Source: Citrobacter gillenii
GTDB taxonomy: Bacteria > Pseudomonadota > Gammaproteobacteria > Enterobacterales > Enterobacteriaceae
NCBI RefSeq assembly: GCF_013337685.1
Contig: NZ_SUQN01000006.1
Coordinates: 248,001 to 312,000, forward strand
Length of the DNA: 64,000 nt
Direction of reading: 5' to 3'
Position 1 is the first letter of the stretch; the number at the start of each line of letters is the position of its first letter. The translations under genes were made by a program, and so were the position numbers. This document shows positions 1 to 64,000 of the stretch, in pieces. The notes under the pieces were generated by a model, which saw only the letters and a list, made by a program, of their open reading frames with translations, had not been told where the DNA came from and did not search any database.

Positions 1-207
1 GCAAATCGCTGCGGCTTCTTCGCGGATTAACTCAACGATTTCCGTTGCGCTTAAACTTTCATTGACGGCATGGGTGGCCAGCTTATCCAGGCGGGTGGAA
101 CACAGATCAGCAGCAGCTGCTTTACCTTCCTGCGTGGCTTTGGTGAGCATAGCCAGCAGGTCAGTGCCTGATTTTGTTGCGGGTAAATCCTGACGTGTCA
201 TGTGCAT
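1..207 (-). CDS. DUF2732-like phage early protein (3' end outside window)
   Basis: This frame is open from an ATG at 207 to the window edge (69 codons, no stop seen). The start is preceded by AAGGA about seven bases upstream; a second in-frame ATG lies two codons in. The product is helical and rich in Ala, Leu and Glu, with a pattern resembling the small DUF2732 family found between the fil/CII region and the replication gene A of P2-like Salmonella and E. coli phages. Function is unknown. It follows the 133-aa gene on the same strand and should belong to the same early operon. The family call is from memory of composition and position. Confidence 0.6.
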   Translation of the reverse strand, partial: MHMTRQDLPATKSGTDLLAMLTKATQEGKAAAADLCSTRLDKLATHAVNESLSATEIVELIREEAAAIC

Positions 208-274
208 TTTGGTTTCCTTAAGGCAAAAGAATCCCCGGCCACCTAAGCTGTGGCCAAAAAATTCAGGTTGTTAA

Positions 275-676
275 TTAGTGAAAAGCGGGTTGTACAGTGA
301 CGGCTGAATAGTTCGGTGCTGGAATAAGGTGCAGCTCGTACGTTGTCCGCCACCACTCCTGGATCAGTGCTTTAATTTCGCCAACACCCAGCGCTCCGGC
401 CGTATAGAAAATTGCTCGGATTCCGGCCAGCGCTTCAATCTGTGCTTCTTTGCTTTCGGCCTCGCGGTACACGCAGCACCAGAAAGCGGCATTGATCGCC
501 AGCCAGTGACGCGGGTTTGTCATGTGTTCGGTGTCATTGAAGAAAAACGGATGCAACGCAATGCGACCATTTTTACTGGTGCTTTTCTCTGCAAACGCTA
601 AAGCGTAGTTATGCGGGACTCCCCACACGGCCAACTCTGCACCCAACGATTTACCCTCGACGGAAATAATAGTCAT
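275..676 (-). CDS. hypothetical P2-like phage early protein, 133 aa
   Basis: I do not recognise a named family for this 133-residue soluble protein. It has no membrane segment or signal peptide and is rich in Trp and aromatic residues in its C-terminal half. Its ATG overlaps the stop codon of the upstream gene by one base (TAATG), which suggests translational coupling. It lies in the rightward part of the early operon (Cox, CII, Fil, unknown, this gene, DUF2732-like), where P2-like phages keep small proteins that are dispensable or act on the host. Assignment to the prophage is by position and strand. Confidence 0.7.
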   Translation of the reverse strand: MTIISVEGKSLGAELAVWGVPHNYALAFAEKSTSKNGRIALHPFFFNDTEHMTNPRHWLAINAAFWCCVYREAESKEAQIEALAGIRAIFYTAGALGVGEIKALIQEWWRTTYELHLIPAPNYSAVTVQPAFH

Positions 677-1104
677 TAGTGATTCCCCTGCTGCTGCAAC
701 TTATGGACTATATGAGGCGCGATAACCATCTGCACCCCGCTACTGCTATAAATTGGATGTACTTTTTTGATCGGACGATTCGCGGTGCGCTTCGAAAAAT
801 CGCTGTCACGTAAACTGCCGAAACCTTCAAACGTTAACCGCGCCCGTGAAATTCCTTGGCGCAGCAGAATCATGTCCCGATAGCCCAGGCGTTCATAAAG
901 CTCACGCCAGCAGCACTTGCTTAAGTGGGCTTTAAATGCCCCAGCGCCAGAAGTAACCGCAGCGGCATGAAGCACCACACCGCGCCACTCCGGTGTCAGG
1001 TTGTCCCACCATTCAGCGGCCTCGCTGCTTTCGCTGAAGTATTTGCGGCGGATCTGTTTTAAATGTTCCAGCCCGCGCTTTTGTTGTTCCTGGCTAATCG
1101 CCAT
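676..1104 (-). CDS. hypothetical P2-like phage early protein, 142 aa
   Basis: A 142-residue, basic, probably helical protein with no membrane segments. Residues 1-35 are highly charged, and a Trp-rich stretch near residues 32-40 is followed by a Cys-Cys-Trp motif around residue 65. The start overlaps the end of the Fil-like gene by 11 bases and its stop overlaps the start of the next gene by one base, so three genes are packed for coupled translation. I cannot name a function. Its place between fil-like and DUF2732-like genes matches the accessory stretch of the early operon of P2-like Enterobacteriaceae phages. Confidence 0.7.
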   Translation of the reverse strand: MAISQEQQKRGLEHLKQIRRKYFSESSEAAEWWDNLTPEWRGVVLHAAAVTSGAGAFKAHLSKCCWRELYERLGYRDMILLRQGISRARLTFEGFGSLRDSDFSKRTANRPIKKVHPIYSSSGVQMVIAPHIVHKLQQQGNH

Positions 1105-1321
1105 AGCGCCCCCCTATACACCCAACCAAGCGACGGACTTTTGTAGGCAAGAAACGTAAAATCACCCCGCCTTTCGTTCGAACAGACTCATGCGCATTGA
1201 ATTTATACGTGTGGCCAGGATTCCAGCGCTGACCGTTCGGCAGTTCTATCCAGCCCGTTGAACCGCTTGGCCGTTGCATGGCTGGTGATTCTTTTTTGAG
1301 GTAAGTAACAAACGCTTTCAT
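1094..1321 (-). CDS. phage filamentation protein Fil-like (DUF2724 type)
   Basis: A 75-residue basic protein containing a Gly-Trp-Ile-Glu-x-Pro-x-Gly core near residues 22-30 and an Arg-rich C-terminus. In length and motif it resembles the Fil/DUF2724 family of 186- and P2-like phages. In phage 186 Fil overexpression causes filamentation of the host, so the presumed role is transient interference with cell division after infection or SOS induction. The start has GGGAG upstream. It sits directly after the CII-like gene, the usual position. The family call is moderate; function is from the family, not from this sequence. Confidence 0.6.
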   Translation of the reverse strand: MKAFVTYLKKESPAMQRPSGSTGWIELPNGQRWNPGHTYKFNAHESVRTKGGVILRFLPTKVRRLVGCIGGRYGD

Positions 1322-1330
1322 GGTGCTCCC

Positions 1331-1834
1331 TCACATCAAGCCGGTGGCGTTAGCCGTCACCAGATCCACCGCTGCGGCCAGAACAGGCGCAGACTGGATA
1401 CGGCTTTCAACGGTATAAGCCAGCACGGATAAGCTACGGATTGCATCGCGAGCGCGATCCAGAATTTGTGTACGGCGGGCGGCGGTCATATGACCAGTTG
1501 ATACGGCTTCCCCAGCAATTGCGCCCACACAGGCGGTGGCACTCAGTGCGCACAACTGCATGTTGCCTTCTGTGGCATTGTTCACCGGTACGGATGGAAG
1601 GCAGTTAATCTGCCCCAGCATCCCATCCAGTAAACGCGCATCTTCGGTGTAATCCGTAATAGCTAAAAGCTCGTCACAGGTTAAACGGTGCGGCTGTGCT
1701 GGATTCAATTTGTTGCGCAGGATCTGCGGCCTCATTCCAACCGCAGCAGCTACATCTTCCAGATTGTGCTCAATGGCAAATACTCGGCAAGCCGCATCAA
1801 AGTGAGCATGTTTAGAGGTCTGATAATCAAACAT
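1331..1834 (-). CDS. phage CII-like regulatory protein (Phage_CP76 family)
   Basis: A 167-residue protein whose first 55 residues form a helix-turn-helix (Ala-Ala-Cys-Arg-Val-Phe-Ala near 14-20, then Asp-Val-Ala-Ala-Ala-Val-Gly, then Leu-Arg-Asn-Lys-Leu-Asn-Pro) typical of the CII/CP76 regulators of 186-like phages. The rest is an Ala-rich helical oligomerisation region. In 186, CII transiently activates the lysogenic promoter after infection. Here it lies just downstream of the Cox-like gene on the early transcript, as expected. Length fits the family (about 165-175 aa). Confidence 0.8.
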   Translation of the reverse strand: MFDYQTSKHAHFDAACRVFAIEHNLEDVAAAVGMRPQILRNKLNPAQPHRLTCDELLAITDYTEDARLLDGMLGQINCLPSVPVNNATEGNMQLCALSATACVGAIAGEAVSTGHMTAARRTQILDRARDAIRSLSVLAYTVESRIQSAPVLAAAVDLVTANATGLM

Positions 1835-1864
1835 TGTTAGCCCCGCTCTAATCCGTAGGATGAT

Positions 1865-2086
1865 TTACGCGTTAAGCGAAACATTGCATTCGCTTAACGC
1901 CATAACGGTTAAGGCAGCCATATTGACCTCAACTAAACCTTTTTTTTGCGCGCCTTTGGGTTTGATGGGCAATTTTCCGTATGAAATCAGGTTCTCAGCT
2001 GTACTTCTGGACATACCCGTACGACGGCAATATTCATCAAGTGGGATGTATGGATCTGGGATCACGATTGTAATGTTGGGACGCAT
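1865..2086 (-). CDS. cox: Cox/Apl-like excisionase and repressor
   Basis: A small DNA-binding protein with a winged-helix/HTH motif: Ile-Pro-Leu-Asp-Glu-Tyr-Cys-Arg-Arg-Thr-Gly-Met-Ser-Arg-Ser-Thr, followed by a basic Lys-rich wing. It fits the Cox family of P2-like phages, which blocks the lysogenic promoter and directs excision with integrase. The frame is open from a TTG at 2119, but the ATG at 2086 gives 73 residues, the usual size, and has GGAG about 11 bases upstream, so I chose it. It is divergent from the CI gene and the first gene of the early operon. Confidence 0.75.
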   Translation of the reverse strand: MRPNITIVIPDPYIPLDEYCRRTGMSRSTAENLISYGKLPIKPKGAQKKGLVEVNMAALTVMALSECNVSLNA

Positions 2087-2141
2087 AATGCAAACTTCTC
2101 CGGTTAGGGGATACGCCAATATCCACCGCTATCAACCAATA

Positions 2142-2216
2142 TTCGACTTAACCTACAACACGGAGACTCTACTTCGACTAAATCGAGAAATCAATATCAA
2201 TTTCGACTTAATCGAA
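2142..2216. promoter_or_regulatory. CI/Cox control region with three repeated operators
   Basis: Between the divergent cox-like and cI genes lie three copies of one dyad. The clearest is TTCGA-CTTAA-TCGAA at 2202-2216, a perfect 5-5-5 palindrome. A second, TTCGA-CTAAA-TCGAG, is at 2173-2187. A half-conserved copy, TTCGA-CTTAA-CCTAC, is at 2142-2156. Starts are 31 and 29 bases apart, close to three helical turns, so all three face the same side of the DNA. This is what a CI oligomer controlling the early and lysogenic promoters would need. The repeats are seen directly; CI binding is inference. Confidence 0.75.
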
Positions 2217-2227
2217 AGAGCGAGCTA

Positions 2228-2809
2228 ATGAGCAAATTTTCCTTTGAACAAATAGGACACAGTAGCGACGTTTTAGATCGGGTCGTTGACGCTTATGGAT
2301 TCACCTCAAAACTTCAATTAGCAGAACACTTCGATATGGCTTCCAGCAGCCTGTCTGCACGATTCAAGAGGGGGATTTTTCCGGCTGATATGGTTGTCAG
2401 GTGTGTAGCTGAAACTGGCGCTTCTCTGGAGTGGCTTGCTACAGGACAAGGTAGGAAATTTGACGACGAAGAACTCGACATTTTGAAAATGCCCCGCCGA
2501 AAAATTGTTGATGGTCTTCTATACGATGCTGGTATGTACATGCTGGATAAAGTCTCATTTTTACCAGGCACCCCTTTACCAAATTCCCCAATATGTGTCC
2601 TTGAGGGGAATAATCAGTTTATCGTTGATACTTCTTTTACAGAGGTTTATGACGATGAATGGCTAGTTGAAATTGAAGGTAAAACCAGCATTCGAACCCT
2701 TACCCGCATCCCTGTTAAGAAAGTAAGAGTTAGTGGCGTTGGTATGGCGTTTGACTGCTCAATTGAAGATATAAAAACCATTGGTAGAGTTGTCTTGACC
2801 ATAAAATAA
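2228..2809 (+). CDS. cI: phage CI-type repressor
   Basis: A 193-residue repressor of the 186 CI type. Residues 10-70 form the HTH (Val-Val-Asp-Ala-Tyr-Gly-Phe, Leu-Ala-Glu-His-Phe, Ser-Ser-Leu-Ser-Ala-Arg-Phe-Lys-Arg-Gly) and end in the family's Glu-Trp-Leu-Ala-Thr-Gly motif. Residues 90-193 form the beta-rich C-terminal oligomerisation domain. It maintains lysogeny by repressing the early promoter. The three TTCGA dyads immediately upstream are its probable operators. No self-cleavage site is obvious, as in 186, where induction works through an antirepressor. It is followed by a PH/SHOCT protein and integrase on the same strand. Confidence 0.88.
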   Translation: MSKFSFEQIGHSSDVLDRVVDAYGFTSKLQLAEHFDMASSSLSARFKRGIFPADMVVRCVAETGASLEWLATGQGRKFDDEELDILKMPRRKIVDGLLYDAGMYMLDKVSFLPGTPLPNSPICVLEGNNQFIVDTSFTEVYDDEWLVEIEGKTSIRTLTRIPVKKVRVSGVGMAFDCSIEDIKTIGRVVLTIK

Positions 2810-2825
2810 TCATAAGGATTTGAAG

Positions 2826-3392
2826 ATGATTGACTACAAAACAGCATCAAAAGATCAGCTGAAAGCAGAGATGAAACGCTTGGCCAGTGTGGTATCTGAT
2901 ACCCCTTTTGGTACCAAAAAAGAATTTTTCCACCTCCCGGAGATTTTAAATTCTGGCGAACAACCAGTGGCAATTGCCAGCGGAATGATGGATGGCAACA
3001 CATGGCTAATAACCCTTACTAACAAACGAGTAATTTTTCTCGATAAGGGTATGATTTTTGGCGTTAAGCAAGTCGACATTAACCTCAACAATATAGTGAG
3101 TGTTGGCGGTAAAACCGGGCTTATGTTTGGTGAGATTATGATTTCTACCAGTGGCCAAAATTACACCATTAAAAATGTAATGAAGGGATCAGTAATTCCG
3201 TTCACCAACTTAGTGAATGAAACTAGAAACACTTTGAACACCCCCGCCCATTCACAACAAGAACCAACTAAAGCTACTCATTCTTTTGACGAACAAATGT
3301 CAAAAATTGAACGGCTGGCAGAAATGAAAGAAGAAGGGATACTGACTGAAGAAGAATTTCAGCAACAGAAACAACGTATTCTTAATGGTTAA
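2826..3392 (+). CDS. bacterial PH domain plus SHOCT domain protein
   Basis: A 188-residue cytoplasmic protein. Residues 50-125 show a beta-rich pleckstrin-like fold of the bacterial YokE/bPH type (Thr-Asn-Lys-Arg-Val-Ile-Phe-Leu-Asp, then Lys-Gln-Val-Asp-Ile). A polar linker follows, and the C-terminal 30 residues are a SHOCT module (Leu-Ala-Glu-Met-Lys-Glu-Glu-Gly-Ile-Leu-Thr-Glu-Glu-Glu-Phe). I chose ATG at 2826 with AAGGA seven bases upstream over the TTG at 2820. Function is unknown; such proteins are common in prophages. Its position between cI and int suggests expression in the lysogen. Confidence 0.8.
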   Translation: MIDYKTASKDQLKAEMKRLASVVSDTPFGTKKEFFHLPEILNSGEQPVAIASGMMDGNTWLITLTNKRVIFLDKGMIFGVKQVDINLNNIVSVGGKTGLMFGEIMISTSGQNYTIKNVMKGSVIPFTNLVNETRNTLNTPAHSQQEPTKATHSFDEQMSKIERLAEMKEEGILTEEEFQQQKQRILNG

Positions 3393-3395
3393 CTT

Positions 3396-4424
3396 ATGCC
3401 AGTTAGGAAATTAGACAATGGTCAATGGGTTGCTGACTTTTACACTGTAGACAGAAGCAACGGTAAACGCGGCAAGCGGGTTCGCAAAAAATTTGCCACC
3501 AAAGGCGAAGCGCTGGCGTTTGAAAATTACACCCTCCAGAAAGTGGAGGACGCACCTTGGCTTGGTCAGGGCAAAGACAAACGCCGCCTGTCAGATTTGA
3601 TACATCTTTGGTTTGAGCGCCATGGGATAACCCTGCGCGATGGAGAGAAGCGTAAAAGCGCCATGCTTTGGGCTGACGAGTGTATGGGTTCCCCTATGGC
3701 TACAGAGTTCACCGCACAGCTTTTTACCACTTACAGGGCTAAAAGGCTCGATGGCCATTTCGCCCGTACTAAGCGCATTGCTGAAGTATCGCCCCGTACT
3801 ATGAATCTGGAGCATGCTTATTTCTTAGCTGTTTTTAATGAATTGAAAAGGCTTGGGGAATGGGAGGCTCCGAACCCGTTAGAAAATGTTCGCCAGTTTA
3901 GAACCGAAGAAAGTGAGATGGCCTATCTGACCGGAGAGCAGATTGATAGGCTTTTAGAACAATGTCGCCTGAGTTCAGCGAAAGATTTGGAAATGATAGT
4001 CAGGATTTGCCTGTCTACTGGCGCTCGATGGGGTGAGGCTGAAAAGCTAAAACGCAGCCAAATTACAGCAGGGAAAATCACATTTATTAAAACTAAAGGG
4101 AAGCGCAATCGCACCATCCCATTAGACCCTGAACTTATTGCCGGGCTTCCGAAAAAAAATGGCGTTCTGTTTAGCCCATGTTATTACGCATTCAGATCTG
4201 CTCTGGAAAGGGCTGGCATTGAATTACCGGCCGGGCAGCTGACACACGTTCTAAGACATACCTTTGCATCTCACTTTATGATGAATGGTGGAAATATCTT
4301 GGTACTGCAAAAAATCCTTGGACATACAGATATTAAGATGACTATGCGTTATGCTCATTTTGCTCCCAATCATTTAGAAGAAGCACTCAAATACAATCCA
4401 TTGGCGGTCAAAAATGAAATTTAA
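3396..4424 (+). CDS. int: P2-type tyrosine integrase
   Basis: A 342-residue site-specific recombinase. The N-terminus is a basic arm-binding region (Lys-Arg-Gly-Lys-Arg-Val-Arg-Lys-Lys near 23-31), then a core-binding domain, then the catalytic domain. The catalytic residues are all visible: Arg211 in Gly-Ala-Arg-Trp-Gly-Glu, His284 and Arg287 in His-Val-Leu-Arg-His, His310 in Leu-Gly-His, and the nucleophile Tyr319 in Met-Arg-Tyr-Ala-His. It should catalyse integration into the tRNA-Ile2 gene and, with the Cox-like protein, excision. The gene lies about 870 bp from the att copy, farther than usual, because a membrane-protein gene is inserted between them. Confidence 0.95.
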   Translation: MPVRKLDNGQWVADFYTVDRSNGKRGKRVRKKFATKGEALAFENYTLQKVEDAPWLGQGKDKRRLSDLIHLWFERHGITLRDGEKRKSAMLWADECMGSPMATEFTAQLFTTYRAKRLDGHFARTKRIAEVSPRTMNLEHAYFLAVFNELKRLGEWEAPNPLENVRQFRTEESEMAYLTGEQIDRLLEQCRLSSAKDLEMIVRICLSTGARWGEAEKLKRSQITAGKITFIKTKGKRNRTIPLDPELIAGLPKKNGVLFSPCYYAFRSALERAGIELPAGQLTHVLRHTFASHFMMNGGNILVLQKILGHTDIKMTMRYAHFAPNHLEEALKYNPLAVKNEI

Positions 4425-5169
4425 CTTCAACATTTCTTTATGGGCTATAATTTCGGCATACGCAATTACAAGTGGGCTAATATATTCTTGGGCATTTTGG
4501 AGTACTTTTAAAGTAAACATTCTTCAATATGTATCTGTTTACGATCTTATGGCGTCGATTATATATCTTATTGCTGGCCCTTTCGCAATATTTGTGATCT
4601 ACTCTATCTTTGTTCGTGTAGGATTCTTGGCAACACCTGTACCTAAAATTACACCTAAACTTTCAACCAATACTACTCCCCCAAAACTAGCATTGAGATT
4701 AAAGTATTATCTCAATAATGCCTTTAATTTATTATCATTCGTATTTTATTATTTCATGACTGTTACTACATATAATGACAGTGTTGGATACAAAAAACTA
4801 ATTGTATTATTTTTAATATTCCTACCGATTATGATGATGCTACTTAATATAACATCCGCCGTATATAAAGATAAAATACCATTTAACAGCGTTGTCTTGT
4901 CAGTAATAATTGCAGCACCATTTTTTCTATTTCTAAATGCTAAATCAAAAGCAGATGACATAATAAATGGTAGAGATACATTTCTTGTTCAATCAGACTC
5001 AGAATGCCTTTCCAATAATAAATTTAGATATATTTCAACGATTGGTGATAAAGCTTTTGCCATTTCCTTGAACGACAATAGCTTGTGTGTATTCAAATAT
5101 AATTACTTAAAATTGATTGAAGAGACATCCGTTACATCTACGTACGCTCTTCCAGAGGATCGAATCTAG
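4414..5169 (+). CDS. unknown membrane protein between int and att (cargo/moron candidate)
   Basis: A 251-residue protein with four or five hydrophobic segments: about residues 8-28, 44-68, 105-120, 127-148 and 155-172. A soluble C-terminal region of about 75 residues contains two Cys. The gene overlaps the end of int by 11 bases and is markedly AT-rich compared with int, so it was probably acquired separately. P2 itself has no gene here. I recognise no family. Position and composition suggest lysogen-expressed cargo such as superinfection exclusion or defence, but nothing in the sequence proves that. Confidence 0.65.
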   Translation: MKFNFNISLWAIISAYAITSGLIYSWAFWSTFKVNILQYVSVYDLMASIIYLIAGPFAIFVIYSIFVRVGFLATPVPKITPKLSTNTTPPKLALRLKYYLNNAFNLLSFVFYYFMTVTTYNDSVGYKKLIVLFLIFLPIMMMLLNITSAVYKDKIPFNSVVLSVIIAAPFFLFLNAKSKADDIINGRDTFLVQSDSECLSNNKFRYISTIGDKAFAISLNDNSLCVFKYNYLKLIEETSVTSTYALPEDRI

Positions 5170-5288
5170 ATGAAATGTCGCAAAAGTGTCGCAGCAACTT
5201 AAGATTATTGGCTCACATTGGTGGATATTGGCGATCTAACTCACTGATATTAAAGTAAGTAATTGTTTTTAGAATGACTTTCATGGTT

Positions 5289-5333
5289 CTCATAATCGCT
5301 TGGTCGCTGGTTCAAGTCCAGCAGGGGCCACCA
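5289..5333 (+). mobile_element. prophage att site: 3' copy of tRNA-Ile2 (CAU), ileX type
   Basis: These 45 bases match the tRNA-Ile2 gene from inside the anticodon arm (CTCATAATC, with CAT as anticodon) through the variable region and T arm (GGTTCAAGTCC) to the 3' CCA. The bases before 5289 do not continue the tRNA, so the 5' half is absent. This is the duplicated attachment core left at the distal prophage end. The functional tRNA should sit at the other end, outside the window. The next backbone gene to the right, yqjH, is the K-12 neighbour of ileX. Confidence 0.88.
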
Positions 5334-5342
5334 AACAAAACA

Positions 5343-5376
5343 AGGAGTTAGATGAGAGATCGTCTGACTCCTTTTT
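5343..5376 (+). terminator. intrinsic terminator of the tRNA-Ile2 locus
   Basis: AAGGAGTTAGA and TCTGACTCC can pair across a ten-base loop, and five T follow at 5372-5376. It begins ten bases after the CCA of the tRNA copy, so it is the original downstream terminator of the tRNA gene now displaced to the far side of the prophage. Confidence 0.75.
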
Positions 5377-5663
5377 CTTTGGATGCACTTTGGGTCCGCT
5401 TCCCCAACATGCAATACGACTATGATCCCCATCCATTCTCAGCTATGTCTTCTTGAACACTACATCCTTGGTGATGGCGATGTCAGGAAAAGCCCTCTTA
5501 CGCCGACATTGAATTGAAGGGAAAAATCAGAAAGGGTGGCTAACCCTCTATTTTCATTACATTATATCAAAACGTATATTTAGATATATCTATTATATTG
5601 TTTGTTTTGATTTTCTTATATGTTTATATTCTTTTAAGAAAATTAATTCAAAAGGATAATTCA
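5377..5663. other. intergenic, start of AT-rich patch
   Basis: No gene is supported here. The sequence after the tRNA terminator becomes strongly AT-rich from about 5540. Frames on either strand are short and lack plausible ribosome binding sites, apart from AAAGGA at about 5651 that serves the TTG start at 5664. Confidence 0.5.
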
Positions 5664-5990
5664 TTGCTTACACAATCTGATTTTTCAAAATTCAAAAACC
5701 TGAATATTTCGATTAACAACATTCTTGTTTTTGCCGCAGTCATGAATACAGGAGGGATAGTTTCTGCTTCATACTATATGAACTGTTCACCGTCTGCAGT
5801 GAGCCTTTCGTTGAAAAAATTTTGTACTTGTTTTCCCGAAAAACTATTCAGCAGAGAGGGCCGTTGTTTAATACCAACAGAAGAGGCACAATTGCTGTAT
5901 AACGACATTAGCCCTGCAATAAGGAATCTCTTATATGCAATGACGTCCAGCACTGACATTTCCTCAACTGCCGTAGAGCAGATTTCATAA
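5664..5990 (+). CDS. HTH-only LysR-like regulator, 108 aa
   Basis: The product carries the N-terminal winged helix of LysR regulators (about residues 14-75: Phe-Ala-Ala-Val-Met-Asn-Thr-Gly-Gly, Ser-Pro-Ser-Ala-Val-Ser-Leu-Ser-Leu, then Leu-Phe-Ser-Arg-Glu-Gly-Arg, then Pro-Thr-Glu-Glu-Ala). It ends shortly after, with no effector-binding domain. The frame is open from a TTG at 5598; the TTG at 5664 has AAAGGA about eight bases upstream and gives a length close to its paralog at 6854-7192. The two proteins share the same core motifs. Either they act as constitutive DNA-binding proteins or they are decayed regulators; their shared architecture favours the first. Confidence 0.65.
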   Translation: MLTQSDFSKFKNLNISINNILVFAAVMNTGGIVSASYYMNCSPSAVSLSLKKFCTCFPEKLFSREGRCLIPTEEAQLLYNDISPAIRNLLYAMTSSTDISSTAVEQIS

Positions 5991-6137
5991 ACGTCGTGGC
6001 AAGCACATAGTGATTCACAACGAGAACCCTAAATTGTGCATGCTGAGGTAAACTGACAATCGATTTAATAATAAAATCACGACTACATTGCTGTCGGCAA
6101 TCCGTACAGCGGGATATGGCAATATTATCTTTCTCAC

Positions 6138-6785
6138 TTATAATCGTGACACTCTTTCATTAATTTCACGTAAACTTAATTGAAGACGGACTGATATTCT
6201 TTTCCGATAGGTAGCAGCAGTTTTATAGCTAATCCCCATTCGCCTCGCTGTTTCGTTCAGTCCTATTTTTTCTGTCTGCAGGACAAACCACTGCAATTCC
6301 CTTTGTGGTAATCGAACTCCGCTGACCTGGCCGACTTTCCTGGTGATTAACGGACTCATGATCGTGCCTGATGATGCGTCAGAGGAGAAAAACATGAGTT
6401 TAGATAAGATATTAATCGCCTCCGCGCGATGAACAATGCCCATAGGTTGAAGATTTGCGACTGCTGCCAGCAACAGAGGGTCACGTAAACGGGTAAAAAC
6501 AATAATACTATATTGGTCTGCAGGCCACTCGTCCTTTGCAAACTTTAAGAATGCTAATCCTTCCGCCAGCGTCTCACTTTCGCTCGTTAACTCGGTAATA
6601 ACGAGTACCCGCCCTGGTTCCCCATGACGGGCTGACACTTGTTTCTGCAATGCGGAAAGCGTCATTACTCTTAGACTAATTGAGCGACCTGCCAGGCTAT
6701 CAATAAAGGCACATAGCCCAAGGGCACTATAATAGATAGTGTCCATAACCAATACCCGCTCGTAGGAAAAATTTAAATTTTCCAT
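6138..6785 (-). CDS. LuxR-type HTH transcriptional regulator, 215 aa
   Basis: The C-terminal 65 residues are a LuxR/FixJ-type HTH (Leu-Pro-Gln-Arg-Glu-Leu-Gln-Trp, then Leu-Asn-Glu-Thr-Ala-Arg-Arg-Met-Gly-Ile-Ser-Tyr-Lys-Thr-Ala-Ala-Thr-Tyr-Arg-Lys). The N-terminal 130 residues resemble a receiver fold but I see no clear phospho-acceptor pattern, as in RcsB-like auxiliary regulators of fimbrial or virulence genes. ATG at 6785 is preferred to an in-frame GTG at 6824. It lies 68 bases downstream of the LysR-like gene on the same strand, probably in one operon. A CATAACC-AAT-GGTTATG palindrome lies between them. Target genes are unknown. Confidence 0.75.
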   Translation of the reverse strand: MENLNFSYERVLVMDTIYYSALGLCAFIDSLAGRSISLRVMTLSALQKQVSARHGEPGRVLVITELTSESETLAEGLAFLKFAKDEWPADQYSIIVFTRLRDPLLLAAVANLQPMGIVHRAEAINILSKLMFFSSDASSGTIMSPLITRKVGQVSGVRLPQRELQWFVLQTEKIGLNETARRMGISYKTAATYRKRISVRLQLSLREINERVSRL

Positions 6786-6831
6786 ATTATGCTCTATTTT
6801 TTGTCGAATACATTTTAAAAGCACTATTTAA

Positions 6832-6848
6832 CATAACCAATGGTTATG
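6832..6848. promoter_or_regulatory. palindrome upstream of LuxR-type gene
   Basis: CATAACC and GGTTATG flank a three-base centre. The 17-bp dyad lies in the 68-bp gap between the LysR-like stop and the LuxR-type start. There is no T run on either side, so it looks more like an operator than a terminator. What binds is unknown. Confidence 0.45.
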
Positions 6849-6853
6849 TTTCA

Positions 6854-7192
6854 TTAATTTTTATTTTCACCGATAGCTAATTCACAATCGGCAACAGCAC
6901 TTTCCCCATGACAGACAGTATCAAGATTATAAAATGCAAGTTTAAGTTGATGACTTAATTCCACAGCATATTCAGTAGGATTAAGATTGCGACCTTCACG
7001 TATGAAAAGGGTGTCATTAAAGTAACTTCTGACTCTTTTCAAGTGCAGGCTAATAGATGATGCAGAACAACCAAGTACCAGTGAGGCACCATACAAACTG
7101 CCCGTGTCAACAAAAACGATAAACGTTAGTATGGACCTAAAATCCACATCCATAAGATGACGAAGCCTAGAGTCATAATTAATTAAATCCAT
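6854..7192 (-). CDS. HTH-only LysR-like regulator, 112 aa
   Basis: Residues 18-80 show the LysR winged-helix pattern (Phe-Ile-Val-Phe-Val-Asp-Thr-Gly-Ser-Leu, Ser-Ala-Ser-Ser-Ile-Ser-Leu-His-Leu-Lys-Arg, Leu-Phe-Ile-Arg-Glu-Gly-Arg-Asn, Pro-Thr-Glu-Tyr-Ala). There is no ligand domain; the protein stops about 35 residues later. ATG at 7192 has GAGG nine bases upstream. It is a paralog of the product of 5664-5990, and the two flank the LuxR-type gene. The operon with the LuxR-type gene and the AT-rich setting suggest horizontally acquired regulators of genes elsewhere, perhaps surface structures. That role is a guess. Confidence 0.7.
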   Translation of the reverse strand: MDLINYDSRLRHLMDVDFRSILTFIVFVDTGSLYGASLVLGCSASSISLHLKRVRSYFNDTLFIREGRNLNPTEYAVELSHQLKLAFYNLDTVCHGESAVADCELAIGENKN

Positions 7193-7890
7193 ATTAAACG
7201 CCTCAATAACTTTTTACCAAAATATACTTTTCTTTTCAAAGGTGCAATAACCATGCAAAAATAGAAACATTAGGTAAAAACAATTAATAAAAGCAAAAAC
7301 AAAGATGATTATTTCATACATTTTTAATAAGGAAGTGAAAAAAATCAGATAAATCAAAGAAGATAGAGTTAAATTCTGAAAACATTAAAAAATGAAATAG
7401 TTAAATATTACTCAATGATTTAATAAGTTTTATTATTTGAGATACTATCAATAATAAAATAAGAAACCAAACTCTATTAAAGCCCATGTTATTTAAGAGT
7501 TTTCTATTCTTAAAACTTACATTAGTCGTCGAAAAATGGTTGGCAAAAAAAAAGAAATGTCGATTTATCAGTTAGGTTTCATAAATAAATAAATTCGAGA
7601 AAAGTCTTAACCGTCGTTTAGCAAAGTATTAAAAATTAGTTTCAATAGGGTAACCACGCACATTCCGGGCAGCGTAAAAGCACCCCCACCGTCCAGTGTT
7701 AATCTAATAATGTTAATGCTGAAGTTAAATTGGAGGATTCAACACGTTCAATTAAGCGTAGCGGTACACAATGTGTCCATCTGCACCAACGCAAAAAAAT
7801 CGGCACTGTCTGGCTGGTTGAGGGCAACTCTTTTGGACGCCACCACCTTGAAAGTGGAAACGTCCGTTAGCGTGTTATTCGATAGTCAGC
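7193..7890. other. AT-rich intergenic stretch, about 700 bp
   Basis: The first 450 bases are extremely AT-rich, with many A and T tracts, the kind of sequence H-NS tends to silence. From about 7660 the composition becomes balanced. I find no convincing gene: the 65-codon frame at 7710-7907 on the plus strand has no clear ribosome binding site or family. The promoter of the LysR-like/LuxR-type operon should be in the right-hand part of the minus strand near 7200-7300. Confidence 0.5.
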
Positions 7891-8190
7891 TCACACGAGT
7901 TCTTTGAGCTGCTCCTGCATATAGGTCGAAAAGTACTCAGGGTTCTTGATAAGGATACGGTTACCGGAGGCGACTTTTTCAGCCCATCCAGCGACTTTTT
8001 TTGTGAACTCAGGATTCCATCCCTCTTGCTCACCGCGTGCCATCACATCTGCTGCGCTCACTGGCACACCTAAATCATGCAAATATTTTAAAATTCCCTT
8101 GGCCGTACTTTCGTCCATGGAATGGGGTACTGGCGCCGATGTGTTCATACCACCAATAAAATCCAATGCTTTCTCAATTGCTGTTGGCAT
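7891..8190 (-). CDS. hypothetical protein downstream of dhaF, 99 aa
   Basis: A 99-residue acidic-to-neutral cytoplasmic protein with no signal peptide. It is mainly helical, with a conserved-looking Ala-Asp-Val-Met-Ala-Arg-Gly-Glu-Gln-Glu-Gly-Trp-Asn-Pro block near residues 48-61. The start has AAGGA seven bases upstream. It lies 134 bases after dhaF on the same strand with no obvious strong terminator between, so it may be the last gene of the dhaBCEF transcript. I do not recognise the family; a role in glycerol fermentation is only suggested by position. Confidence 0.65.
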   Translation of the reverse strand: MPTAIEKALDFIGGMNTSAPVPHSMDESTAKGILKYLHDLGVPVSAADVMARGEQEGWNPEFTKKVAGWAEKVASGNRILIKNPEYFSTYMQEQLKELV

Positions 8191-8324
8191 GCTCTTATCC
8201 TTAAAATTAACCGCGTATTAAACACCTTTATACTATGTACCCAAGTCAGCCGGGATATCAAAGAGAACGTTGCCTTTATTTGATTTATGCCGCAGCCAAA
8301 CGCTTGCGGTGGTGGTTTTCTGCA

Positions 8325-10139
8325 CTATTTTTTCGCATCACCAGCCAAAACCAGCCCGGTTGCCACCGCATTTCGTGGCCCTTCGGTTCCCCGAATATTG
8401 CCCTGACCGGCAACAACGCCGTAATGCGCCAGCGCGTCGGTGATCATCTGCGGGATTTCAAAATCCAGCGATGAACCGCCCACCAGCACCACAAAAGAGA
8501 TGTTGCGAATTGAGCCGCCGGGTGAGACCTGCCGCAATGCGCGCAGGCAGTTCGTCACAAAGACCTTCTCCTTGGCCTGACGACGTACCAGCCGAATTTT
8601 CTCCAGCGACGTCTGGTTCTCAATGGGGATGGCTTTGCCCGCTTTCAGATACACTACTTTGGCAAACACCGACGGGCTGAGCGGTTCACGAAAGAACTCC
8701 ACCGCGCCGTTCTCGTGGCGAATACTGAACAGACTCTCCACTTTCGCCAGCGGATATTTTTTTATCTCCTCTGCCAGAAAAGGATCGCTCAAGCCGAGCT
8801 CCGTTTTGATAAGCAAGCTGACCATGTTCCCTGCTCCCGCCAGATGTATCGCCTTAACGGTGCCATCGTTATGGATAATCGCGGCATCGGTGGATCCGGC
8901 ACCTAAGTCGAGGATCGCCAACGGCGCGGCGCATCCTGGCGTCGTCAATGCCCCGGCCACCGCCATATTGGCCTCCACGCCCCCCACTTCAACCGGCGTA
9001 TTCAGCCGCACACTCAGCTCACGGGCGATCGTCTGCATCTGTAGCCGATCGGATTTCACCATCGCCGCAATGCCAACCGCGTTTTCCATTGAATATTCCC
9101 CGGCAACACCGCCCTGGACTCTACGGGGAATAAACGTATCGACCGCCAGCAGATCCTGAATGTGTACTGAATTCATATCGTGCCCGCTCAGAGAGGCCAT
9201 CACCTTACGCACGCGCTCCAGCATGCCACCCGCGTGAGTACCGGCCTCACCGCGAATGTCGCAGACCGGCGCACAGGCGTTCATCGCTTGCATAATTGCC
9301 TGAGCGCCTTGGGCCACATCGGCTTCTCCGCCGCGCTTTTCACCACTGATAAAGATCTTGCCCGCCGGGATCACCCGTGATTGCACATCGCCCTGCGGGG
9401 TTTTCAGCACCACAGCGGATCGGTTGCCGATCAGTGCCCTGGCGATCGGGACGATCGTTTTTGTTTCCTCCGGCGTCAGGGCAAAGAAAGTGGCGATGCC
9501 ATAAGGATTCGACAGTACCCGAACCACCTGTCCTGCTGCCGCCACTTCTACCGCCGCCAGCACCCCTTCCGGGACCTTCTCCAGCAGCGTGACTTCATCA
9601 ATCACCGGCAGCGTTCGTCGCAGACGATTATTGACCAGTACGCCATCGTCCTTTTTCAGGATCGCCGCCACCACGTCGACGCCGCGATCCAGCGCCGCAT
9701 TGATAAGCCACACCGCCTCGAGAAAATCCATCTCTGCGCCCACCAGCGGGATCCAGCCCTGCGCAAACCGATCGAGGCTCAACGATGCCAGTTTCTCCAC
9801 GGCGATCGTGGTACCCACCCCTACGCCAACACCGCCTGGCGTTTGCGGGTTATGACCAATCATTGTCGATTCAGTGATGATGGTTTCGGTGATCGTCTCC
9901 ATCGCCACATCACCAATGACCGGCGCGGCCTCGTTGATGCAGATTTTCGTCACATCCTGAAGCGACGACGACGTTTTTTCCAGCGCCTGCTGCAGGGAGG
10001 CCACTACCCCGGCAATGTTATCCCGCGTGCCTTTCATGCCCGTGGTCGTGACGATCCCGCTGGCAACAAACCGGCCATCCTGCGCCAGCGCCACTTCCGT
10101 GGTGGCGTTGCCGATATCAATCCCTGCAATTAACGGCAT
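8325..10139 (-). CDS. dhaF: glycerol dehydratase reactivase, large subunit
   Basis: A 604-residue protein of the DdrA/GdrA/DhaF family. With the small subunit DhaG it exchanges damaged cobalamin bound to glycerol dehydratase for intact coenzyme, using ATP. The N-terminus has an actin/Hsp70-like phosphate motif (Ala-Gly-Ile-Asp-Ile-Gly-Asn-Ala-Thr-Thr-Glu-Val), and a second ATPase motif occurs near residue 410 (Leu-Asp-Leu-Gly-Ala-Gly-Ser-Thr-Asp). The frame extends 24 codons upstream, but ATG at 10139 has GGAGG and gives the known C. freundii start Met-Pro-Leu-Ile-Ala-Gly-Ile. It begins ten bases after dhaE. Formerly called orfZ. Confidence 0.95.
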   Translation of the reverse strand: MPLIAGIDIGNATTEVALAQDGRFVASGIVTTTGMKGTRDNIAGVVASLQQALEKTSSSLQDVTKICINEAAPVIGDVAMETITETIITESTMIGHNPQTPGGVGVGVGTTIAVEKLASLSLDRFAQGWIPLVGAEMDFLEAVWLINAALDRGVDVVAAILKKDDGVLVNNRLRRTLPVIDEVTLLEKVPEGVLAAVEVAAAGQVVRVLSNPYGIATFFALTPEETKTIVPIARALIGNRSAVVLKTPQGDVQSRVIPAGKIFISGEKRGGEADVAQGAQAIMQAMNACAPVCDIRGEAGTHAGGMLERVRKVMASLSGHDMNSVHIQDLLAVDTFIPRRVQGGVAGEYSMENAVGIAAMVKSDRLQMQTIARELSVRLNTPVEVGGVEANMAVAGALTTPGCAAPLAILDLGAGSTDAAIIHNDGTVKAIHLAGAGNMVSLLIKTELGLSDPFLAEEIKKYPLAKVESLFSIRHENGAVEFFREPLSPSVFAKVVYLKAGKAIPIENQTSLEKIRLVRRQAKEKVFVTNCLRALRQVSPGGSIRNISFVVLVGGSSLDFEIPQMITDALAHYGVVAGQGNIRGTEGPRNAVATGLVLAGDAKK

Positions 10140-10149
10140 ACCGCCTCCG

Positions 10150-10584
10150 TCACTGACTGCCTTTACGCAGCTTGTTTCTCTGCTGGTACACGTCTGCCGA
10201 CTCGCGGACAAACCCGGCGTTCACCGTGGCATGCCAGGTGTGCTCCAGTTCATCGGCAATGGCCTGTAACTCCGTAAATGAAGAACGAAATGGGCGCAGC
10301 GCATTGTAGATTTCCAGAATGCGAGCATCTGGGATGGCAATCAGTTCCGCCGCACGGCGGAAATTACGCGCCACGGCGTGACGCTGCATCTGCTCGGCGA
10401 TCTGCGCCTGATACTCCAGCGTTTGCTGAGAAATACGCACATCCTGTGGCCCCACACGCCCTGCCAGTACATTCTCAAGAGTAATATCAGTTAACGGCTT
10501 TCCGGTGGGCGTGAGGATTTTCTCCGGGCAGCGAGTCGCTAACGGATAATCCTGCGCGGTCATGATGTTTTCGTTCATCGTCAT
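10150..10584 (-). CDS. dhaE: glycerol dehydratase small (gamma) subunit
   Basis: A protein of 144 residues (142 if the ATG two codons in is used, the length usually given for C. freundii). It is the gamma subunit of the coenzyme-B12-dependent glycerol dehydratase (alpha2-beta2-gamma2), which converts glycerol to 3-hydroxypropionaldehyde. The helical sequence with Tyr-Pro-Leu-Ala-Thr-Arg-Cys-Pro-Glu and the [13 protein letters not shown] block matches the dehydratase small-subunit family. The ATG overlaps the dhaC stop (ATGA), so translation is coupled. Confidence 0.95.
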
Positions 10585-11165
10585 TCCCTTACTAAGGCAA
10601 TATGCAGCGTGACAGGCGCGGCATCCTGCACCACGTGTTTGGTTTCTTTAATGTGGAACAGCGCAGCCTTGGCCATAAATTTCGGTCGCACCATCTGGTC
10701 ATTAACGACCGGTACCGGCGAGGGCGACTCTTTGCGTGCGTAACGCGCGGCGTTCTTACCAATCTGGCGATAGGTTTCCAGCGTCAGCAGCGGGGCCTGA
10801 GAAAAAAGCTCCAGGTTGCTCAGCGGCAGCAAATCACGCTGATGAATCACCGTGGTTCCTTTCGACTGAATACCAATGCCGATGCCGGAGCCGCTCAGAT
10901 TTGCTGCATCCCAGGCCATAAAGGAGACATCCGAGGTGCGCAAAACTCTGACCACCCGCGCATGTAATCCCTCTTCTTCAATACCGGCCACCAGCTCTTT
11001 CAGGATTGCCTTGTGCGACATATCAATCAGGGTCTTATGCTGGTATTTATCAAAGGCCGGCCCAACGCCAATCACCACTTCATCCGCGCGATCGTCCGCT
11101 TTTGCCGCCTCGCCTTCGCTAACCTGCAAGGTGAAAACCGGCTTACGTTCAGTTGTACATTCCAC
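10581..11165 (-). CDS. dhaC: glycerol dehydratase medium (beta) subunit
   Basis: A 194-residue beta subunit of glycerol dehydratase. It helps hold the cobalamin at the interface with the alpha subunit; the conserved Asp-Val-Ser-Phe-Met-Ala-Trp-Asp and [12 protein letters not shown] segments are present. The start codon is GTG at 11165, preceded by AAGGCGG; the ATG seen nearby is out of frame. It starts 11 bases after dhaB ends and overlaps dhaE by four bases. Length equals the C. freundii protein as I remember it. Confidence 0.95.
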
Positions 11166-11176
11166 CGCATACCGCC

Positions 11177-12844
11177 TTATTCAATGCTGCCAGGCTGAAC
11201 CACACCCGCAATATTTTTAATTTCCGCCCAGCGTTCGGCAGAGATGCGATAGCCGGTGCCGGGTCCCTGATAATCATTGATGTCATTAACGGCGCTGACC
11301 ACCTCAAACTGGCGATCCAGAATGGCGGATGTTTGCAGATAATCGCCGGTCACACGCTGCCTCAACATGTTGAGAATGTTGCTGGCGATATCGTCAAAAC
11401 CGCTGGCACTCAGCGCGCCAACAACATCCAGCCCGGTGATATTGCGCTTCATCATTTCTTCCACCGCGGCCAAATCCTCTACCACATTACGCGCGGGCAT
11501 ATCTTTGCTGCCGTGAGCATAGGTGGCGGCGTCGACCTCTTCATCGCTAATCAGCGGCAGGCCCAGCTCGCGAAACACCGCCTGAATAGCGCGAGCCGCC
11601 TGATTGCGAATAGCGATAGTTTCCTCTTCCGTTACCGGACGCAGACCGCCATCAACCATCAGATCACGTTGCAGAATGTTGTAATCATCAAAGTCCTCGG
11701 CATCGAAGTTAGACCCAGCAAACATGTTGTCGTAGTTCGGTACCGCGCTGTAGCCGGAAAAGATAAAGTCGGTACCGGGCAGCATCTGCATCAATGTGCG
11801 GGCGGTGCGGCGAATATCGGAGTGCGAGAAGGTCTGGTCATTCGCCGACGCCACTTCGAGGTCGAGCATCGAGGCAATCAGGTTTTCCGCCAGCACAGCA
11901 CGGATCCCCGACGGTACAGCCCCGGTCATACCAATACAGCTGACCGCGCCGTTTTGCAGCCCCTGAACGCCCGCGCCCTTAGTGATAAAAATGCAGCGCG
12001 ACTCCAGATACAGCATTGATTTGCTTTCTGAGTACCCCATCAGCGCCTCCGAGCCAGTGCCAGAGGTGTAGCGCATCTTCAGCCCGCGGGAAGCGTAGGC
12101 CGAGGCGAGAAAGGATTTTGACCACGGCGTGTCATCGCCGTCAGTAAACACTGACTCTGTACCGTATACCGACACCGTTTCGGCGTAGCTGGTTAAGCCG
12201 CGCATACCCAGTTCCAGTTCGGTGGCTTCTTCAACGGAACATTGGGTAAGCACGCCAGGACGGCCGCACTGCGAACCAACCAGCAGCGCCAGCGCGTTAA
12301 ACGGCGCATAGCGGGCGATGCCTACGGTCGTTTCTTGCTCGGAAAAACCACGGATCCCCGCCTCGGCGGCATCGGCGGCAATTTGCACCGGGTTATCTTT
12401 CAGGTTGGTGACGTGACACTGGTTAGAGGGTGTGCGTCTGGCGCGCATTTTTTGCAGCGCCATCATCATTTCCACCACGTTCATTTTTGCCATCACCTCC
12501 ACCGCTTTCGCCGGGGTGATGGCGGTGGTAATGGCAATAATCTCTTCCCGACTGACGTGGATATCCACCAGCATTCTGGCGATGTCCAGCGCGTCGAGTT
12601 GCATTGCCCGTTCGGTTTCCGCGACGTTAATCGCGTAGTCAGCAATAAAACGGTCAATCATGTCGAACTGTGCACGATCTTTACCGTCCAGTTCCACAAT
12701 ACGGCCATTTTCCACCTTCACCGACGACGCGGGATCGTAGGGGCTTTCCATGGCGATCAGCCCCTCTTCCGGCCATTCGCCAATCAGCCCATCCTGATTG
12801 ACAGGCCGCTGGGCAAGAACTTCGAATCGTTTTGATCTTCTCAT
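11177..12844 (-). CDS. dhaB: glycerol dehydratase large (alpha) subunit
   Basis: A 555-residue catalytic subunit with the TIM-barrel of B12-dependent diol/glycerol dehydratases. It removes water from glycerol to give 3-hydroxypropionaldehyde, which DhaT then reduces. Family signatures visible include [10 protein letters not shown] at the start, [10 protein letters not shown], and His-Gly-Ser-Lys-Asp-Met-Pro near residue 460. A TTG five codons upstream is in frame, but ATG at 12844 gives the known C. freundii protein. The 400-bp divergent region to orfY carries two putative DhaR sites. No frameshift or truncation is seen. Confidence 0.96.
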
Positions 12845-12953
12845 AGCGCGTTGACTCAAAAAGTAAATAATAAGGACGCCGGGCCGTATCGCTGGTGGTT
12901 TACCGTCCCAGCAATCGCCTTTATCAGCAATAGCCGAACTTTAAATGAGCAGA

Positions 12954-13024
12954 ATAATAAAAAAATAAAATTAATTACGTTCCAATTTGGCACGCAATTA
13001 AAACGCATCGTTTCATATTGAAAC
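12954..13024. promoter_or_regulatory. paired DhaR-type operators between dhaB and orfY/dhaT
   Basis: Two 15-bp dyads occur: GTTCC-AATTT-GGCAC at 12979-12993 and GTTTC-ATATT-GAAAC at 13010-13024, centres 31 bp apart. The same motif recurs in pairs near dhaD and dhaK. On the minus strand a TATTAT hexamer at 12954-12959 lies 19 bases from the first dyad, placing the dyad over the -35 region of a possible dhaB promoter. The dyads are seen directly; DhaR as the binder is inferred from distribution. Confidence 0.7.
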
Positions 13025-13236
13025 GCATATTTGGAATATCCATAGAGAATTGTGACGAGGTTAAATGATCATTATCAATAAACGCCAAAGGAAGATCACT
13101 CACTTGCTATTTTAGAATTTTTTACTGTATTGACTTAATAACGTGCTGCGCGAAAATAAAGAAAACCCAATGATAAAAAATAGCTGCGCGCGATATTTTT
13201 CGTGACCTCAGCCCTACACAATTAACAGGAGATACC

Positions 13237-13665
13237 GTGAATAAGAGCCAACCCATCGCCACCATCACGCTGGCGGCCGCACAGAAAATGGCGGTCGCCG
13301 TTGAGGCTAAAGCGCTTGAAATCAACGTCCCGGTCGTCTTTTCCGTTGTTGACCACGGCGGAAACACGCTGCTGATCCAGCGTATGGATGAGGCGTTTGT
13401 CACCAGCTGCGATATTTCACTCAATAAGGCCTGGACCGCCTGCTGCCTGCGACAGGGTACTCACGAAATTACCGATGCGGTGCAACCCGGTGCATCGCTT
13501 TATGGCCTGCAGCTCACCAACCAACAGCGCATTATTATTTTCGGCGGAGGGCTTCCAGTTATATTAAATGGAAAAATAATTGGCGCCGTCGGCGTGAGTG
13601 GTGGCACCGTCGAACAGGACCAGCTATTAGCTGAAACCGCACTATATTGCTTCTCTGAATTATAA
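13237..13665 (+). CDS. orfY: GlcG/HbpS-family (DUF336) protein, orfY
   Basis: A 142-residue protein of the GlcG/HbpS family (formerly DUF336), with the typical Leu-Ala-Ala-Ala-Gln-Lys-Met-Ala-Val-Ala-Val-Glu start, the Phe-Ser-Val-Val-Asp-His-Gly-Gly-Asn core, and the Gly-Ala-Val-Gly-Val-Ser-Gly-Gly-Thr-Val-Glu-Gln-Asp end. The start is GTG with AGGAG six bases upstream. In C. freundii and Klebsiella the same gene heads the dhaT operon. Family members bind haem or corrinoid-like ligands in some bacteria, and a protective or cobalamin-related role is proposed, but its biochemical role here is unproven. dhaT starts 22 bases downstream. Confidence 0.88.
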   Translation: MNKSQPIATITLAAAQKMAVAVEAKALEINVPVVFSVVDHGGNTLLIQRMDEAFVTSCDISLNKAWTACCLRQGTHEITDAVQPGASLYGLQLTNQQRIIIFGGGLPVILNGKIIGAVGVSGGTVEQDQLLAETALYCFSEL

Positions 13666-13687
13666 AGTAAACGTAAGAAGGTATATT

Positions 13688-14851
13688 ATGAGCTATCGTA
13701 TGTTTGATTATCTGGTGCCAAATGTGAACTTTTTTGGCCCCAATGCCGTTTCCGTAGTGGGTGAACGCTGCAAACTACTGGGTGGGAAAAAAGCCCTGCT
13801 GGTGACCGATAAAGGCCTGCGGGCAATTAAAGACGGTGCGGTAGATAAAACGCTCGCGCATTTGCGTGAAGCCGGTATTGAAGTAGCAATATTTGACGGC
13901 GTCGAGCCAAACCCCAAAGACACCAACGTACGCGATGGCCTTGCGGTGTTTCGTCAGGAGCAATGCGATATTATTGTCACCGTCGGCGGCGGTAGCCCAC
14001 ATGACTGCGGTAAAGGTATTGGTATCGCGGCCACTCACGAAGGCGATCTCTACAGCTATGCCGGAATTGAAACCCTGACCCACCCGCTGCCGCCTATCAT
14101 TGCGGTCAACACCACCGCCGGTACCGCCAGTGAAGTGACCCGTCACTGCGTACTGACCAACACCAAAACAAAAGTGAAATTTGTCATTGTCAGCTGGCGC
14201 AACCTGCCGTCAGTATCGATTAACGATCCGCTGCTGATGCTTGGCAAACCTGCGCCTCTGACCGCGGCCACCGGGATGGATGCCTTGACCCACGCCGTGG
14301 AAGCCTACATTTCCAAAGATGCAAATCCGGTCACCGATGCCGCCGCTATTCAGGCAATCCGCCTGATCGCCCGTAACTTACGCCAGGCTGTGGCGCTGGG
14401 CAGCAACCTGAAAGCTCGCGAGAACATGGCCTACGCTTCACTGCTGGCGGGGATGGCCTTTAACAACGCCAACCTCGGCTACGTACACGCCATGGCGCAC
14501 CAGCTTGGCGGCCTGTATGACATGCCGCACGGCGTGGCGAATGCCGTACTGCTACCGCACGTGGCACGTTATAACCTGATCGCTAATCCGGAAAAATTTG
14601 CCGACATCGCCGAGTTTATGGGCGAGAACACCGACGGCCTGTCTACCATGGACGCCGCCGAGTTGGCGATTCACGCTATTGCCCGCCTGTCTGCTGATAT
14701 CGGCATTCCACAGCATCTGCGCGAACTGGGCGTAAAAGAGGCCGATTTCCCGTATATGGCAGAGATGGCCCTGAAGGACGGCAACGCATTCTCGAACCCA
14801 CGTAAAGGTAACGAGAAAGAAATTGCCGCGATCTTCCATCAGGCTTTCTGA
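13688..14851 (+). CDS. dhaT: 1,3-propanediol dehydrogenase
   Basis: A 387-residue iron-dependent (group III) alcohol dehydrogenase that reduces 3-hydroxypropionaldehyde to 1,3-propanediol with NADH, regenerating NAD for the oxidative branch. The NAD-binding Gly-Gly-Gly-Ser-Pro-His-Asp motif lies near residue 98. The metal ligands are present: Asp198 and His202 in Gly-Met-Asp-Ala-Leu-Thr-His, His267 in Tyr-Val-His-Ala-Met-Ala-His, and His281 in Met-Pro-His-Gly. Length equals the C. freundii and K. pneumoniae enzymes. The gene lies between orfY and dhaG in one operon, with AAGAAGG upstream of the ATG. Confidence 0.97.
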   Translation: MSYRMFDYLVPNVNFFGPNAVSVVGERCKLLGGKKALLVTDKGLRAIKDGAVDKTLAHLREAGIEVAIFDGVEPNPKDTNVRDGLAVFRQEQCDIIVTVGGGSPHDCGKGIGIAATHEGDLYSYAGIETLTHPLPPIIAVNTTAGTASEVTRHCVLTNTKTKVKFVIVSWRNLPSVSINDPLLMLGKPAPLTAATGMDALTHAVEAYISKDANPVTDAAAIQAIRLIARNLRQAVALGSNLKARENMAYASLLAGMAFNNANLGYVHAMAHQLGGLYDMPHGVANAVLLPHVARYNLIANPEKFADIAEFMGENTDGLSTMDAAELAIHAIARLSADIGIPQHLRELGVKEADFPYMAEMALKDGNAFSNPRKGNEKEIAAIFHQAF

Positions 14852-14867
14852 CAAAAAAGGGGACGCG

Positions 14868-15221
14868 ATGCCACTTTCATCACCGAGCGTAAATCTGTTT
14901 TATCACCCATGCTGGCAGGATTCCCGCGTGCTTGATGAACTATGCTGGGGGCTGGAAGAGCAAGGCGTCCCGTGCCGGGCCATCAGCTGCGACGACAGCA
15001 CCAGCGCGCTGGCGCTCAGCAGACGGGCAGCAAAAAGCTCGGCGCTGCGCGTAGGTCTCGGCCTCAGCGTGAGCGGCGAGATTGCCTTAACGCATGCCCA
15101 GTTGCCCGAGGATCGGGCGCTGATCTGCGGGCATATCGCCGCCGGGATCGAGCAGATCCGCACGCTCGGCGCCAACGCAGGCCAACTGGTCAACGTGCTT
15201 CCCTTCAGTGAGATAACATAA
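14868..15221 (+). CDS. dhaG: glycerol dehydratase reactivase, small subunit
   Basis: A 117-residue small subunit of the dehydratase reactivase (old name orfX). It pairs with DhaF, which is encoded on the opposite operon. Its fold resembles the dehydratase beta subunit, and the Ser-Ala-Leu-Arg-Val-Gly-Leu-Gly-Leu-Ser-Val-Ser-Gly-Glu block matches that family. The frame is open from 14823, but ATG at 14868 has AAGGGG and gives the known N-terminus Met-Pro-Leu-Ser-Ser-Pro. The start lies 16 bases after dhaT. The stop TAA is immediately followed by the orfW ATG, so the last two genes are coupled. Confidence 0.93.
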   Translation: MPLSSPSVNLFYHPCWQDSRVLDELCWGLEEQGVPCRAISCDDSTSALALSRRAAKSSALRVGLGLSVSGEIALTHAQLPEDRALICGHIAAGIEQIRTLGANAGQLVNVLPFSEIT

Positions 15222-15752
15222 ATGTATCGCATCTATACCCGAACCGGCGATAAAGGCACCACCGCGCTGTTTGGCGGCAGCCGCATCGACAAAGACGACA
15301 TCCGCGTTAACGCCTATGGCACGGTAGATGAACTGATTTCCCAGCTGGGCGTATGCTATGCCACAACCCACCAGACCGAGCTACGCGAGGATTTGCATAC
15401 CGTCCAGAAGACGCTGTTTGTGCTGGGTGCGGAACTCGCCAGCGACGATAAAGGGATCATTCGCCTGAAGCAGACGATTAGCGATGAAGATATTCAGAGA
15501 CTGGAGCGGCTGATCGACCGCAATATGGCGCACAGCGGCCCGCTGAAAGAGTTTGTCATTCCGGGGAAAAACCTCGCTTCTGCACAACTACACGTAGCGC
15601 GCACGCTGGCACGTCGACTGGAGCGTATTCTCACGGCGATGGACAGAACGCTCGCCGTGCGCGACGAACTAAAGCGGTACATCAATCGCTTGTCCGACGC
15701 GCTCTTTTCGATGGCTAGAATCGAAGAAACTACTCCAGATGTTTGCGCTTAA
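15222..15752 (+). CDS. orfW: PduO-type ATP:cob(I)alamin adenosyltransferase, orfW
   Basis: A 176-residue adenosyltransferase that makes the adenosylcobalamin used by glycerol dehydratase. The ATP-binding N-terminal motif (Tyr-Thr-Arg-Thr-Gly-Asp-Lys-Gly-Thr-Thr-Ala-Leu-Phe-Gly-Gly) is at residues 4-18. The active-site helices follow, with Asn-Ala-Tyr-Gly-Thr-Val-Asp-Glu-Leu and the Arg-Arg-Leu-Glu-Arg signature. It completes a cofactor-repair set with DhaF and DhaG. Its 3' end overlaps the convergent dhaR gene by 23 bases, so the two transcripts can meet head-on. Confidence 0.93.
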   Translation: MYRIYTRTGDKGTTALFGGSRIDKDDIRVNAYGTVDELISQLGVCYATTHQTELREDLHTVQKTLFVLGAELASDDKGIIRLKQTISDEDIQRLERLIDRNMAHSGPLKEFVIPGKNLASAQLHVARTLARRLERILTAMDRTLAVRDELKRYINRLSDALFSMARIEETTPDVCA

Positions 15753-17655
15753 ACTGGCTGGCGTCGATGTCGTACTGCTTCATCTTGCGCCACAGCGTGG
15801 TGCGCCCAATGTTCAGCAGCTGCGACATCTCCTGCACGCGCCCGCTGGTGACGCGGGCGGCGTGGATAATCGCCTCTTTTTCGATGGCGGTAAACGTCAG
15901 GCTGGCAGGCAGCAGCGAAGATGTCGTATCCATACCCGGTCGTTCGGCAAACAGATAATCTGGCAGGTTGCTCAGGCGAATATGGCCATTCTCGCTGCTG
16001 ATGGCGATGTTCTCGATAATGCTGTTCAGCTCGAAATCATTACCCGGCCACGAATAGGCCACCAGCTGCGCCAGCGCGTCATCATCCACCTTCAGGCTGG
16101 ATGAAAAGCGTTTTTTCAGGCTGTTCAGGCGAGTATAAATCAGCGCCGGAATGCTGTTACGCCGCGCGCGCAGCGGCGGAATAACGATTTCAAACGAGTG
16201 CAGCGCGTAATACAGCTGACGACTAAAGCGGTTTTGTTCCACCAGATTGGCAAGATCGACCGTGGTGGTGGCGATCACTTTCACATCCACCGGGATCAGG
16301 CGTCGAGCGTCGAGACGGGTCAGCACCCCCTGCTTGATCACCTGCAATAATGCAGACTGTAACTCCGGTGCCAAATATTCGATTTTTTCCAGAAACAGCG
16401 TACCGCCGTTCGCCAGTTCAAGGCGGCTCAGTCGGCCGTTTTCATCATCGGTTGGCGCACTGCCCATAAAATCCTGTCCCAGCACGCTGTTGGCATACAG
16501 CTGACAGTTTACGGCGATATACGGGCCGCTGGCCCGTTCACTTTCATTGTGGATCGCCTGACTGAGCAGCTCTTTACCAACGCCCTCTTCGCCGCACAAC
16601 AGGATCGGAAAACTTCCCCTCGCCGCCTGGCGGCCAAAATGGATCAGCCGTCGGGTTTCCGGATCGTCCGCCGACATCTGCTCAAAAGTATGGCTTACTT
16701 TGCCCAACTGACTGGTCATCAGCTGGCGCATTTGCTCGACCGGATGCAGCAGCAGAATAAAGCTGTTGCCCTGCTCTTCCACAATCGGCTTTAAAGTGAT
16801 CACCGCATCAACAAACTGGTGCTGGCTCTCAAAGGTGACTTCGACGTGATTGAGGCCACGAGCATGTTTGATTGCCCGGCGCAACAGCATCGGCATATTC
16901 ACCAGGTCATGAAGATTTTTCCCCTGACTGGCCTGCACATCCAGATGTAACAGCATGGCGGCACGCGCATTGAGGAACTGCAGCACACCCTGTTCATTCC
17001 ATGCCATCACGCCATCATCCATGCTCTCCAGCAGCCCGTACATCTGATTCAGATGGCGATTAGATTCAGCCAACAGGCTGTCGGTCAGCAACGAATTGCC
17101 TACCTCTCTGGCAATCGCCAGCGTCAGGGAGAGATCGGAAACGGACTCATGTTCCACCAGGCAGCACAGCGAGATGGAGCCAAACAGTCGCCCGTGGTTA
17201 TCAAATACCGGCGTTGAGCAGAACGACCACGGATGTAGCGCTTTTTTAAAGTGCTGATCGCCTGAAGTTTTTGTTGGCTGCCCCGGCATAGTCGCCAGCG
17301 ACAGCGCACAGCTACCAATAATACTCTCCGCACAGTAGCTGCCGTCGAGAAAACCCAGCTCCGCCAGCTGTTCCACCGTCTGTGGATCGCCGCAGCGGCT
17401 GAGAATACAGGCGGACTCATCGAGGATAAACAGTGCACAGGGACGACCATCCATAAACTCCCAGGCGTCTTCCAGTGCGGCCTGAGCAATCGTCACCAGC
17501 GCAGTCTTGCGGCGGCAAATCGAGGCAAACGTCAGCCCTTGCGCCTGATGCGGCGCCTGCCAGGTTTCCCGCTGCATAAACTTACTGCAACGGTGCCATG
17601 ACTGGGCAATAACCGAAGAGACGTCCTTTCCAATGTTCTGAGTGTGCGCCGTCAT
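15730..17655 (-). CDS. dhaR: dha regulon transcriptional activator DhaR
   Basis: A 641-residue activator of the enhancer-binding-protein type. The N-terminal 190 residues are GAF-like, a PAS-like region follows (about 205-320), then an AAA+ domain (about 330-560) and a Fis-type HTH (Leu-Leu-Asn-Ile-Gly-Arg-Thr-Thr-Leu-Trp-Arg-Lys-Met-Lys). The Walker A-like Gly-Glu-Glu-Gly-Val-Gly-Lys-Glu is kept, but the GAFTGA loop of sigma54 activators is absent (Asp-Phe-Met-Gly-Ser-Ala stands there) and Walker B reads Leu-Phe-Leu-Glu-Lys-Ile. This fits a sigma70-type activator, as shown for E. coli DhaR. ATG at 17655 has AAAGGA directly upstream. Likely sites are the GTTYC-N5-GRAAC dyads. Confidence 0.95.
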   Translation of the reverse strand: MTAHTQNIGKDVSSVIAQSWHRCSKFMQRETWQAPHQAQGLTFASICRRKTALVTIAQAALEDAWEFMDGRPCALFILDESACILSRCGDPQTVEQLAELGFLDGSYCAESIIGSCALSLATMPGQPTKTSGDQHFKKALHPWSFCSTPVFDNHGRLFGSISLCCLVEHESVSDLSLTLAIAREVGNSLLTDSLLAESNRHLNQMYGLLESMDDGVMAWNEQGVLQFLNARAAMLLHLDVQASQGKNLHDLVNMPMLLRRAIKHARGLNHVEVTFESQHQFVDAVITLKPIVEEQGNSFILLLHPVEQMRQLMTSQLGKVSHTFEQMSADDPETRRLIHFGRQAARGSFPILLCGEEGVGKELLSQAIHNESERASGPYIAVNCQLYANSVLGQDFMGSAPTDDENGRLSRLELANGGTLFLEKIEYLAPELQSALLQVIKQGVLTRLDARRLIPVDVKVIATTTVDLANLVEQNRFSRQLYYALHSFEIVIPPLRARRNSIPALIYTRLNSLKKRFSSSLKVDDDALAQLVAYSWPGNDFELNSIIENIAISSENGHIRLSNLPDYLFAERPGMDTTSSLLPASLTFTAIEKEAIIHAARVTSGRVQEMSQLLNIGRTTLWRKMKQYDIDASQFKRKHLE

Positions 17656-17746
17656 ATTCCTTTCCGCTGTTTTACCCTGGACACCCCCTCCGACAGAGAC
17701 GGTCAGAGGGGAGAAAATGCCGGCGCAGAGCGTTACTGATGTCTGA

Positions 17747-18844
17747 TTAACGCGCCAGCCACTGCTGTCCCAACAGGTCTGCCGTCAGAATAGCGGCATG
17801 CACGCTTTCAGGCGTCACCGGGAACGGCATGTTGTGAATGGTTTCACCTTCTGTGCAGGTGGCTTTGGCAACAGCATGAATTTTGTCGTCAATGCCGTCT
17901 TTCACGCCCATTTGCGCCAGGGTGACTGGCAGGCCGACTTTTTGACAGAACGCCAGCACGGTTTCGATCTCTTCCATCGGGCTGTTCTGCAACACCAGCT
18001 GCGCCAGCGTACCAAACGCGACTTTTTCGCCATGGTACAAATGGTGGCACTCTTCCAGAATCGTGAAGCCGTTATGAATCGCATGCGCCCCCGCGAGGCC
18101 GCTGCTTTCAAAACCAATACCGCTAAGATAGGTGTTCGCTTCCACAATGCGCTCCAGCGCATCGGTTACGACGCCTGCCTGCGCCGCGCAGCGGGCTTTT
18201 TCGCCTTCTGCCAGCAACGTATCATAACACAGGCGCGCCAGGCTCAATGCTGCCACGGTGGACTGTCCACCCGCCATGCTGGTCGCGCGGGCGTCATAAC
18301 AGGCCTTCGCTTCAAACCAGGTAGAGAGCGCATCGCCCATCCCGGCAACCAACAAACGCACCGGTGCTTTGGCGATAATCGCGGTATCCATCACCACCAT
18401 ATCCGGGTTTTTCGGGTAGATCAGATACTCTTCAAACTCACCGGCTTCGGTATAAATGACCGACAGCGCGCTGGTTGGCGCATCGGTCGAGGCGATGGTC
18501 GGGATCACCACCACCGGCAGCTTCTGGTAATAGCCAATCGCTTTGGCGGTATCCAGCGTTTTGCCGCCACCGATCCCGACCACGCCACGGCAACCGTGTT
18601 GCTTCAGAATGGCAATCAAACGATTAATTTCCACATGGCTGCATTCGCCGTTAAAGCGTTCCGCATGGCAGCTAATATCGTGATTATGCAGGCCATTGAG
18701 CACTTTCTCTCCCGCCAGATTCATCACGAAATCATCCGCAATCACAAAAAAGCTGTCCGCCAGATTTTTAGCATATTGACCAAATAAGATAGATGCATCA
18801 GGGCCCTGGAGATATTTGGCTGGAGATTGAATAACGTTTAGCAT
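17747..18844 (-). CDS. dhaD: glycerol dehydrogenase
   Basis: A 365-residue metal-dependent NAD-linked glycerol dehydrogenase (GldA family) converting glycerol to dihydroxyacetone in the oxidative branch. NAD-binding Gly-Ile-Gly-Gly-Gly-Lys-Thr-Leu-Asp-Thr is near residue 95. Probable metal ligands are the Asp in Gly-Met-Gly-Asp-Ala-Leu, the His in Gly-Ala-His-Ala-Ile-His and the His in Tyr-His-Gly-Glu-Lys. ATG at 18844, five codons inside the open frame, has GAGG nine bases upstream and gives the known start Met-Leu-Asn-Val-Ile-Gln. It is divergent from dhaK across 564 bp holding two pairs of DhaR-type dyads. Confidence 0.95.
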   Translation of the reverse strand: MLNVIQSPAKYLQGPDASILFGQYAKNLADSFFVIADDFVMNLAGEKVLNGLHNHDISCHAERFNGECSHVEINRLIAILKQHGCRGVVGIGGGKTLDTAKAIGYYQKLPVVVIPTIASTDAPTSALSVIYTEAGEFEEYLIYPKNPDMVVMDTAIIAKAPVRLLVAGMGDALSTWFEAKACYDARATSMAGGQSTVAALSLARLCYDTLLAEGEKARCAAQAGVVTDALERIVEANTYLSGIGFESSGLAGAHAIHNGFTILEECHHLYHGEKVAFGTLAQLVLQNSPMEEIETVLAFCQKVGLPVTLAQMGVKDGIDDKIHAVAKATCTEGETIHNMPFPVTPESVHAAILTADLLGQQWLAR

Positions 18845-18968
18845 TCCTTTCATCCTCAAATAAGTACATGTTTTGACATGATGAGCCCTGGCATTGACCT
18901 GTTTAGCCTGATGCTAACGGCGAAAACAAAGCGCTACCGGAGCGATGCAATCACTGTATGGCGAGGCG

Positions 18969-19041
18969 AGTACAAAAAAATCATTCGTCTTTTTGTTCTG
19001 ATATGAAACGGATAAAAGGAACATACGTTCCACATTGAAAC
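18969..19041. promoter_or_regulatory. paired DhaR-type operators, dhaD side
   Basis: Dyads GTTCT-GATAT-GAAAC at 18995-19009 and GTTCC-ACATT-GAAAC at 19027-19041 have centres 32 bp apart, 150-200 bp upstream of dhaD. On the minus strand a TGTACT hexamer at 18969-18974 lies 20 bases from the nearer dyad, like the dhaB arrangement. Binding by DhaR is inferred. Confidence 0.65.
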
Positions 19042-19249
19042 AATTAACCCCAAAAAAGATAAGGTTTGCGATCCCGATCCGTTCCTTTAGCCCATATTTC
19101 TGTCACGCAAAGAGGCCCGGTTTCGCCTTTTCGTTATCTACCGCCGGAATAACCGGCAAAAAAAAGCGCTCTGTCCCGAACAGCCCGCCCTGACGGCCGG
19201 TGAAAAAAGCCGCGTGGGTTCGCATTTAGCCATTTCCATTCGTCATTAC

Positions 19250-19295
19250 GTTCCATTTAGGAACAAAAAACAGTTTTTACGTTCCGAAATGAAAC
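19250..19295. promoter_or_regulatory. paired DhaR-type operators, dhaK side
   Basis: GTTCC-ATTTA-GGAAC at 19250-19264 is a perfect dyad, and GTTCC-GAAAT-GAAAC at 19281-19295 is its partner, centres 31 bp apart. The pair lies 114-159 bp upstream of the dhaK ATG. No clear sigma54 -24/-12 element is visible between it and the gene, in agreement with DhaR lacking GAFTGA. Confidence 0.68.
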
Positions 19296-19408
19296 TCATT
19301 TTACTTGAGTTTTTTTCCGCGCTGACTCGGCCAGAATCTCTCCATCGCCTCCGCTACCATGACCATGCATTCGGGGGTTTGTTTAATACTCAACCTGCCG
19401 GAGCCGTT

Positions 19409-21067
19409 ATGTCTCAATTCTTTTTTAACCAGCGTACCCATCTCGTTAACGATGTCATCGACGGTACGATTATCGCCAGTCCGTGGAATAACCTGGCACG
19501 CCTGGAGAGCGATCCGGCCATCCGCATCGTGGTGCGTCGCGATCTCAACAAAGAGAACGTCGCGGTGATCTCCGGCGGTGGCTCAGGTCACGAACCCGCC
19601 CACGTTGGATTTATCGGTAAAGGCATGTTAACCGCCGCGGTTTGCGGTGACGTGTTTGCCTCACCGAGCGTCGATGCGATACTGACCGCCATTCAGGCGG
19701 TGACCGGTGAGGCAGGCTGCCTGCTGATCGTGAAGAACTACACCGGCGATCGTCTAAATTTTGGTCTGGCCGCCGAGAAAGCGCGTCGGCTCGGTTATAA
19801 CGTCGAAATGCTGATCGTCGGCGACGACATTTCGCTACCGGATAACAAGCACCCACGCGGGATCGCTGGCACCATCCTGGTGCACAAAGTTGCCGGCTAT
19901 TTCGCCGAACGTGGCTACAACCTCGCTACCGTGCTGCGTGAAGCGCAGTATGCGGCGAACAACACCTTCAGCCTGGGCGTCGCACTCTCCAGCTGTCATT
20001 TGCCACAGGAGACCGACGAGGCTCCGCGTCACCATCCGGGCCATGCAGAGCTGGGCATGGGCATTCACGGCGAGCCGGGTGCGTCGGTGATTGACACGCA
20101 AAACAGCGCGCAGGTGGTTAATCTGATGGTAGAGACGCTGATGGCCGCCCTGCCGGAAACCGGCCGTCTGGCAGTGATGATCAATAACCTCGGCGGCGTT
20201 TCCGTTGCCGAAATGGCCATCATTACCCGCGAACTGGCCAACAGCCCGCTGCACGAACGTATCGACTGGCTGATTGGCCCAGCCTCGCTGGTCACCGCGC
20301 TGGATATGAAAGGCTTCTCGCTGACCGCCATGGTGCTGGAAGAAAGCATCGAAAAAGCGCTGTTGACCGAAGTGGAAACCAGTAACTGGTCAACGCCCGT
20401 GCCGCCACGTGACATCACGACCGTGCCGTCATCTCAGCGCAGTGCACGTGTGGAATTTCAGCCTTCGGCTAACGAACAGGTTGCCGGGATTATTGAGCAA
20501 GTCACCGCAACGCTCGCCAATCTTGAAGCACACCTCAATGCGCTGGATGCGAAAGTCGGCGACGGCGATACCGGGTCAACCTTTGCCGCAGGTGCGCGTG
20601 AAATTGCCGACCTGCTACATCACCAGCAGCTTCCGCTGGCTAACCTTGCCACGTTGTTTGCACTGATTGGCGAGCGCCTGACCGTGGTCATGGGTGGCTC
20701 CAGCGGCGTATTGATGTCAATTTTCTTTACCGCTGCCGGACAAAAGCTGGAGCAGGGTGCCGAGGTCGCCGATGCGCTAAATACGGGGCTAGCCCAGATG
20801 AAGTTCTACGGTGGTGCAGATGAAGGCGATCGTACGATGATTGATGCGCTGCAGCCCGCGCTAACATCGCTACTGGCACAACCACATAACCTGCAAGCCG
20901 CCTATGACGCTGCGCTGGCAGGCGCAGAACGGACCTGCCTGTCGAGCAAAGCCAACGCCGGGCGCGCGTCGTATCTCAGCAGTGAGAGCCTGCTTGGTAA
21001 TATGGACCCCGGCGCACACGCGGTAGCAATGGTGTTTAAAGCGCTGGCAGAGAGTGAGTTGGGCTAA
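19409..21067 (+). CDS. dhaK: ATP-dependent dihydroxyacetone kinase (DhaK-DhaL fusion)
   Basis: A 552-residue kinase converting dihydroxyacetone to dihydroxyacetone phosphate with ATP, feeding glycolysis. Residues 1-330 are the K domain with Gly-Gly-Gly-Ser-Gly-His-Glu-Pro and His220 in Gly-Met-Gly-Ile-His-Gly-Glu, the residue that binds the substrate covalently in the C. freundii enzyme. Residues 360-552 are the L (ATP-binding) domain with Lys-Val-Gly-Asp-Gly-Asp-Thr-Gly-Ser-Thr. The frame is open 65 codons further upstream, but ATG at 19409 has GGAG five bases before it and puts His220 in register. This is the single-chain ATP type, not the PTS-linked DhaKLM. Confidence 0.97.
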   Translation: MSQFFFNQRTHLVNDVIDGTIIASPWNNLARLESDPAIRIVVRRDLNKENVAVISGGGSGHEPAHVGFIGKGMLTAAVCGDVFASPSVDAILTAIQAVTGEAGCLLIVKNYTGDRLNFGLAAEKARRLGYNVEMLIVGDDISLPDNKHPRGIAGTILVHKVAGYFAERGYNLATVLREAQYAANNTFSLGVALSSCHLPQETDEAPRHHPGHAELGMGIHGEPGASVIDTQNSAQVVNLMVETLMAALPETGRLAVMINNLGGVSVAEMAIITRELANSPLHERIDWLIGPASLVTALDMKGFSLTAMVLEESIEKALLTEVETSNWSTPVPPRDITTVPSSQRSARVEFQPSANEQVAGIIEQVTATLANLEAHLNALDAKVGDGDTGSTFAAGAREIADLLHHQQLPLANLATLFALIGERLTVVMGGSSGVLMSIFFTAAGQKLEQGAEVADALNTGLAQMKFYGGADEGDRTMIDALQPALTSLLAQPHNLQAAYDAALAGAERTCLSSKANAGRASYLSSESLLGNMDPGAHAVAMVFKALAESELG

Positions 21068-21090
21068 GTTCTTCGTTCTACGGGTTATCA

Positions 21091-21264
21091 ATGCCTGATG
21101 GCGCTACGCTTATCAGGCCTGCGGTTTGCTCGCTTTTGTAGGCCGGATAAGGCGCTTGCGCTGATATCCGGCAAAGAAATGCCTGATGGCGCTTCGCTTA
21201 TCAGGCCTACGGTTTGCTCACTTTTGTAGGCCGGATAAGGCGCTTGCGCTGATATCCGGCAAAC
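21091..21264. repeat. BIME: two tandem 88-bp REP pairs
   Basis: An 88-bp unit holding two opposed REP palindromes (GCCTGATGGCGCT..., GTAGGCCGGATAAGG...) is repeated twice in tandem, 21092-21179 and 21180-21267 in register, with about four differences in the REP pairs. It fills the gap between the convergent dhaK and cfa-like genes. Such elements can stabilise mRNA ends and bind gyrase or IHF. Confidence 0.9.
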
Positions 21265-21265
21265 A

Positions 21266-22420
21266 TTAACGATAAACGCGAAGTCCGCCCTCTACGCCCC
21301 GGCTAAACAGCACCTGCCAAAGCTCGATATCTCTGGCACGGAATGCCCCAGCACACGCGCATAAATAGTAATTAAACATCCTTTTGAAGGTCGCGGAATA
21401 ACGCGACGACAGCGTCGGCCATGCCTGGTTAAACCGTTCATGCCAGGCCATCAGCGTTTTATCGTAGTCGCTGCCGAAATTATGCCAGTCCTCCATCACA
21501 AACCGCGATTCGCTGGCCTCGGCAATGTGGGAAATCGCCGGTAAACAGCCGTTTGGGAAGATATATTTATTGATCCACGGATCCACACTCATCCCTTTTT
21601 TATTGCTGCCAATGGTATGCAGCAGGAACAATCCATCGGGTTTTAAGCAGCGGTCGGCAATACTGAAATAGGTGTCGTAGTTTTTCGGGCCCACGTGTTC
21701 AAACATCCCCACGGAGACAATACGATCATAGTGTTTATCGAGGTCGCGATAATCCTGCAGCAGAATAGTGACATCCAGCCCGTCACAGCGCTGCTGCGCC
21801 ATTTTCTGCTGTTCTTTCGAGATGGTAACCCCGTCTACCGCCACGCCATAATGGCGCGCGGCATATTCAGCCAGCCCGCCCCAGCCACAACCGATATCCA
21901 GCAAACGCATGCCCGGTTGCAATTGCAGCTTCTCACAAATCATTTTTAATTTGGCATTCTGCGCGTCGTCTAATGTTGTCGCGTCTTTCCAGTAGCCGCA
22001 GGAATATTGCATGTGGGGATCAAGCATCAGGGCGAAAAGATCGTTACCTATATCGTAGTGTTCTTTGCCGACAATCCAGGCACGGCTGCGTGATTGCAGA
22101 TTAAACAAACGCGCGCTGGCAATGCGTAAAATATCTTTCAGATTGCCCGGCATTTTTTGGTCGAGTTTTGCTTTAAGGATTTTGCAGAACAGAATATCGA
22201 GCCGCTCGCAATCCCACCAGCCTTCCATATAGCTTTCACCCAGCCCTAACGAGCCTTGTTGCAGCACCCGTTTAAAGAAACCGGCATGGTGAAGTTGAAT
22301 GTCCCAGGCGCGCGAACCATTAATCTGGATATCAGCCTGCTGGAGCAGGTCTTTCCCCATTCGGGTCCAGTTATCATTTGTTTCATTGACGATGACAGCA
22401 TCAGAACACAGCGAATTCAT
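21266..22420 (-). CDS. cyclopropane-fatty-acyl-phospholipid synthase paralog
   Basis: A 384-residue S-adenosylmethionine-dependent methyltransferase closely resembling E. coli Cfa along its whole length (Gly-Glu-Ser-Tyr-Met-Glu-Gly-Trp-Trp, Leu-Asp-Ile-Gly-Cys-Gly-Trp-Gly-Gly, Gly-Met-Phe-Glu-His-Val-Gly-Pro-Lys-Asn-Tyr). It should add a methylene bridge to unsaturated phospholipid chains. The usual enterobacterial cfa lies elsewhere, near ribC (ribE), so this is probably a second, divergent copy. An in-frame TTG at 22432 is less likely than ATG at 22420. It is divergent from an AraC-type regulator across 129 bp. Regulation by that protein is inferred. Confidence 0.88.
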   Translation of the reverse strand: MNSLCSDAVIVNETNDNWTRMGKDLLQQADIQINGSRAWDIQLHHAGFFKRVLQQGSLGLGESYMEGWWDCERLDILFCKILKAKLDQKMPGNLKDILRIASARLFNLQSRSRAWIVGKEHYDIGNDLFALMLDPHMQYSCGYWKDATTLDDAQNAKLKMICEKLQLQPGMRLLDIGCGWGGLAEYAARHYGVAVDGVTISKEQQKMAQQRCDGLDVTILLQDYRDLDKHYDRIVSVGMFEHVGPKNYDTYFSIADRCLKPDGLFLLHTIGSNKKGMSVDPWINKYIFPNGCLPAISHIAEASESRFVMEDWHNFGSDYDKTLMAWHERFNQAWPTLSSRYSATFKRMFNYYLCACAGAFRARDIELWQVLFSRGVEGGLRVYR

Positions 22421-22549
22421 GGTATTTACCAAAGGTGGACGAATAATTCTTACGCAAGATTATTATGGAAAACAGGGTGTATGTATTATGATTTGCGGAC
22501 AAGATCTATCGAACAGAAGCCACATCACCGGAAGTATCAGGTATTTTTT

Positions 22550-23335
22550 ATGGACACCCTCAGGCAAAAACAGTGGAGTTCCTTCCCGGATGATTCAATG
22601 GCGGAACTGCCGCAGGACGTGTACTTTCGTTCTTATGTCCTTGAAGCGAATAACCATGTTCCACCGCATTCACACGCATTTACCCAGTTTCATTTCGCCC
22701 GTAAGGGCAGTATGCGCATTGATGTCGCCGGTAAATGCTGGATAATTCCCGCACATTACGGTATCTGGATCCCGAATAATATTGAGCATGCGGTATGGGC
22801 GCTGGATGACGTGTATTTAGAGAATCTGGATATTAAGCCAGGCTTTCTTGAGAAGCGCATCGACGAGTGTAAAGTGGTGGCGATCAGTGATTTCGCCAGA
22901 GAGTTTATTCATTACGCCACCAACGTCATTTCAGGCCATTATGATAGCCAGTCAAAAGAAGGAAAACTGGTGAGCGTGCTGGTCGATATTATTTTGCAAT
23001 TACCGGAAGTCGCCTTTGTATTACCCTGGCCGCAGGATGCAGAATTAACAAAAGTGTGCCGGACAATACAGGAATCTCCCGCACGGGAACACTCGGTGGA
23101 GTACTGGGCTAATCATCTTGGCATGTCCGCCCGAACTTTCTCGCGTCATTTCAAAAAAGAAACCGGGTTACCGTTCAGCGTCTGGAAGCAAAAGATGCGT
23201 ATTCTGGAATCGGTGTTAATGCTGAAGAAAAATAAAAGCGTTACCGCCGTGGCGCTCGACGTGGGGTATTCGAGCACCGCGGCGTTTAGCTACGCGTTCC
23301 GCCAGGCATTTGGCGTTCCGCCGTCAAATTATTAA
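22550..23335 (+). CDS. AraC-family regulator with cupin sensor domain
   Basis: A 261-residue regulator. Residues 20-110 form a cupin-like ligand domain (Pro-Pro-His-Ser-His-Ala-Phe-Thr-Gln-Phe-His). Residues 160-255 carry the two AraC HTH motifs, ending Val-Ala-Leu-Asp-Val-Gly-Tyr-Ser-Ser-Thr-Ala-Ala-Phe-Ser-Tyr-Ala-Phe-Arg. The frame is open from 22256, but that part overlaps the divergent cfa-like gene; ATG at 22550 with AGG eight bases upstream gives a standard length. It probably controls the cfa-like gene. The effector is unknown. It overlaps the end of yqjH by four bases in convergent orientation. Confidence 0.85.
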   Translation: MDTLRQKQWSSFPDDSMAELPQDVYFRSYVLEANNHVPPHSHAFTQFHFARKGSMRIDVAGKCWIIPAHYGIWIPNNIEHAVWALDDVYLENLDIKPGFLEKRIDECKVVAISDFAREFIHYATNVISGHYDSQSKEGKLVSVLVDIILQLPEVAFVLPWPQDAELTKVCRTIQESPAREHSVEYWANHLGMSARTFSRHFKKETGLPFSVWKQKMRILESVLMLKKNKSVTAVALDVGYSSTAAFSYAFRQAFGVPPSNY

Positions 23336-24114
23336 TCAGCCGCTTTCCGCTGATGCCAGTAGGCTGCCGCACGCACCCGCAGCGGGTCAAACGCCTCGGT
23401 TTCAAAGCGGGCGCTCAAATTTTTTACCACTTTCCCTTCGCCGGTTACCCAGATGAAATAATCGTCTGCAGGCACCGTCAGCCGAGCCAGCGCGTCATCC
23501 ACCGCCTGTTCGTCATGCCCGACAAACCACTGGATAGCAAACCCATCCAGATGGGCAAGGTAGTCCTGATACGCCGCATCCCGCACGCTCACCAGCGCCG
23601 TGACGTTCGGGCGTCGCGCTAAGCGACTGAGCGCTTCCAGGCGACGGCGCAATGCAGGCATTCCCGATTCATCGCACACATAAACCTGATACGCATACTC
23701 TTCCGGTACCACCAGCGAGCCGCGCGGTCCGCCAATCGTCAGTGTATCCCCTGCACGGGCATGCATCGCCCACGTACTCGCCACGCCACCGTCATGAATA
23801 TAAAAATCCAGCGCCAGTTCATGACGCGCATCATCGTATAGCGGCGTGTAATCCCGGGACGCAGGGCGCACACCGTCAGCCCAGACGATGCCCTCATCGG
23901 TAACCACCGGCGGCACAAAATGGCTGCCTGGCTCAGGAAAGAAAACTTTGGCGTGGTCATCAAAGCCGCGTGAGCTGAAGCCGTCCAGCGCCTCCCCGCC
24001 CAGCACGATGCGCTGAAAACCTGCGCTGATACGCTCAACGTGCAGGATGGTAAGTTCACGGAAGCGCAGTTCATTACGAACGCGCTGGGGGTAGCGTGAG
24101 GTGTTTTTTGTCAT
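23332..24114 (-). CDS. yqjH: NADPH-dependent ferric-chelate reductase
   Basis: A 260-residue siderophore-interacting flavoprotein, very like E. coli YqjH (254 aa). It reduces ferric chelates such as ferric enterobactin fragments or ferric citrate in the cytoplasm. The FAD-binding Arg-Asp-Tyr-Thr-Pro motif near residue 88 and the NAD(P)H-binding Cys-Asp-Glu-Ser-Gly-Met-Pro-Ala-Leu segment near 148 are present. It is divergent from its repressor gene yqjI across 238 bp holding two YqjI-type dyads and a Fur-like box. It marks where the K-12-like backbone resumes after the island. Confidence 0.93.
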   Translation of the reverse strand: MTKNTSRYPQRVRNELRFRELTILHVERISAGFQRIVLGGEALDGFSSRGFDDHAKVFFPEPGSHFVPPVVTDEGIVWADGVRPASRDYTPLYDDARHELALDFYIHDGGVASTWAMHARAGDTLTIGGPRGSLVVPEEYAYQVYVCDESGMPALRRRLEALSRLARRPNVTALVSVRDAAYQDYLAHLDGFAIQWFVGHDEQAVDDALARLTVPADDYFIWVTGEGKVVKNLSARFETEAFDPLRVRAAAYWHQRKAAD

Positions 24115-24137
24115 TTTTCGCCTTCGTGAGGATAATA

Positions 24138-24331
24138 CGATATATCTAAATTAACATTCAAATGATAATGATTGCTAATAACAAAGATTGCAAGCATTTT
24201 TTTGATACACTCACAGCGTAAAACCCCCTTCTCATCACTGATGATAATTTACATAAAAATCAATTAATTAAAACACAATCCTATCACGAACTTGCAAAAT
24301 CATAAGTTTTAGATATAAATTAGATATATCG
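24138..24331. promoter_or_regulatory. yqjH-yqjI control region: two inverted YqjI-type sites and a Fur box
   Basis: CGATATATCTAAAT (24138-24151) and its inverted copy TTAGATATATCG (ending 24331) lie at the two ends of the divergent region, one next to each gene. Between them, around 24161-24178, is a GATAATGATTGC stretch resembling a Fur box. In E. coli yqjH is repressed by both YqjI and Fur. The dyads are seen; assignment follows that precedent. Confidence 0.72.
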
Positions 24332-24352
24332 AAACAACATCTGGAGACTACC

Positions 24353-24976
24353 ATGCAAAACCACCATGACGGTTGCTGCAAACATGCAGATCACCCACAC
24401 GAAGGTTGCTGCAAAGGCGAAGAACATCGCCACGAAGGCTGCAACAGTGAAGGACATCACCACGATCACGGCTGCGGGCATCGCCATGGTCGGGGTGGCG
24501 GCGGCGGGCGTCGTCAGCGTTTCTTCGGTCACGGCGAATTACGCCTGGTGATTTTGGATATTTTGACCCGCGATGCCAGCCACGGCTATGAGCTGATCAA
24601 AGCCATCGAAACGCTGACCCAGGGCCACTACACGCCTAGTCCAGGGGTGATTTATCCGACGCTGGATTTCTTGCAGGATCAAGAGCTGATTGTCATCAGC
24701 GAAGAGGAAGGTGGGCGTAAACAGATCACGATCACGGCGCAAGGCCAGCAGTGGCTGGAGGAGAATCGCGAGCATCTGGCGCTTATTCATGAACGCGTTA
24801 AAGCACGCTGCGTTGGCTTTGAATTACGTAAAAACCCGCAGATGAAACGCGCGCTGGAAAACTTTAAAGCCGTGCTGGATCTGCGGGTCAATCATGGTGA
24901 CACCAGCGATGCGCAGATCAAAAAAATCATCGGTATTATCGATCGCGCAGCGCTGGATATCGCTCAGCTGGATTAA
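24353..24976 (+). CDS. yqjI: PadR-family Ni/Fe-responsive repressor
   Basis: A 207-residue repressor. The first 50 residues are a metal-binding tail very rich in His, Cys and Gly with repeated Cys-Cys-Lys and Glu-Gly-Cys elements and the block Gly-His-His-His-Asp-His-Gly-Cys-Gly-His. Residues 60-140 are the PadR winged helix (His-Gly-Tyr-Glu-Leu-Ile-Lys, then Pro-Ser-Pro-Gly-Val-Ile-Tyr-Pro-Thr-Leu). In E. coli nickel or iron binding relieves repression of yqjH and of yqjI itself. GGAG precedes the ATG by six bases. The tail differs in detail from E. coli but keeps the composition. Confidence 0.93.
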   Translation: MQNHHDGCCKHADHPHEGCCKGEEHRHEGCNSEGHHHDHGCGHRHGRGGGGGRRQRFFGHGELRLVILDILTRDASHGYELIKAIETLTQGHYTPSPGVIYPTLDFLQDQELIVISEEEGGRKQITITAQGQQWLEENREHLALIHERVKARCVGFELRKNPQMKRALENFKAVLDLRVNHGDTSDAQIKKIIGIIDRAALDIAQLD

Positions 24977-25020
24977 TCGGGTCATCGGGCGGAACCCGTT
25001 GTTCCGCCCGAATAGCGGTG

Positions 25021-26541
25021 CTAATGCAGCACCGTCACCGCATCTTCCAGGCGCCCGGCGCGATGTTTCACCCGCACTGAAATTTGCGCGCTCTCTTCAA
25101 CCAGTTCGGCATTTTTCTGCGTAATGTTGCTCAACTCATTCACCGCGCGAGTCAGGCTGGTCAGCCCGTCAGCCTGTTCCAGCGTCGAATGGCTGATTTG
25201 TGCAATCAGTTGGGTGACGTTCTGTACCTGCGCCACAATGTCGTCCATCGTGCGGCCAGCGGCGTGAACCTGGCTGGATCCGGACTGCACCTTGTCGGCA
25301 CTGGCATCAATCAGCTTGCGGATGTCATTCGCCGCACTGGCGCTCCGGCTGGCAAGATGGCGTACTTCCCCCGCCACGACGGCAAACCCTTTCCCCTGCT
25401 CGCCCGCTCGCGCCGCTTCAACCGCCGCATTCAATGCCAGGATATTGGTCTGGAAAGCAATATCGTTAATCAGCGTGGTGATGGTGCCGATACGCTGGGT
25501 GCTGCTGGCGATATCGTCCATCGTTTTGATCACCGTCTCCATCGCCTCGCCTCCCTGCGTTGCCGCACTGCTGGCGGCAATCGAGAGTTTGTCAGCCGCA
25601 GATGCTGTCGCCGAGTTTTGCTTCACCGACGCCGCCATCTGGTTCATCGTCGTCACCGTTTCCTGCACGTTTTCAACCGTTTGCTGGGTGTGCTTGTTTA
25701 AATCATCGCTACCTTTTGCCAGCGTATCGCTGTCGTTACGCACGCAGGAAACCTGGCTTGAAACGTCGTGAATAAGCCAGCGGCACATTAATCCCAGTTG
25801 CCCCACCGCCCGCAGCATCAGGCCCAACTCATCGCTGCGGTTCAGGTGCGTCACGCTGTTGCGCTCGCCGGTCGCCACTTTCAGCGCCTGGCGGGCGACA
25901 TTTTCTATCGGGCGTACAATTTGCCATTCGAAAATCGCCGCACCCGCCAGCATCACCAGCGCACTCACCAGCAGCAGCGGCCACGCCGCGCCCATTTGCT
26001 GCAACGCTGCCGCCAGCACGGCAAACATCAGTGTCATCACGCTGCGCACCCGCCAGCGAACCGGCAGCGCCGGCAGCTTTCCCAGCCAACTTTTACGCAC
26101 CACGAGTCCCTTATGGATGCGTTTGTTGCAACGTCCTTCATTTAGCGCCTGATACAACGGCTCGACCGCCGCAATTTCCTCCTGCGTCGCCCGGGTTCGA
26201 ATCGACATATACCCGGTCATTCGCCCTTCACGTACCATCGGCACCGCATTGGCTCGCACCCAGTAGTGATCGCCGTTTTTACAGCGATTTTTTACAATGC
26301 CGCTCCATGGCTCCCCCTGTTGCAGCGTGTACCACATATCAGCAAATGCCGCCTTGGGCATGTCCGGGTGACGAACCTGATTATGCGGCTTGCCGAGCAG
26401 CTCGCTCAGCTGATAGCCGCTAACCTGGACAAACGTGTCATTCGCATGAGTGATGTAGCTTTGTAAATCGGTAGTCGACATGAGGGTAATATCATCATCC
26501 AGCGGAGTATGCTGCTGACTAACGTAGGGATCAGAAGACAT
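25021..26541 (-). CDS. aer: aerotaxis receptor
   Basis: A 506-residue redox-sensing chemoreceptor, equal in length to E. coli Aer. The N-terminal PAS domain (about residues 20-120, with [10 protein letters not shown]) binds FAD. A hydrophobic anchor near 165-205 holds it to the inner membrane, followed by HAMP and the methyl-accepting signalling domain with [10 protein letters not shown] at the CheA/CheW tip. It reports electron-transport state to the flagellar motor. A sigma28 promoter lies just upstream. No other chemotaxis gene is nearby. Confidence 0.95.
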
Positions 26542-26591
26542 GGTTGCGTCCTATGCAGGTTATCTGGTTGTTAACTTTTTCGGCATATGTT

Positions 26592-26618
26592 ATTTCGGCG
26601 ATAATTTTTTTATCTTTA
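26592..26618 (-). promoter_or_regulatory. sigma28 (FliA) promoter of aer
   Basis: On the minus strand TAAAGATA (26611-26618), an 11-base spacer and GCCGAAAT (26592-26599) match the FliA pattern TAAAGTTT-N11-GCCGATAA. It lies 50 bases upstream of the aer start, as expected for a class 3 motility gene. Confidence 0.75.
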
Positions 26619-28351
<1,733 letters not shown>

Positions 28352-28356
28352 CAGAC

Positions 28357-28431
28357 GCCGGATGGCGCTGCACTTTTCCGGCCTACGGGATCACATGTAG
28401 GCCGGATAGGGCGTAGCCGCCATCCGGCAGC
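28357..28431. repeat. REP pair between patA and ygjH
   Basis: Two opposed REP palindromes (GCCGGATGGCGCT... and GTAGGCCGGATAGGGCGT... ending CCATCCGGCAG) fill the space between the convergent patA and ygjH ends. Confidence 0.85.
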
Positions 28432-28440
28432 ATCACACGC

Positions 28441-28833
<393 letters not shown>

Positions 28834-28964
28834 TCAAAAGCCGTAAAATGATGCGCCCATCACACTCTGAAAGCGGGGTTTTACCGTGAATATGTCAATT
28901 AGAGGTACTTTTTTTACTGAAAACAGGTGAATAGATAAGCACTTCATTTACAATGCGGGGGTAA

Positions 28965-29966
<1,002 letters not shown>

Positions 29967-29980
29967 CCTCCCTTTTTCGC

Positions 29981-30004
29981 GCCCGGTATCTTCTGATACC
30001 GGGC
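29981..30004 (+). terminator. stem-loop after ebgR
   Basis: GCCCGGTATC and GATACCGGGC pair perfectly around TTCT, 14 bases after the ebgR stop. The T tract after it is weak, so termination may be partial. Confidence 0.6.
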
Positions 30005-30081
30005 ATGCTTTGTCATGCCTTGTTTTTCTCTGCACGGGTTATTTTCGTGATCAAGTTAAAGTAAATCATCTTACCCGCTAT

Positions 30082-30106
30082 ATTTTAGTAAAACTTTTAC
30101 TAAAAT
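30082..30106. promoter_or_regulatory. EbgR operator of ebgA
   Basis: ATTTTAGTAAAA and TTTTACTAAAAT flank a single central C, forming a perfect 25-bp palindrome 67 bases upstream of the ebgA ATG. Position and symmetry fit a LacI-family operator. EbgR is the obvious candidate. Confidence 0.82.
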
Positions 30107-30118
30107 CACCTGCAATGA

Positions 30119-35210
<5,092 letters not shown>

Positions 35211-35284
35211 TTCATAAAACATAATAACAATAAACAATATTCGCCAAGGCTATAACAATAAAAACATTATTTTATTTTGCTTAG

Positions 35285-38723
<3,439 letters not shown>

Positions 38724-38734
38724 GCTGTGACCTA

Positions 38735-38770
38735 TTGCCGGATAAAGTGCTTGCACCGACATCCGGCAAA
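38735..38770. repeat. single REP after ygjK
   Basis: TGCCGGATAAAGTGC and GCACCGACATCCGGCA form one REP palindrome, 11 bases after the ygjK stop. Confidence 0.75.
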
Positions 38771-38883
38771 TTCTTTCTCTGGCCCCACTCCTTTTTTGAA
38801 TCCCATCACAATCACGGCATTCCCCTTTTCCCTTTTGCGCCGCGACGGCTAAATTAGTAACTCATCCGACCACATAACAATAA

Positions 38884-40923
<2,040 letters not shown>

Positions 40924-40939
40924 CGTTATGTCTTTCGTT

Positions 40940-41046
40940 GGCCGGATAAGGTAATTACACACATCATTGCCTGATGGCGCTACGCTTATCAGGCCTACGA
41001 GGCAGTTCGTTGTAGGCCTGATAAGGTGTTAACCACCATCCGGCAT
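40940..41046. repeat. BIME between fadH and rlmG
   Basis: Three REP palindromes in alternating orientation lie between the convergent fadH and rlmG ends, where K-12 carries the higBA toxin-antitoxin genes. Confidence 0.85.
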
Positions 41047-41052
41047 CAGCGA

Positions 41053-42189
41053 TTAGCGGCGACGCCCTAATTTCACCGCTTTCAGCACCACAAATTTGTT
41101 GTTGGTGGCGATGGTTTCGCAGTTACCGAAAATCTTCTTCAGCTTGTGGAAGTAGTCGAGATGACGGTTCGCCACGATATACAGCTCGCCGTTAATCTTC
41201 AGGCAACGGCGGGCGTGGTGGAACATCTCCCACGCAATGTTATCAGTCAGTGCGTGCTTCTGATGGAACGGCGGGTTACACAGCACAGCGTTATAGCGGA
41301 ACGGTTCCACGCCAGACAGCGCGTTGTTGATCATAAACTCGCAGCGGTCCAGCGCGTCTGGCATGTTGGTTTCCACGTTCAGGCGGCTGGACGCCACCGC
41401 CATCGGCGATTCATCCACAAACACCACGCTCGCTTGCGGGTTCTTCTCCAGCAACGTCAGACCCACTACGCCATTACCGCAACCGAGATCGACAATCTCA
41501 CCTTCCAGATTGTCCGGCAGATGTTCGATAAAGAAACGTGCGCCAATATCCAGCCCGGTACGGGAGAAGACATTAGCGTGATTGTGGATCGTCCAGTCGG
41601 TGCCTTCCAGCTTCCAGCTCAGCGTTTGTGAGGCGTCAGCCAGTTCAGGATTGCTGAACGTACAGTTGATCAGACGGGCTTTTTTCCATGCCAGCGTGGT
41701 GGTGGTTGGGCCCAGCACCTTTTCAAACAGCTCAAGCGTCGAGGTATGCACATCGCGCGCCTTCGCCCCGGCGATAATGCGCGTTTGCGGCGTGACGACC
41801 AGGCGTAACGCACGCAATTGCTGTTCCAGCAGCGCCATGGTTTTTGGCAGCTTAATCAGTACCACGCCCGGCGCCTGTGGGTAATCGACCGTGCTGTCGA
41901 GGAACTGGACGCTGGATTCGGCAATGTCGTTATGACGCAGGTTTTCACGCGTTGCCAGTTCGCTTAAATAAGAGTCGCCAATGCTGTACGGCGAATGTTC
42001 CGCCAGCGCACAGCCCAGCGCACCGAAGGTATCATTCAGGAGCAGCACCGGGCCGCAAATCTCGGTATCGTCCAGCTGTTGCAGCAGATATTCATCTGCA
42101 GCTTCCCACGCCAGCAGCGGGTTAACGTCATCCGTTTCCGGGAAACGTTTAAGTGACAGCGAACGGAAACCGTTGTCTATGTGGCTCAT
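41053..42189 (-). CDS. rlmG: 23S rRNA (guanine-1835-N2) methyltransferase
   Basis: A 378-residue SAM-dependent methyltransferase of the RsmC/RlmG family. A degenerate N-terminal domain is followed by the catalytic domain with motif I Val-Asp-Leu-Gly-Cys-Gly-Asn-Gly-Val near residue 235 and the N2-guanine motif Asn-Pro-Pro-Phe-His near 305. It methylates G1835 of 23S rRNA. Length equals E. coli RlmG. The ATG has GGAGG six bases upstream. It is divergent from ygjP across 84 bp. Confidence 0.95.
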
Positions 42190-42273
42190 CGGCCCTCCTG
42201 AATGGTAAAATTTCGGCGTATCCCTGAAAAGGGTGCGTGAGTATACACTTTTTATACTTTATATGGGGCACAA

Positions 42274-42777
42274 ATGAGTCAGTTGACCTATCTGCAGGGC
42301 TACCCGGAGCATTTACTTGATCAGGTTCGAACCTTGATCAGCGAGCAACGTCTGGGCGCGGTCCTGGAAAAGCGTTATCCGGGTACGCATGACTTCGCGA
42401 CCGATAAGGCGCTCTGGCAATATACCCAGGATCTGAAAAGTCAGTTTCTGCGCAATGCCCCACCGCTCAATAAAGTGATGTATGACAGTAAGATCCACGT
42501 GTTGAAGAATGCGCTTGGACTGCATACTGCCGTCTCTCGCGTGCAGGGCGGCAAGCTGAAAGCAAAAGCGGAAATTCGCGTCGCCACCGTATTTCGCAAC
42601 GCCCCGGAACCTTTTTTACGCATGATCGTGGTTCATGAACTGGCGCATCTGAAAGAAAAAGAACACGACAAAGCGTTTTACCAGCTGTGCTGCCATATGG
42701 AACCTCAGTATCACCAACTGGAGTTCGACACCCGCCTGTGGTTAACGCAACAATCGCTAAAGCAAACTGCGCAGTAG
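42274..42777 (+). CDS. ygjP: zincin-like putative metal-dependent hydrolase YgjP
   Basis: A 167-residue protein of the YgjP/SprT-like group. The zinc motif His-Glu-Leu-Ala-His near residue 121 is followed by a third His (Glu-His-Asp-Lys-Ala-Phe), so the protease-like site is intact. The substrate is unknown. Length equals E. coli YgjP. It is divergent from rlmG; ygjR begins 69 bases after its stop. Confidence 0.9.
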   Translation: MSQLTYLQGYPEHLLDQVRTLISEQRLGAVLEKRYPGTHDFATDKALWQYTQDLKSQFLRNAPPLNKVMYDSKIHVLKNALGLHTAVSRVQGGKLKAKAEIRVATVFRNAPEPFLRMIVVHELAHLKEKEHDKAFYQLCCHMEPQYHQLEFDTRLWLTQQSLKQTAQ

Positions 42778-42846
42778 CGCACTGGCTTTGTCAGCAAGGC
42801 ATGCTAAATTGGCGCAAGGATCCCTTTTCGCAGCCTGAAGGCCTTT

Positions 42847-43845
42847 ATGATACGTTTCGCAGTGATTGGCACAAACTGGATCACCCGCCAGTTTGTGGAT
42901 GCCGCCCATGAAACCGGCAAATATAAGTTAACCGCAGTCTATTCCCGCAGCCTTGAACAGGCGCAAAGCTTCGCTAACGATTATCTCGTCGAGCATTTGT
43001 TTACTTCGCTGGATGCAATGGCGCAGAGTGACGCTATTGATGCAGTGTATATCGCCAGCCCAAACTCTCTGCACTTCCCGCAGACCGAGCTGTTCTTACG
43101 CCATAAAAAGCACGTCATTTGTGAGAAACCGCTGGCATCAAACCTGGCAGAAGTCGATGCCGCTATCGCCTGCGCTCGGGAAAATCAGGTGGTGCTGTTT
43201 GAGGCGTTTAAAACCGCCTGCCTGCCCAATTTCCTGCTGCTGCAGCAATCTCTGCCCAAGGTAGGAAATGTCAGAAAGGCGTTTATCAATTACTGCCAGT
43301 ACTCTTCACGCTACCAGCGTTATCTGAACGGTGAAAACCCGAATACCTTTAATCCAGCGTTCTCAAATGGCTCGATTATGGATATCGGCTTTTACTGCCT
43401 GGCTTCGGCGGTTGCGCTGTGGGGCGAACCGCAGAGCGTACAGGCCAGCGCCAGCCTGCTGGCAAGCGGTGTTGATGCCCACGGCGTTGTGGTGCTGAAC
43501 TACGGTGATTTCAGCGTCACGTTACAGCATTCCAAAGTGAGCGACTCGGTGCTGGCCAGCGAGATTCAGGGCGAATCAGGGTCACTGGTTATTGAGAAAA
43601 TCTCCGAATGCCAGAAAGTCTGTTTTGTTCCGCGTGGTGGAAAAACGCAGGATCTGACGGTGCCTCAGCACATCAATACTATGCTGTATGAGGCAGAGCG
43701 CTTTGCTCATCTGGTTGAATCCGGCGAAGTGGATCACCCGGCACTGGCTGTCAGTCGCATTACCGCTAAGCTGCAAACGGAAATTCGCCGCCAGACCGGC
43801 GTCGTTTTCCCAGCAGATAGCGCGAATACGTCGCTGATTGCGTAA
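42847..43845 (+). CDS. ygjR: Gfo/Idh/MocA-family oxidoreductase YgjR
   Basis: A 332-residue NAD(P)-dependent oxidoreductase. The Rossmann start is Phe-Ala-Val-Ile-Gly-Thr-Asn-Trp-Ile, and the family signature Cys-Glu-Lys-Pro-Leu-Ala near residue 95 contains the catalytic Lys. The C-terminal alpha/beta domain follows. The substrate is unknown, presumably a sugar or cyclitol derivative. It lies between ygjP and alx as in E. coli. Confidence 0.9.
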   Translation: MIRFAVIGTNWITRQFVDAAHETGKYKLTAVYSRSLEQAQSFANDYLVEHLFTSLDAMAQSDAIDAVYIASPNSLHFPQTELFLRHKKHVICEKPLASNLAEVDAAIACARENQVVLFEAFKTACLPNFLLLQQSLPKVGNVRKAFINYCQYSSRYQRYLNGENPNTFNPAFSNGSIMDIGFYCLASAVALWGEPQSVQASASLLASGVDAHGVVVLNYGDFSVTLQHSKVSDSVLASEIQGESGSLVIEKISECQKVCFVPRGGKTQDLTVPQHINTMLYEAERFAHLVESGEVDHPALAVSRITAKLQTEIRRQTGVVFPADSANTSLIA

Positions 43846-43912
43846 AACTGTGTAAAACAAATGTTGCAGGCCATTGACTGAAAGCGTGGCCTGTAATACT
43901 TTGTTACCCGCA

Positions 43913-44098
43913 AAGGGGAGTAACTTCGTTGTCGGTTGATCGTCATTACGATGTGTGAAAAACCACATCCGGTCGCCGGGCGATAACAAAGGAATACGTC
44001 AACGTATTCCTTTGTTGTTGTAAGTGAGACCTTGCCGAATGGCAAGGTCTATGCATGAAAAGCAGCGGCTAACGTCATTCGGCGTTGGCCGTTTTTTT
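43913..44098 (+). ncRNA. yybP-ykoY (PRE/SraF) Mn2+/pH-responsive riboswitch of alx
   Basis: The alx leader carries the yybP-ykoY pattern: GGGGAGTA at 43916-43923, the hairpin AGACCTTGCC/GGCAAGGTCT at about 44028-44050 with ATGC after it, and a terminator-like stem CGGCTAACG (44066-44074) / CGTTGGCCG (44083-44091) followed by seven T. In E. coli this element (PRE, seen as sRNA SraF) senses Mn2+ and alkaline transcription conditions and opens alx translation. A long GGAATACG/CGTATTCC hairpin lies between. Structure is read by eye. Confidence 0.88.
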
Positions 44099-44115
44099 AT
44101 GCATGGGGAAATATA

Positions 44116-45084
44116 ATGAATACTGTCGGCACACCGTTGTTATGGGGTGGCTTCGCTGTTGTAGTGGTGATTATGCTGGCCATCGACCTGCTGTTGCAGG
44201 GTCGTCGCGGCGCGCATACGATGTCAATGAAGCAGGCGGCTGCCTGGTCAATCGTCTGGGTCACGTTGTCGTTACTGTTTAACGCCGTATTCTGGTGGTA
44301 TCTGGCAGAAACCCAGGGGCGTGCGGTCGCAGACCCGCAGGCGTTGGCGTTCCTCACCGGCTATTTGATCGAGAAATCATTGGCGGTGGATAACGTCTTT
44401 GTCTGGCTGATGCTGTTTAGCTACTTCTCGGTGCCGCCAGCGTTGCAGCGTCGAGTGCTGGTGTATGGCGTGCTGGGGGCGATTGTTCTGCGTACTATCA
44501 TGATCTTCGCGGGCAGCTGGCTTATCACCCAGTTCGAATGGCTGCTGTACGTGTTCGGCGCGTTCCTGCTGTTTACCGGCGTGAAGATGGCGCTGGCAAA
44601 AGAAGATGCTTCCGGCATTGGCGACAGGCCGTTAGTGCGCTGGCTGCGCGGTCATCTGCGTATGACCGACACCATCGAGAACGAGCATTTCTTCGTGCGT
44701 AAAAACGGTCTGCTGTTCGTTACGCCGCTGATGCTGGTGCTGATTCTGGTTGAGTTGAGCGATGTTATCTTTGCCGTCGACAGCATTCCGGCAATCTTTG
44801 CCGTGACCACCGACCCGTTCATCGTACTGACCTCTAACCTGTTTGCCATCCTTGGTCTGCGTGCGATGTACTTCCTGCTGGCCGGCGTGGCGGAGCGTTT
44901 CTCGATGCTGAAGTACGGCCTGTCGATCATTCTGGTGTTTATCGGCATCAAGATGCTGATTGTCGACTTCTACCATATCCCTATCGCTATCTCGTTAGGC
45001 GTGGTGTTCGGGATCCTGTTTGTGACGCTGATTGTGAATGCGTGGGTCAACCACCAGCACGATAAAAAGCAGCAAACGCAGTAA
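44116..45084 (+). CDS. alx: TerC-family membrane protein Alx (Mn2+ export)
   Basis: A 322-residue inner-membrane protein with about nine helices of the TerC family. The acidic motif [10 protein letters not shown] near residue 86 and [11 protein letters not shown] near 213 are the metal-binding signatures. In E. coli Alx is induced at high pH and under Mn2+ stress and exports manganese. GGGG lies eight bases before the ATG, inside the riboswitch expression platform. Confidence 0.94.
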
Positions 45085-45103
45085 CACTCATCCACTAGCC
45101 TAC

Positions 45104-45144
45104 AAAGCCCGACGCCCACTGTGTGTGCGTCGGGCTTTTTGTTT
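45104..45144 (+). terminator. intrinsic terminator of alx
   Basis: AAAGCCCGACGC (45104-45115) and GCGTCGGGCTTT (45127-45138) form a strong stem followed by a T run, 20 bases after the alx stop. Confidence 0.88.
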
Positions 45145-45328
45145 AACATGTCATCACAATGTTAATTTAAAGTTATAAAATATGATCTCAGCGTAAAATC
45201 CAGGATATTTCGCTTCCCGAAGCGTGTTCTTTCCTTATACTCAGCCATGCAAACATTTGCCTCACTCTGAAAGATGCGTCTATAGAACGTACAAGGGTCA
45301 GGCGACAACACAATAAAAGGATTACGAA

Positions 45329-46573
45329 ATGACTACGCAACGTTCGTCGGGGCTGATCTCGCGTTTGGCGCAAGGGAGCCTTGTTAAGCAAATTTTGATA
45401 GGTTTAGTACTGGGGATTGCGCTGGCACTGATCTCAAAACCGGCTGCAGAAGCCGCTGGTTTGCTGGGCACCCTGTTCGTCGGCGCATTAAAAGCCGTCG
45501 CTCCCATCCTGGTTCTGATGCTGGTAATGGCCTCGATTGCGAACCATCAGCATGGGCAAAAAACCAATATCCGTCCGATTCTGTTCCTCTACCTGCTCGG
45601 TACCTTCTCCGCGGCATTAGCGGCAGTGGTGTTCAGCTTTGCCTTCCCCTCGACGCTGCATCTTGCCAGCAGCGCTAACGATATTGTGCCACCATCGGGC
45701 ATTGTCGAAGTGATGCGTGGGCTGTTGATGAGTATGGTGTCGAACCCGATTGATGCCCTGCTTAACGCGAACTATATCGGCATTCTGGTATGGGCCGTCG
45801 GCCTGGGCTTTGCCCTGCGCCACGGGAATGAAACGACCAAGAATCTGGTCAACGATATGTCCAACGCCGTCACCTTTATGGTGAAACTGGTGATTCGTTT
45901 CGCCCCTATCGGTATTTTCGGCCTGGTCTCCTCCACGCTTGCCACCACGGGTTTTGCTACATTGTGGGGCTATGCGCAGCTGTTGGCAGTGCTGGTAGGT
46001 TGTATGCTGCTGGTGGCGTTCGTGGTTAACCCGCTGCTGGTGTTCTGGAAAATTCGTCGCAACCCGTATCCGCTGGTGCTGGCTTGCCTGCGTGAAAGCG
46101 GCGTGTATGCCTTCTTTACCCGCAGCTCTGCCGCCAACATTCCGGTGAATATGGCGCTGTGTGAGAAGCTGAATCTGGACCGCGATACCTACTCGGTTTC
46201 TATCCCACTGGGTGCAACCATCAACATGGCTGGCGCGGCAATCACCATTACCGTGCTGACGCTGGCAGCGGTGAATACACTGGGGATCCCGGTTGATTTA
46301 CCGACTGCGCTGCTGTTGAGCGTCGTGGCATCGCTTTGTGCCTGTGGCGCATCTGGCGTGGCGGGTGGCTCTCTGCTGCTGATCCCACTGGCGTGTAATA
46401 TGTTCGGTATCCCGAATGATATCGCCATGCAGGTAGTTGCCGTCGGCTTTATTATCGGCGTGTTGCAGGACTCCTGTGAAACCGCACTGAACTCCTCAAC
46501 CGACGTATTGTTTACCGCTGCAGCCTGCCAGGCTGAAGACGAACGTCTGGCAAACAACGCCCTGCGCGGCTAA
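45329..46573 (+). CDS. sstT: serine/threonine:Na+ symporter
   Basis: A 414-residue dicarboxylate/amino acid:cation symporter (DAACS) with about eight membrane helices and two re-entrant loops. Signatures include the Ser-rich [11 protein letters not shown] loop near residue 270 and [10 protein letters not shown]. It imports serine and threonine with Na+. Length equals E. coli SstT. A strong bidirectional terminator follows. Confidence 0.95.
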
Positions 46574-46581
46574 TCACTTTT

Positions 46582-46609
46582 CCCCTCCGTCATGGTGCGG
46601 AGGGGTTTT
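46582..46609. terminator. bidirectional terminator between sstT and ygjV
   Basis: CCCCTCCG and CGGAGGGG pair around eight bases, with A/T-rich runs on both sides. It serves the convergent sstT and ygjV genes; the ygjV stop codon lies inside it. Confidence 0.85.
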
Positions 46610-47144
46610 CTTTCTGTACGCTTTTTTCAATTTTGAAGGGATCTATCCCCCGTTTTTGCATGCGTCTGAAACGAATAATATTCAGGCCGTTCATCACCAG
46701 AAAACTGCCTTCAATCATCGTGCCGCCAATCGATCCCAACCAGAAATTATGCACCACCCAGCAGGCGGTCGCGCACCACATCACACAGCGGACGGTTAAT
46801 CCTTTACAGCGAAACAGCGCCCAGGTGCTGGCCAGCGTGCCAATAATGGGGAGTAACTCCATCGCATGCTGTAGTTTCGCCAATCCAAGAACCAGCGTGA
46901 GAACGATAAAAACGGTCATCACCCACAGTTTGCGGGTGCGCATCGAGACCAGGGTTCGGATGGTGTTTAGCTCCGCACTCATCCCCGCGGGCCAGGCCCC
47001 CATCAAAAAGAAGTGTACCCCGATAGTGGCACTATAGACGGCAAGCTGCAGCCGGAAGCGGCGCTCATCGCGGTTGAAAAAGGTGGTAATCCCGATCAGA
47101 AAGGCGATGACACCTACGCCCTGGGCCAGCCAATACGCGGTCAT
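46590..47144 (-). CDS. ygjV: inner-membrane protein YgjV
   Basis: A 184-residue integral membrane protein with about five hydrophobic helices, of the YgjV/Imp family of unknown function. The N-terminus Tyr-Trp-Leu-Ala-Gln-Gly-Val-Gly-Val-Ile-Ala-Phe and the basic C-terminal tail (Arg-Phe-Arg-Arg-Met-Gln-Lys-Arg) suggest a cytoplasmic C-terminus. E. coli YgjV has nearly the same length. The downstream end is convergent with sstT. Confidence 0.88.
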   Translation of the reverse strand: MTAYWLAQGVGVIAFLIGITTFFNRDERRFRLQLAVYSATIGVHFFLMGAWPAGMSAELNTIRTLVSMRTRKLWVMTVFIVLTLVLGLAKLQHAMELLPIIGTLASTWALFRCKGLTVRCVMWCATACWVVHNFWLGSIGGTMIEGSFLVMNGLNIIRFRRMQKRGIDPFKIEKSVQKENPSAP

Positions 47145-47265
47145 GAAAAATCCTTGTGAGGAAATGCAAAAACAAACGGCGCCTCATATTATGAAACGCC
47201 GTTTTTAAAATCTACTCTATTTCGATTACCCAATAGATTTCGTGCGACAGCAAGGCGGCAAGCAT

Positions 47266-47355
47266 GTAGGCCGGATAAGGCGTTTACGCCGCCATCCGGC
47301 AACGGTTTATGCCTGATGGCGCTACGCTTATCAGGCCTACTGATCGCGTAGGCCT
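47266..47355. repeat. BIME downstream of uxaA
   Basis: Two to three REP palindromes (GTAGGCCGGATAAGG..., GCCTGATGGCGCTACG...) lie between ygjV and the uxaA 3' end. Confidence 0.85.
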
Positions 47356-47364
47356 GTACAATTA

Positions 47365-48852
47365 TTACAACGTTACGCCACTTTTGAAAATAGCCAGCTC
47401 ACGGAAGTCATTACGTTCGTTACAGGTCGGTTTACCATTAGCAAACTCGACGATGGTATCGACAAACTCATTCAGCAGTTGAGGCATGGCTTTACCGTGG
47501 ATCAGCTGTCCCGCATCAAAATCGATCCAGTGCTTTTTCTTCGCCGCCAGCTCGCTGTTCGTGGCAATTTTCACCGTCGGTACAAAGCCGCCGTAAGGCG
47601 TGCCTCGACCGGTACTGAATAGCACCATATGGCAGCCAGCACCCGCCAGCGCGCTGGTGGCAACGGCGTCGTTCCCCGGCGCGCTTAACAGATTCAGACC
47701 GTGCGTTTTTAGCCGTTCACCGTAACGCAATACATCGACAACCTGGCTGGAACCCGCTTTCTGCGTGCAGCCCAGTGATTTATCTTCCAGCGTGGTGATG
47801 CCCCCCGCCTTGTTACCCGGTGACGGGTTCTCATAAATCGGCTGGTCGTGGGCAATGAAGTACTGCTTGAAGTCATTGACCATCGTCACCAGCTTACCAA
47901 ACGTCTCTTCGTCACGGCAATGGCTCATCAGCAGTTGCTCAGCGCCAAACATTTCCGGAACTTCGGTCAGCACGGTGGTGCCACCGTTGGCAATCACATA
48001 GTCGGAGAAACGTCCCAGCATCGGGTTAGCCGTGATGCCGGACAGGCCGTCAGACCCGCCGCATTCCAGACCAAACTTCAGCTCGCCCAGTTTACCTGGC
48101 TCACGCTTATCGTGGCGCATCACGTTGTACAACTGATGGAGATGTTCGATTCCCGCCTCCACTTCGTCTTCCTGATGTTGGCAGACCATGAAGTGCACGC
48201 GTTCAGGATCGAACTCGCCCAACGTTTCGCGGAAGGCATCCACCTGGTTGTTTTCACAACCAAGCCCCACCACCAGCACCGCCCCCGCGTTCGGGTGACG
48301 CACCATGTTTTGCAGCATGGTGCGGGTGTTGATGTGATCGTCACCCAGCTGCGAGCAGCCGTAGGTGTGGCTGAAAAGATGAACGCCATCGATGCCTTCA
48401 GCATCGTTGGTCTCTTTCAGGAAGCGGGTCTGCATCTGACGCGCCATGGCGTTAACGCAGCCGACGGTCGGCAGGATCCACAGTTCGTTACGCACCCCGA
48501 CATCACCGTTGGCACGACGGTAGATCTGCACATCGCGATCTGCCGGTTGTACCTCAGGTTCCTGAAAGTCGGGTTGATAGCTATATTCATCCAGATCGCT
48601 CAGATTGGTGCGCGTATTGTGAGCATGGATATGTTCACCCGCCGCAATATCCGCCAGAGCATGGCCAATCGGCAGGCCATATTTAATGACGTTCTCACCC
48701 TGAGCAATATCGCTCAAGGCAAATTTGTGTCCACGTACAACGTCCTGTCGTAGCGTTACGGTATGGTTATCTACACTAACCTGCGTGCCTTGCGCCAGAT
48801 CGGCCAGCGCAACCGCAACGTTATCCAGCGTATGGATCTTGATGTATTGCAT
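47365..48852 (-). CDS. uxaA: altronate dehydratase
   Basis: A 495-residue UxaA-family dehydratase converting D-altronate to 2-keto-3-deoxygluconate in galacturonate catabolism. The first 95 residues form the SAF-like domain, and the large catalytic part contains conserved Cys (Gly-Cys-Ser-Gln-Leu-Gly-Asp, Gly-Leu-Gly-Cys-Glu-Asn-Asn, Glu-Cys-Gly-Gly-Ser-Asp) that bind iron. Length equals E. coli. It begins 13 bases after uxaC, forming the uxaCA operon under ExuR control. Confidence 0.95.
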   Translation of the reverse strand: MQYIKIHTLDNVAVALADLAQGTQVSVDNHTVTLRQDVVRGHKFALSDIAQGENVIKYGLPIGHALADIAAGEHIHAHNTRTNLSDLDEYSYQPDFQEPEVQPADRDVQIYRRANGDVGVRNELWILPTVGCVNAMARQMQTRFLKETNDAEGIDGVHLFSHTYGCSQLGDDHINTRTMLQNMVRHPNAGAVLVVGLGCENNQVDAFRETLGEFDPERVHFMVCQHQEDEVEAGIEHLHQLYNVMRHDKREPGKLGELKFGLECGGSDGLSGITANPMLGRFSDYVIANGGTTVLTEVPEMFGAEQLLMSHCRDEETFGKLVTMVNDFKQYFIAHDQPIYENPSPGNKAGGITTLEDKSLGCTQKAGSSQVVDVLRYGERLKTHGLNLLSAPGNDAVATSALAGAGCHMVLFSTGRGTPYGGFVPTVKIATNSELAAKKKHWIDFDAGQLIHGKAMPQLLNEFVDTIVEFANGKPTCNERNDFRELAIFKSGVTL

Positions 48853-48865
48853 ATCAACCCGGACC

Positions 48866-50386
<1,521 letters not shown>

Positions 50387-50491
50387 AATGGCGACAAAAA
50401 AATTACTCTCAAAGAGGTAAATCTTACGCCAGCCCGCGCCAGCACTGGCTTTGCTGAATCGAAATAATGACCACACGAAGATTCACACTTT

Positions 50492-50507
50492 TGTGATGGC
50501 ACTCACC
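50492..50507. promoter_or_regulatory. CRP site in the exuT upstream region
   Basis: TGTGATGGCACTCACC is a near-consensus CRP dyad (TGTGA-N6-TCACc), 245 bases upstream of the exuT ATG and 214 from uxaC. Confidence 0.7.
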
Positions 50508-50573
50508 TTTTAAAGCTGTATGACAAGTTATCTTTTTGCCGTCGCAATACATAAGCCGACGGAATGCAAATTA

Positions 50574-50591
50574 CCGATGGTCCACCATCGG
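50574..50591. promoter_or_regulatory. probable ExuR operator of exuT
   Basis: CCGATGGT-CC-ACCATCGG is a perfect 18-bp palindrome with the ATGGT-NN-ACCAT core of ExuR/UxuR boxes, 160 bases before exuT and downstream of the CRP site. A related half-conserved TGGTATAACA lies before exuR at 52143-52152. Confidence 0.68.
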
Positions 50592-50751
50592 ATTGACCGG
50601 TACGGAAACCGAATTAGCACGATTCTTGAAATGGCAAAGTTCGGGGAGTACCGGTTTTTTTCGGTCACCCCTTTCGTAAAAAGAACATCCTCCGCCCTAC
50701 ACAGGAAGATGACCGCTCGTTCGCGGAAATAACAAAACGATGAGGTTTTAC

Positions 50752-52053
50752 ATGCGTAAAATTAAAGGGTTACGTTGGTATATGATCGCACTGGTGACGC
50801 TTGGCACCGTGCTGGGTTACCTGACGCGTAACACTGTGGCGGCAGCTGCGCCAACGCTGATGGAAGAGTTACACATCTCCACTCAACAGTATTCCTATAT
50901 CATCGCAGCGTACTCTGCTGCTTACACCGTTATGCAACCCGTTGCTGGCTACGTTCTGGACGTGCTGGGAACAAAAATAGGTTACGCGATGTTCGCCGTT
51001 CTGTGGGCCGTCTTCTGTGGCGCGACTGCACTGGCTGGAAGCTGGGGTGGACTGGCGCTGGCGCGAGGCGCGGTCGGTGCAGCTGAAGCGGCGATGATCC
51101 CAGCGGGTCTGAAAGCCAGCTCGGAGTGGTTCCCGGCCAAAGAGCGCTCCATTGCCGTCGGTTACTTTAACGTCGGTTCCTCTATTGGCGCGATGATTGC
51201 ACCGCCGCTGGTAGTCTGGGCCATCGTGATGCACAGCTGGCAGATGGCGTTCATTATCTCTGGTGTCCTGAGCTTCATCTGGGCCATGTGCTGGCTTGTG
51301 TTTTACAAACACCCACGCGATCAGAAAAAACTGTCCGACGAAGAACGTGATTACATTCTCAACGGCCAGGAATCACAGCATAAAAACGGCACGGCGAAGA
51401 AAATGTCCGTCGCGCAGATCCTGCGTAACCGCCAGTTCTGGGGCATTGCACTGCCGCGTTTCCTGGCAGAGCCGGCCTGGGGTACCTTTAACGCCTGGAT
51501 CCCGCTGTTCATGTTTAAAGTTTACGGCTTTAACCTGAAAGAAATTGCCATGTTCGCCTGGATGCCCATGCTGTTTGCTGACCTCGGCTGTATCGTTGGT
51601 GGGTATCTGCCGCCGCTGTTCCAGCGCTGGTTCGGCGTCAACCTGATTGTGTCACGTAAAATGGTCGTCACCATGGGCGCATTCCTGATGATTGGCCCGG
51701 GCATGATTGGTCTGTTTACCAGCCCGTATATTGCCATCGCGCTGCTGTGCGTCGGGGGCTTTGCTCACCAGGCCCTGTCCGGTGCGCTGATCACCCTCTC
51801 TTCTGACGTCTTTGGTCGTAATGAAGTGGCTACAGCGAACGGTCTGACCGGGATGTCTGCCTGGCTGGCAAGCACCCTGTTTGCGCTGGTCGTGGGCGCC
51901 CTGGCTGACACCATCGGCTTTAGCCCACTGTTTGCGGTACTGGCAGTATTCGACCTGCTCGGTGCGTTAGTCATCTGGACGGTGCTGCAAAACAAACCGG
52001 CCAGCGAGCTCGACTCGGGACCGCAAACCGGCGATCCCGCACCACAAAGTTGA
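50752..52053 (+). CDS. exuT: hexuronate transporter
   Basis: A 433-residue major facilitator of the anion:cation symporter family, importing galacturonate and glucuronate with protons. Twelve hydrophobic helices are visible, with Gly-Tyr-Val-Leu-Asp-Val-Leu-Gly-Thr-Lys between helices 2 and 3. Almost identical to E. coli ExuT except at the C-terminal tail. ATG at 50752 has GAGG six bases upstream. A strong terminator separates it from exuR, which also has its own promoter region. Confidence 0.95.
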   Translation: MRKIKGLRWYMIALVTLGTVLGYLTRNTVAAAAPTLMEELHISTQQYSYIIAAYSAAYTVMQPVAGYVLDVLGTKIGYAMFAVLWAVFCGATALAGSWGGLALARGAVGAAEAAMIPAGLKASSEWFPAKERSIAVGYFNVGSSIGAMIAPPLVVWAIVMHSWQMAFIISGVLSFIWAMCWLVFYKHPRDQKKLSDEERDYILNGQESQHKNGTAKKMSVAQILRNRQFWGIALPRFLAEPAWGTFNAWIPLFMFKVYGFNLKEIAMFAWMPMLFADLGCIVGGYLPPLFQRWFGVNLIVSRKMVVTMGAFLMIGPGMIGLFTSPYIAIALLCVGGFAHQALSGALITLSSDVFGRNEVATANGLTGMSAWLASTLFALVVGALADTIGFSPLFAVLAVFDLLGALVIWTVLQNKPASELDSGPQTGDPAPQS

Positions 52054-52085
52054 CCTGACTCAATCACCAACGAAATACGTTCAAA

Positions 52086-52111
52086 GCCGCCAGCGTTCTG
52101 GCGGCTTTTTT
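52086..52111 (+). terminator. intrinsic terminator between exuT and exuR
   Basis: GCCGCCAG and CTGGCGGC pair around CGTT, followed by six T, 33 bases after the exuT stop. Confidence 0.9.
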
Positions 52112-52142
52112 ATCGTCACAAGTGGAGCCAAATTCGCAAAAG

Positions 52143-52152
52143 TGGTATAACA
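52143..52152. promoter_or_regulatory. possible ExuR autoregulatory half-conserved box
   Basis: TGGTATAACA resembles the TGGTATACCA core of ExuR/UxuR operators and lies 34 bases before the exuR ATG. One mismatch breaks the symmetry, so this is tentative. Confidence 0.45.
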
Positions 52153-52185
52153 AATAGAGTCTGCCGTATCATGCCTGGAGCGCAT

Positions 52186-52962
52186 ATGGAAATCACCGAA
52201 CCACGACGTTTGTACCAACAACTTGCTGCCGATCTGAAGGCGCGCATTGAGCAGGGTGTTTACCTGGTGGGTGAAAAACTTCCCGCCGAGCGCTTTATCG
52301 CCGATGAAAAGAACGTCAGCCGTACCGTGGTCCGTGAAGCCATTATCATGCTCGAGGTTGAGGGCTACGTTGAGGTGCGTAAAGGATCCGGGATCCACGT
52401 CATCTCTAACCAGCCAAAACACTACGTCGCGCCAGATGCCAATCTTGAGTTTGCCAGCTACGGTCCATTTGAACTGCTGCAGGCACGCCAGCTTATAGAG
52501 AGCAATATTGCCGAGTTTGCCGCCACCCAAGTGACCAAACAGGACATCATGAAACTGATGGAAATCCAGGAGAAGTCGCGCAACGAAAAAAGCTTCCGTG
52601 ACTCCGAGTGGGATCTCCAGTTCCATGTGCAAGTGGCGCTGGCAACGCAAAATACCGCACTGGCGGCAATTGTTGAAAAAATGTGGACTCAGCGTGTCCA
52701 CAACCCGTACTGGAAGAAATTGCACGATCACATCGACCTGCGCACGGTAGATAACTGGTGCGATGACCATGACCAGATCCTACGGGCATTAATCCGTAAA
52801 GATCCTCATGCTGCCAAACTGGCGATGTGGCAGCACCTTGAGAACACCAAACAGATGCTGTTTAACGAAACCAGCGATGATTTTGAGTTCAACGCCGACC
52901 GTTATCTTTTTACCGATAATCCGGTGGTTCATCTGGATACGGCCGCTAACGGGGCAAAATAA
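52186..52962 (+). CDS. exuR: hexuronate regulon repressor (GntR/FadR family)
   Basis: A 258-residue GntR-type repressor of exuT, uxaCA and related genes, inactivated by hexuronates. The N-terminal winged helix (Leu-Pro-Ala-Glu-Arg-Phe-Ile-Ala, Ser-Arg-Thr-Val-Val-Arg-Glu-Ala) is at residues 35-60. The FCD domain with metal-type His/Asp residues fills the rest. ATG at 52186 gives the E. coli start Met-Glu-Ile-Thr-Glu-Pro. A stem-loop follows the stop. Confidence 0.95.
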
Positions 52963-52976
52963 GCGTTCTCATATTC

Positions 52977-52998
52977 ACAGGCGCGCCAGGGCGCCTGT
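52977..52998 (+). terminator. stem-loop after exuR
   Basis: ACAGGCGC and GCGCCTGT pair around GCCAGG, followed by only three T; probable exuR terminator. Confidence 0.65.
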
Positions 52999-53312
52999 TT
53001 CTGACGCTCGGTAAGCATTAGGTATAAAGTGTCAGCCTGTGTAAATCCTCTCGCCACCCTCCTTTGCGATAAGCAAAATCACGGTTCAGCGACCGTAATT
53101 TCTATAACGGACTACGTTGACCTTTGTTACAATTACATGCGTTTTGAATTTTTGTGTATCAGTGCTTGCTTACTTTGCAACTTAACAGGGAACAGTTCAG
53201 GCCGTGAATTTGTGTCAGACCGCGATACATGCAAAAAAAGATCAATAATATTGCGGCGTTACAAACTCCAGAAAACCGGCATGACGACAACCGATTTCTC
53301 CAGGAATACTGA
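52999..53312. other. yqjA upstream region
   Basis: About 310 bp without a credible gene. In E. coli yqjAB is part of the CpxR regulon; I looked for a GTAAA-N5-GTAAA box and found no convincing copy. Confidence 0.4.
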
Positions 53313-53975
53313 ATGGAACTACTGACTCAATTACTGAATGCCTTGTGGGCTCAGGATTTTGAAACTCTGGCCAATCCGTCGATGATTGGCATGCTGTATT
53401 TTGTCCTGTTTACCATTTTGTTTCTGGAAAACGGGCTGCTTCCTGCGGCCTTTTTACCTGGTGACAGCTTACTGGTGCTGGTCGGCGTGCTTATTGCTAA
53501 AGGCGCAATGGGCTTTCCACAAACGGTGCTGCTCCTCACCACCGCGGCCAGCCTCGGCTGTTGGGTCAGCTACATTCAGGGACGATGGCTGGGGAATACC
53601 CGCATCGTGCAAAACTGGCTTTCTCATCTTCCCGCGCATTATCATCAGCGCGCGCACCATCTGTTCCATAAACATGGCCTGTCTGCGTTGCTGGTCGGGC
53701 GATTCATTGCCTTCGTCAGAACGCTGCTGCCGACCATTGCAGGACTCTCCGGCCTGAACAATGCGCGCTTTCAGTTCTTCAACTGGATGAGCGGACTGCT
53801 GTGGGTCTTGATCCTGACGTCACTCGGTTATCTGCTGGGCAAAACGCCGGTGTTCCTCAAGTACGAAGATCAGTTAATGTCGTGCCTGATGCTGCTTCCC
53901 GTTGTTTTACTGGTGTTTGGCCTCGCCGGTTCACTGGTTGTTTTATGGAAAAAGAAATACGGGAACCGGGGATAA
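53313..53975 (+). CDS. yqjA: DedA-family membrane protein YqjA
   Basis: A 220-residue inner-membrane protein of the DedA/VTT family with four to five hydrophobic segments. It carries the family motifs [13 protein letters not shown] and [12 protein letters not shown]. In E. coli it supports proton-dependent pH tolerance and drug resistance, overlapping with YghB. Length equals E. coli. yqjB starts three bases after its stop, so they form an operon. Confidence 0.94.
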
Positions 53976-53978
53976 ATT

Positions 53979-54362
53979 ATGCTGCTACCACGCATAACGC
54001 TCCGACGATTGGCCTGGACAACCACCTTTATCCTGTTTTTAGGCGCGCTTATCCTGACCTGGTCTGCCATTCGTCAGCAGGAGTCGACGCTAGCCATTCG
54101 CGCCGTTAATCAGGGCGCCAGCATGCCAGACGGTTTTTCTATCTGGCATCATCTGGATGCCAACGGTATTCGCTTTAAAAGCATTACCCCGCAAAATGAT
54201 GCGCTGCTGATCACCTTTGATTCCAGCGCGCAAAGCGCAGCCGCGAAGGTCGTTCTCGACAGAACGTTGCCGCATGGCTTCGTCATCGCCCAACAGGATG
54301 ATGATAATCAGGCAGTGCAGTGGTTATCACGTTTGCGTGATAACCCACACCGTTTTGGTTAA
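53979..54362 (+). CDS. mzrA: conserved protein YqjB (MzrA-type membrane connector)
   Basis: A 127-residue protein with one N-terminal membrane segment (about residues 11-31) and a periplasmic domain. It corresponds to E. coli YqjB, renamed MzrA, which connects CpxA and EnvZ/OmpR signalling. The start lies three bases after yqjA. Identification rests on position, length and topology. Confidence 0.88.
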   Translation: MLLPRITLRRLAWTTTFILFLGALILTWSAIRQQESTLAIRAVNQGASMPDGFSIWHHLDANGIRFKSITPQNDALLITFDSSAQSAAAKVVLDRTLPHGFVIAQQDDDNQAVQWLSRLRDNPHRFG

Positions 54363-54509
54363 CTTCCAGGAATCTGAATTATTTCACCCACTTTGGTGAT
54401 TTCGCCGTTTAGTGCCTATGATTAATAAGCTGGGTTTATGGCCCACGCTTTTTTATCTGGAGCAACGACCCTCGCGTTACCGGGTCGAATCACAATGGAA
54501 GGTTCAAGT

Positions 54510-54878
54510 ATGAAATACCGCATCGCTTTGGCTGTTACCCTTTTCGCTCTCAGTGCCAGCAGCTACGCCAACACCCTCTGTCAGGAAAAAGAACACGATA
54601 TTCAGCGGGAGATTAGCTATGCCGAAAAGCACAACAATCAGAGTCGTATCAACGGCCTGAACAAGGCCCTGAGCGAAGTCCGGGCCAATTGTTCTGACAG
54701 CAAGCTACGTGCCGAGCATCAGAAAAAAATTGAAGAACAGAAAGATGAGATCGCCGAGCGTAAACGTGATCTCGCCGAGGCGAAACAAAAAGGCGATACA
54801 GATAAAATCACCAAACGCGAGCGCAAGCTTGCCGAAGCTCAGACTGAACTGAAAGAACTCGAGTCACGCGATTACTAA
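54510..54878 (+). CDS. yqjC: periplasmic coiled-coil protein YqjC (DUF1090)
   Basis: A 122-residue exported protein. A signal peptide ends after Ser-Tyr-Ala (about residue 20). The mature part has two Cys (near 24 and 59) and a long charged coiled coil with heptads rich in Glu, Lys and Ala. It matches DUF1090 protein YqjC. The open frame extends 24 codons upstream, but ATG at 54510 supplies the signal peptide. It heads yqjCDEK. Confidence 0.9.
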   Translation: MKYRIALAVTLFALSASSYANTLCQEKEHDIQREISYAEKHNNQSRINGLNKALSEVRANCSDSKLRAEHQKKIEEQKDEIAERKRDLAEAKQKGDTDKITKRERKLAEAQTELKELESRDY

Positions 54879-54911
54879 GTACGGTAACGACCCACTCACC
54901 TGGAGAAAACT

Positions 54912-55217
54912 ATGTCAAAAGATAATGCTACGGAACACCTGCGCGCTGAGCTGAAATCCCTTGCGGATACGCTTGAAGAGGTACTGAGCTCCTCTGGCGA
55001 TAAGTCGAAAGAAGAGTTGAGTAAAATTCGCAGTAAAGCAGAACGCGCGCTGAAAGAGAGCCGCAATCGCCTGGGTGAAACCAGCGATGTGATTGCTAAG
55101 CAAACTCGCGAAGCCGCGGCAAAAGCCGACAACTACGTACGCGAAAATCCATGGACAGGCGTTGGTATTGGCGCTGCGGTCGGCGTGGTGCTTGGCGTAC
55201 TGCTGTCGCGCCGCTAA
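54912..55217 (+). CDS. yqjD: membrane-anchored ribosome-binding protein YqjD
   Basis: A 101-residue ElaB/YgaM/YqjD (DUF883) protein. A charged helical N-terminal region is followed by the conserved Val-Arg-Glu-Asn-Pro-Trp motif and a C-terminal Gly-rich membrane helix ending Leu-Leu-Ser-Arg-Arg. In E. coli it binds 70S and 100S ribosomes at the membrane in stationary phase. GGAG precedes the ATG. yqjE begins two bases after the stop. Confidence 0.94.
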   Translation: MSKDNATEHLRAELKSLADTLEEVLSSSGDKSKEELSKIRSKAERALKESRNRLGETSDVIAKQTREAAAKADNYVRENPWTGVGIGAAVGVVLGVLLSRR

Positions 55218-55219
55218 CA

Positions 55220-55615
55220 ATGGCGGACTCCGATCACGCACAAGGTCCAGGCAAAAACGTACTGGGTATCGGACAACGGATCATCACGATCCTCGTCGAG
55301 ATAGTTGAGACCCGGTTACGTCTGGCCGTTGTTGAACTGGAAGAGGAAAAAGCCAACCTCTTTCAGCTACTGCTGATGCTGGGGCTAACCATGCTGTTCG
55401 CAGCATTTGGCCTGATGAGCCTGATGGTGCTTATCATCTGGGCCATTGACCCTCAGTACCGTCTCAACGCGATGATAGCCACCACCGTTGTGCTGTTGCT
55501 TCTGGCGCTCATTGGCGGGATATGGACGCTACGTAAAGCCCGTAAGTCAACGCTGTTACGTCATACCCGCCATGAACTTGCTAACGACAGGCAGGCCCTG
55601 GAGGATGATGCATAA
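55220..55615 (+). CDS. yqjE: inner-membrane protein YqjE
   Basis: A 131-residue holin-like protein (phage-holin superfamily III, DUF1469 group) with two membrane helices at about 50-75 and 85-105. It begins two bases after yqjD and overlaps the yqjK start by one base, so the four small genes are tightly coupled. ATG at 55220 was chosen over the upstream open part, which overlaps yqjD. Function is unknown, presumably envelope-related. Confidence 0.9.
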   Translation: MADSDHAQGPGKNVLGIGQRIITILVEIVETRLRLAVVELEEEKANLFQLLLMLGLTMLFAAFGLMSLMVLIIWAIDPQYRLNAMIATTVVLLLLALIGGIWTLRKARKSTLLRHTRHELANDRQALEDDA

Positions 55616-55914
55616 TGAGCAGTAAAGTCGAACGCGAAAAACGTAAGGCGCTGCTGCTTAGTCAGATCCAGCAGCAACGGCTGGATCTGACCGCCACCCG
55701 CCGCGACTGGCTGGAGGTCACTGCTGCATACGATCGCGGCTGGAACACGCTGTTGAACCTGCGCTCGTGGATACTGGTTGGCAGCAGCATCATAGCCGTT
55801 CGTACTATTCGCCACCCAAATATGCTCGTCCGTTGGGCCAAACGCGGCTTTAGCGTCTGGAGCGCCTGGCGACTGGTCAAAGCGACCATCAGACAGCAGC
55901 AACTGCGCGGTTAA
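55615..55914 (+). CDS. yqjK: conserved protein YqjK
   Basis: A 99-residue basic protein of the YqjK family, with a charged N-terminus (Val-Glu-Arg-Glu-Lys-Arg-Lys), a Gln/Arg-rich helix and a weakly hydrophobic stretch near 48-64. The ATG shares its A with the yqjE stop (TAATG). It ends the yqjCDEK cluster. No function known. Confidence 0.88.
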   Translation: MSSKVEREKRKALLLSQIQQQRLDLTATRRDWLEVTAAYDRGWNTLLNLRSWILVGSSIIAVRTIRHPNMLVRWAKRGFSVWSAWRLVKATIRQQQLRG

Positions 55915-56132
55915 TCTCTTCTGTTCTCCCCACGTAGGCCTGATGGCAAGGCCTACTTCATTCTATCACCCCCCTTCACTCAAAATTTTTGAAAAATACT
56001 GACAGTTTTCCTTGCTAACAATTGTCATTCGTCACGTTTATGATTCTCTCCATCGACAGCAACAACGCCCTATACAGCGTTAATGCAACAAAAAACAAAA
56101 TCAGCCGCCTGAGTGGTTTCCTGGAGAGTACG

Positions 56133-56525
56133 ATGAAAAAATTAGAAGATGTTGGTGTACTGGTAGCACGCATTCTGATGCCAATCCTGTTTATTTCTGC
56201 AGGCTGGGGAAAAATCAGCGGATATGCGGGTACCCAACAATATATGGAAGCCATGGGCGTTCCGGGGTTCATGTTACCGCTGGTTATTCTGCTTGAGTTC
56301 GGCGGCGGCCTGGCCATTCTGTTCGGCTTCCTGACCCGTACTACCGCGCTGTTTACCGCAGGCTTCACGGTGCTGACCGCGTTCATCTTCCACAGCAACT
56401 TTGCGGAAGGGATGAACTCGCTGATGTTCATGAAAAACTTAACCATCGCAGGCGGTTTCCTGCTGCTGGCTATCACCGGTCCAGGCGCATTCAGCATTGA
56501 CCGCGTACTGAATAAAAAGTGGTAA
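56133..56525 (+). CDS. yqjF: DoxX-family membrane protein YqjF
   Basis: A 130-residue DoxX/SURF4-type inner-membrane protein with four helices (Ala-Arg-Ile-Leu-Met-Pro-Ile-Leu-Phe-Ile-Ser-Ala-Gly-Trp-Gly-Lys). In E. coli its promoter responds to nitrotoluene breakdown products through YhaJ, whose gene lies 2.3 kb downstream here. The frame runs 37 codons upstream, but ATG at 56133 has GAGAG and matches E. coli. Confidence 0.92.
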   Translation: MKKLEDVGVLVARILMPILFISAGWGKISGYAGTQQYMEAMGVPGFMLPLVILLEFGGGLAILFGFLTRTTALFTAGFTVLTAFIFHSNFAEGMNSLMFMKNLTIAGGFLLLAITGPGAFSIDRVLNKKW

Positions 56526-56551
56526 GCAAGCTATACTAAACGCATCAAAAA

Positions 56552-56576
56552 GCGAGGAGACATCTCCTCGCTTTTG
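56552..56576. terminator. intrinsic terminator between yqjF and yqjG
   Basis: GCGAGGA and TCCTCGC pair around six bases, followed by TTTT, 26 bases after yqjF. Confidence 0.82.
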
Positions 56577-56596
56577 CTATCTGAGGAGGCAAAACC

Positions 56597-57583
56597 ATGG
56601 GACAACTTATTGACGGCGTCTGGCATGACACCTGGTATGACACAAAATCTACCGGGGGAAAATTTCAACGTTCTGCATCGGCTTTCCGTAACTGGCTCAC
56701 CGCGGATGGCGAACCTGGCCCGACCGGCACAGGCGGTTTTGCCGCCGAAAAAGACCGTTACCACCTGTACGTTTCCCTCGCCTGTCCGTGGGCGCATCGC
56801 ACGCTGATTCTACGCACGCTCAAAGGTCTGGAGCCATTTATCTCCGTTTCCGTTGTGCATCCGCTGATGCTAGAGAACGGCTGGACGTTTGATGATAATT
56901 TCCCGGCCGCCACGGGAGATACGCTCTACCAGCACGAGTTTCTCTATCAGCTCTATTTGCATGCCGACCCGCAGTACAGCGGCCGCGTCACCGTACCGGT
57001 GCTGTGGGATAAAAAGAATCACACCATCGTCAGTAATGAATCGGCGGAGATCATCCGCATGTTTAACACGGCGTTTGATGCACTGGGCGCCAAAGCCGGT
57101 GATTACTACCCGCCTGCCCTGCAAAGTAAAATTGACGAGCTGAACAGCTGGATTTATGACAACGTCAATAATGGCGTCTATAAAGCCGGTTTTGCCACCA
57201 GTCAGGAGGCATATGATGAGGCGGTTGATAAAGTGTTTCACTCACTGGCGCGACTGGAGCAGATTCTGGGTCAGCATCGCTATCTGACCGGTGACCAGTT
57301 GACCGAGGCAGATATTCGCCTGTGGACCACGCTGGTACGCTTTGATCCGGTGTATGTTACCCACTTCAAGTGCGATAAGCACCGCATCAGTGACTACCTG
57401 AATCTGTACGGTTTTCTGCGCGATATTTACCAGATGCCGGGCATTGCGGAGACCGTCAATTTTGACCATATCCGTCATCACTACTTCCGTAGCCACAAAA
57501 CCATCAATCCGACCGGTATTATTTCAATCGGGCCATGGCAGGATCTCAGCGAGCCACACGGACGAGACAGCCGTTTCGCATGA
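56597..57583 (+). CDS. yqjG: glutathionyl-hydroquinone reductase
   Basis: A 328-residue xi-class glutathione transferase that reduces glutathionyl-hydroquinones. The active-site Cys is in Ala-Cys-Pro-Trp-Ala-His-Arg near residue 63, and the C-terminal helical domain has Asp-Ile-Arg-Leu-Trp-Thr-Thr-Leu-Val-Arg-Phe. Length equals E. coli YqjG. GGAGG precedes the ATG. A structured inverted repeat follows the gene. Confidence 0.94.
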   Translation: MGQLIDGVWHDTWYDTKSTGGKFQRSASAFRNWLTADGEPGPTGTGGFAAEKDRYHLYVSLACPWAHRTLILRTLKGLEPFISVSVVHPLMLENGWTFDDNFPAATGDTLYQHEFLYQLYLHADPQYSGRVTVPVLWDKKNHTIVSNESAEIIRMFNTAFDALGAKAGDYYPPALQSKIDELNSWIYDNVNNGVYKAGFATSQEAYDEAVDKVFHSLARLEQILGQHRYLTGDQLTEADIRLWTTLVRFDPVYVTHFKCDKHRISDYLNLYGFLRDIYQMPGIAETVNFDHIRHHYFRSHKTINPTGIISIGPWQDLSEPHGRDSRFA

Positions 57584-57652
57584 TTTACACAGGTCCCTTT
57601 GGGGTAATGCCGATTAGTTAAGCATGTATGGCGAACATGTGATTTTTGCTCA

Positions 57653-58251
57653 GGGTTCCGTTCACCTCAGCTGTGTCATTTCTCTGAAACGCCGTTACCC
57701 GTGAACGTGCAAGGGAGGCTCACCGCCGCCTCCCTTGCAACCCAGGCTCCCGGCGGGAAAATCGTCGCTACGCGATTCATTCGTCTTATGCCGTCTGCCT
57801 GTCGGGTCGGGGCCGAGCCTGCATCCTTGCAGGCCGTCCCCTCTGCCCGCATCCCTGCGGGCAGACCCGGTCAGCCGTCAACGACTCATCGATTTTCAGC
57901 CGGACATGGGTCATCGCTTCAACTCTCTGACTTTCAGTTAAATCTCTTATGCTGTTCAGATATATTCAAATAAAAATACCGGTAGTCAGGCGTGGCTGGT
58001 CCGGCTGAAAATTGCCGACGTGTTTCCGTAAGGCCGGGAGAACCCGCAGGGATGCGGGTTCAGGGCGCGCTTTACAGGGACGTTACATCGCGCCCGGCCC
58101 GAAAGCCTGAAGGAAAAAGCGGAGGGAACCACGAAGTGGCAATTTTCCCGCCGGGAGCCGGGATTGTAAAGGGCGTGGCGGAGAACGCCCTTTACACGTT
58201 CACATGAACCAATACTTAAGAGAAGCGATGAACATAAGGTGAACGGAACCC
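57653..58251. repeat. 599-bp structured inverted-repeat element with covarying stems
   Basis: Two arms, 57653-57905 and 57999-58251, are each exactly 253 bp and are inverted relative to each other. They share perfect 15-bp termini (GGGTTCCGTTCACCT) and an 18-bp block at offset 92. Stems at identical offsets are kept by paired changes. Offset 56: GCAAGGGAGGC/GCCTCCCTTGC against GTAAAGGGCGT/ACGCCCTTTAC, both 11 bp with 8-base loops. Offset 112: TCGC/GCGA against CCAC/GTGG. Offset 156: GGGGCCG/CGTCCCC against GGGCGCG/CGCGCCC. Offset 190: CTGCCCGC/GCGGGCAG against GAACCCGC/GCGGGTTC, loop ATCCCT in both. Right-arm sequences are given on the minus strand. The 93-bp centre is AT-rich and not repeated. 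No credible gene lies inside. Confidence 0.85.
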
Positions 58252-58446
58252 TTTCTCTGAGAGCGTATATTCATTACTTCCGCCAACACAGGTTGATACT
58301 TTCTGAAACTGAGGCGTTCACTGATAAGTATTACCCATCAGGGGACCAAATAATTAATACGACAAATATTTACCACCATTTCATTCGCAGCTATTCTTAA
58401 TTTGATTACTTTAAAAACAAGTGATTGAACGCAAAATGAGGCGCAA
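58252..58446. other. yhaH upstream region
   Basis: AT-rich sequence of about 195 bp between the inverted-repeat element and yhaH. Nothing recognised beyond a likely promoter region. Confidence 0.4.
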
Positions 58447-58812
58447 ATGGATTGGTATCTAAACGTTCTTAAGAACTATTTTGGTTTTGGCGGCCGGGCT
58501 CGGCGCAAAGAGTACTGGATGTTTGTTCTGGTCAACATCATCTTTTCTTTCGTACTCAGCATCCTGGACAACATGCTTGGCTGGCAACGCGCCGGGGGAG
58601 AAGGCGTATTAACGACGATTTATGGTGTGCTGGTATTTATACCGTGGTGGGCAGTGCAGTTCCGTCGTTTGCATGACACCGACCGTTCTGCATGGTGGCT
58701 GCTGATCCTGTTGATCCCCATTATTGGCTGGTTAGTTATCATTATTTTCAACTGTCAGAACGGCACGCCGGGTAGCAACCGCTTCGGTGCAGACCCTAAA
58801 CAACTGTCCTGA
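58447..58812 (+). CDS. yhaH: DUF805 inner-membrane protein YhaH
   Basis: A 121-residue membrane protein with three to four helices and the DUF805 motifs Gly-Arg-Ala-Arg-Arg-Lys-Glu-Tyr-Trp and Arg-Arg-Leu-His-Asp-Thr-Asp-Arg-Ser. It is closest to E. coli YhaH. K-12 has a second DUF805 gene (yhaI) next to it, absent here. Function unknown. Confidence 0.92.
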   Translation: MDWYLNVLKNYFGFGGRARRKEYWMFVLVNIIFSFVLSILDNMLGWQRAGGEGVLTTIYGVLVFIPWWAVQFRRLHDTDRSAWWLLILLIPIIGWLVIIIFNCQNGTPGSNRFGADPKQLS

Positions 58813-58828
58813 CGTAGCACGTAGAGAT

Positions 58829-58910
58829 GCCTGATGGCGCTGCGCTTATCAGGCCTACAACCTACTCCGTTTTGTAGGCCGGATAAGGTGCTTGCACCGC
58901 ATCCGGCTTA
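58829..58910. repeat. BIME between yhaH and yhaJ
   Basis: GCCTGATGGCGCTGCG... and GTAGGCCGGATAAGG...CATCCGGC form opposed REPs between the convergent yhaH and yhaJ. Confidence 0.85.
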
Positions 58911-58918
58911 ACCCCACC

Positions 58919-59815
58919 TTATTTCCCCGCAAACAGCTTCGGAATTTCGCGCAGACACCAGGATTTGGCCTCACCCATACTGTCCCGTCGCCAGGCCATG
59001 ATGATATCAATTTCGTTGGTGGACTCCGGGCTCACCACGCGCAAACGACCTGCGGCAATATCCTCTTCCACCAGCGGATACGGCATGGTCGCCACACCCA
59101 GCCCGGCCAACAGCGCCTGGCGCTTATCTTCGATTGAACTCACCGTCAGGCGCGGCTGTTTATCCAGTAACTGGACGGTCAGCACCGGGCGCTCACGGGC
59201 GGTATCCGCCACCGCAATTCCCCGGTATTTCACTCGGGTCACTTCCGACAACGGCTCCGGCTCCTGATGGATAGGATGATCCGGCGCGGCCACGTAGACG
59301 TTCATCAGCGTGTACAGCTTGCGGGAATTAATTTCTGACGATGAACGAAAATGCATATCCGGGGCGATCACGATATCCGCCCTTCCCTGCTCCAGGCGTT
59401 CCCATGCCCCAGCCAGCACCTCAGTGATCACTGAAAGCTGGGTATTGGCCTTCACGGCAAGCCGGTCGATGAGCGGAAAGAACGCTGCCGTGGGTACCAG
59501 CGCTTCGGTGACGATCGTCAGATGCGTTTCCCAGCCGCGGGCCAGCGCTTCGGCATCGGTGGTCAGCTTATCAGCCGCCTCGAGCAGCACGCGCCCACGT
59601 TCCAGTAGCATGCGTCCAACGTTAGTAAATTTTGTGCGATGGCCTGAGCGGTCAAACAACACCACATCCAGCTCTTCTTCCAGCTTTTGCATGGTATAGC
59701 TGAGAGCGGAAGGAACGCGCCCCAGTTCGTCCGCCGCAGCGGCAAAGCTGCCACGTCTGTCGATTGCATCCATTACGCGTAACGCTTCAAGCGTTAATGC
59801 CCTTTCTTTGGCCAT
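58919..59815 (-). CDS. yhaJ: LysR-family regulator YhaJ
   Basis: A 298-residue LysR regulator with HTH at residues 8-40 (Ala-Ala-Ala-Ala-Asp-Glu-Leu-Gly-Arg-Val-Pro-Ser-Ala-Leu-Ser-Tyr) and a full substrate-binding domain. In E. coli it activates yqjF in response to quinol-like compounds from nitrotoluenes and influences virulence genes in pathogens. ATG at 59815 gives the E. coli length. It is divergent from yhaK across about 100 bp, a usual LysR arrangement. Confidence 0.94.
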   Translation of the reverse strand: MAKERALTLEALRVMDAIDRRGSFAAAADELGRVPSALSYTMQKLEEELDVVLFDRSGHRTKFTNVGRMLLERGRVLLEAADKLTTDAEALARGWETHLTIVTEALVPTAAFFPLIDRLAVKANTQLSVITEVLAGAWERLEQGRADIVIAPDMHFRSSSEINSRKLYTLMNVYVAAPDHPIHQEPEPLSEVTRVKYRGIAVADTARERPVLTVQLLDKQPRLTVSSIEDKRQALLAGLGVATMPYPLVEEDIAAGRLRVVSPESTNEIDIIMAWRRDSMGEAKSWCLREIPKLFAGK

Positions 59816-59919
59816 GTCGTTCTCATTCAGGAAATTTGAACATACCGGGCAGAATATCTGGCTAACAATACAGCGTCCAGCCATTTAACATAAAAGGAAG
59901 TAAAGAGAGGTCAAGAAAG

Positions 59920-60621
59920 ATGATTACTACCCGAACAGCAAAACAGTGCGGACAGGCAGACTACGGCTGGCTGCAAGCTCGTTATACCTTCTCCTTTGGA
60001 CACTATTTTGATCCTAAGCTGCTGGGTTATGCCTCGCTGCGTGTTCTGAACCAGGAAGTTCTGGCACCGGGGGCCTCTTTCCAGCCGCGTACCTATCCGA
60101 AGGTGGATATCGTCAACCTGATCCTTGAAGGGGAAGCGGAATATCGCGACAGCGAAGGCAACCATGTCCGGGCAAAAGCCGGTGAGGTTTTACTGCTCGC
60201 CACGCAGCCTGGGATTAGCTACAGCGAGCACAACCTTAACAAGGATAAGCCATTAACCCGCATGCAATTATGGCTGGACGCCTGCCCGCAGCGGGAAAAT
60301 GCCTGTGTACAGAAAGCCACGCTGGCGACCGGCAAGCATCAACTGATCGCCTCCCCGGACGGAGAACAAGGCAGCCTGCATCTTCGCCAGCAGGTGTGGA
60401 TACACCATGTCGAATTGAAGCAAGGTGAATCACTGAGTTTTCAGTTACATGGCCCACGCGCCTATCTGCAGTCGATCCACGGCACGTTCCATGCGCTAAC
60501 GGCTGGAGCAGAAAAAGAAGCGCTGACCTGTGGTGATGGCGCATTTATTCGTGACGAAGCTAACATAACATTAGTTGCCGATACGCCTTTGCGCGCTTTG
60601 CTGATAGATTTGCCCGTATAG
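59920..60621 (+). CDS. yhaK: pirin-family bicupin YhaK
   Basis: A 233-residue bicupin of the pirin group, equal in length to E. coli YhaK, a redox-sensitive cytoplasmic protein. The first cupin carries Gly-His-Tyr-Phe-Asp-Pro-Lys and the Pro-Lys-Val-Asp-Ile-Val motif, with a Cys-rich turn near residue 122. It is divergent from yhaJ, whose product probably controls it. The enzymatic role, perhaps quercetinase-like, is unproven. Confidence 0.92.
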   Translation: MITTRTAKQCGQADYGWLQARYTFSFGHYFDPKLLGYASLRVLNQEVLAPGASFQPRTYPKVDIVNLILEGEAEYRDSEGNHVRAKAGEVLLLATQPGISYSEHNLNKDKPLTRMQLWLDACPQRENACVQKATLATGKHQLIASPDGEQGSLHLRQQVWIHHVELKQGESLSFQLHGPRAYLQSIHGTFHALTAGAEKEALTCGDGAFIRDEANITLVADTPLRALLIDLPV

Positions 60622-60646
60622 TCAGGAAAAACAAGGGAGTACGACT

Positions 60647-60808
60647 ATGAGCAAGAAAGCGTCAAAAAAGCGTAAGCCGGCGGTCAAAGCCAAAATTCAG
60701 GACACGGTCGTCCAGACCAAAACCTTTGGCTATGAAGATATGCTGACGGAACTGGAAGCGATTGTTGCCGATGCCGAGCAAAGGCAGGAAGAAGAAGACG
60801 CCGCCTGA
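60647..60808 (+). CDS. yhaL: small conserved protein YhaL
   Basis: A 53-residue protein, too short for many gene callers. It begins with a Lys-rich stretch (Met-Ser-Lys-Lys-Ala-Ser-Lys-Lys-Arg-Lys) and has the conserved Phe-Gly-Tyr-Glu-Asp-Met-Leu-Thr-Glu-Leu-Glu-Ala-Ile-Val block and an acidic tail. It corresponds to E. coli YhaL (54 aa). AAGGGAG lies seven bases upstream; the gene starts 25 bases after yhaK. It resembles small XseB-like helical proteins in shape; function unknown. Confidence 0.9.
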   Translation: MSKKASKKRKPAVKAKIQDTVVQTKTFGYEDMLTELEAIVADAEQRQEEEDAA

Positions 60809-60824
60809 TAAGGCGGCTCAGACT

Positions 60825-60860
60825 GACGCCGGGTGGCGGTTACGCCTTACCCGGCCTACA
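60825..60860. repeat. single REP between yhaL and cyuA
   Basis: GCCGGGTGGCGGTTACGCC and TTACCCGGC form one REP palindrome separating the convergent yhaL and cyuA. Confidence 0.75.
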
Positions 60861-60862
60861 GA

Positions 60863-62173
60863 TTAATGCGCTTTGCTGGCCATGATCTCAATGATCTGCT
60901 TGTCGGTTTCCTGCATCGAACGACATGCCAGCGCACACAGATTCGCAATAGATTGCTCGACATTATGCGCCACAATCCCTTCGTTACCGGTCACTGCCGT
61001 ATCGTCCAGCGCCATGAGTACCGCCTTCCATGCCGCCGACGCGCTGGTAGACACTTTCATCGCACAGCTGTTTGACGCGCCATCGCAAATCATCCCACTC
61101 ACATCGCCAATCATGCTGCTGATCGCCATGGCGATGGTGTTATAGCGCCCATCCACCAGCCATGCCATCCCCGCCGCCGCGCCCATCGCCGCCGTCGTTG
61201 CCGCACACAGAGCCGACAAGCGAGGAAGCTGATGATGGATATAGATTGCACTCAGGTGTGACAACATCAGCGCACGCGCCTGTTTTTCATCATCCGCACC
61301 AAAGTGCTCGGCCACCACCATCACCGGAACCGTGGCGGTGATCCCCTGGTTCCCGGAACCGGAGTTACTCATCGCCGGCAGCGTCGCGCCGCCCATTCTC
61401 GCATCCGACGCCGCACTGGTACGGATCAGAATAGCGGTTGAAAGATCGTTTGCCAGCAGGCCACGGGCACACTGCTTCTCCAGCGTAGCACCGATATGTA
61501 ATCCCCATGTCCCGCGTAACCCTTCCTGAGACAGCGCCCCGTTTAGTTTTGCCGCCTGCAGAATAAAGCGGATGGACTCAAACGGCACCGCATTCACAAA
61601 CGCCAGAATCTCTTCCAGCGAGGTGTGGGATAACACCGCCAGCGGCGAATCCAGCTCTTCATCCTGCGTCTGTTCTTCTTTACTGAACACCACACCATTA
61701 TGGGTTTCGATGTGCACAATGTTGGTATGACCGCCAACAATCGTGACGCACGCCCACCCGTCACGGCTGTACACCTTAGCGCGTGAGAAGAGAATATCTT
61801 CGCAAGGTTGCTGCAGCATCACCGCCACGTTTCCGGCAGCCAGCATGGCTTTGGCGTCGGCTATGGCCTCTGCGGACGCATCCTTCAGCACTTCTAAACC
61901 CGCGTGGGCATTGCCACCCAGCGCACCCAGCGCAGCGGCGACGGGCAACCCTACCATTCCGGTGCCCGGTACGGTCACGCCCATGCCGTTTTTCATCAGG
62001 TTGGGTGAGACCCACGCATCAATGCGTTCAACCGCGCCGTTCAGCTCAGCGGATGCGACTGCCGCCGCCAAAGCCAGAGAGATAGGTTCGGTGCAGCCCA
62101 GGGCAGGTTTGACTTCTTCCTGCACCGCGCGGATAAAACAGTCCCATAATGGATTCAATGTAGTCTCAAACAT
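60863..62173 (-). CDS. cyuA: cysteine desulfidase (UPF0597)
   Basis: A 436-residue iron-sulfur cysteine desulfidase (formerly yhaM) breaking L-cysteine into pyruvate, ammonia and sulfide, mainly anaerobically. Conserved Cys-bearing motifs include Leu-Gly-Cys-Thr-Glu-Pro-Ile-Ser near residue 30 and [11 protein letters not shown] near 345. ATG at 62173 matches the E. coli start Met-Phe; the open frame continues five codons upstream. It lies 24 bases after cyuP in one operon. Confidence 0.94.
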
Positions 62174-62197
62174 AGCAACGACCTTCACTCAGATAAC

Positions 62198-63529
62198 TCA
62201 AGAAAATGCCAGGAACGGAGAAACGCACAACAGCAGGCCTGTGATGATGATCAGGTACAGGGAAGCGCCTTTATATTTGTGCAGTGCAGGAACTTTGTAG
62301 ACCAGCCAGGCCGGGATCAAACAGCCCACCATGCCGAAGATTGGGCTACAAATAGAGGTGAAGCTCAGTACCGGCGCATTGAGCACAATTGCACTCCAGG
62401 CCAGTAAAATAGCGAAGACCATGATGCCGCGCTGAACGAAGATTTCGTTGATCTTCTCAGCAGGCATGTAGCGACGCAGCACATTCATCACAATGCCTTG
62501 AGTCGCTTCACGGAAGCCTAAGTACACACCGAAGAAGGCGGTCATCACGGCAAAAATGTTCAGAATAACGCTGACGATTTTCACCCAACCCGCGCCGTCG
62601 CCGCTAATAAACTGTGCGGCAATCGCCAGGGCGGAAATGTTCTGCTCGTAGGCTTTCACCGCTTCATCATGGCCCATTGCCAGGGTGAAAGAGACGGCGT
62701 AGAAGAAGACAGTGACAAACAGTATGCCAAACGCGATGTTCATGGCGCGCAGCGCTTTATGACGCGCGACCTCAATGGATTTTGCGCGAGAACGGTACGA
62801 GATAACCATCGGGCTTAAGGTTTGAATAAACAGAATCGAGGTCAGCGTAAAGGGCAGCGTAATAATCGCATTCTTGATCAGCAGCCCCATCGGCGGCAGC
62901 GAGCCAGCGTTATGTAAATGCCACATCCCGACCATCGACACGCCAAGGGCGGCAACGACCAGCAGCTTGGTCAACACCATGCCGGTGGAGATTTTAAACA
63001 GTAATTTTTCACCGCGTGACGAGATAGCCACCAGGATGCAAATCAGCACCAGGCCATAGAACGGGCTGTCGGACAGTAACCCTTCGGTCACGCCAAATGT
63101 ATGCAGATACGAAGCGCTGTCGTTAGTGATGGCGGTGGAATAAACAAACATCCAGATAACCAACATCACAAAATACAACGCCCCTAACAGGATGCCCCAG
63201 TTTTTGCCTAAATAACCGCTAATGACGCTTGGGTAATCTTTGCACTCAGGAGATTCAGCCAGCGTGTTGATGAACAGACGCTGGAACAAATACATCGCGG
63301 GATAGCCGATAATCGAGGACAGCAGGAATACCCACAACCCCATCAGACCCACCTGGACGGGAAGAAAAACAATCCCCGCGCCAATCGCCATACCGATACT
63401 CATAATGACCCAACCGGTGTCCATGCTGTCGAATTTAATGGCTTCCTGCCATTCACTTTCGGTCATTCCCGCCCGGCGCGCCGGAGCGGATGCGTCGAGT
63501 ATTACGCTGTTATTCGTAGCCGTTTCCAT
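62198..63529 (-). CDS. cyuP: cysteine/serine uptake transporter CyuP
   Basis: A 443-residue permease of the hydroxy/aromatic amino acid (HAAAP) family with about eleven helices (formerly yhaO). Trp-Val-Ile-Met-Ser-Ile-Gly-Met-Ala-Ile-Gly-Ala-Gly in helix 1 is typical. It imports cysteine (and probably serine) for CyuA. Length equals E. coli. In E. coli the operon is induced by cysteine through CyuR (YbaO). The promoter should lie in 63530-63766. Confidence 0.94.
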   Translation of the reverse strand: METATNNSVILDASAPARRAGMTESEWQEAIKFDSMDTGWVIMSIGMAIGAGIVFLPVQVGLMGLWVFLLSSIIGYPAMYLFQRLFINTLAESPECKDYPSVISGYLGKNWGILLGALYFVMLVIWMFVYSTAITNDSASYLHTFGVTEGLLSDSPFYGLVLICILVAISSRGEKLLFKISTGMVLTKLLVVAALGVSMVGMWHLHNAGSLPPMGLLIKNAIITLPFTLTSILFIQTLSPMVISYRSRAKSIEVARHKALRAMNIAFGILFVTVFFYAVSFTLAMGHDEAVKAYEQNISALAIAAQFISGDGAGWVKIVSVILNIFAVMTAFFGVYLGFREATQGIVMNVLRRYMPAEKINEIFVQRGIMVFAILLAWSAIVLNAPVLSFTSICSPIFGMVGCLIPAWLVYKVPALHKYKGASLYLIIITGLLLCVSPFLAFS

Positions 63530-63766
63530 AATTTCCCGCTTAATGTGTAGGTAGAGGTTTTTTTATTTTTTTCGTATTGCGTCAAGGCGATACGCAATTC
63601 ATAAGATGCAGGCGAGCTCTTAGAATGAAGAAAATCATACGCTCAGGGTCAGAGAAAAACTTCACAAACAAAACCCTATAATCCCTACAGGTAAAGAAAG
63701 ATTTTCTCTTGAAAACATCAAAGGTGGGATCGATTTCTGTTTTTGAAGCAGATCACAACAAAAAAA
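63530..63766. other. cyuPA upstream region
   Basis: About 235 bp of intergenic DNA between cyuP and the tdcG terminator, with A/T tracts at 63560-63575 and 63640-63670. I see no gene and no unambiguous operator. Confidence 0.4.
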
Positions 63767-63789
63767 GGTGCACTTCTGTGCACCTTTTT
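63767..63789 (-). terminator. bidirectional terminator downstream of tdcG
   Basis: GGTGCAC and GTGCACC pair around TTCT, with an A run on one side and T run on the other. It ends 22 bases after the tdcG stop. Confidence 0.88.
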
Positions 63790-63810
63790 GGTCATGCTAT
63801 TTTGATTAAC

Positions 63811-64000
63811 TCACATACACACTACTTTGATCGCCAGACCGCCGCGCGAGGTTTCGCGGTATTTATCGTTCATGTCTTTGCCAGTTTCATACATCGTCTC
63901 GATAACTTTATCGAGCGACACCCGAGGTTCTGACGTGCGGCGCAGCGCCATACGCGCGGCGTTAACCGCTTTTACTGCGTTGATCGCATTACGTTCAATG
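63811..64000 (-). CDS. tdcG: L-serine dehydratase, C-terminal end (5' part outside window)
   Basis: The last 62 codons of an iron-sulfur L-serine dehydratase. The segment [20 protein letters not shown] is the family's signature. [10 protein letters not shown] and position next to cyuPA identify tdcG rather than sdaA or sdaB. The protein ends Lys-Val-Val-Cys-Met, whereas E. coli paralogs, as I remember, end in Ala-Cys-Asp or Thr-Cys-Asp. It converts serine to pyruvate and ammonia anaerobically. Confidence 0.88.

Follow-up and report, generated by a model that had tools for sequence, protein, structure and literature searches.

A mobile IS4-type element in a terminator of Citrobacter gillenii and its mirror pair of putative CsrA-binding RNAs

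REP doublets (REPINs), ERIC, RIP and BoxC are dispersed structured repeats of enterobacterial genomes. For E. coli, a table in PMC2267715 gives sizes of 140 for ERIC, 50 for BoxC and 108 for PU-BIME, and it is by these tabulated sizes that we set these three apart from the element described here. The closest described relative is of another kind, namely TwoAYGGAY RNA (RF01731, clan CL00106), which a 2010 survey, where it treats this family, considers a probable RNA that is probably not cis-regulatory and to which it assigns no function (PMC2864571), whereas Rfam labels it Cis-reg. Binding of CsrA to TwoAYGGAY was predicted in 2014, without validation in the part of that paper concerned (PMC4333381), and RsmW belongs to the same Rfam clan. 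What CsrA and RsmE recognise is described in PMC4005645 as an ANGGAX hexaloop sitting directly on a stem, and the CsrA SELEX consensus given in PMC7652899 is RUACARGGAUGU, most of the selected hairpins having four or fewer pairs.

The window, by which we mean the whole 64,000-nucleotide stretch of C. gillenii DNA that was analysed, contains two inverted arms (approximately 57653-57905 and 57999-58251) on either side of a 93-bp central spacer (57906-57998). The initial annotation had reported these arms, with hairpins at equal positions in both, and the analysis bears this out. The arms have in common their 15-bp ends (GGGTTCCGTTCACCT) and an 18-bp block (GGCTCCCGGCGGGAAAAT). Read from the centre outwards, which is the proposed RNA strand (minus for arm 1, plus for arm 2), each consists of a multi-branched core of ~155 nt (57750-57905 and 57999-58154), an outer hairpin and a further helix. 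The outer hairpins (57708-57739 in arm 1 and 58165-58196 in arm 2) were found by repeat search and in the family alignment and are perfect, with 12 bp and 8-nt loops; the outermost helices, in which GTTCAC faces GTGAAC (57660-57706 and 58198-58244), come from arm comparison and the family alignment, and the alignment also predicts helices at the remaining hairpin positions. The initial reading of each arm as a structured element stands but is incomplete, the core having a known relative in TwoAYGGAY RNA and the pair riding in an IS4-type element that splits a terminator. The first reading had missed the larger element (57605-58333), the long-range helix with its multi-branch core and the dispersed nature of the repeat.

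A coding gene was considered and rejected. The three open reading frames over the arms are short (90, 68 and 71 aa) and have no Pfam match near the cut-off (best E 0.096), and none of the reading frames stays open across the core in every one of the 40 aligned arms, the best being open in 29/40 on the outer-to-inner strand. Frames on that strand are often open (29, 23 and 19 of 40 cores), which we put down to base composition, and core length is not a multiple of three in 19 of the 40 arms. The frame and Pfam results argue against a gene, although a short peptide is still conceivable.

The pair is carried by a MITE-like element of 729 bp (57605-58333) that has no transposase gene, and whose limits are set by empty sites in four congeners (G005, G006, G013 and G014) and by ends common across copies. 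Both ends resemble those of IS4. The left terminal inverted repeat (TAATGCCGATTAGTTAAG, 57605-57622, plus strand) is identical to the left end of IS4 at 17/18 positions, while the right one (GTTCACTGATAAGTATTA, 58316-58333, minus strand) has diverged (12/18 to IS4), a form that is common elsewhere (GTTAACTGAACGGCATTA) scoring 15/18; past the first ~18 bases, no likeness to the IS4 end could be seen by eye. The neighbours of the element are a GST-family gene (56597-57583) and a DUF805 gene (58447-58812), which we take to be yqjG and yhaH. In several of the 17 genus genomes, searched with the flanks included, these flanks abut and ~57605-58341 is absent, and the empty sites read in the four congeners consist of a hairpin and then a T-rich tract, shortly 3' of the GST gene. 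In the window, comparison with these sites reveals the two halves of such a terminator hairpin on either side of the element (57590-57604, with CCCTTTGGGG at the junction, and 58334-58355, with CCCATCAGGGG then ACCAAATAATT, both on the plus strand), whereas the terminator is intact in the four congeners. G010 has the element at the same site in opposite orientation, and element-related matches occur in 15/17 genus genomes, our own included. Short forms that have lost the inner parts of both arms are seen at the same terminator in two genomes (L075 in G007 and L076 in G016).

Copies for which both ends could be found fill 38 rows (one locus being counted twice), which represent 27 site clusters. 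A target duplication of 10-14 bp, mostly imperfect and of the length made by IS4, is present in 16/38 rows, and a hairpin followed by a T-run spans the rejoined site in 23/38, versus 59/737 random positions; at cluster level, a terminator is seen in at least one row of 19 clusters and a duplication in at least one row of 15. Counting against our explanation, 15/38 rows have no terminator according to the script, which misses decayed sites, and the window's own site is among them; nor does the script call the flanks of the window copy (CCCTTTGGGG and CCCATCAGGGG) a duplication. As far as sequence comparison goes, the IS4-like ends, the split terminator, the dispersed genus copies and the target duplications identify the repeat as a non-autonomous, MITE-like transposable element of IS4 type, and the ends, the target duplications of related copies and the empty sites place its insertion in the hairpin of an intrinsic terminator.

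With IS4 and its family the element thus shares its terminal inverted repeats, the length of the target duplication and a terminator-like target; unlike them, it has no transposase gene. Seven of the nine IS4 loci viewed (which are not a fair sample, because the query included four bases of flank) lie in the adhE terminator, and the remaining two lie inside bcsG and inside a siderophore receptor gene, both followed by a T-tract. Matches to the IS4 transposase query were found in 3/17 genus genomes, none of them our own. G004, which is of the same species, harbours an IS4-type element with like ends and an open 455-aa frame, a near-full-length homologue of the IS4 transposase (39% identical), flanked on each side by a 12-bp duplication (CCCTTGATTGGG) ahead of a T-run. 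The mover would be an IS4-family transposase, and we infer a link to this full-length relative. IS4 of E. coli (L077, 2440-4210) and the IS4-type element of G004 (L311, 1300-3000) both sit inside terminator-like hairpins, and the 11-12 bp duplications span the hairpin loop. Elsewhere, in G076, the same arm pair lies between different but IS4-like ends (L277, with TGATACCAACCGTTTAAG, and L278), and adjoins terminator-like sequence in L278.

The dispersed copies for which the initial annotation had advised a search exist in the genus, in genomes of the family and in E. coli. At least a partial arm match is present in 4522/5426 E. coli genomes; no place there covers 80% of the query, and the 30 matches listed cover one arm. 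In E. coli, copies were read at two places, one between mmuM and tauA and the other between yegH and asmA, and K-12 has kept a partly deleted copy at the latter. A covariance model of the core, R1, was built from 40 arms; it recovers both window cores (G000:C21:305750-305905:- and G000:C21:305999-306154:+) and matches at least 103/295 family genomes and at least 55/154 genera, as well as at least 10/369 genomes across the class including our own, nine of which belong to other families, these genome counts being lower bounds because filters were strict and few candidates were scored. Phage records gave no match to the query, and 13 plasmid records did, one of them, from Citrobacter freundii, spanning it whole. 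Many family genomes have arms with core, outer hairpin and helix, also as single copies. Where two arms are inverted they are always divergent (58 pairs, 0 convergent), mostly 85-95 bases apart, and many of these pairs are copies by descent; neighbouring arms in the same direction number 12. Tandem arrays of the structured unit are seen in L271 (2684-4896, G168) and L272 (2179-4300, G027), several of the units being spaced ~446 and 640 bases.

The surroundings of solo copies bear on what the arms might do. With a simple ORF caller of our own making, 51/67 solo copies could be classified, and 31/51 lie between convergent genes and 1/51 between divergent genes, whereas 5/26 gaps between genes in the window are convergent. 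Between same-direction genes there is no sense bias (9 sense, 10 antisense), and these positions fit insertion at gene ends. They would also suit bidirectional transcript-end elements, that is, arms whose stable hairpins stop 3' exonucleases, or keep transcription from running on from one convergent gene into the other, and replace the split terminator, with no part for CsrA, the more so as mirror symmetry would serve both directions. Yet insertion at terminators combined with selection against promoter damage would yield the same distribution, this alternative leaves the GGA loops described below without explanation, and the region has no intrinsic-terminator-like site (1.5 expected), all of which makes us regard it as unlikely. 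A scan for promoters picked out a single site (58170-58142, minus strand), where 1.1 are expected by chance, and found no divergent promoter and no promoter-like site in the spacer.

How the arms fold is best seen in the family alignment, which, for the centre-outwards strand, predicts 54 pairs in 12 helices, 37 of them with double changes. Besides a long outer helix and a small hairpin, the predicted fold has an inner multi-branch with two loop hairpins; the 12-bp outer hairpin and, outermost of all, the GTTCAC/GTGAAC helix complete it. Over the 40 aligned arms, 97.6% of the cells are paired versus 83.3% in shuffled and 36-46% in slid controls, and 317 cells have double changes versus 94 shuffled and 17-39 slid; the compensatory base changes initially proposed for the arm hairpins are therefore real and far above controls, although the shuffled controls overstate significance because the 40 arms are related. 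Covariation extends to the long-range helix, whose partners are ~140-150 columns apart (columns 16 and 157, for instance, are CG in 27 arms and UA in 13). Together with the dispersed copies, this supports the proposal that the arms, present here as two inverted copies, each behave as a conserved RNA structure or as a nucleic acid hairpin. In six loci, one arm is enlarged by an insert of ~70-80 bases that brings a further hairpin, with the loop CAGGGATG in five of them (L050 near 1430, and L094-L097) and without GGA in L281.

Paired hairpins could, in principle, be kept by something other than function. Template-switch correction of quasipalindromes can perfect short-loop hairpins, and a dead MITE maintained in this way would be passenger junk, which agrees with the existence of internally deleted forms and with a genome that has no match to the IS4 transposase query. 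What makes this very improbable in our view is that the long-range helix covaries too, that ANGGAX is kept in the loops while N and X drift, and that the core model reaches the nine genomes from other families of the class.

A different question is whether the folded molecule is RNA, and if so which strand. For the 46 pairs common to the folds of both strands, there are 1949 Watson-Crick cells versus 18 wobble or A-C cells, and assuming an outward-running RNA gives 13 wobble cells versus 5 for an inward-running one (one-sided p 0.048). Under the same filter, CsrB gives 11:0 beside 790 Watson-Crick cells and 6S gives 11:1 beside 1061, the true strand of 6S being taken from the listing of its first record. 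The centre-outwards strand is thus favoured, not proved, by a test that is weak. Pairing this close to pure Watson-Crick would be natural if the arms acted as DNA, as folded single strands that a transposase, or some other protein that binds DNA, would recognise, with the pair as a substrate for movement. REPINs offer a model for such recognition of DNA hairpins, and the single arrangement of inverted pairs (divergent, likewise at five out-of-family loci) as well as the existence of solo and tandem copies can be read in the same sense. The CsrB and 6S controls, however, weaken the argument from scarce wobble, IS4-type ends already account for movement in the genus, and the loops are conserved in a way that fits CsrA position by position. 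We give the DNA alternative little credence.

In arm 2 the CsrA-type loops are CAGGGATG (58047-58054) and CAGGGACG (58075-58082) on the plus strand, and in arm 1 CAGGGATG (57850-57857) and CAAGGATG (57822-57829) on the minus strand. In the first loop, 39 of the 40 arms have A and all 40 have GGA, with N and X free; in the second, 38 have A, 40 have GG and 37 have the last A, again with N and X free. Both loops are closed by C-G in 40/40 arms, giving the form C-ANGGAX-G. An ANGGAN hexaloop directly on a C-G pair, as in CsrA/RsmE sites, is therefore present. Extending the comparison to 153 arms, which are related by descent so that motif counts are not independent, CANGGANG is found in 153/153, versus 1/153 on the other strand and a shuffled mean of 6.7, and 134 arms have it at least twice in the core; ACARGGAYGT is found in 34/153, never on the other strand, with a shuffled mean of 0.06. 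One arm loop stem, on the other hand, has 8 pairs, which counts against the CsrA reading when set beside the SELEX hairpins. The regulator itself is at hand, with a CsrA gene in 17/17 genus genomes. Our own genome also contains a single full-length match to CsrB, away from the element; within the window, CsrB (RF00018) has no match at the gathering score, nor any in 57550-58400 when E up to 1 is allowed. CsrB/CsrC and RsmW-type sRNAs likewise display CsrA-type hairpin loops, but each comes from a single locus, whereas the arms are dispersed and mobile, have two such loops per arm, no convincing promoter and no Rfam CsrB match.

No Rfam family is found in the window at its curated threshold, and the relation to TwoAYGGAY is one of likeness. 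Arm 2 aligns with RF01731 at 58000-58147 on the plus strand with 35.7 bits (E 8.6e-4), short of the gathering score of 43 bits, which makes it a relative, not a member; for arm 1, no match to the family appears even with E up to 1 allowed. The gathering score is reached by 1/20 further sources (L276, 43.2 bits). The family loci tested alongside do not attain the RF01731 cut-off (0/5), in contrast to out-of-family loci found with R1, 10/15 of which do, with up to 62.4 bits (15 fetched of 17 places). In five of the latter, two RF01731 matches are divergent and none convergent, 79-263 bases apart in four loci and 1.2 kb apart in one. Two divergent out-of-family pairs, in L354 (1135-1712) and L350 (1429-2097), have a hairpin on both sides, which in L354 reads TTTTCTTGCTTGTCCAAGAAAA. 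Shared with TwoAYGGAY are the multi-branched core, the outer helix and the two GGA-loop hairpins, on the same strand. The differences lie in (i) the loops, whose second position is a purine in the window (AGGGAT, AAGGAT and AGGGAC, compared with AYGGAY in the family name), the 40 arms as a whole having ANGGAX and one E. coli copy ATGGAT, (ii) the added outer hairpin and helix and (iii) the IS4-type carrier in Citrobacter. These likenesses strongly suggest that we are dealing with an RNA, related to TwoAYGGAY and equipped with loops of CsrA type.

The explanation that we prefer, and consider reasonably probable, is that of a mobile IS4-type mirror pair of putative CsrA-binding (decoy) RNAs residing in a terminator. 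Comparison between genomes establishes the dispersal, the insertion in terminators and the conserved structure; transcription of the arms, CsrA binding and a decoy or 3' regulatory effect are what we infer. The cargo would be two divergent copies of a TwoAYGGAY-like structured RNA, each of which may present two C-ANGGAX-G hairpin loops to CsrA. Owing to the mirror symmetry, transcription running in from either neighbouring gene would yield one copy in sense orientation, and the arm RNA may then act as a CsrA-binding 3' element or as a decoy, beside CsrB. Counting against this explanation, a predicted fold for a transcript of the entire element has the two arms pairing in part with one another.

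Our literature search, mostly of non-subscription sources, returned among the matches listed no paper on this element, on its combination of features or on terminator targeting by IS4. Intrinsic terminators seem to be preferred targets of IS4 and its small relatives, which can be tested directly. Independently of this, since a relative of TwoAYGGAY is a dispersed repeat in family genomes and in E. coli, the CsrA prediction becomes testable in laboratory E. coli. A broader proposal, which we put forward tentatively and think could well be wrong, is that a transposable family spreads pairs of CsrA decoys, that its insertions in terminators add 3' CsrA sites to transcripts from either direction, that copy number tunes the pool of free regulator, and that TwoAYGGAY RNAs in general are mobile CsrA sponges. 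If CsrA binding holds true, the copy number of a mobile element would be reshaping the Csr network.
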